Shown here: positions 1 to 64,000 of the stretch, in pieces | Numbering within the stretch: position 1 is the stretch's first letter | Layout: the number at the start of each line of letters is the position of its first letter | NCBI RefSeq assembly: GCF_024721305.1 | Contig: NZ_JAMXOD010000016.1 | Coordinates: 25,684 to 89,683, forward strand | Reading direction: 5' to 3' | DNA from: Aequitasia blattaphilus | Lineage (GTDB): Bacteria > Bacillota > Clostridia > Lachnospirales > Lachnospiraceae | DNA length: 64,000 nt | Notes under the pieces: generated by a model | Seen by the model: only the letters and a program-made list of their open reading frames with translations | The model's database searches: none | Told to the model about the DNA's origin: nothing | Translations under genes and position numbers: made by a program

Positions 1-1089
1 GATTAAAACTGCTATCGCAATAATCTGTCCTACAAAACCTGCTAAGAATCCAATTGGAACCGCATTTGCAGAACCAAATCCGAATGCAACTGCACAATCT
101 ACTCCCGGAACAGAACCAGGTAGAAGTTTGTTTGCAATTCCCTGGAAGGATTCCGTAAGCTCTGTTACGAAGGTACGAACTCCTAATTGGAGGATTGCTA
201 AGTATACTGCAAAGTATAAACAAGTCTGTATAACATAGAACACCATGCTTTGTCCCTCTGCCATGAACTCTTGTTGTACAAGGTAGTCTCTTCCTAATAC
301 ACATAGGATGATTCCAAAGAAGATCAGCATAAGGATTGATGTACATACCATGTTTTCATTAAAGATTGACATAAATCCCGGTAGCTCAATATCATCAAGC
401 TTTTTCACTTTTTTTCCGTTTTTCTTCTTCCCAAATAGCTTCTCAGCCAGCCATGTATTTAATGCAATACCAAACATCTGCTGATGGGCAAGACAGAATC
501 CGCCACCGTCTGATAACTCCTGACAAGGTTTAATTGTAAGATTTGAACCAACTGCCCAGTAAAGACCAAGCACAAGTGCCATTACAACAATCAGACCTAT
601 ATCATTTTTAATCAGAAACGGACAGGCAAACAGGATTAGCCAATAGGCCGTTGAAGCCTGCTGTACTTGCACATGTCCTGTGGTAAACAACGCTCTCATC
701 TTCGTGATTTTACTGAAACGAACCAATAAGATATTTACGACAAAGGCAATCAAAAGGAGAATCATAGCATTTCCAAATCCCTTGCCAAACACTTCTTCTA
801 CTCCTGCTGTTACCGCATTTTGTCCAAAGTACGGGTCAATAACTGTTGCATCCATGTTAAAACGATCTTTTAGTCCTACAAGTACCGGTCTAAAGTTACT
901 AACCAGTCCACCGGAACCAACCGTTAAAATCAAATATCCTACAATCGCTTTGATTACGCCTGCAAGTACATCATACCATGATTTCCCAAGTAAAATGTAT
1001 CCAAGCATAACAATCAGACCAATCATAAAAGCGGGTTGCTGTAAAATGTTAGTTGCAAAATACGACCAAGCACGCATTAATATATCCAT
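1..1089 (-). CDS. ulaA: L-ascorbate PTS permease EIIC, UlaA family (3' end outside window)
   Basis: The reading frame is open from the ATG at 1089 to the window edge, giving 363 codons without a stop, so the C-terminus is missing. It encodes the membrane channel of the ascorbate phosphotransferase system, which imports L-ascorbate and passes it on phosphorylated. The translation is strongly hydrophobic with many membrane segments and carries the UlaA-like stretch SDGGGFCLAHQQMFG near residue 195, plus GHVQVQQA near residue 147. Family members are about 450-480 residues, so roughly 100 are missing. It lies 24 bp after the EIIA gene and follows ulaG, an order that supports the ascorbate assignment. 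No EIIB is seen; it probably lies past the edge. Confidence 0.93.
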   Translation of the reverse strand, partial: MDILMRAWSYFATNILQQPAFMIGLIVMLGYILLGKSWYDVLAGVIKAIVGYLILTVGSGGLVSNFRPVLVGLKDRFNMDATVIDPYFGQNAVTAGVEEVFGKGFGNAMILLLIAFVVNILLVRFSKITKMRALFTTGHVQVQQASTAYWLILFACPFLIKNDIGLIVVMALVLGLYWAVGSNLTIKPCQELSDGGGFCLAHQQMFGIALNTWLAEKLFGKKKNGKKVKKLDDIELPGFMSIFNENMVCTSILMLIFFGIILCVLGRDYLVQQEFMAEGQSMVFYVIQTCLYFAVYLAILQLGVRTFVTELTESFQGIANKLLPGSVPGVDCAVAFGFGSANAVPIGFLAGFVGQIIAIAVLI

Positions 1090-1113
1090 AATATTACCCT
1101 CATTCTTTCCTTT

Positions 1114-1569
1114 TTAATCCACGTATTTCTTCTGAATCTCCAGTAAGTCTTTCGGAGTTTTCGCTTCCTTTAGTTCATTAATAATATCTTCGTTGCTAAG
1201 CAGTTCTGCCAGACCTGCCATATTCTCCAAATGCTCTTCGGGGTTACAAGATGCCAGAGTAAAAAATAAAGTAGCATCTTTCTCTTCATCTTCCGGATCA
1301 AAGCTTACTGGTTCTTCCAGCTTCATAAAAGCAATGGCTGTCTTGTGTACTCCCTTTGCACATTCCTGGGAGTGAGGCATCGCTACATCCGGCATAATCA
1401 CAATATAAGGACCATATTCCTCAATACAACGAATGATATCTTCTTTGTAATTTTCCTCTACGGTTCCGTCTTGTTCCAAGACCTCACAGCTCATGCGAAC
1501 TGCCTCTTTCCAGTCACTTGCATTTTTTGCAAATTTATAATGATTTTTTTCAACAAATTTCTTTAGCAT
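1114..1569 (-). CDS. ulaC: Ascorbate PTS EIIA component, UlaC-like
   Basis: A 151-residue cytoplasmic PTS_EIIA type 2 (mannitol/fructose-like fold) protein that carries phosphate from HPr to EIIB. The phospho-acceptor histidine lies in AMPHSQE, preceded by GPYIVIMPDV, a pattern shared with E. coli UlaC. I chose the ATG at 1569 because it has GGGAGG eight bases upstream; a longer reading to 1593 has no ribosome site. It sits 14 bp after ulaG and 24 bp before ulaA, so the three are co-transcribed. The substrate assignment rests on the neighbours. Confidence 0.9.
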   Translation of the reverse strand: MLKKFVEKNHYKFAKNASDWKEAVRMSCEVLEQDGTVEENYKEDIIRCIEEYGPYIVIMPDVAMPHSQECAKGVHKTAIAFMKLEEPVSFDPEDEEKDATLFFTLASCNPEEHLENMAGLAELLSNEDIINELKEAKTPKDLLEIQKKYVD

Positions 1570-1583
1570 AGTATCCTCCCTTA

Positions 1584-2687
1584 TTATAGACAAGAACGGA
1601 AAGGTATATTCTGAGGTGCTTCGAAGCAGTCTTCAAATCCTCTTCTGTGATGATACGCTTTTTTGTCTTTATCTGTTGGATATACATATTTCCCACCTAC
1701 TTCCCAGAAAAATGGGTGGAATCTGTAATCTAATCGATCTTTTTTCATTTCATGGAGCACACGAATTTCGTTTACATCTGCCATAAAATTTGTCCATACA
1801 TCATAATGAATCGGCACTACTACCTTACATCTTAAAGCCTCTGCCATTCGAAGTACATCACAAGATGTCATTTTATCTGCCATTCCTACCGGATTTTCAC
1901 CGTAAGAGGCAAATGCCACATCCACATCATAATCTTTTCCATGCTTCGCAAAATAGATTGAATAGTGAGAATCTCCACTATGATATACATTTCCTCCCGG
2001 TGTTTTAATCAGGTAGTTTACTGCTTTATCGTCCATATCTGTGGGACAAACTCCGGTCAGTTCTTCTCTGTCTTCCCCCGTAGAATCTGTTGTAACCAGA
2101 CAGGTTCTATCAAATGAATCCAGTGCAACAATCTCAATATCTTTGATTTTTATTGTATCACCCGGTCTTACTGTAATACAACGTTCTTCCGGTACCCCCC
2201 ATTTTTTCCACAAGTCAACAGATTTCTCAGGACCGATAAAGGGTACAGGGATGGTTTCACCCTTTTCATTTACTGTCGTCATTTTGGATTGAATAACATG
2301 TGCCGCATACTCTGCGCTCATATGATCCTGATGATAATGAGTTGCTAAAACTGCATCTACTTGTTTGATTGCAAAAGGATCGATCACAAAAGGTACTGCT
2401 CTTAGGTTTGGCTGCATGTTTCTTCCACCACACATATTTGCCATCTGATGGCCTACAGCCATTTTACCGTTACCATGTGTACGCTTTCCATTGCCACACC
2501 AAAGATCAACTGTTATATTGCATCCGCCGGGAGTCTTGAACCAGATACCGGTACATCCAAGCCACCACATTGCTACTGTACCGGGCTTTACTTCCTCGGC
2601 TTCAATCTCTTCATTTAACCAGGTTCCCCACTCAGGAAAAGTACTCATTATCCAGCTTTCTCTGGTGGTTTCATCAATCTTGCTCAT
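1584..2687 (-). CDS. ulaG: L-ascorbate-6-phosphate lactonase UlaG
   Basis: A 367-residue metallo-beta-lactamase-fold enzyme that opens the lactone of ascorbate 6-phosphate, the first cytoplasmic step after PTS uptake. It is similar to E. coli UlaG along its whole length, including [20 protein letters not shown] at the N-terminus, the metal site THYHQDH, and YHSGDSHYS further on. The start at 2687 has GAAGGAGG seven bases upstream; an upstream TTG at 2702 lacks one. It is the first gene of the operon and has a 260-bp leader with repeated motifs, so regulation at this promoter is likely. The later pathway genes (decarboxylase, epimerases) are not in the window. Confidence 0.95.
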
Positions 2688-2729
2688 AAATTCCTCCTTC
2701 AAACGATTCGCTCATATAACTCGAGTTTA

Positions 2730-2798
2730 TATGTTGTTTATGTTTCTTTAATCGAACTTTATCACTTTTTATGTTCTTTTACAAGCTTTTTATATGTT
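2730..2798 (-). promoter_or_regulatory. Probable ula control region with four TATGTT repeats
   Basis: The hexamer TATGTT occurs four times on the plus strand (2730, 2739, 2770, 2793), that is AACATA in the direction of ulaG. A weak promoter fits inside: TTGTAA, then 17 bases, then TAAAGT. Such repeats around a promoter suggest an operator, perhaps for a DeoR-type or PTS-domain regulator as in other ula operons. The regulator is not in this window, so this is an inference from pattern only. Confidence 0.4.
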
Positions 2799-2889
2799 CG
2801 TTGTTTGTTTTTACGAGCGTTTTATTCTTTTTTACCTATTGCATAAATATCACCTCTTCTTTTTATGCAATTTGTATAATCCATCAAAA

Positions 2890-2936
2890 AAAGAGAGAAA
2901 TACCACATCAAATTTTGATATGACATTTCTCTCTTT
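2890..2936 (-). terminator. Intrinsic terminator after the 2951-3592 gene
   Basis: A 12-bp perfect stem (AAAGAGAGAAAT with ATTTCTCTCTTT) encloses a loop that itself holds ATCAAATTTTGAT. On the minus strand the stem is followed by a run of seven T, the classic intrinsic form. It separates the membrane-protein gene from the ula operon. Confidence 0.8.
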
Positions 2937-2950
2937 TATGATATTTTAAA

Positions 2951-3592
2951 TTAATTCATTATTCTAAAACTTGCGACACGTATCAATATCAGCACCGGAA
3001 TCAATAAATAAAATCCCGCCCCCACCATTCCAATAATCGCTCTGGCAAAAATCTTCATGTTTTTTCGTTTTATTATAATACTGCTGACTACAGCCGGTAC
3101 TCCGCATAGAAATGCAAATATCAGAATATATACTGCTGCCACCGGACCAATTGAAGTAATTAGAATAATCGAAGCTGGAAACGCAATGATTGCGACCCAC
3201 ATAGAAGCCAATGCCAGTATACCTTCCAGACTTCGTTTGCTCTGCTCTTTATTTCCTACGATCCCCATTGCCAACAGTCCATGATATGCCAGTTCGCATA
3301 GTCCCCAGGGAATCGCAAAGAACAGTCCTCCCATTACCACAAACATAACGAAAAACGTGGAAATCGGATTATCTACAAAGCTTGTGACATTTACACCATT
3401 TGCATAATATCTTGTATTACTCGATGATGGCTCTAAAACCATTACAAATGCTACAATAGCTGAGAGCACCAAGTGTATAACACTTACAACCACCACCGCT
3501 TTTTCCGGTATCTTCTTTGTCTTTTCCCATGCAACCTGTACGATTGCCCGTACGAAAGCCATCGTCACAAATAGAAAAAATAAAACTCCCAT
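2951..3592 (-). CDS. Integral membrane protein of unknown function
   Basis: I do not recognise this family. The 213-residue product is very hydrophobic with about five to six predicted membrane helices: near residues 1-17, 35-54, 78-100, 126-150, 155-175 and 190-208. The segment with NGVNVTSFVDNP between the second and third helices is probably outside the cell. The ATG at 3592 lies nine bases from AAGGAAGG; ATG 3598 and GTG 3601 are in frame but closer to that site. It follows the acetyltransferase/lipoprotein pair after a 127-bp gap and ends in a clear terminator, so it may be the last gene of that unit or have its own promoter. Confidence 0.7.
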   Translation of the reverse strand: MGVLFFLFVTMAFVRAIVQVAWEKTKKIPEKAVVVVSVIHLVLSAIVAFVMVLEPSSSNTRYYANGVNVTSFVDNPISTFFVMFVVMGGLFFAIPWGLCELAYHGLLAMGIVGNKEQSKRSLEGILALASMWVAIIAFPASIILITSIGPVAAVYILIFAFLCGVPAVVSSIIIKRKNMKIFARAIIGMVGAGFYLLIPVLILIRVASFRIMN

Positions 3593-3719
3593 TCTCATCA
3601 CCTTCCTTTGTGCTTACTGTATCATGTACACAAAAAGGCGGGCAATAGGTGTAAACGGGATTTAACAAGTTAATCATACCCCCAGTTCTTTTTCCAGATC
3701 ATATTCATCCTATATAACC

Positions 3720-4205
3720 TCATTTTACTTCAAATAGAACCTCTGCATTTCCACTGCCAAGCGCATCCGTCAGGGTATCCGTATCCAAAATCCGGCCTAT
3801 TGGCACGTAACCTCCGTAACTATTTTGAAAGGTCGTGTAGAAAAGAACCAGACTGTTTCCGGACCAAATATAAATCTCACCTGCTTGAATCATATCTGGC
3901 CTTTCTGTTTGAGTCTTTGGTAAATCAAAGGGAATGGATGCAACCTTTTCCTGATGGGAAAAATCTTCCATATTGAGGGTAAAAGGCATTTCATTAATGA
4001 GTGCTTTCACAGAGTCGTTATCGTAAAACTCTGCCTGAAAAGCTACCTCATCTATAATAATTCGAATTTCTTTTTTGTCTTGATGGTCTTTGGACACCTC
4101 TTTGCTCTCCTCTGGAGTATCTTGCACTGTCTCTTTTCGTATTCCACATCCCATAAGACCCAGAACCATTATCAACAGAATAATTACTTGATACCTTCTT
4201 TTCAT
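3720..4205 (-). CDS. Lipoprotein with cyclophilin-like domain
   Basis: A 161-residue secreted lipoprotein. Residues 1-20 form a signal peptide ending in the lipobox LMGC (Cys20). After a short charged linker, residues about 50-160 match the small cyclophilin-like domain common in Firmicutes, with [17 protein letters not shown], a central [18 protein letters not shown] and the end GRILDTDTL...[11 protein letters not shown]. Its biochemical role is not known; free-standing relatives often sit beside flavodoxin or acetyltransferase genes. Its ATG overlaps the acetyltransferase stop as ATGA, so the two are translationally coupled. A longer reading to 4343 runs inside the acetyltransferase gene and is rejected. 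Confidence 0.8.
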
Positions 4206-4762
4206 GACTTGATTGCCTTTGCAGGCACTCCACCCACTACTGTATCTGCCGGTATATTCTTTGTTACCACAGCTCCTGCCGCTACAATGGCATTCTTGCC
4301 AATCGTCACACCTGGAAGAATCGTCACATTTGCTCCAATCCATACATTATTTTCAATAATAATCGGCGCTGGATGCATGTCTCCTCTGTCTTCCGGTGCA
4401 AATCCATGATTTAAGGTCGCAAGCACCGCATTGTGTCCAATCAGAACATCATCGCCAATCGTAATTCCTCCCTGATCCTGAAACCTGCATCCGGAATTGA
4501 TAAAAACCCTTTTTCCAATTGTAATGTTTTTCCCGCAGTCCGTATAAAAAGGTGGAAACATCGCAAAACTTGGATCAATTTGCTTTCCGGTCAGCTCTGT
4601 CATTAATACTATAATCTCCTCTGGTGTATGGTATGTATTGTTCAGTTTTGTTGTAAGTTTTATTGCAGTCTGACTTACCTTATGCATATATTGATGCACC
4701 TCTGATCCTGCCTTAACTACTTTCCCACTGTTTAATTCATTTAAATATTCCTGTAAGTCCAT
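4202..4762 (-). CDS. Hexapeptide-repeat sugar O-acetyltransferase (Maa/LacA type)
   Basis: A 186-residue trimeric left-handed beta-helix acetyltransferase that uses acetyl-CoA to acetylate a sugar or related hydroxyl. An N-terminal helical Mac-type domain is followed from about residue 75 by hexapeptide repeats such as [21 protein letters not shown] and [21 protein letters not shown], ending with [10 protein letters not shown]. The family length is 180-200, so the gene is complete. The start at 4762 has AAAGG ten bases upstream and a good -10 box TATAAT nearby. The LysR gene reads away from it, suggesting control by that regulator. The exact acceptor is unknown. Confidence 0.88.
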
Positions 4763-4825
4763 CTTATCTCTACCTTTCTTTAATTATAATCGTTCACCTT
4801 TACTTCTATTATAGAATCCTATATA

Positions 4826-4856
4826 TTATATGTAAAATACCTATGTTTTATATGTA
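4826..4856. promoter_or_regulatory. Candidate LysR-type operator, direct repeat TTATATGTA
   Basis: TTATATGTA occurs at 4826-4834 and 4848-4856, exactly 22 bp apart, about two helical turns. The pair lies between the divergent acetyltransferase and LysR genes, just upstream of the LysR ribosome site. LysR regulators usually bind in such divergent gaps. Direct rather than inverted symmetry is unusual for the family, so this is tentative. Confidence 0.35.
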
Positions 4857-4877
4857 TCCATGCCTAGGAGGTATATT

Positions 4878-5756
4878 ATGGAGTTGCGAGTACTACGCTA
4901 TTTTCTTACTGTGGCACAAGAGGAAAGCATTTCTGCTGCTGCCAAATATTTGCATATCACACAGCCCACTCTCTCCAGACAGTTACTCGAACTGGAGGAA
5001 GAACTTGGTGTCCAGCTGTTTATCCGTGGGAAAAGAAAAATCACATTAACGAATGAAGGACTTCTGTTCCGGAAACGGGCAGAGGAAATTACAGAACTCG
5101 TTCGCAAGACCAGAGACGAGGTTACCTCTTCTAATGAAATTATAAGTGGTGACATTTACATTGGTGGCGGAGAGACTTTTTGCCTTCGTCCGATTGCAAA
5201 AATTATAAAGGATATGCAACAGGAATATCCCGGAATACGGGTTCATCTTTTTAGCGGAAATGCTGAAGATGTTACCGAAAGATTAGATAAAGGTTTGTTA
5301 GATTTTGGTGTATTGATTCAACCTACTAATGTCTCAAAATACCAGTCACTACGTTTACCCGGAAAGGATACCTGGGGCGTTTTGATGCAAAAGGACCATC
5401 CCCTTGCCATCAAGGATACTATTGCACCAAAGGATTTATGGGATGTCCCTCTAATCAGCTCCCGGCAGCATTTTGTAAGTGGAGATATCGAAAAATGGAT
5501 TAAAAAAGACTACGAGAAATTAAATCTCGTAGCCACGTATAATCTTGTTTACAACGCCTCTCTTATGGTAGAGGAAGGGGTTGGTGTTGCATTGTGTCTT
5601 GATAATCTTGTAAATACCTCTGGAGACAGCAGCCTCTGCTTTAAGCCTTTGATGCCAAGGCTCGAAGCTTCACTTGATATTGTTTGGAAGAAATATCAGG
5701 TATTTTCAAAGGCTTCTGCACTTTTCCTTGAAAGGCTGCAGGATAAGTTATTCTAA
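4878..5756 (+). CDS. LysR-family transcriptional regulator
   Basis: A 292-residue regulator. Residues 1-60 form the winged helix-turn-helix (MELRVLRYFLTVAQEESISA, then ITQPTLSRQLLELEEELGVQLF) and residues about 90-290 the periplasmic-binding-like effector domain with RPIAKIIKDMQQEYPGI and the repeat DFGVL. ATG 4878 was chosen for its AGGAGG seven bases upstream. It is divergent from the acetyltransferase/lipoprotein operon and most likely controls it; the inducer is unknown. Its last nine bases overlap the 3' end of a convergent thioesterase remnant. Confidence 0.92.
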   Translation: MELRVLRYFLTVAQEESISAAAKYLHITQPTLSRQLLELEEELGVQLFIRGKRKITLTNEGLLFRKRAEEITELVRKTRDEVTSSNEIISGDIYIGGGETFCLRPIAKIIKDMQQEYPGIRVHLFSGNAEDVTERLDKGLLDFGVLIQPTNVSKYQSLRLPGKDTWGVLMQKDHPLAIKDTIAPKDLWDVPLISSRQHFVSGDIEKWIKKDYEKLNLVATYNLVYNASLMVEEGVGVALCLDNLVNTSGDSSLCFKPLMPRLEASLDIVWKKYQVFSKASALFLERLQDKLF

Positions 5757-5981
5757 TGCAAAGCAGGTAAATGTACCCTTCGCACGTTTCTTTCCCGACT
5801 CATCAAAGATATCTACTTCAGAAACACTAATTGTTTTTCCACTTTTTAAAACCTTTGCCTCTGCGTACATCTTACCGGTTCCAATCATCGGAGCAAAATA
5901 GTTCATATCAGCAGAAACAGTAGTATTTCTTTTTCCGTTTGAAGCAATTGCCGAGGTAGCAATGGTATTTGCAAGCCTACC
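5748..5981 (-). pseudogene. PaaI-type hotdog thioesterase, 5' half deleted
   Basis: Read on the minus strand from 5981, the frame gives 77 residues, LANTIATSAIASNGKRNTT onward, then VSADMNYFAPMIGTGKMYA and EAKVLKSGKTISVSEVDIFD, ending FTCFALE and stop. This is the C-terminal part of a PaaI-family acyl-CoA thioesterase; complete members are 130-150 residues and carry an N-terminal helix and an HGG motif, both absent here. The frame has a stop (TAA) directly upstream and no start codon or ribosome site, and it begins exactly at the GH42 stop codon. It is therefore a remnant left at a recombination junction. Confidence 0.8.
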
Positions 5982-8016
5982 TCTTTATTTTATATACCTT
6001 GGTTTCAAAAGCCGTCAGTTTTATCTTACCTATTTCTGCCTTCTTTGTATACATATTATAAAGCTCTGATTTAATATAAATCTCTTGTTCTGCATTGTCA
6101 AAGTTTAAGACAAATATATATTTTATTCCGTTTTTTTCTCTCACTCCCAGTTCACACATCTGTGGCAATTCAATGATATCTTTATACGGCGTACTTATAT
6201 CTAATTTATCTAAAAAGACTTCCGTCGTTTCTCTGGAAAATGTTCCGCCAAAGTAATACGTTTTTCCTTTTCCATATTCTTTTTCAATCAGTCCTGATTT
6301 ACCTTTATAATAATTATTAACATACGTCCCCAGACTCCTGGATTCTTCTATCGGTTCAAGAATGTCATTAAATACTGATGCCTTCACTTGTGTTCCTTTC
6401 CAGTCCACATAGGACTCCTCATCTCCCGGACCCACAAAGGTATAATCCACGACATCTGTTCCAGTCATATTCCTGAGTAGTCCCGGAGCTTTTTCCATAA
6501 CACATTGTCCAGTGATGTCTTTGTATCCGCTTCTGCATCCTACAACCAATTTCCCTCCTTCATAAACGTAATCCTTTAGTAACTGAGCTCTATCTTCTGT
6601 TATAATTGTTGGATGGGGATAAAACAACACCGGGTATTTTTTAAGCTGTTCTAAGTCCGTATTTTTATTAAGATAAACATAATCCATCGGTGTATGCGTC
6701 AACTGTGCTCCTTGGAAGATACCTTTCTGACTTACTTTTTCTATTCGTTTATGCCACTCATCCAATTGGGCGTCCCAAATATTGTCATAGTCCTTTATTA
6801 CCCCAAAAGATGCTTTATACTCGGCTCCGGCTAGTTCTTTTATGGACTCAAATATCTTTGAAACTTCATTTACTTCCTGTAATCTGCGGTTATCCCGATT
6901 TGAATAATCTAAAATACCGTGCCAATATATTTCCGTTCCTTTTGTACAGGTTCTCCATCGGAAATAGCTGATAAAATCCGCGCCATGAGCAATGCTTTGC
7001 ATGGTCCATAGTGTTAACTGCCCAGGTTTTGGTGCCGGCGCTTCCATTCTTGAGTTCCATCCGTTTGCACCGGACTGCTGTTCCATAATTCCAAATATTG
7101 GTGAAATCGAGCGCACTTCTGAAAGATTTCTGCTCCACTTGCGGTCATTCAAGTTTCTCGAACTTTTAGGATCTTCTTCCATTGCAAAAGCAAAATTGGG
7201 ATATGAATCATACATATATACATCCAATGACTCTTTTGTCATTCTATGGTTATCCAAGTTTCCGAACATACCATTTGTTGTAACAAATATATTTTCTCCT
7301 ATATTCTTTCTTAATATGTTACTTTGCATTTTTGCAAATCTACATGCACTGTCTGAGATAAAACGAGTATAATCCAATACCTGATGAGGATTCGTAGAGT
7401 CACTTACGACTTTTCTCGGTACAAATATCTCTTCCCAATCAGAATAGGTCTGATTCCAAAAAACCGTTCCCCATGCCTGATTCAATGCGTCTAATGATTC
7501 ATATTTATCCTTCAGAAAACTTCGAAATGCCTTTGTATCACTTTCAGAGTAAAATTCATTCAATTCACAGTTCAACTCATTATCAATCTGCCATCCTATA
7601 ATACATTCATGATTCCCGTAGCGTGCAGACATTTTTTCTACAATCCGGCTACTCAATTCCTGATATATCTTTGAATTGTAATTGTAATGTCTTCTACATC
7701 CATGGCGATATAAGACACCTTCTTTGGTACTGTTTAAAACTTCCGGATACTTTTCAGTAAGCCAAACCGGAGGGGTCGCTGTTGGTGTTCCCATAATCAC
7801 CTTCATATTCACTTCTTTTGCAACTTCTAAAAAACTGTCAAAGAAGTCGAAATTAAAATTTCCTTCCTTAGGCTCAAATATTGTCCATGCAAACTCTGCA
7901 ATCCGAACTACCTCAATCCCATTTTCCTGCATTCTTAAAAGGTCTTCTTTCCACAAGCTTTTATCCCAGTGTTCGGGATAATAACATACTCCCATCGTTA
8001 TTTTATCTATATTCAT
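5977..8016 (-). CDS. GH42 beta-galactosidase
   Basis: A 679-residue cytoplasmic glycoside hydrolase of family 42, which releases terminal beta-galactose from short oligosaccharides. The TIM barrel occupies about residues 1-390 with MGVCYYPEHW at the start, the acid/base Glu147 in WQIDNELN and the nucleophile Glu312 in GIMEQQSG. A trimerisation domain and a small C-terminal beta domain follow. Length is normal for the family (650-690). No signal peptide is present, so substrates must arrive by the linked importer. Its ATG overlaps the kinase stop (ATGA), making it the last gene of the operon. Substrate could also be an alpha-L-arabinopyranoside, which some members cleave. Confidence 0.95.
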   Translation of the reverse strand: MNIDKITMGVCYYPEHWDKSLWKEDLLRMQENGIEVVRIAEFAWTIFEPKEGNFNFDFFDSFLEVAKEVNMKVIMGTPTATPPVWLTEKYPEVLNSTKEGVLYRHGCRRHYNYNSKIYQELSSRIVEKMSARYGNHECIIGWQIDNELNCELNEFYSESDTKAFRSFLKDKYESLDALNQAWGTVFWNQTYSDWEEIFVPRKVVSDSTNPHQVLDYTRFISDSACRFAKMQSNILRKNIGENIFVTTNGMFGNLDNHRMTKESLDVYMYDSYPNFAFAMEEDPKSSRNLNDRKWSRNLSEVRSISPIFGIMEQQSGANGWNSRMEAPAPKPGQLTLWTMQSIAHGADFISYFRWRTCTKGTEIYWHGILDYSNRDNRRLQEVNEVSKIFESIKELAGAEYKASFGVIKDYDNIWDAQLDEWHKRIEKVSQKGIFQGAQLTHTPMDYVYLNKNTDLEQLKKYPVLFYPHPTIITEDRAQLLKDYVYEGGKLVVGCRSGYKDITGQCVMEKAPGLLRNMTGTDVVDYTFVGPGDEESYVDWKGTQVKASVFNDILEPIEESRSLGTYVNNYYKGKSGLIEKEYGKGKTYYFGGTFSRETTEVFLDKLDISTPYKDIIELPQMCELGVREKNGIKYIFVLNFDNAEQEIYIKSELYNMYTKKAEIGKIKLTAFETKVYKIKR

Positions 8017-9734
8017 TTATGTTCTCCTACTTTCTCTAATTTATCCATCGGAATCGAAAAACAGATTCTGGAACCTTTTCCCACTTCACTACTGATGCGC
8101 AGCGTTCCTTCTTCTCCATAATACAGTTTTAATCTCCTGTATACGTTCTTAATTCCAATACATTTTTTTGATGTTTCATGCTCACATGCATAGTAAATAT
8201 TACTGATAGTTTCCTGGTTCATTCCAATTCCATCATCTACAACTCTGAAAAATAGCTGTCCTTCATGAATAAAAATCTGAACCATTAATAATCCCTTTTC
8301 TACTTTAGGCTCCAACCCGTGAATGATTGAGTTTTCTACTAACGGTTGCAAAATAAAGTTGGGAATCAGATAATCTTTAACACCCTGATCCACCTCATAC
8401 TCAACTTGAATCTTGTCTCCAAAACGATATTCCTGAATGAAAACATAATTTCTCACACTCTTTAATTCTTCACCGATCGTAATCATACTCTTTTGTTTCA
8501 AATTTGATCTTAATAAATCGCCTAACGCCATCGCAACTTCTGAAATTTCAATATGATTCTGCGTTCTTGCCATCCAACTTATCGTATCTAAGGTATTGTA
8601 AAGAAAATGTGGATTGATCTGCATCTTAAGGAATTCTATTTCCGCCTCCTTTTTTGCAAGTTCAAGCATATATGCCTTTTCAATTAACGTTTCGATATTC
8701 TGTGCCATACTATTGTAAGTATTTCCGAGTTGGCCGATTTCATCGTCCGCGATTACTTCAACTCTTGAAGAAAAGTCCCCTTTTCCTATCTGTTTCATAC
8801 TCTCTTTCAACTGCTCTAAAGGTTTAATTGATTTCTTAATTAAGCTTATTACGATTAATACTGCAATTCCCGATGCAAAAATCACAATCACACACGCAAA
8901 AATTCCTAATTTTAGCATATCCTTGTTGATTTCATTTACCGGAACAGAAACTACTAATCGCCAACCGTTTTCTAACTCCTGATCGGTATAAACATAAGAC
9001 TCTACATCATCAATAACTATCTTTTCATCTTCCGGTTTTCCGGGCAGATATTTTCCGAGGCTATCTTTATTATTACTCGATACGATCATCTGTTCTTTAT
9101 CAACAACGTAAACTCCACTTGTATATGTCCCGGAAATATTCTGTATGATCTCGCCAAAATAAGCTTCCTTTATAATAATATTGATATAGCCGATTGGTTT
9201 CTGTGATTTGAGTCCAAAAATACCCCTTGCGATACAAATATTGTGTTCACTGTCATCCGTAATCTTCCAAAGTGTACTGCCTTTAGCCTCATATATCTCA
9301 TCTTCACTAAACATTTGCTTTACTTCCCGATTTGCTGTAGTATCAATAGAAAATTCCAGTCCAGATGTTGAAAAAATGCTCATTGAAATAACATCTTTAT
9401 TAAATAATGACTGTGTTCCCATCTCATTAATCATCTGCTTTCGTATTTCGATAAGCTCATACTCAGGTACTTTCTCCTGATTCACCCGAATCAATAAATT
9501 TTGTACAACCGTATTTTTTAATAGTTCAAAGGTAATGTTATCCGCCTTTCGAATGTTCTCCTCCATATTTGTAGATGTCTGTTTTGTTAAATCCCCAATA
9601 AACTGTGCAGATTTGGATTCATAAAAGTCTGTAAAATTCCATATAGAAGCAATCAAAAATGCAGTACTTGCCAAAATAAGAACTGATGTAAATGCCAATA
9701 TCAATTTTTTTCTCAAAGTCATAGAACGTTTCAC
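8013..9734 (-). CDS. YesM-type sensor histidine kinase
   Basis: A 573-residue membrane kinase. Helix 1 spans about residues 10-32, an extracellular sensor region about 33-275, helix 2 about 276-299, a HAMP domain 300-352, then the His_kinase domain with His376 in QINPHFLYN and an ATPase domain with NSIIHGLE and VDDGIGM. It autophosphorylates and passes phosphate to the response regulator encoded just before it. Start is GTG 9734, overlapping the regulator stop as GTGA. Its place inside a galactoside import operon suggests it senses an oligosaccharide or the loaded binding protein. Confidence 0.93.
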   Translation of the reverse strand: MKRSMTLRKKLILAFTSVLILASTAFLIASIWNFTDFYESKSAQFIGDLTKQTSTNMEENIRKADNITFELLKNTVVQNLLIRVNQEKVPEYELIEIRKQMINEMGTQSLFNKDVISMSIFSTSGLEFSIDTTANREVKQMFSEDEIYEAKGSTLWKITDDSEHNICIARGIFGLKSQKPIGYINIIIKEAYFGEIIQNISGTYTSGVYVVDKEQMIVSSNNKDSLGKYLPGKPEDEKIVIDDVESYVYTDQELENGWRLVVSVPVNEINKDMLKLGIFACVIVIFASGIAVLIVISLIKKSIKPLEQLKESMKQIGKGDFSSRVEVIADDEIGQLGNTYNSMAQNIETLIEKAYMLELAKKEAEIEFLKMQINPHFLYNTLDTISWMARTQNHIEISEVAMALGDLLRSNLKQKSMITIGEELKSVRNYVFIQEYRFGDKIQVEYEVDQGVKDYLIPNFILQPLVENSIIHGLEPKVEKGLLMVQIFIHEGQLFFRVVDDGIGMNQETISNIYYACEHETSKKCIGIKNVYRRLKLYYGEEGTLRISSEVGKGSRICFSIPMDKLEKVGEHK

Positions 9735-10588
9735 ATTTCTTCCTCATCTTTTATATGGCGCTTTACGGTAATAAACTCCAACATATCTGTAATTGTATCG
9801 TATCTTTTGACATTATCTTTTTTCCGATACTCACTCGGTGTACAGTCGAAGATTTTTTTGAATGCCTGACTAAAGTATCTTTGATTACTAAAACCTGTTT
9901 TCTCACAAATATCCTGAACCTTTTCTTTTCCGTCCTCTAGCATTTTAGCCGCTCTCATCAGGCGAATCCCTGTGAGGATATCCATAAAGGAGTATCCTGT
10001 TTCTTTTTTTATGAGTCTTGACATATAGATGGCTGAAAAATGATATTTATCTGCCAGTGAATTCAAGGTAATATTATTGGGATATTCTTTTATAATTGTT
10101 GTTAAGATATCCATCATTTGAGGGCTAACATCGTAAAAGCTGTGCAGTATTTTATCTGTTGTATCGTATCCTGCGATTTTCGTTTCATACTGAATCAAAA
10201 TCTTGTTTTTTTCAACTTTATTTTTTATACTCTCAACTGCTCGCTGAGTCACACTCAAAAGTGCTTGTGGTTGAACCGGTTTAAGTAAGTACTCAAAAAC
10301 CTGATGTCTAATTGCTTCTTTTGCATACTCAAATTCTCCGAATCCAGTCAGTAAAATAATTATCGTATCCCGTCCCGACGCGCGTAAATACGCTGACAGC
10401 TCCAGACCATCAAGCCCTGGCATACGAATATCACTTACTACAATATCTATCTTTTCTCTTGCCAATATCTCTTTCGCTTCCAGACCGTTTTGTGCACTCA
10501 CTACTTCCTCAATTCCAACACTTTCCCAGTCTAAAGATAACAGCCCTTCCCGAATCACTTTTTCATCATCTACAATTAATAATTTCAC
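9731..10588 (-). CDS. YesN-type response regulator with AraC output domain
   Basis: A 285-residue regulator: receiver domain at residues 1-120 with the phospho-acceptor Asp53 in VVSDIRMPG and the lysine of LLKPVQ, then an AraC helix-turn-helix domain at about 165-270 (FSAIYMSRLIKKETGYSF, then FSNQRYFSQAFKKIF). It is shorter than typical 500-residue YesN proteins because the middle domain is almost absent. Start is GTG 10588 with AAGGAG upstream. Located between the permeases and its partner kinase, it most likely activates the promoter in front of the binding-protein gene, where the -35 box is poor. Confidence 0.93.
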   Translation of the reverse strand: MKLLIVDDEKVIREGLLSLDWESVGIEEVVSAQNGLEAKEILAREKIDIVVSDIRMPGLDGLELSAYLRASGRDTIIILLTGFGEFEYAKEAIRHQVFEYLLKPVQPQALLSVTQRAVESIKNKVEKNKILIQYETKIAGYDTTDKILHSFYDVSPQMMDILTTIIKEYPNNITLNSLADKYHFSAIYMSRLIKKETGYSFMDILTGIRLMRAAKMLEDGKEKVQDICEKTGFSNQRYFSQAFKKIFDCTPSEYRKKDNVKRYDTITDMLEFITVKRHIKDEEEM

Positions 10589-10610
10589 AAGACACTCCTT
10601 TGCAAACTAG

Positions 10611-11447
10611 CTAGCCTTTGACAGCTCCTGCAACCATTCCTTCCATAATATTCTTATGAAGGACAATATATATAATTACACTTGGTATTACTGTTAACAC
10701 AACTGCCGCAATCATGGAAACATAATCCGTGGAATACATTCCTTTAAAGGAATTTAGTCCCACTGGCAAAGTCATTTTTGTGGCATCTGTTAGGAATATC
10801 TGAGGCATAAGCAGATCATTCCAAACCCCAATAAAAACAACCACTGCAACCGTTACAACAGAAGGTTTTGAAATTGGCATAATGATTCGAAAAAAGATTC
10901 GAAAAATACTGCATCCATCCATAACTGCTGCTTCCTCAATGTCTCTGGGAATCGTTTGAAAAAATCCTGTAAGAATAAAAATTGCCATAGGAAATCCAAA
11001 CGCAATATGAGGAATAATAACGGATAAATGGGTATTTAGTATTCCGATTCTGTTAAAAATTGAAAAGAGTGGAATTATCGTTGCATAAACTGGAATCATC
11101 ATGCCTAAAAGAAATACATTTAGCATCACTTTTGAGTATTTCCATTCCATTCTTGAAATTGCATAGGATGCCATGCTGCTTAATACTACTGTTACCAATA
11201 CCGCTGATACTGCTATTATAACGGAATTAATAAAATATGTTCCAATATTTCCCTCTGTAATCGCTACAATATAATTTTTAATATCAAAGGATTTTGGGAG
11301 ACCCCATGGATTTTCAAATAGCTGGTCATTTGTTTTAAATGAATTCAATACCAGCCATATAAGGGGATAAATACAAGTAATAGCAAATATTACCAGTATA
11401 ATAAATTTTATAATGAAACCTGTTTTCTCTCTTGTTGATGTACGCAT
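10611..11447 (-). CDS. CUT1 sugar ABC importer permease, MalG/MsmG type
   Basis: A 278-residue inner permease subunit with six membrane helices. The EAA loop lies around residues 170-190 (IEEAAVMDGCSIFRIFFRII) and contacts the ATPase. It ends with the typical HKNIMEGMVAGAVKG. ATG 11447 has AGGAGGAGT directly upstream; a longer reading to 11510 overlaps the first permease and is not supported. No ATPase gene is in the operon, so it probably uses a shared MsmK-like ATPase, as many Firmicute CUT1 systems do. Confidence 0.93.
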   Translation of the reverse strand: MRTSTREKTGFIIKFIILVIFAITCIYPLIWLVLNSFKTNDQLFENPWGLPKSFDIKNYIVAITEGNIGTYFINSVIIAVSAVLVTVVLSSMASYAISRMEWKYSKVMLNVFLLGMMIPVYATIIPLFSIFNRIGILNTHLSVIIPHIAFGFPMAIFILTGFFQTIPRDIEEAAVMDGCSIFRIFFRIIMPISKPSVVTVAVVVFIGVWNDLLMPQIFLTDATKMTLPVGLNSFKGMYSTDYVSMIAAVVLTVIPSVIIYIVLHKNIMEGMVAGAVKG

Positions 11448-11457
11448 TTTACTCCTC

Positions 11458-12339
11458 CTAATACTCGATTGGTTCTGATTTAAAGATACGGTTTGACAGC
11501 CATACTGCACATACGCAAAGGAGTAAAAGAATCACGCCTATTGCAGCAGAATACCCGTATTTCAGTGTGCGAAATCCCTGATAATACATGTAGGTCGACA
11601 TAAGCTCCGTGCTGTGGTTTGGACCTCCGCCTGTCATAACTGCTACTAAATCATAATATTTTAATGAACCTGTAATAATCAAAACTGCATCGATTTTTAG
11701 GATGTGCTTAATCAGGGGAAATGTAATGGATCTAAATTGTACCCACTTGCTCGCTCCATCTATTTTAGCCGCTTCGTATAAGGAATCCGGTATATTCTTC
11801 ATTGCCGCTAGTTGTATGACCATATGATATCCTACAAACTGCCACATCACAACAATAATAATACAAAAGAGTGCAATCTCTTTATTGGATAACCACACTT
11901 GTTGTAAATCTCCTAATCCAATAACTTCCAATATGCGGTTGAGCAAACCAAACTCTGAATTGTATACAAAAGTCCAAATCATACCTACTGCTACACCACA
12001 GATTACACTAGGTAAAAAGAATACCGTCTGAAAGAAATGGCTGCCTTTGATCTTCTGAAACAGTATATTCCCCAGAAAAAGCGCAACTGGAAGATGGGCA
12101 ATTAGAGATCCAATTACCATAAATACGTTATTTTTCAACGCCTTTAAAAAAGTCCCGTCTTTAAATAAATTAACGTAATTCTGAAATCCCACAAATTTTC
12201 CCGGACTCATTAAATCCGTCTGAAACAAACTAATATAAAAGTTGTATGCAATTGGTACTAACGCAAATATAAAATAAATGATAAATGCAGGCAGTACAAA
12301 TAATGCAATGTTTTTCTTATTTCCAAATATTTTATTCAA
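11458..12339 (-). CDS. CUT1 sugar ABC importer permease, MalF/MsmF type
   Basis: A 293-residue permease with six membrane helices and the EAA loop LYEAAKIDGASKWVQFRSIT near residues 200-220. It pairs with the next gene to form the pore for the sugar delivered by the 12406-13716 lipoprotein. It starts at TTG 12339, preceded by AAAGGAG at a good distance. The gene follows the binding protein after a 66-bp gap that contains a hairpin. Confidence 0.93.
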   Translation of the reverse strand: MNKIFGNKKNIALFVLPAFIIYFIFALVPIAYNFYISLFQTDLMSPGKFVGFQNYVNLFKDGTFLKALKNNVFMVIGSLIAHLPVALFLGNILFQKIKGSHFFQTVFFLPSVICGVAVGMIWTFVYNSEFGLLNRILEVIGLGDLQQVWLSNKEIALFCIIIVVMWQFVGYHMVIQLAAMKNIPDSLYEAAKIDGASKWVQFRSITFPLIKHILKIDAVLIITGSLKYYDLVAVMTGGGPNHSTELMSTYMYYQGFRTLKYGYSAAIGVILLLLCVCAVWLSNRIFKSEPIEY

Positions 12340-12376
12340 TACTCTACTCCTTTTTAAACTTCGTTATAAAATTACT

Positions 12377-12398
12377 CCCCGGCCGATTAAAGCCGAGG
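12377..12398 (-). terminator. Intercistronic hairpin after the binding-protein gene
   Basis: CCTCGGC and GCCGGGG form a seven-pair stem (one G-T pair) with an eight-base loop, eight bases after the binding-protein stop on the minus strand. Only a weak T-rich tail follows. I read it as an attenuator or 3' stabiliser that keeps binding-protein mRNA more abundant than permease mRNA, a common arrangement in such operons. Confidence 0.6.
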
Positions 12399-12405
12399 AA
12401 TAATA

Positions 12406-13716
12406 TTATCTGTCTGCATTATTTTCTGCAAAACTTTCCAAATCATCAAACGCTGTTTGAACATCATCTCCGCCAAAGATTGCCAAGCTCTGGTTATTAA
12501 ACTCAACACCTTCACCTGCTCCGAATACTCTATCCCACCAAGGAGTCATTCCCTTGGCATTTTTTGATACTTCCATCACATCAATTACGAGTGGTTTTAA
12601 CTTACTTTCATCAAATTCCATTTTGATGGAAGGCAGTCTACCCTGATCATAAACTAATTTCTCCTGCGCAGGAACTGATGTGTAGTATTTTAAGAAGGCT
12701 ATTGCTGCTTCCTTATTTTTACATGTTTCCGCAATTGCATAGCTGCTATCAACTGAACCTACTATAATGCCATCATTTTCAGGATTCTTTGCAGGCATAT
12801 TAAATACACCAATATCACTTGAAACAGGTGTTGTCTCTTCATTGATAAATGTTGATACTTCCCATGCACCCATGTAATACATTGCCGCTTTTCCCTGTTG
12901 GAAAAGTGCTTTTGCTTCATCTTCGCTCATTCCCAGCATTCCATCTTGGAAATACCCCTTGTCTATCATATTCTGTACTTCTTTTCCTGCTTCAATATGA
13001 GCTTCATCATTCCACTTTTTACTGCCGTCTACGATACCATTATACAAATCCATTCCACCAATTCCATCGGCAAGCTGTTGCACAAATTCTGCCGGAACCC
13101 ATGCAGTAGTAGCCGCAAGTGTCATTGGTGTTACGTCGTTATTCTTCAGCGTTTCACAAACCTCTAAAAATTCTTCGTACGTTTCTGGAACTTCCACGCC
13201 ATTGTCTTCAAAAATCTGTTTATTATAATACATAGTCGCAAGTGTTGACTGTGTTGGAATAGCGTAAACCTTTCCGTCATATGTAAGAGGATCTAATGTA
13301 CCTTCAATAAAGCTGTCTTTCCATTCTGTATCTCCGTCAAGCTCACCGGTGAGCTCATAGACTTTTCCACCGTCTACAAAGGGTTTTAAGTAATCCAATT
13401 CCCATGTAAAGAAAATATCCGGCACTGAATTCGAAGCCATTAACGTTGTTAATTTTGTTTTGAATTGTTCTCTTTCATAAAATTCATACTTTACCTCGAC
13501 GCCAAACTCATTATCCTTTGAGAAATCATCCGCTATCTCCTGATAGGTTTCTCGATACGTATCTGATGCCGTACCGGGACACATAACCGTCAATACCTCT
13601 TTTCCGTCACTACCTGATTCTGCTTTTGCATCATCACCTTTTTGTCCACATCCAACTAACATGGATCCTACCATTGCACCTACTAAAAGGATACTGGCAA
13701 TTTTTCTTCTTTTCAT
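12406..13716 (-). CDS. CUT1 extracellular sugar-binding lipoprotein
   Basis: A 436-residue family 1 solute-binding protein. Residues 1-23 are a signal peptide ending in LVGC (Cys23, lipid anchor), followed by a Gly/Ser/Asp-rich linker and the two-lobe binding fold beginning VLTVMCPG. It captures an oligosaccharide outside the membrane and delivers it to the adjacent permeases. Start ATG 13716 has AGGAGGAAG. It is the first gene of the six-gene operon ending in GH42, which makes a beta-galactoside the likely ligand. Confidence 0.93.
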   Translation of the reverse strand: MKRRKIASILLVGAMVGSMLVGCGQKGDDAKAESGSDGKEVLTVMCPGTASDTYRETYQEIADDFSKDNEFGVEVKYEFYEREQFKTKLTTLMASNSVPDIFFTWELDYLKPFVDGGKVYELTGELDGDTEWKDSFIEGTLDPLTYDGKVYAIPTQSTLATMYYNKQIFEDNGVEVPETYEEFLEVCETLKNNDVTPMTLAATTAWVPAEFVQQLADGIGGMDLYNGIVDGSKKWNDEAHIEAGKEVQNMIDKGYFQDGMLGMSEDEAKALFQQGKAAMYYMGAWEVSTFINEETTPVSSDIGVFNMPAKNPENDGIIVGSVDSSYAIAETCKNKEAAIAFLKYYTSVPAQEKLVYDQGRLPSIKMEFDESKLKPLVIDVMEVSKNAKGMTPWWDRVFGAGEGVEFNNQSLAIFGGDDVQTAFDDLESFAENNADR

Positions 13717-13769
13717 TCTTACTTCCTCCTGATTTCCGATGTATCTGCTACACCGTTCTTCTATTTCTG

Positions 13770-13775
13770 ATTATA
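13770..13775 (-). promoter_or_regulatory. -10 box of the GH42 operon
   Basis: TATAAT on the minus strand, 54 bp before the binding-protein start. The hexamer at the proper -35 distance is AGATTA, far from consensus. That pattern fits a promoter needing an activator, presumably the YesN-type regulator encoded in the same operon. Confidence 0.55.
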
Positions 13776-13848
13776 GTATATCGGAAGGATAGTAATCTAC
13801 ATAGTAGGTTCCATAACCAAAAATGTTCGATTTTTTGCAAGCATAAAG

Positions 13849-13894
13849 AAAGGGCTGAAGAGAAATGACTTTCATCACTTCAGTCCAGCCCTTT
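13849..13894. terminator. Bidirectional intrinsic terminator
   Basis: AAAGGGCTG and CAGCCCTTT form a nine-pair outer stem with a 28-base inner part that contains GAAG and CTTC. T-rich runs follow on both strands, stronger on the plus strand. It ends the deacylase operon before the GH42 operon promoter. Confidence 0.75.
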
Positions 13895-13903
13895 TTTCAC
13901 TTT

Positions 13904-14377
13904 TTACTTCTCTGATACATCAATCCACTCTTTGCATCCACATACCTCATATAAATCCGATGGTCTTATTCCAATTGCACTGTTTAACGTTCCTCCCGAT
14001 GTATATACATAATCATTCATATACGGCTTTAGAGAAATATCCAGAAAAATTTTTGCTTTCTTATACGTAATTGCAATCGGAGAAACGGCTCCCGGAACAT
14101 ATCCTGTAAATTCCATTAAGTCCTCTTCATCCAAACGAAATGTATCTACTCTGAACTTTTTCTTATACTTTTCCCGGTTCAATCTGGTCTCTCCTGACAA
14201 AACAATGACTGCTATACCAATGGGCAGCTTAAAGGCAAGAGTTTTTGCGATATGACCCATGTCAATGCCCATAAGTTCTGCTGCGTGTACCGAATCAATG
14301 AAGTCACAGGGATACTCCTTTACTTCATACTGAACATTCTTATTATCCAATGCTTTTATCACCCGTTTTGCTGCCAT
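13904..14377 (-). CDS. YbaK/EbsC-type aminoacyl-tRNA deacylase
   Basis: A 157-residue cytoplasmic protein with a single YbaK/ProRS editing domain over almost its whole length, as in enzymes that hydrolyse mischarged Cys-tRNA(Pro) or Ala-tRNA(Pro). Visible family features are AKTLAFKL near residue 45, the lysine-rich KYKKKFRVDTFRLDEEDLM, and GYVPGAVSPIAI with GGTLNSAIGI near the end. It starts three bases after the EamA transporter stop and uses a ribosome site within that gene, so the two are co-transcribed. Which amino acid it removes cannot be told from sequence. Confidence 0.88.
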   Translation of the reverse strand: MAAKRVIKALDNKNVQYEVKEYPCDFIDSVHAAELMGIDMGHIAKTLAFKLPIGIAVIVLSGETRLNREKYKKKFRVDTFRLDEEDLMEFTGYVPGAVSPIAITYKKAKIFLDISLKPYMNDYVYTSGGTLNSAIGIRPSDLYEVCGCKEWIDVSEK

Positions 14378-14380
14378 ATG

Positions 14381-15313
14381 CTACACTTTCCTCCTGCTTT
14401 TTAATAAATCGTTATTAATAACGATAGAACTTAAGACACATAGGATTCCCAGTATATGAAAAAATCCAACGGATTCTCCAAAAAGTAAAAATCCAAAAAT
14501 GTTCGCCAGAACCAGCTCTATCGAAGTAATAATTGAAACTTTACTGCTTTCTTTGATTTTCCCTAATCCATTATAGTAAATCAGATAACCGATTGTCGTA
14601 GGAATTAAAGCATACAAAAAGCCGATTCCCATAATTTCTTTGTTAAAAGAGGACGCCGTCAAATTCCAGGGTTTTGTGATGAATGCTACCGTAATGGTAG
14701 CAAATAAAAAATTATAGGTAGCAACTGCAAAAGGGGACCCCTCATCTGTTGCAAGGCGTCCAAATACAGGTTGCAGACCGAAGCAGAATCCAGTACCGAT
14801 TCCCGCAAGTATTCCGGTGAAGGCAAGGTTCGTACTACTTAGGTTCCCTCCCGTTGCCGTTAGAATACATCCGAAAATATTAATAAACAGAGCAACCATC
14901 TTCCGTTTGTTTAGCTTTTCTTTAAAAAGCAAAACGGAAGCTATACAGGTGAAAACCGGAGCTGTATATAAAAGAACAGAGGCTATAGACATTCCATTCT
15001 TACTAACAGACGTACTAAAGAGAATATTATAAATCCCCTGACAGATAGTCCCTAAAAGAATACAGGAAATCAATGTTTTTCGGCTGATTTTAAATCCCTT
15101 TGGACCTTCTTTAATCAGGGTCACAATTGCAAGCAAAAGAGTCGCCAAAGAAACTCTGACGAAGCTGGTAACAGCTGCAGTAGAGCCATAGCTTTCCATA
15201 AGTTTGACAAATATTCCAAGAGTACCCCAGATGGATCCAGTGATAAATACATTTAAGTAACCAATATTTTCTTTCTTCATAGTATTAGAATACTGTAAAA
15301 TCATTGGTTTCAC
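14381..15313 (-). CDS. EamA/DMT-family transporter
   Basis: A 310-residue protein with ten predicted membrane helices in two EamA repeats, one from about residue 22 (GSIWGTLGIFVKLM) and one from about 165 (GILAGIGTGFCFGLQPVFGR). It exports or imports a small metabolite; the substrate is not predictable. The start is uncertain: GTG 15313, ATG 15304 and ATG 15280 are all in frame, and none has a strong ribosome site. It begins two bases after the MATE stop, so coupling is likely. Confidence 0.85.
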   Translation of the reverse strand: MKPMILQYSNTMKKENIGYLNVFITGSIWGTLGIFVKLMESYGSTAAVTSFVRVSLATLLLAIVTLIKEGPKGFKISRKTLISCILLGTICQGIYNILFSTSVSKNGMSIASVLLYTAPVFTCIASVLLFKEKLNKRKMVALFINIFGCILTATGGNLSSTNLAFTGILAGIGTGFCFGLQPVFGRLATDEGSPFAVATYNFLFATITVAFITKPWNLTASSFNKEIMGIGFLYALIPTTIGYLIYYNGLGKIKESSKVSIITSIELVLANIFGFLLFGESVGFFHILGILCVLSSIVINNDLLKSRRKV

Positions 15314-15315
15314 AA

Positions 15316-16650
15316 TTATTTTCTTTCATTCCAAGTCTTAAATTGTTTCTTGAAAAAGAAAACGGATATTGAAATACTAAGAATCTCCGCAATAGGAACC
15401 GCCAGCCAGATTCCGTTTACTTCCCAAACGTAAGGTAAAAACAAAATACCCAGAGCAATGAAAACGAAGGTTCTCATCAGAGATAAAAACGCTGAAACCT
15501 TTCCATTTGACAGTGCTGTAAATAGAGAAGAAGCAAATATGTTGACTCCCTTAAAAAGAAGGGAGATTCCATATAAGCGGAAGCCATGAACTGCAAGCAT
15601 GTAAACATCCGATCCCTCCGGAACAAATACACGAACCATTTGCCCTGTAAAAATCATTACAACAAAAAAACCAATTATAGAACTTGCAATCAGAAAAGCC
15701 ATACTAATACGAAATAACCGCTTTAGCATTGGCACATTATTTTCCCCGTAATTAAAACTGATAATTGGCGCAATCCCCGAAGAATATCCCAGATAAATAG
15801 CTGTAAGTATGAATTCCTCATAAAGAACGACCGTAATCGCTGCGATTCCGTCTTCTCCCAGATAACGGGCCATCATAATATTAAAAAGTAATGTGATAAT
15901 AGCCCCTGCAAGATTTGTCACCATTTCAGAAGATCCGTTTGTAAAGGTTTCAAATAAAACTCTCTTGTTGCGTACCGGTTTTACAAAGTGGAGAACCTTT
16001 TTTTGAGAAACAGAAAACCAAATCAGACCTGTGATTGCCGGTATCGTATACCCGATTCCCGTTGCCCATGCTACTCCTGCGACTCCCATATGAAACTTTG
16101 CAATAAACAAATAATCCAATACAATATTAGCCAATCCTCCAAGGATTGTTACTGCAAGTCCCAAATCTGGCTTACCTGCTGCCACAAAGAAACTTTGAAA
16201 TACCATCTGAAGAACTGCAAAGACTGTAAAACCCAGAAGTACTGTGATGTATTCCACACAGAGCTGATACGTGGCATCATTTGCCCCAAGGAAGAGTAAA
16301 ATTGGTTTCAAAAACAAAAGCCCGGCTACTGTAATCATAATACCAATCAGTACACCAACCATTACAATTCTTGTAAAATCCTGACACGCTTCTTTATGCT
16401 TTTTCTCACCCATTTTTCGTGCCACAACAGCACTGCCGCCAGTCCCTAACATGACCCCTACTGCAATTACGATGCTTACAATAGGAAATACAATATTAAC
16501 TGCTGCAAGTGCTGTTGTTCCAATCAACCATGTCACAAACATTCCATCTACAATCATATAGAGAGATGTAAACACCATCATTATAATCGTTGGCAGTGAA
16601 AATTTGAGCAATGATAGAAAGCCATAATTTCTCCCTAATCTATTTTCCAT
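15316..16650 (-). CDS. MATE-family multidrug efflux transporter
   Basis: A 444-residue antiporter of the MATE (NorM/DinF) family with twelve membrane helices, usually using Na+ or H+ to expel cationic drugs or metabolites. Typical features are FSLPTIIMMVFTSLYMIVDG at the start, GTGGSAVVARKMGEKK near residue 65 and a repeat organisation around residue 230. The start ATG 16650 has AAGGAGTG. It heads a three-gene operon with EamA and the deacylase, driven by a clear sigma-A promoter at 16688-16717. Confidence 0.93.
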   Translation of the reverse strand: MENRLGRNYGFLSLLKFSLPTIIMMVFTSLYMIVDGMFVTWLIGTTALAAVNIVFPIVSIVIAVGVMLGTGGSAVVARKMGEKKHKEACQDFTRIVMVGVLIGIMITVAGLLFLKPILLFLGANDATYQLCVEYITVLLGFTVFAVLQMVFQSFFVAAGKPDLGLAVTILGGLANIVLDYLFIAKFHMGVAGVAWATGIGYTIPAITGLIWFSVSQKKVLHFVKPVRNKRVLFETFTNGSSEMVTNLAGAIITLLFNIMMARYLGEDGIAAITVVLYEEFILTAIYLGYSSGIAPIISFNYGENNVPMLKRLFRISMAFLIASSIIGFFVVMIFTGQMVRVFVPEGSDVYMLAVHGFRLYGISLLFKGVNIFASSLFTALSNGKVSAFLSLMRTFVFIALGILFLPYVWEVNGIWLAVPIAEILSISISVFFFKKQFKTWNERK

Positions 16651-16687
16651 TTCAAGACACTCCTTTAATTCTTATACTCAACGAAAC

Positions 16688-16717
16688 ATAATATCCTATA
16701 TTGCTTCAATGAGTCAA
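16688..16717 (-). promoter_or_regulatory. Sigma-A promoter of the MATE operon
   Basis: TTGACT (16717-16712 on the minus strand), 18 bases, then TATTAT (16693-16688), 38 bp before the MATE start. It lies between the end of the FtsX-like remnant and the MATE gene. Confidence 0.65.
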
Positions 16718-16724
16718 GGAATTT

Positions 16725-18341
16725 CTACTGAAGTCCCATCATTCTGGAAACGGTCTTCATCGACAAACGGTAGATTATCATTTGATAGAGTGCAATCATG
16801 ACGGCAATACCAATGAATAAAGGAATCTGCCTTACTTCACCTGTTGTTATGATTCGGTCATTCATATAGAAAATCAAAAACTGAAACAAGGTCATAATCG
16901 TAATCCCCACAATTGTAGGTAGCACATAGACTTTTCGAATCATCTTCCCTAAAAGTTTCTTCAGATATTGATTGTCTGCACCTAATTTCCGAATGTCCAT
17001 AAACACCTGCTGGTTTGTAATGCCTACGCTCTGACTTCTCGTATAGGAAATGATTCCCACTGCTGCCAGACAGATAACCGCTACATAAAGAAAAAGAAGG
17101 TAAAATATTGCAAACCGCAGTGCAAGATTCCCCTGCATAAGAGATATGAGAACCGGCTCGTATTTCCAGTCTACATCCATTGCTGAATTGTCCGGATTAT
17201 AGACAGCCTTATAGTCTTCCGGATTATCACCTTTTCTTTTGATGGAATTAAAATCATAAATTCCCATTACATCCATCTCTTCTGACATACGAAGTGCAAA
17301 CTCTTTGTATAGTTTTGTGCCAAATGCGATTTCGTCATCACTTTTTCCTTCTGTATTAAAGAGTACCTGACATACTATTTTATTCGGGGTAAGTCCTGTT
17401 CTCAGCCTCTCATAATCCTGGTCATTTATCACGTATCTTGCATCTGAATCAAACCCATATCCCGTTGTTAAAACACGGCTCTTTGCAATTCCCTTATAGG
17501 ACATCGGAAGATAATCCTCCTCTGATGAGCAGTAGAGATAATCCATATTGTCAAAGCGGTTATAAAGATTTTCGGTTGCATCAGGTGTATGAATCAGGTA
17601 ATAGCTTCCCTCTTCCACTACTAACTTTTCCCCTGTTAATGCTTCATAAGAACCTGCGCTGATGCATTCATATTCTATAAAATCCTTATAATATTCTTCT
17701 ATCAGGTTATTGTCCTCATCAAAGTCTTCCCGCTCTGTTCCGCTTCCGGTTACTTTAATCAGTTCCCCTTCCCTGTAGTCTGTTATCGTAACATTATTTT
17801 CTTTTGCAAGCTTTTTTGCATCCTCCTGTGATATCTCGTCCGCATCCATCAGATAGTGGTAAGAATACTCTGCCTCATACTTATTTAATGTATCTCCTGC
17901 ACCCAATAGATTAACCGGCGTATAGAACACTGCAAATAATCCGGCTGCTAAAAGAAGTGTGATGACCATCATATTCTTTACAATAGATGCACCCTGAAAT
18001 TTCAACATTCCATAGGAAATCAGATTGTTGTAATACTTCTGGGGACCCCTCCCTCTTCGATGACATGCAACGGAATAAACCATAATATGATACAGACCGA
18101 TTAACACAAGTGCATAGAATAAATTCGTCCATCCTCCAAGACTATGATGAAATACATTCATAGATATACTTGGGATAATCATCCCTCCTAAAACACCAAC
18201 CAAAATTGACACAAATCCAATTATCAGGTATCTGGGCGTTACCATCTTTTTCAAAGGTTCCTGCTTTCTCTGTTCATTTATAATATCCATGATATTACTG
18301 CGACGCATAAAACGTTTTGCTAAAAGCATTATTGCGTACAA
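16725..18341 (-). pseudogene. FtsX-like ABC permease (antimicrobial-peptide type), 5' end missing
   Basis: 538 readable residues of a large FtsX/MacB-type permease. The sequence opens within the family's middle (AKRFMRRSNIMDIINEQRK), has helices near residues 38-58, 70-92 and 120-140, then a large extracellular region at about 145-400 and four C-terminal helices with the second FtsX domain. Complete relatives have about 250-300 further N-terminal residues, including the first FtsX domain. No ribosome site precedes the only start option (TTG 18341), and the upstream frame stops within 60 bases. No partner ATPase is nearby. I judge it a truncated, inactive gene. Confidence 0.75.
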
Positions 18342-19524
18342 ACAAAGGGTTACAGATTCTTGCTTATATTTTTGTTTTCTTTGCTACAAATTCCATGATT
18401 TATGCAGGAGATGTGATAAATATCTTCGGATCTCTTCTGGCATTTTTCATTTACGTGATGTGCTTTTTTTCGGATTCTCTTTTAAAGAAGCTCTCTGTAG
18501 TCATTGTCCTTCACCCGGCTATTATATCCACCAACTTTCTTTTTTATGACTTCGGATTAAGCATCTACTTGGCTCATCAGGATATGTCTGTGCTGAATCA
18601 AAATATTATGCGTGCTTTTTTCCTTCTCCTTCAGTGTTTACTTTGGTTTATTATTTTTAAATTATCCGGCAAATGGAACTGGGAAATCCAGAATCTCACT
18701 CCTAAGATGTGGTTAATCATTGATCTTCTCAGTCTTTCTTCTTTTGTAGGAATTCTGACAATACTTTCGATTACTCCTGTCCGAAAAAGCTATCTTTCAT
18801 ACCCCGGGGTTCTGGCCTGTCTTTTAACCAGTGTTGGAAGTCTCTATCTGACTGCCTATATTTCAAAATCCATAAAGGCAGAAGAGGAAAAGAAAAACCT
18901 GATGTATCAGCAATCCTATTACCTGGAGCTGGAACAAAATCAAAGGAGCATCCGGAAGCTTCGTCATGATATGAACAATCATCTAAACGTAATTGGTTCT
19001 TTTATCAGGGACAGAAATCTTGAGGATGCATCTGCCTATTTTTCCCAGTTATCTGACACTCTTGAAGGGGTAAACCAAGGCAATAAAGTTTTTTGTAACA
19101 ACAGTATTTTAAATGCTCTTCTAAATGCCAAATATGCTCTTGCCCTGGAAAAGGAAATTGATACCTTTGTCAACATCTCCATCGACGGACTGATTGGAAT
19201 TGATGACATAAGTCTTTGTTCTCTTTTTGCCAACACCTTAGACAATGCCATTGAAGCAAATCAGCAGATTGAAGACAGAAAAAAGCGGACCCTCTCTTTA
19301 AAGGCCGCTATGATAAAGGGAATTTCAGTTTTCAATTATCCAATGCAAAAGCAAATGACATATTAACGAAGAATAACCGTTTTCTTACCACAAAAAAAGA
19401 TAAGACGTCTCATGGAATTGGTCTTGAAAATATAAAAGAGATTGTGAATAAATACAATGGAAATTTAGATATTACACACACGGAGACTGATTTTACCATT
19501 ACTATTTTTATCGGAAATCTTTAG
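18317..19524 (+). pseudogene. GHKL (AgrC-like) sensor histidine kinase, truncated and frameshifted
   Basis: The frame from 18317 encodes a membrane sensor with about five helices (residues about 10-160), a coiled coil, and the kinase core KLRHDMNNHLNVIGSF with a phospho-acceptor His near residue 217 and NTLDNAIEAN near 312. It then runs out of frame and stops at 19366. A second frame from about 19305 restores the family C-terminus: FSFQLSNAKAND, the G-box HGIGLENIKEI and the stop at 19524. One base appears lost near 19304. The 5' end also lacks the usual first helix and has only a TTG start without ribosome site. Its partner LytTR regulator is absent, so it is very likely dead. Confidence 0.8.
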
Positions 19525-19529
19525 CATAA

Positions 19530-20426
19530 TTAATATAAATTTTCCTTATACTTACCATCAATTACGTCTTTAATATATTGACCATATTGGTTCTTTTTGA
19601 GTACTTCATATTCTTTTAGCAGTTCATCCTTATCAATCCAACCGTTTAAATATGCAATCTCTTCAATACATGCAATCTTTCTGTGCTGATGTTCTTCTAT
19701 CGTTTTCACAAAGTTAGTAGCTTCTGCCAGACTTTCATGGGTTCCGGTATCAAGCCATGTAAATCCCTGTCCAAGGAGTTCTACATTTAAATCTCCTTCT
19801 TCCAGAAAAATCCGGTTAATATCCGTGATTTCCAGTTCGCCTCTTGGTCCGGGTTTTAGATTCTTCGCATATTCAACCACCCGGTTATCATAAAAGTATA
19901 GTCCCGTTACACAGTAATTACTCTTAGGTTTCTCCGGCTTTTCTTCGATTGAAATTGCTTTTCCGTGATTGTCAAACTCTACAATTCCGAAACGCTCCGG
20001 ATCATCCACATAGTAACCAAATACAGTTGCTTTTTTTAATTCTTCTGCATTCTTACATGCTTGTGCAAGACGTTTCTTTAGGCCATGTCCTGCGAAAATA
20101 TTATCTCCTAAAACCATTGCTACCGAATCTGTACCAATAAAATCTGCACCTATGACGAATGCCTGTGCCAGACCATCCGGACTTGGCTGCACTGCGTATT
20201 CAAGCTGGATGCCAAACTGATGTCCGTCTCCCAGAAGTTCTTCAAACCTTGGCAAGTCCTGAGGTGTTGAAATAATCAAAATCTCACGAATACCTGCATT
20301 CATCAGAACAGATAAGGGATAATAAATCATTGGTTTATCGTATATCGGTAATAATTGCTTGGACGTTACCATGGTAAGGGGATACAAACGTGTCCCACTT
20401 CCTCCTGCCAAAATAATACCTTTCAT
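19530..20426 (-). CDS. rmlA: Glucose-1-phosphate thymidylyltransferase RmlA
   Basis: A 298-residue nucleotidyltransferase joining dTTP and glucose 1-phosphate to give dTDP-glucose, the first step towards dTDP-rhamnose and other deoxysugars. The signature [11 protein letters not shown] begins at residue 8, followed by [18 protein letters not shown] and the metal/substrate residues around [11 protein letters not shown]. Length and termini are normal. rmlB, rmlC and rmlD are not beside it, which is unusual. It has its own promoter inside the end of the preceding GH36 gene and converges on the kinase remnant. Confidence 0.96.
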
Positions 20427-20460
20427 TTTCGTAATCCTTCTACGTCTTTAACTTCAGAGG

Positions 20461-20489
20461 ATTATACTACTTGATTGGGTTTTATTCAA
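20461..20489 (-). promoter_or_regulatory. Sigma-A promoter of rmlA
   Basis: TTGAAT (20489-20484), 17 bases, TATAAT (20466-20461) on the minus strand, 35 bp before the rmlA start. The -35 box overlaps the last codons of the GH36 gene. It gives rmlA expression independent of the glycosidase operon. Confidence 0.75.
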
Positions 20490-22677
20490 GGCAAGGTGAA
20501 ATTCGTTTAAAGTAGAATCTTTTTGTTGCATAGTCTCCAAAGAGATTCGGATCAATATAAAACCCAAGATTCATCAATTCATCTCCTGCTGCCGTCATCT
20601 CCTCTGATTCATATATCCACTCCTCTTTTAAGCCAGACAGTTGGAGATGAACGAGAGGATAGGATGCCTCTGCAAGAACACGATAATAAAACACCATGGC
20701 TTCACTTTGATCTTCTGCTACAAACATCCATGCCACATCGTTTTCTTCAAAAGGACTTCTAAGGCGGATAAATCGGCCAAACTGCATTAATCTCCTGTGC
20801 TCTTTGTAAAAAGCAACTTGTTCTTTTATTTCTTTCTTCTCTTCTTCCTTTAACTGGGTGATGTCCAATTCATATCCGAACACTCCTGCCATCGCTGCAT
20901 TTCCCCGAATGTCCATACTGGTATTGCGCCCAGTCTGATGGTTCGGAACTGCTGAAACGTGTGCTCCCATGGAAGAAATCGGATAAATCATGCTGGTTCC
21001 GTACTGAATCTTCAGGCGCGCAATCGCATCTGTATTATCACTGGTCCAGGTCTGAGGCATATAATAAAGCATACCTGCATCAAAGCGGCCGCCACCACCG
21101 GAGCAGCTCTCAAACAGTATGTTGGGGAATTCTTCAACTAAGTTTTCTAAAAACTCATAAAGTCCCAGAATATATCGGTGAAATACCTCACCTTGCTGAT
21201 CCGAAGGAAGAATTGCAGAGTAGACATCCGTCATGTTTCGATTAAGATCCCACTTTATATAATCAATCTCGACTTCATTTAGTAGCTCTTTCATCTGTCG
21301 ATAGATATTCTCCCGCACATCTTTTCTGGAGAAGTCAAGGACATACTGACTTCTGCTAGGTGAGCGTTCTCTTCCCGGAACGGACAATGCCCAATCCGGA
21401 TGTTGACGAAATAGATTGCTATCCTCTGAAATCATCTCCGGTTCATACCAGATTCCAAATTTCATTCCCCTGCTATGTACCTGATTAGCCAGCTGACTCA
21501 ATCCATTTTTAATCTTTCCCCGGTTTTCGAACCAATCGCCCAGAGAAGAGTCATCATTTTCCCGCTTTCCAAACCATCCGTCATCCAGGACAAACATCTC
21601 AATCCCTAAGTCTTTCGCTTCATCAATAATATTCAAAAGCTTCTCTTCGTCAAAGTCAAAATAAGTAGCTTCCCAGTTGTTGATAAGGGTCGGACGTTCT
21701 TTCCCTTTGAAATCACCCCGAATCAGATGATAATTAAAAAAGTCATGAGTGACCGCTGATAACTTGTTTAATCCGGAGGAGCTGTAGCTTAATACGACTT
21801 CCGGTGTTTGGAACATTTCATTTGGATTTAACTGCCAGTCAAAGTTAAAGGAATTAATCCCCATTATAATCCTTGTTTGTTTATAAGGATCTTTTTGTAT
21901 CACCATTTCATGGTTTCCACTGTAAATCAGACAAAAGCTAAAGGCTTCCCCTTGAAACTCTGTAGTTTGTGGCTGGGCTAGTATCAGACACGGGTTTTGC
22001 TGATGGCTACTGGATCCACGCTTACTATCCAATACCTTTGTGCCATACTCTATTTTTTCTCGGACGATTTGACACTCTCTTCCCCACGTTCCATTCAAAT
22101 GAAGGAGGTCTAAATCTTGATTTGGAAAATCAATAGACTGGCTGGCAAGTTTTTTAATCTTTGTCTTCGTCTCGCCATTGTTTATGATTCTGGCCGATTT
22201 CGTAAGCGCAGCGTATTCCTGGAAAATCGTATAAGACAGTTCCAGCAACAGACCTTTTTCTTTGTCCTCTAATTGAATCACAAGTGTCTCAGCTTCTTCC
22301 TCGTTTCCATACGTAGCAGGCAAACCGAAAAGTTTTTCCTTTCCTTTTTGGATTCTGTGACTCTTATAACGAAAATCCGTAATTGTACTTCCATCACCAT
22401 GCTTTAGGTTATATGCCGATTCTCTGAAATCACCAAATCCATTTCCCGGATACTCCATCATTAATGTATCCAGAGAAAACAATCGGTCTTTCGCATTTGG
22501 CAGATTAGGTGAAAAGGAGCGATCCATGCGGGGATATTTGAAATTTCCGCTATAATCATTTACTTTTTTTCCAAAATATAAATGAGCAAGATACCCCCCT
22601 TCTTCTATCTCCATTATATAACTGATGTATTTATTACTAATGTGAAAAACTTGCGTTTCCGGTTTAAACAGAATCAT
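20482..22677 (-). CDS. GH36 alpha-galactosidase (RafA/AgaA type)
   Basis: A 731-residue cytoplasmic alpha-galactosidase acting on raffinose-family or galactomannan-derived oligosaccharides. An N-terminal beta-sandwich (about 1-330) precedes the TIM barrel with LDDGWFGKR near 365, the nucleophile Asp477 in YIKWDLNRN, the loop ESCSGGGGRFDAGML near 523 and the acid/base Asp547 in TWTSDNTDA. Length and spacing fit the tetrameric subgroup typified by Geobacillus AgaA. ATG 22677 has AAGGGAG upstream. It is the last gene before rmlA in an operon of GH127, GH13 and two aldo/keto reductases. Confidence 0.95.
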   Translation of the reverse strand: MILFKPETQVFHISNKYISYIMEIEEGGYLAHLYFGKKVNDYSGNFKYPRMDRSFSPNLPNAKDRLFSLDTLMMEYPGNGFGDFRESAYNLKHGDGSTITDFRYKSHRIQKGKEKLFGLPATYGNEEEAETLVIQLEDKEKGLLLELSYTIFQEYAALTKSARIINNGETKTKIKKLASQSIDFPNQDLDLLHLNGTWGRECQIVREKIEYGTKVLDSKRGSSSHQQNPCLILAQPQTTEFQGEAFSFCLIYSGNHEMVIQKDPYKQTRIIMGINSFNFDWQLNPNEMFQTPEVVLSYSSSGLNKLSAVTHDFFNYHLIRGDFKGKERPTLINNWEATYFDFDEEKLLNIIDEAKDLGIEMFVLDDGWFGKRENDDSSLGDWFENRGKIKNGLSQLANQVHSRGMKFGIWYEPEMISEDSNLFRQHPDWALSVPGRERSPSRSQYVLDFSRKDVRENIYRQMKELLNEVEIDYIKWDLNRNMTDVYSAILPSDQQGEVFHRYILGLYEFLENLVEEFPNILFESCSGGGGRFDAGMLYYMPQTWTSDNTDAIARLKIQYGTSMIYPISSMGAHVSAVPNHQTGRNTSMDIRGNAAMAGVFGYELDITQLKEEEKKEIKEQVAFYKEHRRLMQFGRFIRLRSPFEENDVAWMFVAEDQSEAMVFYYRVLAEASYPLVHLQLSGLKEEWIYESEEMTAAGDELMNLGFYIDPNLFGDYATKRFYFKRISPCLE

Positions 22678-22720
22678 AAAATCTTTTCTCCCTTTTATTT
22701 TTTATATATTCCATATCGCC

Positions 22721-23641
22721 TTAGGGCAGAATATTTCCTGCAGCCACGTATAGTTCATACCAGTCTTCTCTTGACATCTGGATTTCGGTAGCCTTACAAA
22801 TATCTGTAAACCGCTTCTGTGTCATTGTTCCCGAAATCACCTGCATATTTGCCGGATGTCTTAAAAGCCATGCAACTGCAATTGTTGTGTTTGTTACATC
22901 ATATTTTTGAGCCATCTCATCTATCTTCTGATTCAATACAGGGAATTTATCACTTCCAAGGAATGGACCTTCAATAGAACCATACTGGAATGGTGACCAT
23001 GCTTGTATGGTCATGTCGTGCAGGCGGGAATAATCTAAGATACTGCCATCTCTACAGATTGCCCGATCCGTTAACATGTTCATTTCTACCCCGTTGCTAA
23101 TCATTCCGGAATGCGCAAGACTCACCTGTAACTGGTTTGCTACAAGCGGTTGTCTTACGAACTTCTTTAATAACTCGATTTGCATCGGATTTTGATTCGA
23201 TACTCCAAAATACTTTACTTTTCCTGATTCGTACAACTCATCAAAGGCTTCCGCTACCTCTTCCGGTTCTACTAAGGCATCCGGTCTGTGAAGAAGAAGC
23301 ACATCGAGATACTCTGTGTTTAGTCTTTTTAATGATCCTTCTACTGACTTTAGGATGTGTTTTTTCGAGAAGTCATGCATCACACCAGGTACAATTCCAC
23401 ATTTTGACTGCAGGATTAAGTCTTCTCTTTTAATATCCGTAAGTGCCAATGCTTTTTGAAATGTACTTTCACATTCCCCTGCATCATAAATATCTGCATG
23501 ATCAAAGTAATTCACCTGATTTTCTACTGCTAATTCAATTAGCTTTGCTGCTTCATTTACCTCAATACTATTGATTCTCATGCATCCTACTGTAATTGCA
23601 GATACCTGCATTCCTGTTTTTCCCAACTCAACAAATTTCAT
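22721..23641 (-). CDS. Aldo/keto reductase (YdhF-like)
   Basis: A 306-residue NADPH-linked oxidoreductase with the usual TIM-barrel order: substrate-site tyrosine in FDHADIYDAG near residue 51, lysine in LQSKCG near 80, histidine in LLHRPD near 117 and cofactor-site VISGTMTQKR near 275. It probably reduces a sugar aldehyde or ketose, but specificity is not predictable. AGGAGG precedes the ATG at 23641. It lies 14 bp after the GH13 stop, so it is part of the glycosidase operon. Confidence 0.92.
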   Translation of the reverse strand: MKFVELGKTGMQVSAITVGCMRINSIEVNEAAKLIELAVENQVNYFDHADIYDAGECESTFQKALALTDIKREDLILQSKCGIVPGVMHDFSKKHILKSVEGSLKRLNTEYLDVLLLHRPDALVEPEEVAEAFDELYESGKVKYFGVSNQNPMQIELLKKFVRQPLVANQLQVSLAHSGMISNGVEMNMLTDRAICRDGSILDYSRLHDMTIQAWSPFQYGSIEGPFLGSDKFPVLNQKIDEMAQKYDVTNTTIAVAWLLRHPANMQVISGTMTQKRFTDICKATEIQMSREDWYELYVAAGNILP

Positions 23642-23655
23642 TTTTCTCTTTCCTC

Positions 23656-25299
23656 CTAAATGTTCTTTTCATACAATACAGCTCTCGCTTCATAAGGCTT
23701 TAAAATACCCTTTTTGTGTGTCTTGTAATTTGATATTAATCGTTTTCCGCCTGCTCTCTCCTCAAATAAGCCGCATTTCGTTTCATGCTCGGTAAAATTA
23801 CATACCACAATCAGTTCCTGATCACCGGATACGCGTTTATATGCATAGATATCCTTACGGGATTCTAATAAGGGTTCAAATACACCATGCACAATAATCG
23901 GATGTTTTTTACGAAGAGCAATCAACTCCTTGTAGTAATAAAAGATACTGTCTTTTTCTTTCAGTGCATCTTTGGCATTAATCCCAAGGTAGTTCGGATT
24001 TACGGAAATCCAAGGGGTTCCTGTGGTAAATCCGGCATGTTTGGTCTTATCCCATTGCATTGGTGTTCTGGCATTATCCCTACCGATGGTTTTAATGCAA
24101 TTCATCATGTCTTCTTCGGTAATCAGACCGTTCTCTATGTATTCTCTATATGCGTTTATAGTCTCAATATCTTTGTAGTCTTCGATGTGATCGAAGTATG
24201 CATTCGTCATTCCCAGCTCTTCTCCTTGATAGATATAAGGAGTACCCTTCATCATGTGAATACAGGTTGCAAGCATTTTAGCAGAAACCACACGGTACAT
24301 AGGACTGTCATTCCCGTATCTTGAGACTGCCCTTGGGCGATCATGATTGTCAAGATAAAGACTATTCCATGCCTTACCCTCCAGCTCAAGCTGCCACTTA
24401 TTTAGGCAAGAGCGTAACTCCGGTAGAGGGATTGGCTTATCGGTCCATTTCCCGATAATCTTCTCTCCGATTTCCTCTACGTGCTCAAACTGGAACACCA
24501 TGTTGAGTTCATTCGTATCTTCTCCTGCATACTTTTTCGCCTCTTCTATAGTTGTTCCAATTGCTTCACCGACTGTCATAATGTCATACTTCGATAAGAC
24601 CTTCTCATTCATTTCCTTTAGAAACTCATGTACTCTTGGTCCGTTGCAGACGAAGGGCTGATGATCACCATAAAGTCCGTTTAATTCTCCGTCCGGGAAG
24701 TTTTGATCCTTTGATATCATGCTGATGACATCCATTCGAAAGCCATCAATTCCTTTGTCCAACCACCAAGTCATCATCTCATAAATTTCATTTCGCAACG
24801 CTTCATTTTCCCAGTTTAAATCTGGCTGTTTTGGTGAGAAACAGTGAAGATAATACTGATCCATCTTTTCATCATACGACCATGCAGGTCCGCCGAAATT
24901 CGATCCCCAATTATTTGGTTCTTTTCCATCCTTTGCATCTTTCCATATATAATACTCCGGGTGTTCCTTAAACCATTTATGTTCATCTGATGTGTGATTT
25001 ACCACCAAATCCATAACGATTTTTATATCTCTTTTATGGGCTTCTAAAAGCATGCGGTCAAACTCTTCCATCGTTCCGTATTCTTTGTAAATCTTTTGGT
25101 AATCTGATATATCATAACCGTTATCATCCTGTGGTGATTCATATACGGGAGAAAGCCAGATGACGTCGATTCCAAGTTCTTTTAAATAATCTAAGTGCTC
25201 TGTAATTCCCACAATATCTCCGATACCGTCTCCATTACTGTCTGCAAAACTTTTAGGATAGATTTGATAGACCACGCTTTCTTTCCACCATTGTTTCAT
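23656..25299 (-). CDS. GH13 oligo-1,6-glucosidase / alpha-glucosidase
   Basis: A 547-residue GH13 subfamily 31 enzyme releasing glucose from isomalto-oligosaccharides or related alpha-glucosides. Conserved regions are DLVVNHTS near 97, the nucleophile Asp190 in GFRMDVIS, the acid/base Glu245 in TVGEAIG and Asp320 in LDNHDRPR. Val191 directly after the nucleophile is the residue associated with alpha-1,6 preference; alpha-1,4 enzymes tend to have Ala or Thr. Its ribosome site AAGGAGGAA lies in the last codons of the preceding aldo/keto reductase, with the ATG immediately after that stop. No signal peptide. Confidence 0.94.
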   Translation of the reverse strand: MKQWWKESVVYQIYPKSFADSNGDGIGDIVGITEHLDYLKELGIDVIWLSPVYESPQDDNGYDISDYQKIYKEYGTMEEFDRMLLEAHKRDIKIVMDLVVNHTSDEHKWFKEHPEYYIWKDAKDGKEPNNWGSNFGGPAWSYDEKMDQYYLHCFSPKQPDLNWENEALRNEIYEMMTWWLDKGIDGFRMDVISMISKDQNFPDGELNGLYGDHQPFVCNGPRVHEFLKEMNEKVLSKYDIMTVGEAIGTTIEEAKKYAGEDTNELNMVFQFEHVEEIGEKIIGKWTDKPIPLPELRSCLNKWQLELEGKAWNSLYLDNHDRPRAVSRYGNDSPMYRVVSAKMLATCIHMMKGTPYIYQGEELGMTNAYFDHIEDYKDIETINAYREYIENGLITEEDMMNCIKTIGRDNARTPMQWDKTKHAGFTTGTPWISVNPNYLGINAKDALKEKDSIFYYYKELIALRKKHPIIVHGVFEPLLESRKDIYAYKRVSGDQELIVVCNFTEHETKCGLFEERAGGKRLISNYKTHKKGILKPYEARAVLYEKNI

Positions 25300-26247
25300 C
25301 TAAAATTCCTCCTTTGGCATTTCAATTTCACTGGCACGGATAAAATCCGGTAATTGTTCCAGCTTCGAAACCGAGACAATGGGAAATACTTGAAAAGGTT
25401 GATTTAAAAGCCATGCAATGGAAAGACTAAACACGGATTCATTCTTCTCTTTTGAAAGTTCCTTTAGTTTCTTGAAGTTTTCATCATTTATCTCATTATC
25501 GTAAGCATCTCTTAATTTTTCTGTCATGGCTATTCCTTTATCCCGCTTTTGGAAATATCCGTTTCCACTGGAAGAATAGGGAATGATCGGCATCTTACTT
25601 TCCTTGTGCCACTGGTAGTAATCTTCATTCATAAGTACCAGACTTTTATCACTATTTAAATTACTCCCCGGATTTACTTTTGCCATGCTCCATTGATTGG
25701 ACACTGCCGAGAATCCTTGTATCCCTTTTTCTTTTGCATATGCTTTTGCTTCCTTCATTCTTTCAAGGGAATAATTAGACGCTCCATAATAACGGATTTT
25801 TCCTTTTGACTTCAAATCTTCCATAATATCTATAATTTCGCCAATCGGTTTATTTTCGTCATCACGATGAAGCCAGTAAAAGTCGATATGGTCTAATCCA
25901 AGGGATGTCAGGCTTTCTTCCAAATCTTCCAGAATGCCTTTCTTATTTACTCTGGAAATACCAGGGGCATTAAAATCGTAATGTCCGCCTTTTGTTGCAA
26001 TCACAACTTTATGGTAGGCATTTCTTTCTTTCAGCCATTTCCCAATGTATTGTTCACTGCAATTTGACAGCCCCGGCACCCATTTGCAATATACGTTTGC
26101 TGTATCAATAAAGTTTCCTCCTGCCAAGACAAAGGCGTCCAAAACAGCAAAGCTCTCCTCTTCTGAAAGTTTTTCTCCAAAGTTTCCGGTGCCATAGCAA
26201 ACATTGCTTAGTTCTAAATCTGTGTTTTGCAGTATAACTCTTTTCAT
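25300..26247 (-). CDS. Aldo/keto reductase
   Basis: A 315-residue aldo/keto reductase. The tetrad residues are visible in GNFIDTANVYCKW (Tyr), VIATKGGH (Lys) and FYWLHRDDENKP (His), and a C-terminal helix follows PFQVFPIVSVSKLEQL. The ATG at 26247 overlaps the GH127 stop as ATGA and uses AGGAGCGG in the end of that gene, so it is tightly coupled to arabinofuranosidase expression. It differs clearly from the other two reductases in the window and may act on a released sugar. Confidence 0.92.
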   Translation of the reverse strand: MKRVILQNTDLELSNVCYGTGNFGEKLSEEESFAVLDAFVLAGGNFIDTANVYCKWVPGLSNCSEQYIGKWLKERNAYHKVVIATKGGHYDFNAPGISRVNKKGILEDLEESLTSLGLDHIDFYWLHRDDENKPIGEIIDIMEDLKSKGKIRYYGASNYSLERMKEAKAYAKEKGIQGFSAVSNQWSMAKVNPGSNLNSDKSLVLMNEDYYQWHKESKMPIIPYSSSGNGYFQKRDKGIAMTEKLRDAYDNEINDENFKKLKELSKEKNESVFSLSIAWLLNQPFQVFPIVSVSKLEQLPDFIRASEIEMPKEEF

Positions 26248-28208
26248 CTTCCGCTCCTCATCCAAACCAACATTTCACCATCACTTCGGTTATTCCACAA
26301 AAAGTAGGGAACCGCAGTGAGCTTTACCTCTTCTTCTCCTTCTTGATAAAGGGCGTATAATTCCCTTTCATCTCCCGGTTTTTTTCGATATCCTTTCGTC
26401 TGAATAACAACAACATCCTGCCAGTCCTTAGAAGGAATCTCTTCTGGTTTTGCCTTTGTATCAATCGTCAGCTGATTTAAGTACTTCCCGTTATCATATT
26501 CCTCAAGACAGTATACAATTGGTCCTCTCGTAATCGCTATACGTCCGGCATTGTAGTGAACTTTTTGATTCGCCTCCATAAGTCTTGGTGTCATATCCAA
26601 TTGAAGCTTTACTTTTCTTCCTTTCGACCAATCCCCTTTTACGATAACGTACCCAGACTCATTCTTTGGTGTTGAAACTTCCTCACCATCCAATTCGAGG
26701 GTATATGTAGAGCTCCAGGAAGGAATACGGAATGCAACAGAAGCTTCTTTCTCCTTCGTTGACTTGATATCAAAATGAATGGTATCACCCCATGGATAGC
26801 TGGTTTCCTGGTGAATTTCCAATTCATTCCCTGAGAGTTCTATTTTTCCCTTACCTCCAATATAGAGATGTACGAAAACACTATCTTCATTTGCCGTATA
26901 AATATACTGCCACAACCCTCCGATGGTTCTTGCAATGTTCGGAGGACAGCATGCACAGGAAAACCATTTCTGGCGTGTTGGTTTGACATGATTTCTCTCT
27001 GTATTTCCAGAACAGGTTTCCGGCACGACTTCCAGAGGATTCACATAGAAGAATCGGTTCCCTTCATAATTCATTCCTCCAAGAATCGTATTATAGAGCG
27101 CGCGTTCCATCGTATCGCCATAGGTATTATCCACTTCTGTTTTCAGCATTTTTTGTGCAAAGAATAATAATCCAATGGAAGCACAGGTCTCTGCATAGTT
27201 TGTATCGTTTGGCAGATCATAGTCGGTTGTGAAGGCTTCCCCTGAATGGGTAGAGCCGACTCCGCCTGTAATATACATTTGCCTTGTCACAATGTTGTTC
27301 CAGATTTTCCTGCATGCACAAAACAATTCCTGGTCTTTTGTACGCGCCGCAAGATCTGCCATAGCAGTATACATATAGAGTCCTCTTACCGCATGGCCCA
27401 CCGGCTCTTCCTGCTCTCTTACCGGTAGATGAAACTGATTATAGTACGTATATGGGAATTGGTTATACCACCGGTTTGGGTACTCTACCTCACAGTTTGT
27501 CCACTGACAGATTCGATTCCTCTTTTCAAATTCCTCTTCGAAAAACTGATTCGTTCCTCTCGTATCTATAAAGTATTTTGAAAGCTCTAAGTATCTCTTT
27601 TCACCGGAGACATCATAAAGCTTTAATAAGGCAATTTCAATTTCCTGGTGTCCCGGGTATCCGTGAAGCTTTTTTTCTTCCGGACCAAACACATCACAGA
27701 TGTGATCTGCCAGTCTTAATGCAATCTTATATACTTTTTCTTTCCCGGTTGCTAAATAATACGAGATTGCGCCTTCAATAAAATGGCCTGCACAATATAA
27801 TTCATGGCATTCCAATACATTTGTCCACTTTTTCTCTGGAGCCTCGATACTAAAGTATGTATTTAAATATCCATCTGGTTCCTGGGCTCTTTCGATAATT
27901 GCAATCGCTTCGTCTGCCTTAGCCTCAAGATCTTCGTCTCTTTTCAGCATTAAAATATTTCCCACAGCTTCCAGCCATTTTGCCACATCGCTGTCTTGGA
28001 AAACTTCTCCGTAGAAGTTTCCATCCATATCTTTTGCCGCTATCCTAAAGTTATCAATCCCGTGACTCGGTTCGGAATCCGGTATACGATCGTTTAAAAT
28101 TTCCCACTGATAAGGGATTACCGTCTCTCGCACCAACTTGGTATAATAATTCCAAAAATGATCATCTATATCCCATTCCTGCTTCTTAAGTAATCGATAT
28201 TGTTTCAT
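26244..28208 (-). CDS. GH127 beta-L-arabinofuranosidase family protein
   Basis: A 654-residue protein of the GH127 (formerly DUF1680) family. Founding members cleave beta-L-arabinofuranose from hydroxyproline-rich glycoproteins and related glycans with a Zn-bound cysteine nucleophile. The (alpha/alpha)6 barrel is evident from repeated helices such as AGHFIEGAISYYLATGK near 137. The metal and catalytic cysteines lie in KWFSCACCPPNIART near 400, and beta-sheet domains follow. ATG 28208 has AAGGAGAGG; a longer start at 28232 is poorer. It is the first gene of the operon, facing the divergent YesL gene. Confidence 0.9.
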   Translation of the reverse strand: MKQYRLLKKQEWDIDDHFWNYYTKLVRETVIPYQWEILNDRIPDSEPSHGIDNFRIAAKDMDGNFYGEVFQDSDVAKWLEAVGNILMLKRDEDLEAKADEAIAIIERAQEPDGYLNTYFSIEAPEKKWTNVLECHELYCAGHFIEGAISYYLATGKEKVYKIALRLADHICDVFGPEEKKLHGYPGHQEIEIALLKLYDVSGEKRYLELSKYFIDTRGTNQFFEEEFEKRNRICQWTNCEVEYPNRWYNQFPYTYYNQFHLPVREQEEPVGHAVRGLYMYTAMADLAARTKDQELFCACRKIWNNIVTRQMYITGGVGSTHSGEAFTTDYDLPNDTNYAETCASIGLLFFAQKMLKTEVDNTYGDTMERALYNTILGGMNYEGNRFFYVNPLEVVPETCSGNTERNHVKPTRQKWFSCACCPPNIARTIGGLWQYIYTANEDSVFVHLYIGGKGKIELSGNELEIHQETSYPWGDTIHFDIKSTKEKEASVAFRIPSWSSTYTLELDGEEVSTPKNESGYVIVKGDWSKGRKVKLQLDMTPRLMEANQKVHYNAGRIAITRGPIVYCLEEYDNGKYLNQLTIDTKAKPEEIPSKDWQDVVVIQTKGYRKKPGDERELYALYQEGEEEVKLTAVPYFLWNNRSDGEMLVWMRSGR

Positions 28209-28219
28209 GCTACCTCTCC

Positions 28220-28248
28220 TTGCTATTTCCAAACACTTTTAGTATAAT
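28220..28248 (+). promoter_or_regulatory. Sigma-A promoter of the YesL gene
   Basis: TTGCTA (28220-28225), 17 bases, TATAAT (28243-28248), then 27 bp to the ATG. The same 67-bp gap must also hold the promoter of the GH127 operon; on the minus strand TATACT overlaps this -10 box, so the two promoters compete or are co-regulated. Confidence 0.6.
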
Positions 28249-28275
28249 GACACAAAATGAAAGCGAGGAACCCAA

Positions 28276-28914
28276 ATGAGTTTTTTTAATATCGACGGAC
28301 CACTTTTTAGTTTTCTCAATAAAATGGCCGATCTGGTCATACTGAATATCCTGTTTCTAATCTGTTGTCTTCCCATTGTAACCATCGGGGCATCCACCAC
28401 AGCCTTATATTATGTTTCACTAAGAATGGTTCGAAACCACGAAGGTTATATTGCCCGTAACTTCTGGAAATCCTTTAAAGAGAACTTTCGCCAGGCAACG
28501 TTCATCTGGATTCCCGCACTGCTTATGATTATCGTTTTAGTATTAGATATCCGGATTTTTAATCCTTCTGACTCCAATACTTCCTTAAATCCACTGCTAA
28601 TCGGAGCCTATACTTTGTTAATACTATTGATTTTTGGTCTTTCCTTTGTTTTCCCTGTTTTATCACGTTTTTCAAATACGATAAAACAGACCGTTAAAAA
28701 TACTCTTCTTATGGCCATTGGAAATCTGCCTTTTGCCTTGTGCATTCTTTTAATCTGGGCTCTTCCGGTTGTATTAACACTCGTTCTTCCCCTTCGCTAT
28801 GGATTCGTATACATCCTCTGGCTTCTTTTTGGATTTGCATTCTTAGCATATATTAGTTCTTTTCTGTTCGAATATAAGATTTTCAAAAAATATCTGCCTA
28901 AAGATCAACCGTAA
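28276..28914 (+). CDS. YesL-family (DUF624) membrane protein
   Basis: A 212-residue membrane protein with five to six helices, matching the DUF624/YesL family from its first residues (FNIDGPLFSFLNKMADLVIL and LPIVTIGASTTALYYV). Such genes accompany CUT1 importers and YesMN systems, but their function is unknown; a role in permease assembly or regulation is often proposed. It is divergent from the GH127 operon and its last 17 bases overlap the 3' end of the GH31 gene, which belongs to the next importer unit. Confidence 0.9.
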   Translation: MSFFNIDGPLFSFLNKMADLVILNILFLICCLPIVTIGASTTALYYVSLRMVRNHEGYIARNFWKSFKENFRQATFIWIPALLMIIVLVLDIRIFNPSDSNTSLNPLLIGAYTLLILLIFGLSFVFPVLSRFSNTIKQTVKNTLLMAIGNLPFALCILLIWALPVVLTLVLPLRYGFVYILWLLFGFAFLAYISSFLFEYKIFKKYLPKDQP

Positions 28915-31219
28915 CTTCTTCTGTTTCCGGTGTGATTACAATGTCTTCTGATTTATTTATATTTTTCAATACATATTTTATGCCTTTTGTCAGAGTATTA
29001 CTGGTAATTGTGATTCTGTTTCCGCTCTTAACCGCCTCAGTTTTCAGAACCACATTTCCCTTTACATCTGTGACTTCGCACATAGCTTTTCTGTCTTCAA
29101 CAAGATTATAAATCTGTATCTCCACTCCCTCTGCAAAGTCATAGTCTGTCTTATCTTCTACAGCACCTATTGGAAGCAGGGTATTTTCCCGTACATAAAG
29201 AGGCAATGAGAAATAATCATATTGATCTCTATACCATTTCCCACCTGCTCTTTCCTCCCCGGTCAGTAAATGAGTCCAGTTCCCTTCCGGCAGGTAATAA
29301 TCTACTTCTTTCGTTTCTGAAAATACCGGGGCTACTAAAATACTGTCTCCTAACATATATTGCATATCCAGATATCTGGTTGCCATATCCTCTTCAAATT
29401 CCATAACCATAGAGCGCATTACAGGAATTCCCTTGTGATTAGATTCAACTGCTGCCCGATAAATATAAGGCATTAGCTTTGCCTTTAGTATTGTGAATCT
29501 GCGACATACCTCACTGGCTTCATCATCAAACAGCCAGGGAACGCGGTAACTCTTAGATCCGTGAAGACGGCTATGAGTAGACAATAAACCAAACTGCATC
29601 CATCTCTTATACAGATCCGGCGTTGCCGTTAATTCAAACCCTCCGATATCATGACTCCAGTAGGAAAATCCTGACATGGTAAAGGAAAGTCCACCTCTTA
29701 GGCTTTCTGCCATAGAAATGTAGGTTGCCGAACAATCTCCTCCCCAATGTACTGGGAATTGCTGTCCTCCAACCGTAGCACTTCGTGCAAAAAGCACCGC
29801 TTCACCTTCTCCCTTTTCTTCCAGAAGAACCTCAAAAACACATCGGTTATAGAGATTTGTGTAATAATTATGCATACTCTTTGGATCCGCACCGTTATAA
29901 TAAGTCACATCAATTGGAATCCTCTCACCAAAGTCCGTCTTAAAGCAGTCCACTCCCATATGAATCAATGCTCGAAGCTTATTTTGGTACCATAAAACTG
30001 CTTTGGGGTTCGTAAAGTCAACTAGCCCCATTCCCGGTTGCCAGTTATCCAGTTGCTTCACTCCCATTTTGTCCCTGCGCATCAGTAAATATCCATTTTC
30101 TTTACATTCTCTAAAGGCATTAGTTCCTTGGGCTATGTATGGATTTATCCAGACACAAATCTTTAATCCTCTTTCTTTATAGCGCTTTAGCATACCTTCT
30201 ACATCCGGGAACACTCTGTCATCCCATTCAAAATCACACCAGTGCAAATCCTTCATCCAAAAGCAGTCAAAATGAAATACACTCAGAGGAATGTTCCGGT
30301 CTTCCATTCCCTGAATGAATGAACTCGTCGTCTCTTCATCATAGTTTGTTGTAAAAGAAGTCGAGAGCCAAAGACCAAAGGACCATGCAGGAGGCAGGGC
30401 TGGCTTTCCGGTAAAATCTGTATACGTTTCAATCACGTCTTTCATTGAAGGACCATAAATCACATGATACCTTATCTCTTCCCCGGGAACTGAAATTCCT
30501 ACATTTTCAACCTTTTCACTTCCCACTTCGTAAGATACATTATCACTGTGATCAACATAGACGCCATAATGATTGCTTGTCACATAAAAGGGGATATTTT
30601 TATAAGCCATCTGGGAAGCTGTCCCCCCGTCTTCATTCCAGATATCTACAACTTGCCCGTTCTTTACAAAAGGTGTAAACCGTTCTCCAAGACCGTATAC
30701 ACACTCTCCCGGGCTTAAAGAAAGCTCCGTTACCATATACGGAGTATATTCTCCGTTCATATAATTATCTTCCGGAAATTTCGTCATTACTGTACGGTCA
30801 TACTGCATGTATCCTAAATTCCGAAATCCACATCCTGTCAGATGACGTCCGTCTCCTTCAAAAGAAAATGCAAAATCCTCCCGATTTATCCGAACTTTCA
30901 TTTTTCCTACAGTCATTACTGCTTCTTCATCACTTATCTCTACATGGACATTTTGAGGCTCCTCAAATAGTTCAAATCTGGGTTCTCTTTTTTCATATCC
31001 TTCGAAATGGTAACTCCTGACACTGATTACATTCTCTCTGTTCGCAGTAAATTCTGTTGTAATTGTAGATACATCAAGTGCCCCTGCCCGATCGGTTATT
31101 TTACGTACAGGAGCTACCATACGCATGCCGCCGGGTATCTTTTCAATACTATATGCCTGACTCGCATAAATTGCGTTGGCACGTTCATTACGCTCCCAAT
31201 AACCCTCTGTAAACTTCAT
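28898..31219 (-). CDS. yicI: GH31 alpha-xylosidase, YicI type
   Basis: A 773-residue GH31 enzyme, close to the 772 of E. coli YicI, which removes alpha-xylose from the non-reducing end of xyloglucan-type oligosaccharides. Shared stretches include FHFDCFWMKDLHWCDFEWD, the nucleophile in CFKTDFGERIP near 416, the acid in HWGGDCSATY near 482 and YWSHDIGGFE. The Phe/Trp/Met pattern around the -1 site is that of xylosidases rather than glucosidases. ATG 31219 follows GAAGGAGG. It lies behind the importer genes at 31.3-34.4 kb, separated by a strong hairpin, and is cytoplasmic. Confidence 0.94.
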   Translation of the reverse strand: MKFTEGYWERNERANAIYASQAYSIEKIPGGMRMVAPVRKITDRAGALDVSTITTEFTANRENVISVRSYHFEGYEKREPRFELFEEPQNVHVEISDEEAVMTVGKMKVRINREDFAFSFEGDGRHLTGCGFRNLGYMQYDRTVMTKFPEDNYMNGEYTPYMVTELSLSPGECVYGLGERFTPFVKNGQVVDIWNEDGGTASQMAYKNIPFYVTSNHYGVYVDHSDNVSYEVGSEKVENVGISVPGEEIRYHVIYGPSMKDVIETYTDFTGKPALPPAWSFGLWLSTSFTTNYDEETTSSFIQGMEDRNIPLSVFHFDCFWMKDLHWCDFEWDDRVFPDVEGMLKRYKERGLKICVWINPYIAQGTNAFRECKENGYLLMRRDKMGVKQLDNWQPGMGLVDFTNPKAVLWYQNKLRALIHMGVDCFKTDFGERIPIDVTYYNGADPKSMHNYYTNLYNRCVFEVLLEEKGEGEAVLFARSATVGGQQFPVHWGGDCSATYISMAESLRGGLSFTMSGFSYWSHDIGGFELTATPDLYKRWMQFGLLSTHSRLHGSKSYRVPWLFDDEASEVCRRFTILKAKLMPYIYRAAVESNHKGIPVMRSMVMEFEEDMATRYLDMQYMLGDSILVAPVFSETKEVDYYLPEGNWTHLLTGEERAGGKWYRDQYDYFSLPLYVRENTLLPIGAVEDKTDYDFAEGVEIQIYNLVEDRKAMCEVTDVKGNVVLKTEAVKSGNRITITSNTLTKGIKYVLKNINKSEDIVITPETEEVTVDL

Positions 31220-31255
31220 AATTTTAATGCCTCCTTCAATGAAAATTTCTTTTTT

Positions 31256-31282
31256 AAAAGGGCTGCAAATCACAGCCCTTTT
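31256..31282 (-). terminator. Hairpin between binding-protein and GH31 genes
   Basis: AAAAGGGCTG and CAGCCCTTTT form a perfect ten-pair stem with a seven-base loop, followed on the minus strand by TTTTAAAAAAG. It sits 11 bp after the binding-protein stop and 36 bp before the GH31 start. It may terminate part of the transcripts, so that GH31 is made at a lower level than the importer. Confidence 0.7.
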
Positions 31283-31293
31283 ATATTAATTGA

Positions 31294-32580
31294 TTATTCG
31301 GTTGTTGAACCGTCAATCTCAACCCATTTCGTTTCGATTGTTGAAATCGTATCTTCTTTTGAAGCGCTTCCTTCAACGTATGCCTGCATAGCCTCTCCAA
31401 ATGCTGTGTGGAAACTGTCTGTTGAATAGATTACTCCAAGTGCTCCGCTTCCTTTTTCTGCAACCAATTCATTTCCTTGTTTGATTACTTCAAAGTCAGA
31501 CTCTGCTGTTGTCTCTACCGGAGGAACAACTCCTGCTACATCTGTAAACCAGGAAATTCCATAGTCAGATGTATACCACCAGTTGATGAAGTCAAGAACT
31601 GCATCTTTGTTCTTAGAATCTTTATTGATTCTAAGAGCCTGGTCAGCACCAGTTATAACTTTTGCATCTTCCGGGTCATCTGATACCGGGTATCCTGTAA
31701 ATCCAATTTTAAGATCTGGATTAATTTTTAATACGTCAGCTTCTACCCATGCGCCTTGTCCTGCCATAATTGCTGCTTTACCTGAACCAAATGCTGCAAC
31801 CTCTGCACTTAAATCAGCTTCTAATGGTTTAGCATCTCCATTTTCTTTTACAAGGTCAACAAAATCAAAGAAGTTGTCTTTCATTAATGGATAGTTGTTT
31901 AATGAATCTTCTCCACTTTCCATCGCTGCAACAAAAGACTGATAATCTTCTACTGCTGCTCCTGCATAATGTTGAAAGAGATGTTTAAATACCCACCATT
32001 CAGCAAATCCACCAGTGAACGGTGTGATTCCTGCATCTTTTAATTTCTTTACAGCATTTGTAAGTTCTTCAACTGTTTCAGGTGCTTTGTCAATTCCTGC
32101 CTGCTCAAATAAATCTTTGTTGTAAAGAAGTCCAAAGAAATTTCCTTTAATAGCAATACCATAAGTTCCTTCACCATTTGCATCTTTCATAGTATCCTGG
32201 ACTGCCGGAAGCATTGTTTCCATAAGTGGCTGATCAGATAAGTCCAAAGAATACTCTTTGTATACTTCAATCTCTTTTCCTGCTGTAGAAGAAAAGATAT
32301 CCGGTGCATCACCTGAATTTAACTTAGCCTTCAAAAGTGTTGGATAGTCATTTTGTGTTGTTTCATAATTGATTGTTACGTCAGGTTCCACATTTTTGTA
32401 CTCGTCAATTAACTCATTAATTGCATCCGCGTACTCTGGCTGGGAAATAAACATGTAAATCTCATTTCCTCCACCCCCTGAAGCTTCTTTGTCAGAGTCA
32501 TCACTTTTTCCTCCGCACCCAACAAGCATCGTTGCTACCATTGCTACACATAATAATACGCTTACCAGTTTCTTTTTCAT
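31294..32580 (-). CDS. CUT1 extracellular sugar-binding lipoprotein
   Basis: A 428-residue family 1 solute-binding lipoprotein: signal peptide with lipobox LVGC (Cys22), a Ser/Gly linker, and binding lobes beginning NEIYMFISQPEYADAINELI. It delivers an oligosaccharide to the two permeases upstream. The neighbouring GH31 suggests an alpha-xyloside. AAAGGAG precedes ATG 32580. It is third in the operon, which differs from the GH42 unit where the binding protein comes first. Confidence 0.92.
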   Translation of the reverse strand: MKKKLVSVLLCVAMVATMLVGCGGKSDDSDKEASGGGGNEIYMFISQPEYADAINELIDEYKNVEPDVTINYETTQNDYPTLLKAKLNSGDAPDIFSSTAGKEIEVYKEYSLDLSDQPLMETMLPAVQDTMKDANGEGTYGIAIKGNFFGLLYNKDLFEQAGIDKAPETVEELTNAVKKLKDAGITPFTGGFAEWWVFKHLFQHYAGAAVEDYQSFVAAMESGEDSLNNYPLMKDNFFDFVDLVKENGDAKPLEADLSAEVAAFGSGKAAIMAGQGAWVEADVLKINPDLKIGFTGYPVSDDPEDAKVITGADQALRINKDSKNKDAVLDFINWWYTSDYGISWFTDVAGVVPPVETTAESDFEVIKQGNELVAEKGSGALGVIYSTDSFHTAFGEAMQAYVEGSASKEDTISTIETKWVEIDGSTTE

Positions 32581-32635
32581 ACTTTTTCTCCTTTTTTCTA
32601 TTCTAATTACCTCGTATCGGTAATTGAAAACCTTG

Positions 32636-33475
32636 TTAGCCTTTGACCGCTCCTGCCACTACTCCTTCTACAATATATTTCTGTAGTAAAATAAAGATAA
32701 TAATCGAAGGCAATACTGCAAGAACCATTGCCGTCATGGCATAGTGCCACTGTGTATTGAACTGTCCTACGAAGGTATATGCTGATAAAACAAGGGTCTT
32801 TGTATCATTGGAGCTGTTTACCATCAACAGAGGTAACAAGAAATCATTCCAAATCCACATAACATCTAATACGACTACTGTAAAAGTAACGGATTTTAAA
32901 AGTGGAAATATAATAGAGCGAAAGGTTCGAAAAGTGCTTGCCCCATCGATAAATGCACTCTCGTCAATCTCCTTTGGTATGGTAGCCATAAAATTACTGT
33001 ATATAAAGGCTGCCATAGGAATCCCAAATCCCCAGTACTGAATACCTAGTCCCACACGGCTTCCTGAGAGATTAATTACATTCATTACTTTTAACAGCGT
33101 AATCATAATCGTCTGAAAGGGAATCAACATTGGTGTTGTGATTAATAAATGAGCCAGTCTGGTGTACTTTGTCCTTCTTCTGCTCAGTATGTAGGAAGCC
33201 ATGGATGAAAATCCGACGATTCCCACGATTCCAATTGCAGTAATCATTACGTTATTTATAAATAATTTCCCATAGCTCATTTTATCAATTACATGTGTAT
33301 AGTTCGCCCATTCCAGCTTTGTAGGCAGTGCAATAACATCTACTACCACCTCTCCGAAAGGCTTTAGTGAGTTGATAAACATAAGAAATACCGGATAAAC
33401 ATATACGATGGCAATAATTCCCATTACCACGGCAAGTATTACTAATTTTAATTTTTTCTTTCCCGCTAAACTCAT
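32636..33475 (-). CDS. CUT1 sugar ABC importer permease, MalG type
   Basis: A 279-residue six-helix permease with the EAA loop IDESAFIDGASTFRTFRSII near residues 170-190 and the family-typical C-terminus QKYIVEGVVAGAVKG. The ATG at 33475 shares one base with the stop of the upstream permease (TAATG), so translation is coupled. A seven-pair hairpin (AATTACC/GGTAATT, 32605-32625) lies between it and the binding-protein gene. Confidence 0.92.
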   Translation of the reverse strand: MSLAGKKKLKLVILAVVMGIIAIVYVYPVFLMFINSLKPFGEVVVDVIALPTKLEWANYTHVIDKMSYGKLFINNVMITAIGIVGIVGFSSMASYILSRRRTKYTRLAHLLITTPMLIPFQTIMITLLKVMNVINLSGSRVGLGIQYWGFGIPMAAFIYSNFMATIPKEIDESAFIDGASTFRTFRSIIFPLLKSVTFTVVVLDVMWIWNDFLLPLLMVNSSNDTKTLVLSAYTFVGQFNTQWHYAMTAMVLAVLPSIIIFILLQKYIVEGVVAGAVKG

Positions 33476-34353
33476 TATAGGTCAACCTCCCTACTGTTCA
33501 TTACCTTTAAAACAACCTGCGTAATTACCAATACGATTACAAAAAACACCAATGATTTTGCAGATCCAAGTCCATAATTGTTGTTCTGAAATGCTTCCCT
33601 GTATATATCAAGAGTCGCACTATAGGTTGATCCTCCCGGTCCTCCCTTTGTCAATGCGAGGATAATATCAAATACCTTAACAGCATTTGTCAGTGACATA
33701 AATACACAAGTCGTAATAGATGGTCCAAGTAAGGGTAAGGTTACTCTAAAAAATCGCTTCCAGGATGTTGCGCCGTCCACTGTCGCTGCCTCTAACACAT
33801 CTTTTGGCACCGCTTGTAAGCCTGCTATGTAAAGCACAATGTAGAATCCCAGGGACTGCCATACTCCTACGAATACGACTGCAAAGAACGCCAGATTTCT
33901 CTCTCCTAACCAACTCCAGTTTAAAAATTCCATACCGGTTTTTTCAAAAAGAGTGGCAAATCCTTGAGAAAAAATGAATTTCCATATAAAACCTACGATT
34001 GTCATACTCATAATATACGGAATAAAGAACATCCCTCTCATAATATTCGCTGTCTTGATTTTTTGTACAAGAGCGACAGCAACTGCAATTGCTAATACAT
34101 TCGAGAATATCATAAACAGAACTGTATACTTCCCTGTAAATATTAGACTTTTTACAAACTCAGATGATCCGCTAAATAATGTCTTGAAATTTTCAAGTCC
34201 TATAAAGCGAGGTTCCTTTGATATCCCGTTCCACTCTGTTAACGAATAAAACCCACTCATTATGAAGGGAATGTAAATCGTAATCGTAACCATAATGATG
34301 GACGGAATAGTAAACAGCACATTTTCAAAACTTTCCTTTTTGTTCCTTCCCAT
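33475..34353 (-). CDS. CUT1 sugar ABC importer permease, MalF type
   Basis: A 292-residue permease with six helices and EAA loop VLEAATVDGATSWKRFFRVT near residue 195. ATG 34353 has GGAGGAG five bases upstream and was preferred to a longer start at 34374. First gene of the alpha-xyloside unit, 61 bp from a near-consensus promoter. No ATPase gene is in the operon. Confidence 0.92.
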   Translation of the reverse strand: MGRNKKESFENVLFTIPSIIMVTITIYIPFIMSGFYSLTEWNGISKEPRFIGLENFKTLFSGSSEFVKSLIFTGKYTVLFMIFSNVLAIAVAVALVQKIKTANIMRGMFFIPYIMSMTIVGFIWKFIFSQGFATLFEKTGMEFLNWSWLGERNLAFFAVVFVGVWQSLGFYIVLYIAGLQAVPKDVLEAATVDGATSWKRFFRVTLPLLGPSITTCVFMSLTNAVKVFDIILALTKGGPGGSTYSATLDIYREAFQNNNYGLGSAKSLVFFVIVLVITQVVLKVMNSREVDL

Positions 34354-34413
34354 GGATCTCCTCCTCTTTATCACTCATAGTCAAATTGCCACAAGCTTTA
34401 CCTTGTAATCCAT

Positions 34414-34442
34414 ATAATATATTCTTTTTTGTGCAATGTCAA
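34414..34442 (-). promoter_or_regulatory. Sigma-A promoter of the GH31/CUT1 operon
   Basis: TTGACA (34442-34437), 17 bases, TATTAT (34419-34414) on the minus strand. This is the closest match to consensus in the window, so a repressor or catabolite control rather than an activator would be expected; no clear operator was found. The rest of 34375-34603 is AT-rich and shows no other feature. Confidence 0.75.
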
Positions 34443-34603
34443 CATGTTTTTGTCTGTTTTTACCTGTTGCGTGGTCGTATTTTAGCCTTTAAAGGTCTTT
34501 TTTGACTATTTTCTTTGTAGGTTTTCTACATAACCTGTTTTTTAAAAAATCCCTTTTTTTCTAGTGGTACAAGGGTCTCTTTTTCTCTTTGTGGCAAAAG
34601 AAA

Positions 34604-34646
34604 AAGGGTAAAAATCCATTTGAAAAACTTTTGGATTTTTACCCTT
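34604..34646 (-). terminator. Intrinsic terminator of the GH36/LacI operon
   Basis: A perfect 14-pair stem (AAGGGTAAAAATCC with GGATTTTTACCCTT) and a 15-base loop, four bases after the GH36 stop, followed on the minus strand by TTTTCTTTT. It is strong and unambiguous. Confidence 0.9.
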
Positions 34647-34650
34647 AATT

Positions 34651-36762
34651 TTACTTTATTTTTAGAATCTCAAATAACCTCGCTCCAGGATATGTAGGAA
34701 TCATAACACTCAAAATTCCCGTTTCTCTATTCCACCTGAAATCACAGTCTCCATAGGAAGGATATGCACATTTTACCCTTATTTCCCTTTCTTTTAAATG
34801 GGGAATTGGAAGGTTTATTCTATCTTCTCCTCCCCGCCTCCAGACTGCAATATAATCTTTTTCTTTTCCTTCGAGACCAAGACTCACCCAGTCATCATGA
34901 AAGGCCGAAAAACCTAATGGCCAATAAGGAAATGCCTCCTTAATATCATTTCTGATTTCTTTGTAATAATCGAGTGCCTCTTTTACTAACTCTATTCGTT
35001 CATCAGATAGATCCGCAATATGTCCGCTTTGATGAACTCTCATCAACAAAGCATTCACCATGTTAAAAATCGTTTCTTCCCGGTCTCCATCATCTTTTGG
35101 ATAAGACCAGATTGCAGATTGCTCCATCGTAACACCTAAGGGAGAATTTGCCGCAATTGTGGCATAGTTTCTGTAGTCCTCCTGATCGCTTGTGGACTGG
35201 ATACTATGCCTTTTCAAAAGTGCATAATCCATTCGCAATCCTCCGCTGGAGCAGTTCTCGATAATCAAATCCGGATACTTCTCAAAAATCTCGTCCAGCC
35301 ATCTCAAATACGCTCTTTCGTGTTCTAAAAGACCTTCCCCGAAGCTATCCGAATCAACCTCTGTCCCAATTCCCGGCTCAATGTTATAATCCATCTTAAT
35401 ATAACCGACATGGTATTCTTCTACGAGACGATCTATCACCTCTGTCGCATGTTCAATCACTCTGGGGTGTCTGAAGTCAAGCTGATACCTGCTCCTGTCA
35501 TAGACTCTTTTCCCATGTCTTTGAAAGAAACACTCCTCGGGCAGGCTCTTCTCCTTTTTGCATCGAATACCCATCACTTCCAGCTCCAGCCATAGTCCGG
35601 GTATCATACCTTTTTCTCTGATATAGTCCATCACTTCAAGGATTCCACCCGGAAATCGTTTCCCGGACGGCCACCACTCTCCGACTTCATCCCACCAGTA
35701 TCCATCTCCATACCATCCTGCATCGATGCAATAATACTCACACCCTACCTCTGCCGCCTTGTCAATGAGAGGAAGCTCTTTTTCGGTGGTCGGATCTGCA
35801 AAAAGGCAATTCATATAGTCATTGAAAATAACGCCCAAAGACTCATTGTCTTTATTCTTTCTGCGAATATGTCTGCGGTATTTCGTCAGCTCCTCTGTCA
35901 CTTTTTCAATCGATCCCATAACTACGCCTACCGCTACTGGCACACTTTCGAATGCTTCTCCGGGTCTTAGGTTTTTAAACCAATGAGACTCATTTTCCGT
36001 CGGCCCACTCATCTGCAGATACAAATGATTTGTCTGATCACTGATTTCCCAGTGCCACGAGCCATTATTTTCAATCTGCCAAAAGAGTCTGCTTCCGGTT
36101 TCCGTATTCGTAACATTTCCCATGGGCAAATATTCTTTTGTTGACCAGTTTCCGGTATTCGAAACATGAATTGCTTTTGAGGAGCGGGTTGCAAGTTCCT
36201 GCTGACATTGCTCAATTCCAAGCTCCGGAAGGGCATATTCCTTCCATTGCAGTTCTCTGTTCCATGAATTGTGAATAATCGCTACCTTTATTTTTTCATC
36301 TCGTTTTTGTAACCCTTCTTTTGCAATGCCATTAAGGTTAAAGGAAGAAATATACTCAAGACCTACATCACTTTTTCCCTTATTCTCCACGACATTCCAG
36401 GATTTCACAACAGAAATTTTATTGTAAAACTGAAAGTGACTTGTGACGTATACATCCGTGATTTCATCGTAGGTTGTAATTTCCAGCTTCCTGCCATCTT
36501 CGTTGTAGAAATCTATATGATTGTCATACTTCATCCGATATCCCGGGCCCGTAACCGTATACTTCGATCCATGTCGCTCCAAAGGTCGATCCGTTCCGGA
36601 CAATGCTATTTCAACGAGGCGGAATCCACTCTTCTCATATTCGCTTCGGATAAGTTCCGGCTCATAGGGAAGGGGTGAAAAATGTAAAAATCTGACATCC
36701 CCTTCTTCCGAAACCTCGAATATCATATTTATATTATTTTCACTGATTTGTATTGTTTCCAC
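34651..36762 (-). CDS. GH36-family alpha-galactosidase-like hydrolase, divergent subgroup
   Basis: About 703 residues from GTG 36762, chosen because AAGGAG lies six bases upstream; an ATG two bases earlier is out of frame and a longer reading to 36819 overlaps LacI. The clan D barrel is recognisable: CIDAGWYGDGYWW near 346, LWLELEVMG near 392, the nucleophile Asp458 in YIKMDYNIE, and ENCSSGGLRMDYALL near 502 with acid/base Asp526 in QSTSDQED. It lacks the WFGKR and TWTSDNTDA motifs of the other two GH36 enzymes, so it belongs to a different subgroup and may act on another alpha-galactoside or N-acetylgalactosaminide. It is co-transcribed with LacI, cupin and an oxidoreductase. Confidence 0.85.
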   Translation of the reverse strand: METIQISENNINMIFEVSEEGDVRFLHFSPLPYEPELIRSEYEKSGFRLVEIALSGTDRPLERHGSKYTVTGPGYRMKYDNHIDFYNEDGRKLEITTYDEITDVYVTSHFQFYNKISVVKSWNVVENKGKSDVGLEYISSFNLNGIAKEGLQKRDEKIKVAIIHNSWNRELQWKEYALPELGIEQCQQELATRSSKAIHVSNTGNWSTKEYLPMGNVTNTETGSRLFWQIENNGSWHWEISDQTNHLYLQMSGPTENESHWFKNLRPGEAFESVPVAVGVVMGSIEKVTEELTKYRRHIRRKNKDNESLGVIFNDYMNCLFADPTTEKELPLIDKAAEVGCEYYCIDAGWYGDGYWWDEVGEWWPSGKRFPGGILEVMDYIREKGMIPGLWLELEVMGIRCKKEKSLPEECFFQRHGKRVYDRSRYQLDFRHPRVIEHATEVIDRLVEEYHVGYIKMDYNIEPGIGTEVDSDSFGEGLLEHERAYLRWLDEIFEKYPDLIIENCSSGGLRMDYALLKRHSIQSTSDQEDYRNYATIAANSPLGVTMEQSAIWSYPKDDGDREETIFNMVNALLMRVHQSGHIADLSDERIELVKEALDYYKEIRNDIKEAFPYWPLGFSAFHDDWVSLGLEGKEKDYIAVWRRGGEDRINLPIPHLKEREIRVKCAYPSYGDCDFRWNRETGILSVMIPTYPGARLFEILKIK

Positions 36763-36772
36763 ATTTGTCTCC

Positions 36773-37795
36773 TTACCGTACCAGCTTAACACTCTCACGT
36801 TCCACAAAGCTGATTTCAATTTCCCTCTGGTATTCTTCCACTTCTTTTCCCTCTACAATATCCAAAAGTATATCTGCTGCCATCTTCGCTTTCTCACTGC
36901 TGTCTACTCTAATCGTCGTAAGTCTTGGTGTTGCCAGTCTTGCGTATATATTATCATCCGTACCCACAACTGAAATCTCTTCTGGGATTTTCACTCCGGT
37001 TCTGTTAAAGTACTCAATTGCCTCTGCTGCATTCAAATCCGTCGCAAAAAATAAAGCCGCATCTTTCCCTCTGCACTTTGCCAGCTCATCATACTGTTTC
37101 ATCCGCTCTTCATACGTATGCTCAAGAAAAACCATTTTAAGTTCTTTTTGTCTTTTAAAAAATTTACTGTAGCTGGATTTTGCTCCCTGATATCGTCTAT
37201 AATCCGAACCTCTTTTGACGTTCGCTACATAAATCACCTCTTTTGTCCCCTTCTCCAAAAGATAGTCCATCATCATTTTCCCTGCCTCGTAGTCAGGAGA
37301 TGTTACGTTGTACATATCTCCGGCGGACTTTTCACTGCTTACATCCATATCAATTGAGATAACAGGTTTTTCTGTCATTTCTTTGATTTTCTGGAAATAT
37401 TTTTTCGCCATAGAAATCGCAATGATTCCATCTACGTTCCACCCTAAGCTCATCCTCATAATCTCACTGATGTCTTTTGAAGAAAAGACAATCATGTAAT
37501 AACCCCGTTCTCTCAAAAGACTTTCGAGGGTTCCGATAATGTTTCCATAGAAAGGCCTTTCATAAGGTGTTTCTTCCGCAAAATCAGGAGTACTGATTAA
37601 TACTGCAATCATTCTGGATCCTTTGCTTGTTAATGCATTTAGTCCAAACCGCGGTATATAATTATGCTCTTTTAATAATTCCTGTATCTTCTCAATCATA
37701 TGAGGAGAAACCTTATTTACTTTTCCATGCAATACATTTGAGACCGTCGTTGCACTTACTCCCGCCTCATTTGCTATTTCTTTTATCGTAACCAT
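36773..37795 (-). CDS. LacI-family transcriptional regulator
   Basis: A 340-residue repressor-type protein: helix-turn-helix at residues 2-26 (VTIKEIANEAGVSATTVSNV), hinge around 45-58, then a two-lobe sugar-binding domain beginning MIAVLIST. It ends ten bases before the GH36 start, whose ribosome site overlaps the gap. It probably controls its own operon from the oxidoreductase promoter; the effector is likely a sugar released by the GH36 enzyme. Confidence 0.93.
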   Translation of the reverse strand: MVTIKEIANEAGVSATTVSNVLHGKVNKVSPHMIEKIQELLKEHNYIPRFGLNALTSKGSRMIAVLISTPDFAEETPYERPFYGNIIGTLESLLRERGYYMIVFSSKDISEIMRMSLGWNVDGIIAISMAKKYFQKIKEMTEKPVISIDMDVSSEKSAGDMYNVTSPDYEAGKMMMDYLLEKGTKEVIYVANVKRGSDYRRYQGAKSSYSKFFKRQKELKMVFLEHTYEERMKQYDELAKCRGKDAALFFATDLNAAEAIEYFNRTGVKIPEEISVVGTDDNIYARLATPRLTTIRVDSSEKAKMAADILLDIVEGKEVEEYQREIEISFVERESVKLVR

Positions 37796-37840
37796 ATCAA
37801 TCCCCCAAATTTATTTTGTTTGATTATAAGCTATTTCTTC

Positions 37841-38194
37841 TCAGGAATCAATGACTACCTCAAACACCAATAACTTCAAATCCTGATCTCCCGTGTTTTT
37901 TATCCCGTGGGTTCCAAAGGGCTGATTTATAATCACATCTCCTTTTGCCACCTCATAATCTTTTCCATCCAGATGCATCACACCGCTTCCCTCTAAAACG
38001 ATATAGATTTCTTCATCATTGCCATGAGTATGTATTCCAATCGAAGTTTTTGGAGGCAACACTGTATGGTGAAAAAAGCGAATTCCAGAAGAAAAATCTT
38101 TTTCTCCAAACAGTTCAATGAATCCAAGCTCGCCCTCTCCGTCATGACACTTTGGGAAGCTCCCCATTTCCTGGCTCAAAAAGTTCCTAATCAT
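37841..38194 (-). CDS. Small cupin-domain protein
   Basis: A 117-residue single-domain cupin. Motif 1 is GIHTHGNDEEIYIVLEG (two His and a Glu for metal binding) and motif 2 is GDVIINQPFGTHGIKNTG with the third His. It may be a metal-dependent sugar isomerase, epimerase or a sugar-binding accessory; the exact function is unknown. Its ATG overlaps the oxidoreductase stop by eight bases (ATGATTAG), so the two are made together. Confidence 0.88.
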   Translation of the reverse strand: MIRNFLSQEMGSFPKCHDGEGELGFIELFGEKDFSSGIRFFHHTVLPPKTSIGIHTHGNDEEIYIVLEGSGVMHLDGKDYEVAKGDVIINQPFGTHGIKNTGDQDLKLLVFEVVIDS

Positions 38195-39179
38195 TTACCT
38201 CCACTTCCTTTCCTTTTATTGAAGAATCAATTGCTTCCTGAAGCCACCGAAAACATTTATAGTTATCCCGAATATCCGTCTCACCTATGCAGCTCTCCTT
38301 TCGGGCCCGTAGAAACTCTTCCATAACAAGAATTCTCGTATCCTCTTTTGAATCTTCACATATTATTTTCTCTGTCTTTCCTTCCGCCAAAATGGTGATT
38401 GCTGTATCGGAAATCAGCATCGTACCTTTTTCTCCTTCTATTTCCCAGTCTCCGTACCAATCCGTCGCAGATGCTGTTGATGCAACTGTTCCGGTGTATT
38501 CAAACAAGATATCGTCCTCCATTTCTGAATACAGCATAGCCGTTGCAGGACGATCTTTATACCACTTATGGCTTCCAGCCCACTCCTTACACCAAACACG
38601 CTTTGCCTCTTTACCCGTAATATATCTTGCCAGATCCAGATGATGAATGGTCACATCCGTCAACAGAGGATGCTCTAATTTTCCATGGTAAAACTTTGAA
38701 TAATCCGGGTGGAAATGGCTGAAGTTGCATCTAATCCGATGTATTTTCCCTATATCATCCTTTTCTATTCTCTCTCGCGCCAACCTCCAGACATCCCGAT
38801 ACCTGTAGTTCTCTGCAATCATACAGAATCCATCATTTTGTTCACAGTATTTTAAAAGAGTCTTCGCTTCATCCAATGTATTTGTAAGAGGCTTTTCACA
38901 AAGAACCTTGATTCCCTTTTCAAGAAGAATTTGATTTACCTCAAAATGCATATCCGGAGCCGTTATATTGATTGCTGTTTCCGGTTTCGTTTCAAGTATT
39001 GCCGTTTCTAAATCCAAGAATCCCCTAATGCCTTTGGGAAGCTTAGAAAGTTTATCACTGTTTCGATCCACCACGCCGACAACTTCAACTTCTTCTCTCA
39101 TATTTTCATTTAAAACTTTCACCCATCCCATACCATGGTTTCCGCATCCGATTATGATAAGCCTCATTCTTCTATCCAT
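38187..39179 (-). CDS. Gfo/Idh/MocA-family oxidoreductase
   Basis: A 330-residue NAD(P)-dependent sugar or inositol dehydrogenase. The N-terminal Rossmann fold has IIGCGNHGMGWVKVL at about residue 7 and VVGVVDRN, then the family motif LCEKPLTNT near residue 95. The C-terminal domain carries DVTIHHLDLARYITG near 175, where His and Asp contribute to catalysis. ATG 39179 follows TTAGGAGAG. It heads the operon with cupin, LacI and GH36, so its substrate is probably a galactose-type sugar or its modified form. Confidence 0.9.
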   Translation of the reverse strand: MDRRMRLIIIGCGNHGMGWVKVLNENMREEVEVVGVVDRNSDKLSKLPKGIRGFLDLETAILETKPETAINITAPDMHFEVNQILLEKGIKVLCEKPLTNTLDEAKTLLKYCEQNDGFCMIAENYRYRDVWRLARERIEKDDIGKIHRIRCNFSHFHPDYSKFYHGKLEHPLLTDVTIHHLDLARYITGKEAKRVWCKEWAGSHKWYKDRPATAMLYSEMEDDILFEYTGTVASTASATDWYGDWEIEGEKGTMLISDTAITILAEGKTEKIICEDSKEDTRILVMEEFLRARKESCIGETDIRDNYKCFRWLQEAIDSSIKGKEVEVND

Positions 39180-39210
39180 ATTCTCTCCTAATCCTTCCAT
39201 CGTTTTAATA

Positions 39211-39239
39211 AGTATAGTGATGCATTTTAGGAAAGTAAA
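39211..39239 (-). promoter_or_regulatory. Promoter of the oxidoreductase-GH36 operon
   Basis: TTTACT (39239-39234), 17 bases, TATACT (39216-39211) on the minus strand, 31 bp before the ATG. It lies in the 139-bp gap facing the divergent AraC gene, whose own likely -10 (TATGAT, 39282-39287) is on the other strand. Confidence 0.6.
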
Positions 39240-39318
39240 TAGAACATACAGTTTTAAATTTGTATTTTAGCGACTTTGTGTTATGATATAGAATATTCTA
39301 TATATGGAGGCTCACCTT

Positions 39319-40236
39319 ATGGATATCATCTATCAGCTTAAAACAGACTCTTTACCTCATCTTACTTATTTAGGAGAGAATCAGGTTCCGGAGAATTGGA
39401 AACATTTTCGTAGAACTACGAATGAATATATTATGTATTTTATTAACTCAGGTGATTTTTATATAAAAGAAAAGAACTCCCACTATCACCTTACTAAGGG
39501 TGACGTAGTTTTTATGGAGCCTGGGAAAGAACATATTGGGTACAAAGAAGCAGCCTGCTGCTACTATTACGCCCATTTCTCGGTGCTACCGATAGATGAA
39601 ATCAAGGCTCTTCCCTTTGAAAATCAAAAGACTCTGGTTCAAAAGCTGCTCCAGACCAACTATAACACGAGCCCGCTTTCCGATGAGCTTTATAGTGAAA
39701 ATCTTCTGGCTATTCCAAAGCTCACACAAATCAAGGATGCTTCTTCTTTTCACCATATCCAAACCTTGTTTCAAAAAGCGGTTCATGAAAGCAGCTCTAA
39801 GAAGCTCTTTTACAAGACGCTTGCTTCTTGCCGCCTAATGGAGATTTTCCAGTCTTTATCCAAAAACTGGATCAACTCTTTGTCCGTGTCCTCAGGTATG
39901 CATATCAGCGATATCATGTATGATAAAACTGATCAGCTATTGGACTATCTTCACACGTCCTATTGCGATAAGATAACAAGCACCAAACTGGAAAATCTCT
40001 TTTCCGTCAATTTCGATTATCTAAATCGTATTTTCAAAAAAAGAACCGGAAACACCATTTTTTCTTATCTGAATAACATTCGCCTTGAACAGGCGAAACA
40101 ATATCTTTCCACCAGCCGTATTCCCTTAAAAGAAATTGCGGCACGGTGCGGATTTTCTGACGAGTATTATTTTAGCCGATTCTTTAAACAACAAATCGGG
40201 ACGCCCCCTTCTTTGTATCGAAGGGAGCGTTCATAA
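39319..40236 (+). CDS. AraC-family transcriptional regulator with cupin sensor domain
   Basis: A 305-residue regulator. The N-terminal part (about 10-150) is an AraC-type sugar-binding cupin with LTKGDVVFMEPGKEHIGY; the C-terminal 100 residues are two helix-turn-helix motifs (LENLFSVNFDYLNRIFKKRT, then IAARCGFSDEYYFSRFFKQQ). ATG 39319 has GGAGG eight bases upstream. Divergent from the oxidoreductase operon, it is the likely activator of that unit together with the LacI protein. The 230 bp after its stop show no clear gene or terminator. Confidence 0.92.
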   Translation: MDIIYQLKTDSLPHLTYLGENQVPENWKHFRRTTNEYIMYFINSGDFYIKEKNSHYHLTKGDVVFMEPGKEHIGYKEAACCYYYAHFSVLPIDEIKALPFENQKTLVQKLLQTNYNTSPLSDELYSENLLAIPKLTQIKDASSFHHIQTLFQKAVHESSSKKLFYKTLASCRLMEIFQSLSKNWINSLSVSSGMHISDIMYDKTDQLLDYLHTSYCDKITSTKLENLFSVNFDYLNRIFKKRTGNTIFSYLNNIRLEQAKQYLSTSRIPLKEIAARCGFSDEYYFSRFFKQQIGTPPSLYRRERS

Positions 40237-40466
40237 AGGGGCTGATAAAGCCTGGATTCATCTTGGTCGTTCTACTTTAGAGGCATTTAGGTCAAAAAAC
40301 CATATTATCCGACTGCCCCTTAAATTCAAATTTTAAATTTAGTAATATCTCTTATCGCTGTAGTTTGTTCCAGATAATCTGCTTCATGTATTATGTGGAA
40401 GGAACCTATTAACATATCTTATATCAGTTCGTTTACTTTACACATAATTTTTAGTGTTCACCTCCA

Positions 40467-41453
40467 CTAAATAAGTTCACCAATTTTTTTATGCTCCTCA
40501 CCAAAGGGAAGAATAAACGGCTCAAGTGTTGGTCTAAAGGGCACCATACTGTATATATCATCCAATCTTTTCAAAATATCTGCAGGTAATGAACCCTTTT
40601 CTACAGATGCCCCGTTTCCATCAAACTCATTAATGGAGCGTGAACCTGTCAGTATACAGTGGATCAGGGGATTCGATACCACAAAGCGCATTGACATCTC
40701 AATAATATCCATACCTGTTTCATCCAATAACTTGTATAATTCTTTATACTGCGCTCGTCTTGGTTCGCTGATCCATGGTGCCCCATTTGTAATAATATCA
40801 TCTCGTCTGACTGCCAATGCTCCTTGCTGTAGTGGTGAACCGCTTACTACTCCCATGTTATGTTTTTTTGCAACCGGGAGAATTTCATATTGCGCTTCTC
40901 TCCATAAAAGACTGTAATTAAACGCTGTTAACACTACATCGAATTTCCCGGTATCACATACTCTTGCGAGCTCATGTGTGCAGGTTCCTCCAACTCCGGT
41001 ATATTTGATCATACCGTTCTTTTTCATTTCATCGAGAGCCTCTATTACCGGTCCCTCACAGGTCAACTCATTATCCCACCAATCAAATAATCCTGTTCGC
41101 TCAGGCTCATGGACAAAAAGAATATCAATATGATCTGCATGAAGATTTTCCATACTTTTTTCCACCGATTCAATAACATCTTTTTTGGACTTTGGATCAA
41201 ATGGTTTTGGCATCCCGATTTTGGTTGAAATAATCGGATACTCACCTTCCCAGTCTTTAAGTATATTCCCCAAACATGTTTCGCTGTTAAAATAACTGGG
41301 TGCAGTGTCAATATAATTAGCTCCTGTTCGAAGAGCATGCAGTGTTGCCTGTTTTGATTGTTCGAAATCTCCTGTAAGGTCAGACATAAATAATCCACCT
41401 AAAGATAAACGTGTTACATCTAATCCTGTTCTACCTAATTTTACCTTTTCCAT
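40467..41453 (-). CDS. Aldo/keto reductase, L-fucose/aldose dehydrogenase-like
   Basis: A 328-residue aldo/keto reductase with Tyr in YIDTAPSYFNSE near 54, Lys in ISTKIG near 80 and His in LFVHEPER near 117. The overall layout (GGTCTHELARVCDTG, FNYSLLWREA and HCILTGSRSINEFDGN) resembles the group that oxidises L-fucose or D-threo-aldoses. It is the last gene of the AnmK/CUT2 operon, 13 bp after the dehydrogenase, with AAGGAG overlapping that gene's stop. Confidence 0.9.
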   Translation of the reverse strand: MEKVKLGRTGLDVTRLSLGGLFMSDLTGDFEQSKQATLHALRTGANYIDTAPSYFNSETCLGNILKDWEGEYPIISTKIGMPKPFDPKSKKDVIESVEKSMENLHADHIDILFVHEPERTGLFDWWDNELTCEGPVIEALDEMKKNGMIKYTGVGGTCTHELARVCDTGKFDVVLTAFNYSLLWREAQYEILPVAKKHNMGVVSGSPLQQGALAVRRDDIITNGAPWISEPRRAQYKELYKLLDETGMDIIEMSMRFVVSNPLIHCILTGSRSINEFDGNGASVEKGSLPADILKRLDDIYSMVPFRPTLEPFILPFGEEHKKIGELI

Positions 41454-41466
41454 TCTGTTTTTCTCC

Positions 41467-42498
41467 TTATCGTGATAATTTTAAAACGGACTTTATTGCT
41501 TTTCGATTGCGTACATGTTCGTATACTTCCGGGGCATTTTCCCATGTAAATATATTTTCTTTGTCGAGCCAGTTTCCTGCATCTAATTTGCCTGCTCTGA
41601 TTAAATCAATTACTTCTTCATGAGTTTCTTCCTCATCATAGGTATCTACATAGGAATTGAAAAATCTGAAAGACTTTGGTCCGAGTATTGGATTAAAGGT
41701 ATAGTTGTAAAAATCACTCATTCCATAAACTGCTGCCGTTCCACCTTCTTTTAACATTGTCATATATGGTGTTAAAGTTTCTTTTTTCCCTGTGGCATCA
41801 ATGACATAATCATACATTCTTTCATTTTCATCAATAAATTCCTTTACCACTTCTTTCTTTTTGTAATCATAATAATTTCGAATTCCTGTACGCATGGCGC
41901 TTTCTTCTCTAGCCTCATTTCCGATTACTACTACCTGTCCACCTCTTATCGCTGCACAAGCAGCAATCGATATTCCATTCGCTCCGGATCCAACCACAAG
42001 TACTTTCTCATCTTGTGTCACTCCCATTCTGTTAATCCATGAGAGATTCTCTCGCCATGTTATAATCATCGTTGCATCAAGAGGATCTATAACTCCTTCC
42101 GGAATAACCTGGTTTACCCTGAATCCATCCCATTCTTCTTTATCAATTCCATCTGCCCACATTGCCTTCGTATCAACAGCCAGTCCAAATTCAGCCATTC
42201 CTCCCCAGCTTAGTCCAACACCGTCAGTTTCACGTGTATAAACACGGCTAATCAGATCACCAACCTTAAAGTTTCTAACTTTATTTCCTACTTCCACTAC
42301 TCTTCCTATGCTCTCATGGCCGATAATTGATGGATATACATTTCCCCAGGCAAATTCACCATCAATTACGCTCAAATCTGTGCCGGCACACGTTGCACCA
42401 TATAACATTTCACATCTTGCTTCGTACTCTCCCATAACAGGTTCACTTACTTCTCTTACCCTTACTACTCCCGATTCTTCTACCACTAATGCTTTCAT
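41467..42498 (-). CDS. Zinc-type medium-chain dehydrogenase (sugar/polyol dehydrogenase-like)
   Basis: A 343-residue alcohol/glucose dehydrogenase-like protein. The catalytic zinc ligands are suggested by GATCAGTDLSV near 36 and IIGHESIGRVVEVG near 59; the Rossmann motif VVGSGANGISIAACAA begins near 168. The four-cysteine structural-zinc loop of classical enzymes is absent, as in some glucose dehydrogenases. It lies between the CUT2 binding protein and an aldo/keto reductase, suggesting that the imported sugar or its product is oxidised and reduced in sequence. Confidence 0.9.
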   Translation of the reverse strand: MKALVVEESGVVRVREVSEPVMGEYEARCEMLYGATCAGTDLSVIDGEFAWGNVYPSIIGHESIGRVVEVGNKVRNFKVGDLISRVYTRETDGVGLSWGGMAEFGLAVDTKAMWADGIDKEEWDGFRVNQVIPEGVIDPLDATMIITWRENLSWINRMGVTQDEKVLVVGSGANGISIAACAAIRGGQVVVIGNEAREESAMRTGIRNYYDYKKKEVVKEFIDENERMYDYVIDATGKKETLTPYMTMLKEGGTAAVYGMSDFYNYTFNPILGPKSFRFFNSYVDTYDEEETHEEVIDLIRAGKLDAGNWLDKENIFTWENAPEVYEHVRNRKAIKSVLKLSR

Positions 42499-42515
42499 TT
42501 TATTTTCCTCATTTC

Positions 42516-43481
42516 CTATTTTGTATAGTAATCATTAATATTTGTTCCATCGACAATGACCCAGTCGATAATATATTCTTTATCCACAGTTCCGGTTTCT
42601 TCATAAATCTGCACTACTTCGACTGTCCTATTTGCAATTGCCTTCGCATCCTGTAATAAAGTAGCTGTCATTTCATTTTTTGAAATAGACTCATATGCAC
42701 TGTCGATTCCGTCTATACCAAATACCTTTACCTCTTCACAGCTAAGACCTTGTCCCTTGATTGCCTCTACGGCACCAATTGCCATTTCATCATTTTCACA
42801 AATAACTGCATTAAGATTCATTGTTTGTAACCAGTTTTCAACAGTTGTCATTGCTTTATCCGTTTTCCAATCTGCTGCCAAAGTCGATTCAACTTTAATA
42901 TCTTTTTTATCTTTTAATACATTGTCAATTCCTGCCGTTCGCTTTATCTGCGCATCCAGTCCATCCGGACCACGCAAAATCGCAATACTTCCTTTTTCAC
43001 CTATTTTTTCTGCAGCATATTCCATTAACATTTCACCTGCCGACGTATCATCACAGCCTACATAACACAATGCATTGTCCATATTATCCATCTTACAGTT
43101 TACAATAATCATAGGAATCCCTGCTTCCTTGGCTTCGTCTACAACCACACCACATGCAGCTGCATCACAAGGACTCATTAGAATCATATCTACACCTCTG
43201 GAAATATAATTTTCCACCTGCTCTACCTGGGTTACTGCATCACCCTGTGGATCTGATGTCATGAGCTTTGCACCTAATGCATCCAACTCTTTTGTCAGCT
43301 CATCAGTAAGTGCCACCTGCAATTCATTTGACAAGTTAGCCGGTGACCACCCTATCGACATATCAGACCAGTCAATTTTTCCATCTTGTTTCTTGCTTTT
43401 TTCCTCATTTTTTTCTGAACACCCAATAATCATAACCATTAGCATCATCACTATTAGCAAACCTGCAATAATTTTTTTCAT
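42516..43481 (-). CDS. CUT2 sugar-binding lipoprotein, RbsB type
   Basis: A 321-residue periplasmic-binding-protein-like lipoprotein with lipobox IIGC (Cys21). The fold continues with WSDMSIGWSPANLSNELQ, DMILMSPCDAAACG and GIPMIIVNC, typical of monosaccharide-binding proteins of the ribose/galactose group. The ligand is unknown; the linked AnmK-family kinase suggests an anhydro-sugar. RBS AGGAGG. Last of the transporter genes in the order ATPase, permease, binding protein. Confidence 0.92.
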   Translation of the reverse strand: MKKIIAGLLIVMMLMVMIIGCSEKNEEKSKKQDGKIDWSDMSIGWSPANLSNELQVALTDELTKELDALGAKLMTSDPQGDAVTQVEQVENYISRGVDMILMSPCDAAACGVVVDEAKEAGIPMIIVNCKMDNMDNALCYVGCDDTSAGEMLMEYAAEKIGEKGSIAILRGPDGLDAQIKRTAGIDNVLKDKKDIKVESTLAADWKTDKAMTTVENWLQTMNLNAVICENDEMAIGAVEAIKGQGLSCEEVKVFGIDGIDSAYESISKNEMTATLLQDAKAIANRTVEVVQIYEETGTVDKEYIIDWVIVDGTNINDYYTK

Positions 43482-43498
43482 ATTTTAAATCCTCCTCT

Positions 43499-44452
43499 TT
43501 ACCTTTGTTTTTTATTTGTATTGACATCGATAAATACAGCTAACACAATAATTAGTCCCTGAATAATATCTTGAAAATAAGATTGTACATTTAGCAAATC
43601 CATACCATTATTTAGTAATCCGATAATCAAGACTCCTACTACTGTGCCCCACATGCTTCCAACTCCACCGGACAGGCTTGTTCCTCCTAAAACAACTGCT
43701 GCAATGGCATCTAATTCGTATCCGTCTCCTGCCAAAGGAGTTGCTGTCTTAACTCTGGATGACAAAACAATTCCCGCAATCGCTGCGCAAAGTCCCGCAA
43801 TAACATAAACCTTTATTTTTACTACCGCTGCATTTATTCCACATGCTTCTGCTGCCAGATTATTACCACCTACTGCATATGTGTAGCGGCCGAATCTTGT
43901 TCTTTTTAAAATCAGTACTCCCACCAGTAATACAACCAGGAAAATGATGATTGGCAGTGGAATCCCTAATATATTCCCAGCTCCAATAGTATTATAAGAG
44001 TCCTTTAATCCTGGGATTGGTGATCCATTATTAAACAAAAGTGCTCCACCTGATGCCATCAACTGTGTCCCAAGAGTTACGATAAATGCAGGGACATTTC
44101 CTTTTGCGATAACAACTCCATTTATAAACCCTATTGTAATACCGATTGCTATAGTTACAAGAATACATACTATGACCGGATACGGACTGTCATTTCTGAT
44201 AAAAGAACATCCAACCATCGCTGAAAAAGTTAAAACTGCTCCAATAGAAAGATCAATCCCTCCAGTAATCAATACAAATGTCATTCCTACTGCCAATAAT
44301 CCATTAATTGATAATTGCCTCAACATATTAAAGAGATTTGCTTTTGTCAGAAAAAAATCCGATGTGACGGCCATCACAATAAAAAGTACTGCAAAAATCA
44401 AAAAAACTTTATACTTAATGAGATAGTAACCAATGTTGTGTTTACGTTTCAT
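43499..44452 (-). CDS. CUT2 ABC importer permease, RbsC type
   Basis: A 317-residue permease with eight to ten helices. The family stretch GMTFVLITGGIDLSIGAVL lies near residue 57, GVPAFIVTLGTQ-like sequence near 115 and AVVLGGTSLSGGVGSMWGT near 240, where it meets the ATPase. RBS GGAAGGGAG. It forms the homodimeric pore of this importer. Confidence 0.94.
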   Translation of the reverse strand: MKRKHNIGYYLIKYKVFLIFAVLFIVMAVTSDFFLTKANLFNMLRQLSINGLLAVGMTFVLITGGIDLSIGAVLTFSAMVGCSFIRNDSPYPVIVCILVTIAIGITIGFINGVVIAKGNVPAFIVTLGTQLMASGGALLFNNGSPIPGLKDSYNTIGAGNILGIPLPIIIFLVVLLVGVLILKRTRFGRYTYAVGGNNLAAEACGINAAVVKIKVYVIAGLCAAIAGIVLSSRVKTATPLAGDGYELDAIAAVVLGGTSLSGGVGSMWGTVVGVLIIGLLNNGMDLLNVQSYFQDIIQGLIIVLAVFIDVNTNKKQR

Positions 44453-44466
44453 AAAAACTCCCTTCC

Positions 44467-45960
44467 TTATATTCCTGACGCTGCCGTAAGGATTTTTTCC
44501 TGTGTCGCTTCTTTCGCATAAAAACTTCCAGTGATCTTTCCATCATGAATCACAATTACCCTGTCACTCATACCTAATATCTCTGGCATTTCAGAAGATA
44601 CCATAATCACACAGTTTCCCTGCGCTGCAAAATCGTCCATCAGCTTATATATCTCTGCCTTTGCTCCTACATCAATTCCTCTTGTCGGCTCATCTAATAT
44701 CATTACCTTAGGGTTCGTAGAAAGCCACCTGGCAATAACAACTTTTTGCTGATTCCCGCCGCTTAGTTCACCTGTTAATTTATTTCTGCTCTCTGTCTTA
44801 ATAGCCAGCTTTTTTATATATTCATCACTGGTTTCCCGCTCTTCCTTCATATGTATAAAAGTTCCCAGAGAACAATACTTTCTCAAATTGGCTAAAGTTA
44901 TATTTTCCTTGATACTGCCTATCAGGTTCAACCCTATACTCTTACGGTCTTCTGAAACAAAAGCAACTCCTTTTTCAATTGCATCTTTAGGACAATTAAT
45001 TGTAACAGCCTTTCCTTCAATCAAAATCTCGCCCTCATCTTTTTTTCTCAATCCAAAAATGGTCTCAACTATTTCTGTTCGCCCGGCTCCCATTAATCCT
45101 GCAATTCCTAATATCTCGCCGCTTCTGACTTCAAAACTAATATTTCTAAACTCCTCTTTACGTGTAAGATTTTTCACTTCGATCAGAACCTCTCCCGGCT
45201 TATGAAACGTCTTATGGAATTGCTGATCCAGACTCCGTCCAACCATCATGGATATTAGCTGATCATATGTAAGATTTTTTGTTGAGTCACACCCCACGTA
45301 GGTTCCGTCACGCATAACAGTTATTTCATCAGCAATCTGGTATATTTCATCCATTTTATGGGATATGTAAATAATTCCTTTTCCTTCATTCCGTAAATCG
45401 TCGATGACCTTAAACAATTTTCCAACTTCTTCTTCCGTTATTGCAGAAGTCGGCTCATCCATAATAATAATCTCCGCATCTGTTGATACTGCTTTTGCAA
45501 TTTCAACCAATTGCATCTGTGCCACACTCAAATCACGCATTATCGCTTTTGGTGGAATTTCAATCTTCATTCCCTCAAATATTTTTATACATTCCGAATT
45601 CATCTTATTCTCGTCTATTAAATTAGTACCATTCTTCAAAAACTCTCTACCCATAAACATATTAGACGCCACACTCAAGTCTAAAAAAGGACTTAACTCT
45701 TGATGAATCATTGCAATTCCATATTTTTTTGCCGCACTGGTATTTTTGATATCAACAGATTCTCCTTTAATATAAATTTCTCCCTGATCTTTTAGATAGG
45801 TTCCATTTAATATCTTCATCAAAGTTGATTTTCCAGCTCCGTTTTCACCCATTAATGCATGAACTGTTCCATTCTTCAAGGTAAATGGGACTTCTTTCAA
45901 TACTCTTATTCCACTAAACTCTTTCACAATTCCCTTCATTTCCAAAAGTATTTCAGACAT
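44467..45960 (-). CDS. CUT2 ABC importer ATPase, RbsA type
   Basis: A 497-residue tandem ATPase. Domain 1 has Walker A GENGAGKST near 36, the degenerate signature LSVAQMQLVEIAKAV and Walker B IIIMDEPTSAIT. Domain 2 has GLMGAGRTE, signature LSGGNQQKVVIARWL and Walker B VMILDEPTRGIDVG. All nucleotide-binding motifs of an active RbsA are present, which makes it a useful contrast with the dead homologue at 58.4-59.7 kb. ATG 45960 was chosen over GTG 45966 for spacing to AAGGAGG. Confidence 0.95.
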   Translation of the reverse strand: MSEILLEMKGIVKEFSGIRVLKEVPFTLKNGTVHALMGENGAGKSTLMKILNGTYLKDQGEIYIKGESVDIKNTSAAKKYGIAMIHQELSPFLDLSVASNMFMGREFLKNGTNLIDENKMNSECIKIFEGMKIEIPPKAIMRDLSVAQMQLVEIAKAVSTDAEIIIMDEPTSAITEEEVGKLFKVIDDLRNEGKGIIYISHKMDEIYQIADEITVMRDGTYVGCDSTKNLTYDQLISMMVGRSLDQQFHKTFHKPGEVLIEVKNLTRKEEFRNISFEVRSGEILGIAGLMGAGRTEIVETIFGLRKKDEGEILIEGKAVTINCPKDAIEKGVAFVSEDRKSIGLNLIGSIKENITLANLRKYCSLGTFIHMKEERETSDEYIKKLAIKTESRNKLTGELSGGNQQKVVIARWLSTNPKVMILDEPTRGIDVGAKAEIYKLMDDFAAQGNCVIMVSSEMPEILGMSDRVIVIHDGKITGSFYAKEATQEKILTAASGI

Positions 45961-45990
45961 TCTCACCCCTCCTTTCCTTTTATCTTTTCA

Positions 45991-47211
45991 TTAACCTTTT
46001 ATATTTCGTGGCGCTAATGCAATTTTTCCTAAAATTGCGTATTGCATTGCGTGTCCTGCTGCCGGTATATTTCCCGGTACATGATTCATTGTTGAATATG
46101 CAAGAGTTGCGAATTTGATTGCTTCTTTGAATTCAGCCGGGATGCCGATTTCTGAGGATGTAACTGCCTGAACATTTTGAGGAATTCTTTTCTGTATCTC
46201 TTTCATAATCTGTGGATTACGAACCCCGCCACCACTGCAATACATCTTTTTTGTATTACGGATAATTTCTTCCGGAATATTGTCTCTCATACTTTTCGCA
46301 ATTGCTTCTCCTGTAAAAGCACAAGCTGTTGCCAAAATATCTTTTGGGTCTAATTCTTTAAATTTCTCCAAGACACCATCAATATAGTCTGAACTATAGT
46401 CTGCAATCCATCCTGACCTTGGTACCGGTCTGTCAAAAAAGGGATGTCCCATGAAATATTCTAATAGCTCATCATTTACCTTACCTTCAGCTGCCAATAA
46501 TCCATCTTTGTCATATTCCATATCAAAAAGCTTCCTGCACATATAATTCGAAACTACGTTTCCCGGACCGGTATCAAATCCAAACATATCCTTTCTATCT
46601 TTGCTTGCGACATGGAGATTTGCAATTCCGCCTATGTTCAACGTCATTGTTGGTTCATCCTTGTCTCGAAAGAGAACAAAATCCAAATATGGCATAAGTG
46701 GTGCCGCAGCTCCTCCGGACGCGTGATCAGCCGGTCGGAAATGTGTTACTGTATCAATATTAGTAAGATTTGCAATAATAGATGTTTCACCCATCTGCAT
46801 TCCTGCCGGAAACTTACCGGACTCCCATCTTCCCACCCAGTCATTTAGCTCCTCTTCAGTCATTTTTGAAATTCCAGCATGGTCAGGCTGTTCTTGGTAA
46901 ATTGTTTGCGTATCCAATCCTAAAACCTTAATATCCTCTGAGTTGATATTATTTTCTTTCATAAACTGTTCTGCTTTTTCTGCAAATACTGCTCCGCAAA
47001 GATAATTGAGTCTGTTAAGACCAACCATGTCTACCTTATTTTCAAAAGCATCTCTGACAATTCTGGCAACTGACTCCGGCCATTCATAAGAATCTCCTTT
47101 CAAAAACTTTGGTGGCGTAGGGAAACCATCCTTTCCCATACTAATCTCTGCAAGAACCACATCGATTCCATCAAATGATGATCCACTGTTCATACCCATA
47201 ATTAAATCCAT
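45991..47211 (-). CDS. AnmK-family 1,6-anhydro-sugar kinase
   Basis: A 406-residue sugar kinase of the AnmK family (ASKHA fold). Relatives cleave and phosphorylate 1,6-anhydro-N-acetylmuramic acid, or levoglucosan in fungi. Seen are the ATP-site loop GMNSGSSFDGID (family form usually GxMSGTSxDG), the catalytic Asp region FRPADHASGGAAAPL (usually DxAxGGQGAPL), LNIGGIANL and GFDTGPGN. The changed loops suggest a substrate other than anhydro-MurNAc. No murQ etherase lies nearby. It is first in an operon with an RbsABC importer and two oxidoreductases, behind a LacI operator. Confidence 0.85.
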   Translation of the reverse strand: MDLIMGMNSGSSFDGIDVVLAEISMGKDGFPTPPKFLKGDSYEWPESVARIVRDAFENKVDMVGLNRLNYLCGAVFAEKAEQFMKENNINSEDIKVLGLDTQTIYQEQPDHAGISKMTEEELNDWVGRWESGKFPAGMQMGETSIIANLTNIDTVTHFRPADHASGGAAAPLMPYLDFVLFRDKDEPTMTLNIGGIANLHVASKDRKDMFGFDTGPGNVVSNYMCRKLFDMEYDKDGLLAAEGKVNDELLEYFMGHPFFDRPVPRSGWIADYSSDYIDGVLEKFKELDPKDILATACAFTGEAIAKSMRDNIPEEIIRNTKKMYCSGGGVRNPQIMKEIQKRIPQNVQAVTSSEIGIPAEFKEAIKFATLAYSTMNHVPGNIPAAGHAMQYAILGKIALAPRNIKG

Positions 47212-47295
47212 TTCATTTCCTCCTTCTCTTTTGTTATAAATTCTCCATATTATCGGTCGTTTCCGATTGGAGTAATTATCTTATAAAACGAATCA

Positions 47296-47311
47296 GTGAG
47301 AACGTTCTCAC
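47296..47311. promoter_or_regulatory. Perfect 16-bp LacI-type operator before anmK
   Basis: GTGAGAACGTTCTCAC is a perfect palindrome with central CG, the typical form for LacI-family proteins. It sits 85 bp before the AnmK ATG, upstream of -10-like TATAAG/GATAAT. It also fits a loose catabolite-responsive consensus, so CcpA could share it. A second inverted repeat, ATCGG-6-CCGAT (47252-47267), lies in the leader. Confidence 0.75.
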
Positions 47312-47342
47312 TCGGCGTAAAAAAATATAAAACACCTAAATT

Positions 47343-48371
47343 TTATATTTTTTTACATGATTTTCGTACTCTTAGCTCTATTGATAAATTCTTTTTTACT
47401 TCCTCCTCTGCTTTAGATTTATCATTAACTAATTCGATAGCTCTATGTACTGCAACCTTTCCAATAAACTCCGGAAACTGCGCAATTGTGGTAATATTCA
47501 TAAGTTCTGTTATTTCCGAATCATCCCATACAATAAGCGATATATCCTCCGGTATTTTTTTTCCGAATTCTTGAATTCCGATAATTGTTCCCGCACAGAG
47601 TCCGTTATTTACTACCAAAACTGCTGTAATGTCATTGTTAAGCATTAAAAGTTCCTTCACAGCGTGGGAACTCTGACCAAATTCATGAGCATCAGCCTGA
47701 ATTAACCATGTTGATTGAAATTCAATATTATTGTTTTTCAACGCATCCAGATAACCTGATACTCTTTCCTTTTCAGTAAAAAACTTATCCGTAGTTAATA
47801 CTCCGATATTTCTATGTCCCAAACCAATCAAATATTCTGTTGCTTTATATCCGCCGCCATAATTATCACTGGTAATTGAATCTGCCTTTATTTCATCCGG
47901 CTCATAATCGATAAACACAATAGGTATATCCGACTCATACGCATCTATATTTTTCTCTCTGATTTTTTGATCCTTTGTATAAGCAGGAGCCAAAATAATT
48001 GCATCAACACGTCTGCTGCGCAAGCTTTTCAATTGTGTTATTTCATTGCGAACATCTTCGTGTGTATTGCATATGATTACTGAATACGATTTATCGAAGG
48101 CCTCCTTTTCTATTGCTTCAATTACCTTTACAAAAAAATGGTTTGATATCCTGTCGACTACAATTGCAATCGTATTTGTTTTTTTACTGCGTAAACTTCT
48201 TGCCATCGCATTCGGGGAGTAGTTCAGCTCTTTTACTGCATTCATCACTTTTTCTTTTACTGCCATTGATGTTTTCCCGTAGTTACCGATAACACGTCCG
48301 GCTGTTGCTCTGGAAACGCCTGCTCTTTTTGCCACATCTTCTATTGTAACTGGTGATTCCTTCTGATTCAT
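47343..48371 (-). CDS. LacI-family transcriptional regulator of the AnmK operon
   Basis: A 342-residue repressor: helix-turn-helix VTIEDVAKRAGVSRATAGRV (about residues 7-26), hinge with NYSPNAMARSLRSKK, then the effector domain with IAIVVDRISNHFF. ATG 48371 follows AGGCGGA; a longer reading to 48428 begins upstream of the operator and is unlikely. Matching operator palindromes lie at its own promoter and before anmK, so it very likely represses both and is relieved by the imported sugar. Confidence 0.92.
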   Translation of the reverse strand: MNQKESPVTIEDVAKRAGVSRATAGRVIGNYGKTSMAVKEKVMNAVKELNYSPNAMARSLRSKKTNTIAIVVDRISNHFFVKVIEAIEKEAFDKSYSVIICNTHEDVRNEITQLKSLRSRRVDAIILAPAYTKDQKIREKNIDAYESDIPIVFIDYEPDEIKADSITSDNYGGGYKATEYLIGLGHRNIGVLTTDKFFTEKERVSGYLDALKNNNIEFQSTWLIQADAHEFGQSSHAVKELLMLNNDITAVLVVNNGLCAGTIIGIQEFGKKIPEDISLIVWDDSEITELMNITTIAQFPEFIGKVAVHRAIELVNDKSKAEEEVKKNLSIELRVRKSCKKI

Positions 48372-48400
48372 ACTTATCCGCCTGTCCTTCATGAGATTTG

Positions 48401-48456
48401 TGAGAAGGTTCTCATTTGATATTCCCATGTTATCATTCCATTATCGTATTTGTCAA
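48401..48456 (-). promoter_or_regulatory. Promoter and operator of the LacI gene
   Basis: TTGACA (48456-48451), 18 bases, TAACAT (48432-48427) on the minus strand, followed by TGAGAAGGTTCTCA (48401-48414), a one-mismatch relative of the anmK operator. The operator covers the start-site region, as expected for autorepression. A third weak half-palindrome, TGAGACTCTCA, lies at 48560-48570. Confidence 0.7.
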
Positions 48457-48579
48457 TTGTAATTTCGATTTCTATCTTTTTTTAGTCGTTTTGTTTACAT
48501 TTTTCAGCTTGATTTGTTAGAATTTGATGAACACATGGTGAGAATACATTAAAGTACAGTGAGACTCTCATTGAGATTG

Positions 48580-49452
48580 TTATAGAAATGTCATACTCCA
48601 TCGGTTATGATATATTTCTTTTGCTTTTAATGGAATTAAATTTTTCTGCTCCTCCAGATTTTCCACAATCCCTTTCCGGGATGGCAGAGAAGACCAGGGC
48701 TCTATGCATATAAAACCAGCTTTTGTTCCGGGTGTATGCCAAATCCCCAAATACGTCATGTCTGGAAATGAAACAGAAATCTCTGAAGTATCCAATTTTG
48801 ATCTTAGTGTCACTTTTTTTGACATATCCCGCAAAATCACTGCATCATCATCAAACATCTGATGCCTTAACCTGATAATTCGGTTATCCTCTAATAAATA
48901 AAGCTCATCCTTTCCCGTTACGAAGCAGTCTTCTGACATACCAATACGGTAAGGCGAGCATTCTTCCTCAAATTCCAAATAATAATCTTCAAATCTCCCT
49001 GTTCCTATCGGCACATTAAATCCTGGATGACCACCTATTCCAAAATACATTGTCTTAAAGTCCTTATTTCTAACCTCATAGATTACATCTATTTGGTTCT
49101 CTCTTAACTCATAATGAATGTACAGCTCAAATAAAAAGGGGTACATTTTTTGTGTTTCTGAAGAGGAAACCAGTTTAAAACTCACAGAGTCCTTAGTACA
49201 GTTTTCTGTCTCAAGTGTTGAACCTGACAGAAATCCATGAATAGGCATATGAAACTCTTCTCCGTTATATACGTATTTTCCCTCAGTCAGTCTTGCTATG
49301 TATGGAAATAAGTTCAGTGCCCGGTCACCCCAAAACTTTGTGTCTCCCTGCCAGATATACTCAATGCCGTTTTCTCCCTCTACAGACCATAATTCTGCTC
49401 CCTTTGAGTTTATTTTTACTTTAAGATAATCGTTGCTGATTTCGATAATCAT
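48580..49452 (-). CDS. Aldose 1-epimerase family protein (GalM/LacX-like)
   Basis: A 290-residue galactose-mutarotase-fold protein of the LacX type. Visible are GIEYIWQGDTKFWG near 24, FPYIARLTEGKY, the histidine in HMPIHGFLSG near 73 and GIGGHPGFNVPI near 145, and CIEPWSSLPSRKG near 255, close to the catalytic Glu of this group. It interconverts sugar anomers or binds a phospho-sugar. ATG 49452 has GGAGGGGAG. It follows a regulator fragment by 18 bp and precedes the LacI unit. Confidence 0.88.
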   Translation of the reverse strand: MIIEISNDYLKVKINSKGAELWSVEGENGIEYIWQGDTKFWGDRALNLFPYIARLTEGKYVYNGEEFHMPIHGFLSGSTLETENCTKDSVSFKLVSSSETQKMYPFLFELYIHYELRENQIDVIYEVRNKDFKTMYFGIGGHPGFNVPIGTGRFEDYYLEFEEECSPYRIGMSEDCFVTGKDELYLLEDNRIIRLRHQMFDDDAVILRDMSKKVTLRSKLDTSEISVSFPDMTYLGIWHTPGTKAGFICIEPWSSLPSRKGIVENLEEQKNLIPLKAKEIYHNRWSMTFL

Positions 49453-49470
49453 TCCTTTCTCCCCTCCCAT

Positions 49471-50124
49471 TTATGACTTAATAATTTTTTTCCGGTAACT
49501 TCCAGGTGTCTCTCCGTGATATTTCTGAAATATTTTTAGAAAAGATCTCACGTCTCTAAATCCCACCTCTGCTGCAATTTCATTAATTGTCCGATCCGTT
49601 GACAACAAAAGTGACACTGCCTGTTCCAGCCGGACTTTATTAATATACTCTTTGAAATTCATATTGGCATTTTTTTTGAAATAACTGGAAAAGTAAAAAG
49701 GATTCATATGTACTACATCAGCAAGTATTTCCAGTGACAGATTCTCCTTATAATGATCCTGAATATATTGCTTAGCCTTCTCAATATCTTTGCGCTCATT
49801 TGAAATAACAGAATTTCTGATACACCCGTAATATAAATCAAAATACTCTTTGTACCTTTGTGACATCCTTGAAAAGTCTCTTTCTTTTCGTCCATGTTCC
49901 AAAAGTTCCAGCATATCCACTTCCGGCAAAGCAATTCCCATGGTATCAAATCTTTTTTCGCACTCTTTTATATCTGTGCAAAAATAAAAGCCTGCATCCT
50001 GTCGATTTCCTTCTGATACAATTGCAAGTTTTCGTTTGTAGATCAGATATTGCTTATTATAACGTGCCTCATCCTGGCGAATCATCCAATTAACAAAACA
50101 GGGAGCAGGCGAAATAAAATTCAC
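49471..50124 (-). pseudogene. AraC/YesN-type regulator, probable 5'-truncated remnant
   Basis: The 217-codon frame ends in a good AraC output domain (about residues 115-215: FSSYFKKNANMNFKEYINKV and FRDVRSFLKIFQKYHGETPG). The preceding 100 residues resemble the middle of a longer YesN-type protein, but there is no receiver domain. Its only early start, GTG 50124, lies inside the terminator hairpin of the upstream GH36 gene, and Met at 50085 has no ribosome site. This suggests a gene whose 5' part was lost when the GH36/CUT2 unit came to lie next to it. A functional short regulator cannot be excluded. Confidence 0.6.
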
Positions 50125-50132
50125 CTGCTCCC
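50101..50132 (-). terminator. Intrinsic terminator of the GH36/CUT2 operon
   Basis: GGGAGCAGG and CCTGCTCCC form a perfect nine-pair stem with a 14-base loop, six bases after the GH36 stop; TGTTTTGTT follows on the minus strand. Confidence 0.8.
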
Positions 50133-50137
50133 TTAAA

Positions 50138-52357
50138 TCATTCTTTTTCTAAAACAATCAATTTTGAATAAAAATCATATCCCGGTTCATCACCTCTTAC
50201 CGGTAAACCACAGCTTCCATCTGCCAGGCTGATTCCCATATTCATTAACTCCAGACCACTATAGGTCTTTTGATTATCCTTTCTTTTATAAACTGCCTTC
50301 TCATCCAGACCTCTTGGATAGATTCTTCTAAAAGGAGCATTTACCTCGTTAAGCTCACGGTAAATTCCAATTACTGCTGTTTCTTTTCCTTCGTCTACGC
50401 ACATCCAGCCGGATATATTATTTTCGAAGGGGCTTTGCAATCTGTAAAATCTCCCCTTTTGAATCACTTCACGGTATTCCTTCATAAATCTGACCTGCTC
50501 TTTTATTTCTAAACGCTCTGTATCTGACAGGATTCCCAGATCCAGTTCATATCCAAAGGTTCCAAAGCATGCCACATCTCCTCTTGTTTTCAGCTTTATC
50601 TCCCGATTCAACTGGGCATTTGGAGATTTTGATACGTGAGCCCCCATAGTACATAATGGATAGATAAAAGAAGTTCCATACTGGATTTTCACCCGTTCAA
50701 ACGCATCATTGTCATCACTTGTCCATGTTTGAGGGGCATAATAAAGCATACCCGGGTCGAACCTGGCTCCGCCGCTTGCGCAGGACTCAAATAATACATT
50801 GGGAAAAGCCTGTATCATTCGTTCATAAAGCCTGTAGACTCCAAGCATATATCTGTGATAAATTTCTCCCTGTTGCTCCGGTGGAAATACCGGAGAATAG
50901 CATTCTGTCAGGCTTCTGTTCATATCCCACTTAATGTAGGAAATCTCACATCCTCGAAATGATTCATGAAGCATATCGAAAATCCCCTCTACCACCTCCG
51001 GGTTTGCAAAATCCAAAACGTATTGATTCCGTCCATGAGATGTTTTTCGCTCCGGAGTTCTCAGCACCCATTCCGGATGATTCTTATAAAGTTCAGAATC
51101 CTTACTGATCATTTCCGGTTCTATCCAGATTCCGAAAGCCATGCCCAACTCAGTGATTTTCTTCGAGAGACCCTGCAATCCGATTGGTATTTTCTCCTTA
51201 TTTACGAACCAGTCTCCAAGTCCTCCCAGCTCACTGTTTCTTTTTCCAAACCATCCGTCGTCTAATACAAATAGCTCCATTCCAACTTCCTTTGCTGTTT
51301 TCGCCAGTGTGAACAGCTTTTCTTCATTAAAATCAAAATAGGTTGCTTCCCAGTTATTAATGGGAATAGGTCTTACCTTTTCTTTCCAGCTTCCTCTGAT
51401 CAGGTAGTGTCTGAATAAAGAGTGGAATCCATTGCTAATATCCTGCAGTCCCTTCGCGGAATAAGTCATTGCGCATTCAGGGGATTCAAATACCTCCCCT
51501 TCCTTTAATCTCCATGAAAATGTGTCCGGGTGTATTCCCAGCTGTACTCTTGTAAGATCATGGGTAGATACTTCAATCTGAGCTTCAAAATTCCCACTGT
51601 ACAGAAGTGCAAATCCAATTGCTTCTCCAAAGCTTTCCGTCGTTTCCTTCCTGGATAAAATAAAGGCAGGATTATGATTCGCTGAAGATATTCCTCTGTT
51701 ACTTCCAAATCCTTGTGTTCCCCAGACTAACGCCCTGGACTTTACATGTCTTTCTCTACTCCACGCACCGGAAAATTGAAGCATTTCATAGTCTTTATCC
51801 GGTAAATCAAGATTTAAGCTCATTATCTTATTTATGGAAACAGACTGGTCTCCCCGGTTTTCAAATGTGACTCTTCTTGTAATCCCATTCAATTCATTAA
51901 AAATCGAGTAATGAAGTGTCATTTGAATCTTAGAAACTACGTCTTCTAAAATAATCTCCAAAGAATCACAGTCACTCTCCTGATTTGCATAACACGCAGG
52001 TAAACCTTCTATTCCTTTTTTACCGGAATATATTTTATGGCTTTTATATTGAAAATCCGAAATGCAGCTTCCATTTTCCTGCTGTATTTCAAATGCAGGT
52101 ATGCGGTAATCTGTTGTACCAAAGGACGGATACTCCTGTTTTATATGCTCTAAAGAAAACTCCCAGTCTCCTTCATATACATAGCTTGTCATATACCTTG
52201 CCGCATATTCTATATATTCCGAATAGTCCGGCTTATCTTCGACTCTTTTCCCAAAGTAAATCTGTCCGATACTGCCATTTCTTAAAACCTTTATAATATA
52301 ACTCATCTCCTGATTATAAAGATGAAATTGTTTCGTTTTTTCGTGAAAGCGTATCAT
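50138..52357 (-). CDS. GH36 alpha-galactosidase (RafA/AgaA type)
   Basis: A 739-residue cytoplasmic alpha-galactosidase, homologous along its length to the enzyme at 20482-22677 but clearly diverged. Motifs: LDDGWFGKR near 365, nucleophile Asp478 in YIKWDMNRS, ESCASGGARFDPGML near 524, acid/base Asp548 in TWTSDDNDA. AAGGAG precedes ATG 52357. It is the last gene of an operon with a complete CUT2 importer, which is unusual because CUT2 systems usually carry monosaccharides while this enzyme needs at least a disaccharide or glycoside such as melibiose or galactinol. Confidence 0.94.
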   Translation of the reverse strand: MIRFHEKTKQFHLYNQEMSYIIKVLRNGSIGQIYFGKRVEDKPDYSEYIEYAARYMTSYVYEGDWEFSLEHIKQEYPSFGTTDYRIPAFEIQQENGSCISDFQYKSHKIYSGKKGIEGLPACYANQESDCDSLEIILEDVVSKIQMTLHYSIFNELNGITRRVTFENRGDQSVSINKIMSLNLDLPDKDYEMLQFSGAWSRERHVKSRALVWGTQGFGSNRGISSANHNPAFILSRKETTESFGEAIGFALLYSGNFEAQIEVSTHDLTRVQLGIHPDTFSWRLKEGEVFESPECAMTYSAKGLQDISNGFHSLFRHYLIRGSWKEKVRPIPINNWEATYFDFNEEKLFTLAKTAKEVGMELFVLDDGWFGKRNSELGGLGDWFVNKEKIPIGLQGLSKKITELGMAFGIWIEPEMISKDSELYKNHPEWVLRTPERKTSHGRNQYVLDFANPEVVEGIFDMLHESFRGCEISYIKWDMNRSLTECYSPVFPPEQQGEIYHRYMLGVYRLYERMIQAFPNVLFESCASGGARFDPGMLYYAPQTWTSDDNDAFERVKIQYGTSFIYPLCTMGAHVSKSPNAQLNREIKLKTRGDVACFGTFGYELDLGILSDTERLEIKEQVRFMKEYREVIQKGRFYRLQSPFENNISGWMCVDEGKETAVIGIYRELNEVNAPFRRIYPRGLDEKAVYKRKDNQKTYSGLELMNMGISLADGSCGLPVRGDEPGYDFYSKLIVLEKE

Positions 52358-52368
52358 ACAACTGCTCC

Positions 52369-53313
52369 TTATACTGCATTTCTTCGTTTTTTGCTAAAAT
52401 TATCTAAAGCAACAGCCAGAATCAGAACAAGTCCTTTTACGACTCTCTGCCAGTAATCCTGGATATCCATCAAAACCATACCGTTTGTTAAAACTCCCAT
52501 GAACAGAACACCAATCAGGACGCCTCTTATCTTTCCTTCTCCTCCTGCCACACTGGTTCCTCCCAGTACACAGGCTGTAATAATATCCATTTCATAGCTG
52601 TTTCCTGCTGTGGGCTGTCCACTGTTAATTCTGGAGAGAAGAATCACTCCTGCCAGCGCTCCTAAAATTCCCTGGAGAAGATATACCTTATAGATTACCT
52701 TACTTACCGATACGCCGGAAAGTCTTGAAGCCTCTTTATTTCCTCCGATGCCGTATACTGTCCGTCCAAATATGGTTTTATTCAACACAATGTATCCAAA
52801 GATAAAGACCAGAACCATAATGATAACCGGGAAGGGAATTCCAAGCATATATCCCTGTCCTAAAAATAGAAAGCCGTTTGGAAGACCATAAATTGGCATA
52901 CCTCCTGAAATCAGGTAGGCAACTCCCCTTAAGATGGTCATTGTTGCAAGGGTGGCAATCATTGGAAACATTCCGATGATATTAATCAGCATGCCATTAA
53001 TCAGGCCGATTACTGCTCCTACTAAAAGACAAATCAAAACTGCCAATACCGGGTGCATTCCGCCAGCCATCAGTGATGCTCCTAAAACGCAGGCAACTCC
53101 AACTAATGAACCTACCGATAAGTCTATACCACCCGTGATAATTACCATCGTCATACCAACAGAGCAAATACCCATAATCGCAATTTGTCTTAATATATTT
53201 AAAATATTTTCTCTAGTCAGAAATGCGTTTGCCGTAAAGGAAAAAATCCCTATCAGAACAATAAGTGCGACAAGCATAGCATATTCCGTCCAATTTACTT
53301 TTTTCATTTTCAT
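52369..53313 (-). CDS. CUT2 ABC importer permease, RbsC type
   Basis: A 314-residue multi-helix permease: GMTMVIITGGIDLSVGSLVG near 54, LATMTILRGVAYLISGG near 117 and ACVLGGTSVAGGEGKIRG near 240. ATG 53313 has GAGG eight bases upstream; the frame extends to 53370 but overlaps the ATPase gene. Second CUT2 pore in the window and the likeliest partner for the nearby pseudo-ATPase. Confidence 0.93.
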   Translation of the reverse strand: MKMKKVNWTEYAMLVALIVLIGIFSFTANAFLTRENILNILRQIAIMGICSVGMTMVIITGGIDLSVGSLVGVACVLGASLMAGGMHPVLAVLICLLVGAVIGLINGMLINIIGMFPMIATLATMTILRGVAYLISGGMPIYGLPNGFLFLGQGYMLGIPFPVIIMVLVFIFGYIVLNKTIFGRTVYGIGGNKEASRLSGVSVSKVIYKVYLLQGILGALAGVILLSRINSGQPTAGNSYEMDIITACVLGGTSVAGGEGKIRGVLIGVLFMGVLTNGMVLMDIQDYWQRVVKGLVLILAVALDNFSKKRRNAV

Positions 53314-53326
53314 TCTCTTTACCTCA

Positions 53327-54814
53327 TTAATGGGAAGCCATCTCAAGTATCTTTTCTTGTGTTGCTTCACTTTTTAGTATTTCTCCGCTTATTCTTCCTT
53401 CATGCATGACTATAATTCTATGGGACATACACATAAGTTCCGGCATTTCAGAAGAGATCATAATTACGACCTTCCCTGCATCAACCAATTCCTTCATAAT
53501 CGCATATATTTCCTGCTTTGCACCTACATCAATACCTCTTGTAGGCTCATCAAAGATCAGGACCTTGCAGTTTGTTGCCAACCATTTGGCCAATACTACC
53601 TTCTGCTGATTCCCCCCTGACAGGTTTTTAACCTTTTGTTCTACCGAAGGGGTTTTGATGTTCAATGTCTTTTGATATTCCGTTACATCATTCATTTCCT
53701 TTTTTTGATCCACAAAGAATTTCCCCTTTGAAAACCCTTCTAGATTAGCATATGTGATGTTCTCACGGATTGTCATTCCTAAAATTGCCCCCTGGGTCTT
53801 CCGGTCTTCTGTTAGTAATCCTATCCCGTTTTGAATTCCATCTTTTGGTGTACGGTTCACTATTTTTTGATTCTCCAGAATAATTTCACCTGTTTTAATC
53901 GGATCTGCTCCGAATATTGCCCGCATCACTTCTGTTCTTCCCGCTCCTACAAGACCTGCAAATCCCAGTATTTCCCCTTTGTATGCACTAAAGGATACAT
54001 CCTTTACATATTTATTCGTGAGATTTTTGACCTCCAGAACCTTATCTGATTTCTTATAAGGAACTTCCGGATATTGCTCTCCTAAATCTCTGTCCACCAT
54101 AGTACGGATAAGCTCTTCCTCTGTTGTATCCGCTACATCCATACTCTTTACATAATTTCCATCTCGAAGAACTGAAATCTTTTCACAAAGCATAAATACC
54201 TCTTCCAACCTATGAGAGATGTAGATTATTGAAACTCCATCTGATTTTAACTTTTTTACAATCTCAAACAAGTATTTCAGTTCGTTATTCGTAAGAGGTG
54301 CACTCGGCTCATCCATAATCAGGACTTTAACATCTTTTACCAGCGACTTTGCGATTTCCACAATTTGCTGATATCCGATTGATAAATCTTTTACCAAGGT
54401 TTTAACAGAGATATCCACTCCTAAATATTCCAGTATCCTTTCGCTTTCTTTTTCCATCTTATCGAAATCGACCAGTCCCTTTCTAGTCGGATAATTTCCA
54501 TAAAAAATATTTTCAGCAACGCTTAAAAAAGGAATTAGGTTAAACTCCTGATAGATTGCCGAGATTCCCAAATCCATAGATTTTAAAGGGGAATTGTCTG
54601 TAACCTCTTCCCCTTTAAAAACAATCCTGCCCTCTGTGGGTTTAATCGCACCGGTAATACACTTTATAAAAGTGGATTTTCCCGCACCATTCTCCCCACA
54701 GATTGCATGGGCCTCGCCTGGATAGAAATCTATGGAAACTCCGTTTAGTGCGGTGACACCCGGATAAACCTTTTTTATTTCTTTTAACTCTAATATTGGT
54801 TTTGTTTTTTCCAT
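53327..54814 (-). CDS. CUT2 ABC importer ATPase, RbsA type
   Basis: A 495-residue tandem ATPase with intact motifs: Walker A GENGAGKST, Walker B VLIMDEPSAPLT and the H-loop IIYISHRLEEV in domain 1; GLVGAGRTEV, LSGGNQQKVVLAKWL and LIFDEPTRGIDVG in domain 2. It drives the importer encoded with it. Alignment by eye with the 58352-59686 protein shows the same domain order and comparable spacing, which supports calling that protein a degenerate RbsA. Confidence 0.95.
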   Translation of the reverse strand: MEKTKPILELKEIKKVYPGVTALNGVSIDFYPGEAHAICGENGAGKSTFIKCITGAIKPTEGRIVFKGEEVTDNSPLKSMDLGISAIYQEFNLIPFLSVAENIFYGNYPTRKGLVDFDKMEKESERILEYLGVDISVKTLVKDLSIGYQQIVEIAKSLVKDVKVLIMDEPSAPLTNNELKYLFEIVKKLKSDGVSIIYISHRLEEVFMLCEKISVLRDGNYVKSMDVADTTEEELIRTMVDRDLGEQYPEVPYKKSDKVLEVKNLTNKYVKDVSFSAYKGEILGFAGLVGAGRTEVMRAIFGADPIKTGEIILENQKIVNRTPKDGIQNGIGLLTEDRKTQGAILGMTIRENITYANLEGFSKGKFFVDQKKEMNDVTEYQKTLNIKTPSVEQKVKNLSGGNQQKVVLAKWLATNCKVLIFDEPTRGIDVGAKQEIYAIMKELVDAGKVVIMISSEMPELMCMSHRIIVMHEGRISGEILKSEATQEKILEMASH

Positions 54815-54832
54815 ATTCCTTCTCCGGTATTC

Positions 54833-55819
54833 TTAATAATCACTGATATTTTCAGAAGTAACAGGTATCAGATTTACATAAACCGGATCCTCTATCGGCC
54901 CGTCTTTTATAATCTTCTGTAATGTTTCAATAGCTAATGCTCCTGTACCATATGGATCAATGTCTACTGTTCCTACGTAGTTTCCACCTTCTTTGATTTT
55001 GTTAATTGCTTCCGGTGTTGCATCCAGACCTACAATACATACATTCGTCTTATTTGCAGCTTTAAAGGCTTCATATGCTCCCAGAGCACTGGCATCATTA
55101 TTACAAACAATTACATTTGCATCCGGATGTGCCTGAAGAATTGTCTCTGCAGCACTCATTCCTGCTTCTGTTGTAATGGCTCCCTGCTCTGCTACTACCT
55201 CAGCCTTTGGTGCAATGTTTAAACATCCTTCTTTTAGTCCACGAATTCTCTCTGCAAGAGATGGCTGCTCAGGAGCTGTAAATAATACCACCTTTGCATC
55301 TTCTTCCTTTTCTAAATTTTCTTTAATCCATTCGCCAGCTATTTTTCCACCCGCTTCACCAAATGCATACTCATTCGGTGTAATAAATGCCGTTCTTCCC
55401 GGAATCTCCAGATTCATTGAAATGACAGGTATTCCTGCATCTGTTGCCTTTTTCACAACACCTTCCAATGCCTTTTCATCTACTGGTGTGATGAAAATCG
55501 CATCCTTTTTTTGACTGATGAAATTTTCGATTGTTGCAATCTGTGTCGCAACATCCATCTTACAATCCTGAATGGTTACATCCATTCCTTCTTCTTTTGC
55601 TTTTTCAGAAAAACCATCTGCCAGAGTAACAAAATATGTGTTACTTAAATCATGCAAGCTATATGCAATCTGTAGATTACCATCTCCTGAAGATTCTTTT
55701 TTTTCACTTTTCTCTGCTGGCTCACTTTTCCCACTATCCATAGAACAACCTGTAAAAATCACACACATCAATGCTGTTAACAGGATTGATGAAATTATTT
55801 TTTTCGCATTCTTTCTCAT
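54833..55819 (-). CDS. CUT2 sugar-binding lipoprotein, RbsB type
   Basis: A 328-residue lipoprotein with signal peptide and lipobox FTGC (Cys25), then the binding fold LQIAYSLHDLSNTYFVTLAD, AIFITPVDEKALEGVV and GIPVISMN. ATG 55819 was preferred because residues before it in the longer frame (to 55912) are highly basic and unlike a signal peptide. First gene of the CUT2/GH36 operon; the ligand is probably a galactose-containing small glycoside. Confidence 0.92.
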   Translation of the reverse strand: MRKNAKKIISSILLTALMCVIFTGCSMDSGKSEPAEKSEKKESSGDGNLQIAYSLHDLSNTYFVTLADGFSEKAKEEGMDVTIQDCKMDVATQIATIENFISQKKDAIFITPVDEKALEGVVKKATDAGIPVISMNLEIPGRTAFITPNEYAFGEAGGKIAGEWIKENLEKEEDAKVVLFTAPEQPSLAERIRGLKEGCLNIAPKAEVVAEQGAITTEAGMSAAETILQAHPDANVIVCNNDASALGAYEAFKAANKTNVCIVGLDATPEAINKIKEGGNYVGTVDIDPYGTGALAIETLQKIIKDGPIEDPVYVNLIPVTSENISDY

Positions 55820-55888
55820 ATTCCTTGGTCTCCTCATTTTCCTCTTCTTTATCTGCAGATTTTTGAAGCGTTTTTGTTTACAGTTGTA

Positions 55889-55917
55889 ATTATAGTGGAA
55901 TTTATTCATCAACTCAA
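55889..55917 (-). promoter_or_regulatory. Sigma-A promoter of the second CUT2/GH36 operon
   Basis: TTGAGT (55917-55912), 17 bases, TATAAT (55894-55889) on the minus strand, 70 bp before the lipoprotein start. It lies in the 192-bp gap shared with the divergent YesN operon, where the plus-strand promoter is weak (TAAAAT at 55982, no clear -35). Confidence 0.65.
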
Positions 55918-56011
55918 TGTATCAAATCTTAGTATGTGTGGTCGATTTTTAGGTTTCGTAGAAACATATTTTCTTTTGTGTTAAAATAAAAAAAAACCTT
56001 GGAGGGGCAAA

Positions 56012-57574
56012 GTGAGACAAAGAGTATTTATTGCAGATGATGAAAAATTGATTTGCCAGCTATTGGAAAGGGCAATCCACTGGGAGGAATTAAACCTTGA
56101 GTTAGCCGGAGTTTTTTACGATGGAAGGTCGCTTTATGAAGGGATTCTCAAAGATGAGCCTGACATTGTGATTACCGATATCTCTATGCCTCTGCTTAAT
56201 GGTATTGAGATGATTCGACTGGCGAAGGAAGCGAATTGCCAGTCGCATTTTATCATCATCAGTGGCTACAAAGAATTTGAATATGCTCATTCTGCCTTAA
56301 AGTATAATGTAGAAGATTATTTGCTAAAACCTGTGAATACGGAAGAATTAAACAGAACTCTTGAAAAGTTGACAAAAAAAGAGATTGGAGCAGGAAAAAA
56401 TATACATTCTGTCCCAACGGATTCCTCCTCATTTGACGAAACCCGTCACAGCCGGTATATGTTCCAGTCTTTGGTAAATAATCGGGGCATCGAAGATTTC
56501 ACTTTAAAGGGTAGTACTTTTCAATGTATTACAATCCACCTTTTTGCAAAAAGAGACGAAAAAATTCAAATTCCCTCACTGAATGAAAAAATACTTCGTA
56601 TCATTAAAAACCATTTAGAACCTTTAACCCGGCAATGTTTCATCGACTGCGACAACAAATGGATTTATGCATTTATTGACTATGAAAATAATCAAAGAGA
56701 AAACATATACAAGGCACTTCACAAATCCTATTCTTACAGCGAGAATATCACTGATATTTTTCTCGGCTTAAGTGTAAGCTTTGGAATCAGTAAACCGTAT
56801 TGTTCTCTCAGCGATTTTCAAAATGCCTATCACGAAAGCCGGCTTTCAATTCTGTCACGCCTATGTACAGGAAATTTCGAACCTCTTTTTTGGGAAAAGC
56901 TTCAGATACAGAGTGAAGAATGGCTCACTATAGACAATGCATTTATTAACACTCTCAAACAGGATATAGAGTCTTTGTCTACTAAGGATTTTGAAACACA
57001 TTGCACCCTGGAATTTTCCCGTTTCCGTAAGACTGTAAATATAAGATCTCTGGAAACTTTCACGGCTAAAATCCTGACGATCGTCTCTGATGTAAAAACA
57101 GAAATTCTCAAAAAGACATTTGACCGCAAAGATACTATAACATTATTTATGGAATCTGCCTTGTCTTTGAGAGATCTGAGAGAGTATTTTGAATTTTTTA
57201 CAAATTACATTCTAAAAGAATTGGAGCTTTTAAGACAGACAACACAGTCAAAATATGCACAGCCGGTAAACCAGGCAATTGACTATATAGAAAGTAACTA
57301 CCGGAATTCTGTCAAGTTAGATGATGTGTCTAAGATATTGGATTTGAATCCGGCATATCTTTCCAGTCTTTTTAAAAAAGAAACGGGAATCAATTTCCTG
57401 GACTATTTACATGATTATCGTTTAGAAAAAGCAAAAACACTTTTAAAAGACAGCAACTATAATATCTCCGAAATCAGCGATTTAGTCGGATACAATGATT
57501 CAAGACATTTCAGCAAACTTTTCAAAAAGAAATTTGGGATTAATCCCAGTGATTACAAGCAGATGTATAACTAA
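56012..57574 (+). CDS. YesN-type response regulator with AraC output domain
   Basis: A 520-residue regulator of full YesN length: receiver domain 1-120 with phospho-acceptor Asp56 in IVITDISMP and LLKPVN, a long middle region (about 140-400) with no recognised motif, and an AraC output domain at about 415-515 (LDLNPAYLSSLFKKETGINF, then LVGYNDSRHFSKLFKKKFG). Start is GTG 56012 with GGAGGGG. It begins a three-gene operon with a soluble kinase and a degenerate ATPase, and its promoter faces that of the second CUT2/GH36 operon, the probable target. Confidence 0.93.
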   Translation: MRQRVFIADDEKLICQLLERAIHWEELNLELAGVFYDGRSLYEGILKDEPDIVITDISMPLLNGIEMIRLAKEANCQSHFIIISGYKEFEYAHSALKYNVEDYLLKPVNTEELNRTLEKLTKKEIGAGKNIHSVPTDSSSFDETRHSRYMFQSLVNNRGIEDFTLKGSTFQCITIHLFAKRDEKIQIPSLNEKILRIIKNHLEPLTRQCFIDCDNKWIYAFIDYENNQRENIYKALHKSYSYSENITDIFLGLSVSFGISKPYCSLSDFQNAYHESRLSILSRLCTGNFEPLFWEKLQIQSEEWLTIDNAFINTLKQDIESLSTKDFETHCTLEFSRFRKTVNIRSLETFTAKILTIVSDVKTEILKKTFDRKDTITLFMESALSLRDLREYFEFFTNYILKELELLRQTTQSKYAQPVNQAIDYIESNYRNSVKLDDVSKILDLNPAYLSSLFKKETGINFLDYLHDYRLEKAKTLLKDSNYNISEISDLVGYNDSRHFSKLFKKKFGINPSDYKQMYN

Positions 57575-57588
57575 TCTTGAGGTGTTTT

Positions 57589-58359
57589 ATGCGTATTGTA
57601 ACAAAAAAACAGCTGGAAAAGCTGATTGAAAAAAGAATAAGTGAAGAGCGAAAGAAAAACCAGTCCCTTTATCGAAAACAGATTTTAGATTACTCAAGAG
57701 ATCTTATGGCACTGCAGAGCCAGATTAACCCTCATTTTTTGTATAACTCTCTTGAGTGTATCCGGGGATTGGCCATGATAGAAGGTTCCAATGAGATTGC
57801 ACGGATTTCAGAAAATCTGTCTAATTTCTTTCGCTATAATATAAATATAAAACGAGATATCGTGACCATACATGACGAAGTTGAAAATGTTAAAAACTAT
57901 ATAACTATTCAGCAGTTTCGTTTTCAGGACAAGTTTCAGATTCATTATGACTTTGAGAATAACAGCCACTTATTGGCGCATTCCCTTCCCAAACTCACCT
58001 TACAGCCCCTGGTGGAAAATGCTCTGAATCACGGGCTAAAAGATACCCTAACTGATGGATTAATAACAATAACTCTTGAGGAGGGCGATTCTTTTTTACT
58101 GATTCATATTATTGATAATGGTAAAGGTATCGAGCCCCCCAGACTCATCGAAATCCAAAATGCCCTTTACGACGCAGAACTGCAGCAGCTAAGTTCTGAC
58201 AGATCAAACAATGGCTCAGCCCTTTTGAATGTTCATCACCGGCTTCAGCTCCATTTCGGATTTGAATTCGGACTTGAAATCAAAAGCGCTCTGGGCTTTG
58301 GCACACGAATCACAATTCGACTTCCAAGAAAGGACAAGAACCCGATCCACTATGAGTAA
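57589..58359 (+). CDS. Soluble YesM/LytS-like histidine kinase lacking membrane and sensor domains
   Basis: A 256-residue kinase made only of an N-terminal helix rich in Lys/Glu (about 1-40), the phospho-acceptor domain with His49 in SQINPHFLYN and the ATPase domain (LVENALNHGL, IIDNGKGIEPP, GSALLNVHHRLQLHFG). Typical YesM proteins are 550-600 residues with two membrane helices and HAMP; none is here. ATG 57589 follows TTGAGGTG, 14 bp after the regulator stop. Its ending overlaps the next gene by eight bases. With no sensor of its own, it presumably receives the signal from a partner, the next gene being the obvious candidate. Confidence 0.92.
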   Translation: MRIVTKKQLEKLIEKRISEERKKNQSLYRKQILDYSRDLMALQSQINPHFLYNSLECIRGLAMIEGSNEIARISENLSNFFRYNINIKRDIVTIHDEVENVKNYITIQQFRFQDKFQIHYDFENNSHLLAHSLPKLTLQPLVENALNHGLKDTLTDGLITITLEEGDSFLLIHIIDNGKGIEPPRLIEIQNALYDAELQQLSSDRSNNGSALLNVHHRLQLHFGFEFGLEIKSALGFGTRITIRLPRKDKNPIHYE

Positions 58360-59686
58360 AAAAGAAATCTTAAAGCTTGGGAATATAAACTTGCATCATC
58401 CGAAATATTATCCTCTGCTTCATGCAGATATCACAATATACTCTGATGAGATAACAGGCCTGCTTGGCTTGCATGATTCCGGTATTTCAACCTTGATCGA
58501 ACTCTTTTCCGGTGAACTTTTTACCCGGGATATCCGCTGCTTTTATAGGGAACAGGTTGTCTCTCTTTCGGAAATTCAAAACAAATCCTTTGTTCTGCGT
58601 AAAAGAAGTTCGCTTACACCAAATCAGACCATTCTGGAAAATATCTTTTATATTTCAAAGGAGCGTCCTTATCGTCTATGGACACATGAAAAGAAATGCC
58701 AAAAAGAGCTTCTTTTTTTGCTACGCAAATTGAACCTGTCTTTGGATATTATGAAAAGGACTTCTGAACTTACGAATCCGGAGCGCATCATTGTTGAGTG
58801 CTTGAAAGCCATAACTCTTAAGAAGGAGTTTATTATATTCGAAGACGTCTTTTCTTCTTTATCTTATGATCAGATGGAAACAATACAGGATTTTCTCCTC
58901 CGGATAACTCATACCTATCCTTTTATAAATATTATATTAACAGCCAATCAAAGCCATTATATACACCAGCTGGCTCAATCAATAACTTTTATGGCCAAGG
59001 GTCACAATATTTATGAGACACCTAATGTATACTCCCAGGAAAACTACGACTCTATCCTTTCTTCCGGAAAAATAAAGAACCTCAACAAAGTAAATTCACC
59101 TAAGTCCAGCCCTGCTGATTATGTATTTCAACACGCAGACTTATATTTATACAGGAATGAAATGACAATTTTGCTTGACCCTTTCTTTGTTCTTCGAAAT
59201 CCGATTAAAGAGCTTATACTAAATCAAAAACAGACAGACTCCGTATTCCTCTCCTTCAATGTGAATGAGCAAATCATCGAGAATCTGTCTGTTATTGATA
59301 ACCTTATACTTCAAAAGCCAAAAAATTTTACTAAGGGAGGCTTCATCCATCGAAAACGCCTTACTGCTTTAAAAAATGATTTTTGTGACTGGTGTAAAGA
59401 GCGAAAAATCAATTATGATTTTATTAATTCCAGCCACTGCTATAACCTGAGCCCTTTTGAAAAAATGAGTGTCTACCTTTTTAAATGCTCCTTACTGAGA
59501 AAGCAGATTCTGTTTATCGCCGATCCCCTTTTATACTTTGACATCAATATGGCAAGTCTGGTTCTTGGTGAAATTGATTTGTGGCAAAAAGGCGGAGCAA
59601 CCATCTGTATATTCGCATCTGAAATGCGGGATGTATATCGAAGTGCTGACAGAGTACTGCAGGTTAAAAAAGATGGTACTATATGA
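58352..59686 (+). CDS. Degenerate RbsA-like tandem ABC pseudo-ATPase
   Basis: 444 residues that follow the layout of RbsA/MglA ATPases without their active residues. Domain 1: the Walker A position reads GLHDSGIST (39-47), with Ile in place of Lys; the Q-loop region reads KRSSLTPNQTILENIFYI; the signature position reads LTNPERIIVECLKAI (140-154); Walker B reads EFIIFEDVFSSL; and the switch His is replaced in LTANQSH. Domain 2 lacks any glycine loop (ILLDPFFVLRN), then YNLSPFEKMSVYLF and ILFIADPLLYFDIN stand where LSGGNQQ and LDEPTRGVD belong. The end, FASEMRDVYRSADRVLQVKK, matches RbsA well. ATG 58352 overlaps the kinase stop by eight bases (ATGAGTAA). No mutation pattern of a pseudogene is seen: the frame is intact and coupled. 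A signalling or docking role is inferred. Confidence 0.82.
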   Translation: MSKKEILKLGNINLHHPKYYPLLHADITIYSDEITGLLGLHDSGISTLIELFSGELFTRDIRCFYREQVVSLSEIQNKSFVLRKRSSLTPNQTILENIFYISKERPYRLWTHEKKCQKELLFLLRKLNLSLDIMKRTSELTNPERIIVECLKAITLKKEFIIFEDVFSSLSYDQMETIQDFLLRITHTYPFINIILTANQSHYIHQLAQSITFMAKGHNIYETPNVYSQENYDSILSSGKIKNLNKVNSPKSSPADYVFQHADLYLYRNEMTILLDPFFVLRNPIKELILNQKQTDSVFLSFNVNEQIIENLSVIDNLILQKPKNFTKGGFIHRKRLTALKNDFCDWCKERKINYDFINSSHCYNLSPFEKMSVYLFKCSLLRKQILFIADPLLYFDINMASLVLGEIDLWQKGGATICIFASEMRDVYRSADRVLQVKKDGTI

Positions 59687-59794
59687 GAAATACCCAAAGA
59701 CTGCATTACCAATATTTTCCGGTTCTGCTTTAGAATAATTTTCCAAATTATGTACTGCACTATATCTGAGTTTATTTGTCAATGGGCGGATTGG

Positions 59795-60121
59795 CTACAA
59801 GCATATGATTGCATTCACTCCTTCAATCCATTTAGTCGGTGACATTGTGAATACATTTGCTCCCGCTGCATTTCTAAACAGGTCGAATTCGACCTGTTTA
59901 AAATCAGGATTATGAAGACTTTCCCATAATCCCAAGAATTCTATCGTATCACGACTCCGTAACCAATTCTTAATTACGTCGTGCGGCATATCGCTTTTAT
60001 ACCTTGCTATATCGGTCAACGATAGAAATTCATTTTCAAAATCCGTTGTATAAATACCAATGCTGACACCCTTGCCTTCGACTATACCCTTCCCACTACC
60101 GGACATGTTCCGTACTTGCAC
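59795..60121 (-). pseudogene. KilA-N domain protein fragment
   Basis: 108 residues with the start of a KilA-N domain: FLSLTDIARYKSD, VIKNWLRSRDTIEFLGLWE, VEFDLFRNAAG and SPTKWIEGVNAI. KilA-N proteins are phage or mobile-element DNA-binding proteins, usually of 250-290 residues. The homology stops at IEGVNAI and a stop follows at once, so at least half the gene is missing. It lies alone between the pseudo-ATPase operon and a palindrome, and is probably a relic of a lost mobile element. Confidence 0.7.
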
Positions 60122-60157
60122 TGGTTAGAAACGTGTACCAGCATTTTCTTTATAAAA

Positions 60158-60233
60158 AATGCACTTATAACACAAAACCACTAAAATGTTGTTGTCTAGA
60201 CAAACAAGAAAGTAGCTTTGGTATAAGTGCATT
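60158..60233. repeat. 76-bp near-palindrome
   Basis: AATGCACTTATA (60158-60169) and TATAAGTGCATT (60222-60233) are perfect 12-bp inverted ends, and the centre TTGTCTAGACAA (about 60191-60202) is itself palindromic. The arms between are partly complementary. The element could fold into one long hairpin. It may be a miniature mobile element, a fused pair of insertion-sequence ends, or a site of recombination. Confidence 0.65.
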
Positions 60234-60258
60234 CTAATTCTATCAGTAAGCTGTTAAA

Positions 60259-62003
60259 CTAATTCCTTTGACTCCATCCCCGACTGTTTTCACGCGCCGT
60301 AATAAATGTTTGATAAATCCCTGCCTGATTAATCAGTGTATCATGATCTCCCTGTTGAGAAACCACTCCATTCGCAATGACTAAAATGCTATTCGCACTG
60401 CGAATTGTGTTCAATCGATGGGCAATGACGATCAGTGTCTTTCCTTTGCACAACTCACTGATTGCCTGCTGAATATAGCTTTCATTATCTGCGTCAACAC
60501 TTGCAGTGGCTTCATCCAAAATGACAATAGGAGCATCCTTAAGAATGCATCGAGCAATCGAAATACGCTGCTTCTCACCACCAGAAAGTGTCTCTCCACC
60601 CTCTCCTACTACTGTATTAAAGCCCTCAGGTAAAGCCATGATAAAGTCATAACATCGGGCTTTTTTCGCAGCCTCTATTACCTCCGCTTCTGTTGCATCT
60701 GGCCGCCCCATGCTGATGTTATTATAAATCGTGTCCTGAAATAAATATACTCGCTGGAACACCATACTGATATGATTCATCAAATCGCTTAAAGGTACTT
60801 CCCGTATATCCTTACCACGAATAAGCACCTGACCGCTCTTTACATCCCAAAAGCGTGCCAACAGATTTGCGATTGTTGTCTTTCCTCCGCCAGAGGGTCC
60901 AACCAGCGCTAACATATTGTTTTTCTCAAGTGAGAAGGAGACATTTTTCAACACCTCTTTTTCCCCATATCCGAAACTCACATCGCTAAACTGAATTTCT
61001 GGTTCCTCTCCCCCATGAGGAATTCTATCTTTTCCTGTATCTAGAAGTTCTGCTTCGTAAAAAACCTCCTCAATACGATTCAAACAGCTATTCATCACAG
61101 TCAACCTTGCGCTATTTGCATATAAAGCCTTGACGGGACCAAACAAATCAAGTACAAACAACATAAATCCCACCGCAAAAATAGTTGCCATCTGTGCCTG
61201 AGAATGAAGAAAAACAGTCAAAGCTATTGCTGCCGCCGACCCTAGTCCAAACACAATAAGCATTCTTCTTTGCCATGGCGAATGGTTCTCTTCAAACTGG
61301 ATATTTTTATCACAGCTTTTTTGAAAATTATCTGTCAGTTCCTTCGACTTCTCTCCCAACAAATTGTATGTTTTAATAATGCCGATACCTTCTGTAAAGT
61401 CGAGTATAGATTCGGTCAAGCTCTCGCTTTGCTCCTGCTTGATATGAGAATCCTCAAGGGATTCTTTTTGCATTCCCTTTCCAAAAAGCAAGCCAATTAG
61501 AATCACCACTACAGCTAGATCCCCTAGCCATATATTGAAGAAAAACATGAATGCAACCATAACAACCTGGGAAAAAATGTAACCCATCATATCCGCTAAA
61601 ACCATCATACAGTTTTCTTCAACAAAGTTCATATCTGTCGAGAGTACGGAGCTGATTTTTCCAATATTTCCTCCGTAAAGTAGCCCATAGGCATTTTTCG
61701 CAAATGTGCCCCAAGCTCCATACGCTTTTCCGCCATAACCATAAATCCAGCCGAAGATTGTAGTTTATTATCCAAATGTTGAAATAAAATCTGTAGAAGG
61801 ACACACACCGCCATTCCTCCACCAAGTTGTAAACACATCTCCCCAGATGCCGTGTTTTCATAAAACCGCATTAGTGCGTAAAATGCCAGCATAATTGGTG
61901 CTCTAGAAAGCATGGATTTCAAAAAAGAAAACACGAGAGCAAGATGTATTCTACTCTTATACTTTCCTGAGAAATTTAAAATTCGCTTCATCAGTGTAAT
62001 CAT
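60259..62003 (-). pseudogene. ABC exporter half-transporter, frameshifted
   Basis: The gene begins at ATG 62003 (overlapping the preceding stop as ATGA, with GGGAGG upstream) and reads MITLMKRILNFSGKYKSRIH to GYFTEE near residue 112. There the frame is lost, and the family sequence resumes one frame over as NIGKISSVLSTDMNFVEEN, continuing to the end at 60259. One A appears missing in a short A run at about 61667-61669. The ATPase part is otherwise perfect: Walker A GPSGGGKTT, LSGGEKQRISIARCI, Walker B IVILDEATASVDAD, and His in IVIAHRLNTI. Repair would give about 580 residues, the normal size. It pairs with the neighbouring half-transporter, itself broken. Confidence 0.82.
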
Positions 62004-63494
62004 AGTGTTTGTCCTCCCTTCTTCATCGTGACGCTCCAATTTACGCTTGCTTCGGCTGCGTTCCAAAGTGCTTGATATGCAGGACAACTAGCCAAAAGAT
62101 TTTCATGCACTCCAGCCGCTGCCAGATTTCCATTTTCCATAACACATATTTGATCCGCATTTACAATGGACTGCAGACGGTGAGCAATAACAATTACGGT
62201 CTTATTCTGGATAAGTTCTGCAATCGCTTCATTCATTTTCTCCTCATTCTCCGGATCCATAAATGCTGTCGCTTCATCAAGAACGATGATAGGTGCATTT
62301 TTCAATATTGTACGGGCGAGAGAGATTCGTTGGCGTTCACCACCGGAGAGCTGTTTCCCTCCATCTCCTGCCATCGTATATATACCTTTTTCAAGTCGTG
62401 CAAGAAACTCTCCGCACTGGGCTTTTTCCGCTGCAGCCAGCACTTCTTCATCACTTGCATCTAATTTTCCGATACGAATATTCTCAAGTAGAGTAGTGTT
62501 AAAAAGGAATTGTTCCTGAGCCACATAGGAAATTTCTCTATTCAGTGCTTCCAGACTCATCTCACGGATATCCTGACCTCCAATTTTTATTGCCCCACCG
62601 CTTACATCGTAAAAATGAACCAACAGCTTTGCAAGAGTTGATTTCCCACTTCCACTCTCCCCCACCAAGGCGGTTAAGCTGCCCTCATGAGCCTCAAACG
62701 AAACCCCATGTAACACCTCTTCATCCTTATAGGCGAATCTTGCCTCTTCAAATGTGACGTTGTGATTTTTTCCGGCAAAATCTCCTTCACCCTGTTCCAG
62801 TGGAGGCGCATCAAGCATATCTTCAAGAGCCTTTATCTTGTAATTAATCTGTGGAAGTGTTGAGCCAAAGCCCAAGGCTTTTATAAAAAGAGGCCCGATA
62901 GAGAAGGACATACACAGCACCAAAACGAAATCCGGTAAGGTTGAAAAACCATTCAAAACGAGATATGCACCAATGGGTAATGTAAACATTGCCACACAGG
63001 GGAGAATACTGCTATAAAGCGCCATCCATGGCCAGCATGCCTTATACCACTTAAGTGTAAAAGTAAGATAGCTCTTCACATCTCCCTCAAAGCGATGATA
63101 GCTTTCACCATCTCGGTTAAAAACCTTCACGACCTCCATCCCATTTATATATTCCACAATGGTGTTATTCATCTTTTTTCCGGCGGCATAGTAATTTCCC
63201 ATTTCTCCCATGCCAATCTTATACATAATGCCCATGGCGATGATGCCAAGGGGCAGCGCCGCAAGACTAAGCAGAGAAAGCTTCCAATCGACGAGAAACA
63301 TAAAGATAAATACGATGATCGGTGCACCGATATTCGCAATCCCCTCAGGTAACGCATGTGCCATAAGCAATTCAACATTCTCAATGTCGTCAATAAACAT
63401 TTTCTTTAATGCACCTGTTCCTTTGTCCTGTATCGTTCCGAGGGGCAGCCTTTCAAGTTTGCCCTGGAGAGAAACACGCAGATTTTTCAAAGTA
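62000..63494 (-). pseudogene. ABC exporter half-transporter, 5' end cut by insertion element
   Basis: Readable ABC sequence starts at about 63494 with TTLKNLRVSLQGKLERLPLG, within the second or third membrane helix region, and runs to the stop at 62000. The ATPase domain is intact (GESGSGKST, LSGGERQRISLARTI, IIVLDEATAFMD, VIVIAHRLQSI). About 80-90 N-terminal residues are missing. The apparent start upstream (ATG 63526) lies in the end of the IS element, not in the gene. Its missing part should lie beyond the element, outside the window. Confidence 0.82.
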
Positions 63495-63640
63495 GTGACA
63501 TGCTCCCACCACTTGAATGCTATCATTCTGAAGTGGGGGCTTCCTGTTCAATATTCCCAATGGAATAAGTATCTGCAGGCTATCCCCGTATGCCCTACGG
63601 TTTGTGTTCTTTTATTTTCGTACAGTCACGCACTTAGCAT
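63495..63640 (-). ncRNA. Probable omega RNA (reRNA) of the TnpB system
   Basis: In IS200/IS605 elements the guide RNA of TnpB covers the 3' end of tnpB and the right end of the element. This stretch occupies that place, is conserved in character (a CAATATTCCCAATGGAATAA region and the end hairpin) and carries no other gene. Boundaries are estimated from family knowledge; no direct evidence of transcription. Confidence 0.4.
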
Positions 63641-64000
63641 TCTTTTTCCTTCTTCCCGGATATTGATTGCAGCATTTACATCTCTGTCTAACTGATTCCC
63701 ACATTCACATCGATAGCTTCTCTCTGCTAAGGAAAGTTCCCTCTTTATTTTTCCGCATTTACTACAGGTTTTACTGGAAGGATAATAGCGATTGATTTTT
63801 AAGAGCTTCTTTCCCCTGTCTCTCAGTTTATATTCCAAGAGATTACAGAAGTTCCCAAATCCATTATCCATCACCCCTTTTCCCAGATGGAGGCTCCTAC
63901 TCATGCTTTTCATGTTTAAGTCTTCTACACAGACTACATCATATTCCCTTGCCAGTTCCAGACTCAACTTATGTTGATAGTCTTTTCTTTGATTCTTTGT
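63626..64000 (-). CDS. tnpB: TnpB RNA-guided nuclease, C-terminal part
   Basis: 124 codons open to the window edge. The RuvC-like active-site Glu lies in VVCVEDLNMKSM; the zinc finger has CSKC and CEC in SKTCSKCGKIKREL and YRCECGNQ; and the last active-site Asp is in LDRDVNAAINI. This is the typical end of TnpB (about 370-400 residues), a transposon nuclease guided by omega RNA and ancestral to Cas12. The start and the first 250 residues lie outside the window. Confidence 0.93.
   Translation of the reverse strand, partial: TKNQRKDYQHKLSLELAREYDVVCVEDLNMKSMSRSLHLGKGVMDNGFGNFCNLLEYKLRDRGKKLLKINRYYPSSKTCSKCGKIKRELSLAERSYRCECGNQLDRDVNAAINIREEGKRMLSA

Follow-up and report, generated by a model that had tools for sequence, protein, structure and literature searches.

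The window analysed here, a stretch of 64,000 nucleotides from Aequitasia blattaphilus, contains a CUT2 importer operon and, divergent from it, an operon for a two-component system that ends in a catalytically degenerate ATPase, the pseudo-ATPase (pATPase). The features of the locus are:

50138..52357, minus strand: GH36 alpha-galactosidase (Melibiase, by domain match), downstream of the importer
52369..53313, minus strand: RbsC permease, candidate docking partner, not of the diverged private type described below
53327..54814, minus strand: genuine RbsA, catalytic motifs present
54833..55912, minus strand: RbsB-type solute-binding protein of the divergent CUT2 importer (Peripla_BP_4)
55913..56011, no strand: intergenic stretch of 99 bp separating the divergent importer and regulator operons, with the longest ORFs as borders
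56012..57574, plus strand: YesN-type response regulator, receiver and AraC-type HTH, GTG start
57589..58359, plus strand: histidine kinase, 256 aa, His_kinase (PF06580) and HATPase_c, with H, N and D/G boxes present
58352..58359, plus strand: 8-bp overlap of kinase stop and pATPase start (ATG at 58352, kinase stop ending at 58359)
58352..59686, plus strand: pATPase, tandem RbsA-type ABC protein, 444 aa, with none of eight scored catalytic residues

The initial annotation had described a frame open over 444 codons that overlaps the kinase gene by eight bases, and its position, length and overlap were all found; translational coupling of the two genes is likely. Equally, the kinase without a sensor domain, next to a YesN regulator and divergent from a CUT2 importer, is present in the window as described. 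His_kinase and HATPase_c are the only domains of this kinase, which also lacks a membrane helix. The alpha-galactosidase gene behind the importer points to a possible galactoside regulon. On the other side of the pATPase gene, a short KilA-N-like frame (59795-60121, minus strand; E 5e-5, just under the cut-off) precedes the exporter genes, namely an ABC exporter half apparently split into two frames (457 and 152 aa; 60259-62087, minus strand), possibly frameshifted, and an adjoining partner with both exporter domains (62000-63526). A TnpB-like frame with a Cas12f1-like TNB domain (63626-63967, minus strand; E 2e-23) lies near the window end. Note that the genome carries a second pATPase triplet (G000:C17:30862-32232, equal to L071 7863-9239), with a two-helix kinase and RbsA-RbsC-RbsB genes directly downstream.

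We determined the catalytic state of the pATPase from an alignment in which 117 pATPases were compared at eight catalytic residues with 101 RbsA-type proteins encoded at the same loci. With L100 set apart, all eight were intact in 97 of 100 RbsA proteins, the rest keeping six or seven. In the window pATPase none is kept: the Walker A Lys is replaced by Ile and the Q-loop Gln by Lys, both signature motifs are absent, and the switch His of NBD1 is Asn. The Walker B acids persist, but out of place, with the acidic pair reversed in NBD1 (Glu-Asp for Asp-Glu) and reading Ala-Asp in NBD2. The initial annotation was therefore correct as to the Walker A Lys, the signature and the NBD1 His, and is refined for the two Walker B pairs, where acids remain in misplaced form. 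Moreover, its loss of a switch His can apply to NBD1 only, because the NBD2 switch position is without His in RbsA proteins too.

The window protein has the two tandem ABC ATPase domains of an RbsA-type (CUT2) ATPase and lacks the Walker A, Walker B, signature and switch residues that go with them. Pfam returned a single weak ABC_tran match (E 1.6e-5), and the best NCBIfam matches were the RbsA/XylG/GguA/AraG models (E 2e-14 to 1e-12), far below their cut-offs. An AlphaFold2 model had a mean pLDDT of 83.7. The NCBIfam matches, the confidence of the model and the full-length relatives beside a kinase in many genera indicate that the resemblance is more than chance. Judged from its sequence, the window protein is a tandem ABC ATPase of RbsA descent whose catalytic residues are gone. 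A PDB sequence search listed other ABC families, with no close solved CUT2 ATPase among the best 60 of 91 matches.

All 117 pATPases group in a single clade (support 0.999), separate from the 101 RbsA-type proteins. The sister of this clade (support 0.991) is L100 8072-9523, an ATPase that keeps seven of the eight catalytic residues. Within the clade, 40 of 117 proteins retain the NBD1 Walker A Lys and 22 the Q-loop Gln; one has an NBD2 Ser-x-Gly signature and none the NBD2 Walker B Asp. The retained Walker A Lys, with which part of the family may still bind nucleotide, and the state of L100 would be compatible with a nucleotide-responsive switch, in which ATP is bound at one site without hydrolysis and the energy state is reported to the kinase. 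However, the window protein has lost all eight residues, 106 of 117 pATPases retain no more than two, and the Walker A Lys is nowhere combined with the partner signature (0 of 117), making such a switch very unlikely.

Loss of catalytic residues and strong sequence divergence (the nearest relative of the window pATPase in the alignment is 24% identical) could also mark a relic, that is, an RbsA duplicate decaying beside the operon and kept by polarity or chance. Against this, full-length frames occur in distant genera, and a shared N-terminal motif is found in 106 of 117 pATPases versus 2 of 101 RbsA-type proteins. Furthermore, dN/dS was 0.04-0.19 in the 28 of 40 closest pairs with computable dS (saturated in the other 12), the window gene not being among the pairs. 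By this measure the relatives are under purifying selection. The dN/dS values and the conservation thus led us to reject decay for the family, and we give the relic explanation next to no weight. The view that the frame is maintained, not decaying, agrees with the dN/dS far below 1 in the relatives, with the full-length frames and with the conservation of the triplet.

A search with the window pATPase as single query mixed pATPases and ordinary RbsA proteins, and profiles were then used. In the first set of loci these separated the two groups cleanly: for every ORF above 150 bits, the pATPase and RbsA scores lay at least 150 bits apart. In the second set, L285 scored 193 versus 175 with the pATPase and RbsA profiles, respectively, and L270 and L281 leaned to RbsA; these scores close the gap, and the border of the family is therefore not sharp. 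When a five-member profile was run against 398 family genomes, the top 40 places were taken by 36 pATPases in 33 genomes and four RbsA-like proteins. The pATPase was present in at least 33 of 398 sampled Lachnospiraceae genomes, at least 9 of 344 in an order-wide and at least 7 of 398 in a phylum-wide search (the window's own genome included in each of these two wider searches), numbers that are lower bounds with four candidates scored per genome for the pATPase profiles and ten for the kinase profile. Named contigs contributed 80 of 142 matches. Carriers include Lachnospiraceae, Oscillospiraceae, Caproiciproducens, Ruminiclostridium, Caloramator and Thermoanaerobacterales. Merging proteins identical over the last 200 residues reduced the locus set from 132 to 117 (window included); L100, L102, L105 and L106, which are RbsA-like and not pATPases, were left out of the counts.

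The gene order of the window, with regulator, kinase and pATPase following each other on one strand, proved to be the rule. A kinase lies directly upstream of the pATPase in 112 of 116 loci with more than 1.2 kb upstream, and the full order is found in 99 of 102 loci with more than 2.8 kb upstream, so that the triplet is conserved in other genomes. The gap between kinase and pATPase is at most 30 bp in 106 of 111 cases, with overlap in 65. As a control, a kinase directly precedes only 3 of 78 RbsA-type genes (L100, L143, L146). L120 is a true kinase-pATPase pair scored as an exception through an early ORF start, and the L133 pATPase is an orphan. Of the 76 loci for which more than 6 kb was available in both directions, 67 contain RbsA, RbsB and RbsC genes in the fetched stretch of ~8 kb to either side; at least one importer gene is absent from the fetched stretch in the other nine, and all are absent in L133, L163 and L164, the latter two having the regulator-kinase-pATPase order.

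Some loci carry additional genes. In L143, L145 and L146 the order is pATPase, chemoreceptor, regulator, kinase, RbsA, RbsC (the L146 protein shares its last 200 residues with that of L145 and was not counted separately). The chemoreceptor lies at L143 9853-11889 and in the same position in L145/L146 (Ruminiclostridium); it has HAMP and MCP domains, as tested in L143, and its place between the pATPase and the regulator-kinase pair suggests a link to chemotaxis. A binding protein of ~610-635 aa lies upstream of the regulator in L090 (2608-4482), with similar lengths in L092, L099 and L107; the L090 protein, on which the domain test was done, has two Peripla_BP_4 stretches.

We also approached the association from the side of the kinase. 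A profile built from 34 kinases was searched in 200 family genomes, with frames under 420 aa classed as short. The pATPase was directly downstream of 52 of 57 short kinases (23 of these pATPases were already known from the pATPase search and 29 were new). The remaining five comprise three whose operon contains a pATPase-like frame at another position (in two cases of only ~250 aa) and two accompanied by the L100 and L281 ATPases. Among the long frames, 22 of 49 were examined, comprising 20 controls, L279 and L270. No pATPase was found beside any of the 20 controls or beside L279, and the long kinase of L270 has a partly intact ATPase alongside. The control kinases measure 491-639 aa, and their successive predicted helices lie 87 to 270 residues apart, indicating an outside segment. 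Several adjoin RbsA genes, and in several loci the kinase gene is immediately followed by RbsB-type genes, in keeping with a binding protein as sensor. The difference between 52/57 and 0/20 (Fisher p 4e-14, a value that measures contrast and not independent events, as the rows share ancestry), together with the topology, indicates that an outside sensor domain and a pATPase nearly exclude each other. Thus, the module is conserved, and the dead ATPase is the regular partner of the short kinase, a conclusion we hold with great confidence. Note that pATPase-like frames of ~250 aa with one domain occur in the operons at L295 10276-11031 and L292 1608-2372; these could be half-size forms or broken genes.

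Most kinases beside pATPases are predicted membrane proteins. Two membrane helices were predicted in 108 of 111 in the first set (kinases under 230 aa dropped) and in 133 of 142 over both sets. The loop between the helices has at most 26 residues in all but L270, with a median of 10, which leaves no space for an extracellular sensor. Six of the 142 kinases have no membrane helix (window, L069, L288, L289, L269, L273). The soluble kinase of the initial annotation is thus real in the window but does not hold as a family rule. The window, L069, L288 and L289 cluster in the trees of pATPase (support 0.994) and kinase (0.859). Given that the window kinase is soluble, the pATPase would be its obvious bridge to the membrane. 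The catalytic boxes are retained in 34 of 34 aligned pATPase-linked kinases, with D, G and G invariant, showing that a regular expression that counted D/G boxes in 29 of 111 was too narrow. By regular expression, the Asp motifs of the regulator were found in 74 of 99.

The sister locus L100 has the layout of the window, with regulator-kinase-ATPase divergent from RbsB-C-A. Visual inspection suggests that the ATPases of L270 and L281 are partly intact, and the helices of the L270 kinase are still separated by 217 residues. In both loci the kinase gene is followed by the partly intact RbsA-type ATPase gene (L270 3882-7139, L281 4366-6970). From these sequences, L100, L270 and L281 look like steps in a series in which the ATPase lost its activity and the kinase its sensor domain. 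A search of 250 genomes for more L100-like proteins returned nothing closer than 38% identity.

We then considered permeases encoded beside the pATPase. In L288 and L289, an RbsC-like gene directly follows the pATPase, with no RbsA-type gene within 20 kb, where the ATPases found were lower-scoring and belong to different ABC types (one is truncated at the end of the stretch). L290 has the order pATPase-RbsB-RbsC, and its 20 kb likewise contain no RbsA. No RbsA accompanies the order pATPase-RbsB-RbsC-regulator-kinase of L291 and L292 either (the L292 contig spans only 14.6 kb), and L293 has pATPase-RbsC-RbsB followed by a complete RbsA-RbsC. These six permeases scored 115, 163, 198, 206, 262 and 288 on the permease profile, compared with a minimum of 260, a 5th percentile of 290 and a median of 434 for 123 transport permeases. 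Four of the six are below the lowest transport permease and all six below the 5th percentile, on a profile that was trained on first-set permeases and favours transport over private ones. The L290 permease groups with an ordinary permease (support 1.0) and is therefore not of the diverged type. The L288 and L289 loci, with their own permease and no RbsA, fall in the window's subclade. No private permease was found in the window's genome: none of its 26 RbsC-like matches belongs to the diverged group, the best scoring 174 bits versus 508-529 for two true private permeases (both in the profile), and all are ordinary RbsC-like genes. Consequently, the window pATPase would have to use an importer's permease. 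The existence of pATPases with their own permease and without RbsA extends the initial annotation.

Conservation within the pATPases was compared between column classes. Mean entropy was 2.38 bits at 22 catalytic columns, 2.26 bits over all columns, 2.01 bits at 111 other RbsA-conserved columns and 1.01 bits at 15 columns just after the two Q-loops; the catalytic positions are thus free to vary, whereas the segments behind the Q-loops are constrained. In other ABC importers this post-Q-loop region contacts the coupling helix of the permease. Its low entropy is consistent with docking but is no test of it, the segment having been picked after viewing the alignment. Mirror-tree correlations with the pATPase, from the only 87 loci with all five genes and with partly saturated distances, were 0.97 for the kinase, 0.90 for the regulator, 0.88 for RbsA and 0.86 for RbsC; the partial correlations were 0.71, 0.40, 0.47 and -0.15, respectively. 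For scale, the known pair RbsA-RbsC gave 0.96 (partial 0.84). Correlation is expected here, as the genes are inherited together, and the histories of RbsA and RbsC are too alike to be told apart easily. As far as trees can tell, their similarity favours contact of the pATPase with the kinase and some tie to the importer, and the negative RbsC value would count against a simple permease-only reading.

These observations suggest the following mechanism. An RbsA, the ATPase of a CUT2 importer, may have been recruited beside a YesN-type two-component system, lost catalysis and become a dedicated input subunit of the kinase, replacing the extracellular sensor domain. The pATPase would retain the RbsA surface that rests on the coupling helices of an RbsC dimer and would sit on the permease of the neighbouring importer, as in the window, or on a private permease, as in some relatives. 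Engagement of the permease by liganded binding protein would alter the grip of the pATPase; the kinase held by it would be switched, and the regulator would turn on the importer and sugar-utilisation genes. We infer that the pATPase probably docks on a CUT2 permease and reports its binding or transport state, with signal transfer to the kinase. The explanation as a whole, a three-gene regulator-kinase-pATPase sensory module of Clostridia that docks on a permease, is the one we favour with moderate confidence. More tentatively, and on present evidence rather doubtfully, the importer itself may have become a non-transporting receptor consisting of binding protein, permease and dead ATPase, with the histidine kinase as sole output. 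The clearest cases for this would be L288 and L289, L291 and L292 (with another gene order) and L293, which lies beside a complete importer; the window would then be a sister form that lost or never had a private permease and has to borrow one from an importer.

Two alternatives place the action of the pATPase elsewhere. As an input subunit of the kinase it might sense in the cytoplasm, responding to a metabolite or to free RbsA set loose by idle transporters, with no permease contact. The higher partial correlation with RbsA than with RbsC, the L163 and L164 triplets without CUT2 genes in the fetched stretch and the helix-free kinase of the window all fit this proposal. However, two helices with tiny loops are present in 133 of 142 kinases, CUT2 genes are found in most loci, and some pATPases have a permease but no RbsA, so that we consider purely cytoplasmic sensing unlikely, albeit the strongest of these alternatives. 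The pATPase might otherwise be mainly a regulatory subunit of the transporter, competing or pairing with RbsA to throttle uptake, with the kinase secondary, as the linkage to RbsA-C in most loci and the tree correlation of 0.88 with RbsA would allow. Yet its steady partner is the short kinase (52/57 versus 0/20, though several controls adjoin RbsA genes), and loci without RbsA exist; a throttle is accordingly quite improbable. We therefore retain the permease-docked sensory module as the preferred reading. If correct, pATPase modules, which are common in gut and anaerobic Clostridia, are likely regulators for many CUT2 importers. The natural series from L100 (nearly intact) through L270 and L281 (partly intact) to the fully dead forms makes the conversion of a pump into a sensor directly testable.

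How does the module compare with known systems? Transporter-mediated sensing is known for a few kinases. Among the titles and abstracts listed by searches of open-access literature, none describes a kinase paired with such a pseudo-ATPase, or a dedicated dead importer ATPase as kinase input subunit. The pATPases share common descent, the two-domain fold and similar length with the tandem CUT2 ATPases RbsA/XylG/AraG, but differ in the loss of catalytic residues and in forming a separate clade. In UhpB-UhpC, a transporter homologue, the major-facilitator protein UhpC, serves as the kinase receptor; in contrast, the pATPase would be the converted cytoplasmic ATPase of an ABC importer. In CbrA of Pseudomonas (PMC7096432), a solute/sodium symporter domain is joined to the kinase. 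There too a transporter-derived module feeds the kinase, but it is a secondary transporter within one polypeptide with the kinase.

Kinases of the YesMN/LytS-XylFII type have an outside domain. The likeness lies in the PF06580 kinase, the AraC-type regulator and the neighbouring sugar importer; the window has this kinase and an AraC-type response regulator and lacks an extracytoplasmic sensor domain. Systems of this group with a sensory binding protein, such as XylFII-LytS, are treated in PMC10384115 and PMC9601137, and PMC3656788 discusses two-component systems encoded close to sugar ABC transporters in Clostridium cellulolyticum, in which binding proteins collect the signal. The difference is plain in our long kinases, none of the 20 adjoining a pATPase and several having RbsB-type genes directly after them.

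BceS-type kinases have two helices and hardly any outside loop. The antimicrobial-peptide module BceAB-BceS is the nearest mechanistic parallel, in that an ABC transporter provides the kinase with its signal. PMC10314905 reports that movement of BceS is coordinated with the ATPase subunit BceA. However, BceAB is of another ABC type with a working ATPase, whereas the pATPase module combines a dead CUT2 ATPase with a separate genuine RbsA, and its regulator is AraC-type, unlike that of BceAB-BceS. In the window itself, the kinase has no helix and the neighbour is a CUT2 importer instead of a Bce-type active transporter. The proposed distinctness from BceAB-BceS and YesMN/LytS is thus upheld. The pATPase module would work like a transporter-coupled kinase and, on the features tested, falls outside both of these groups.
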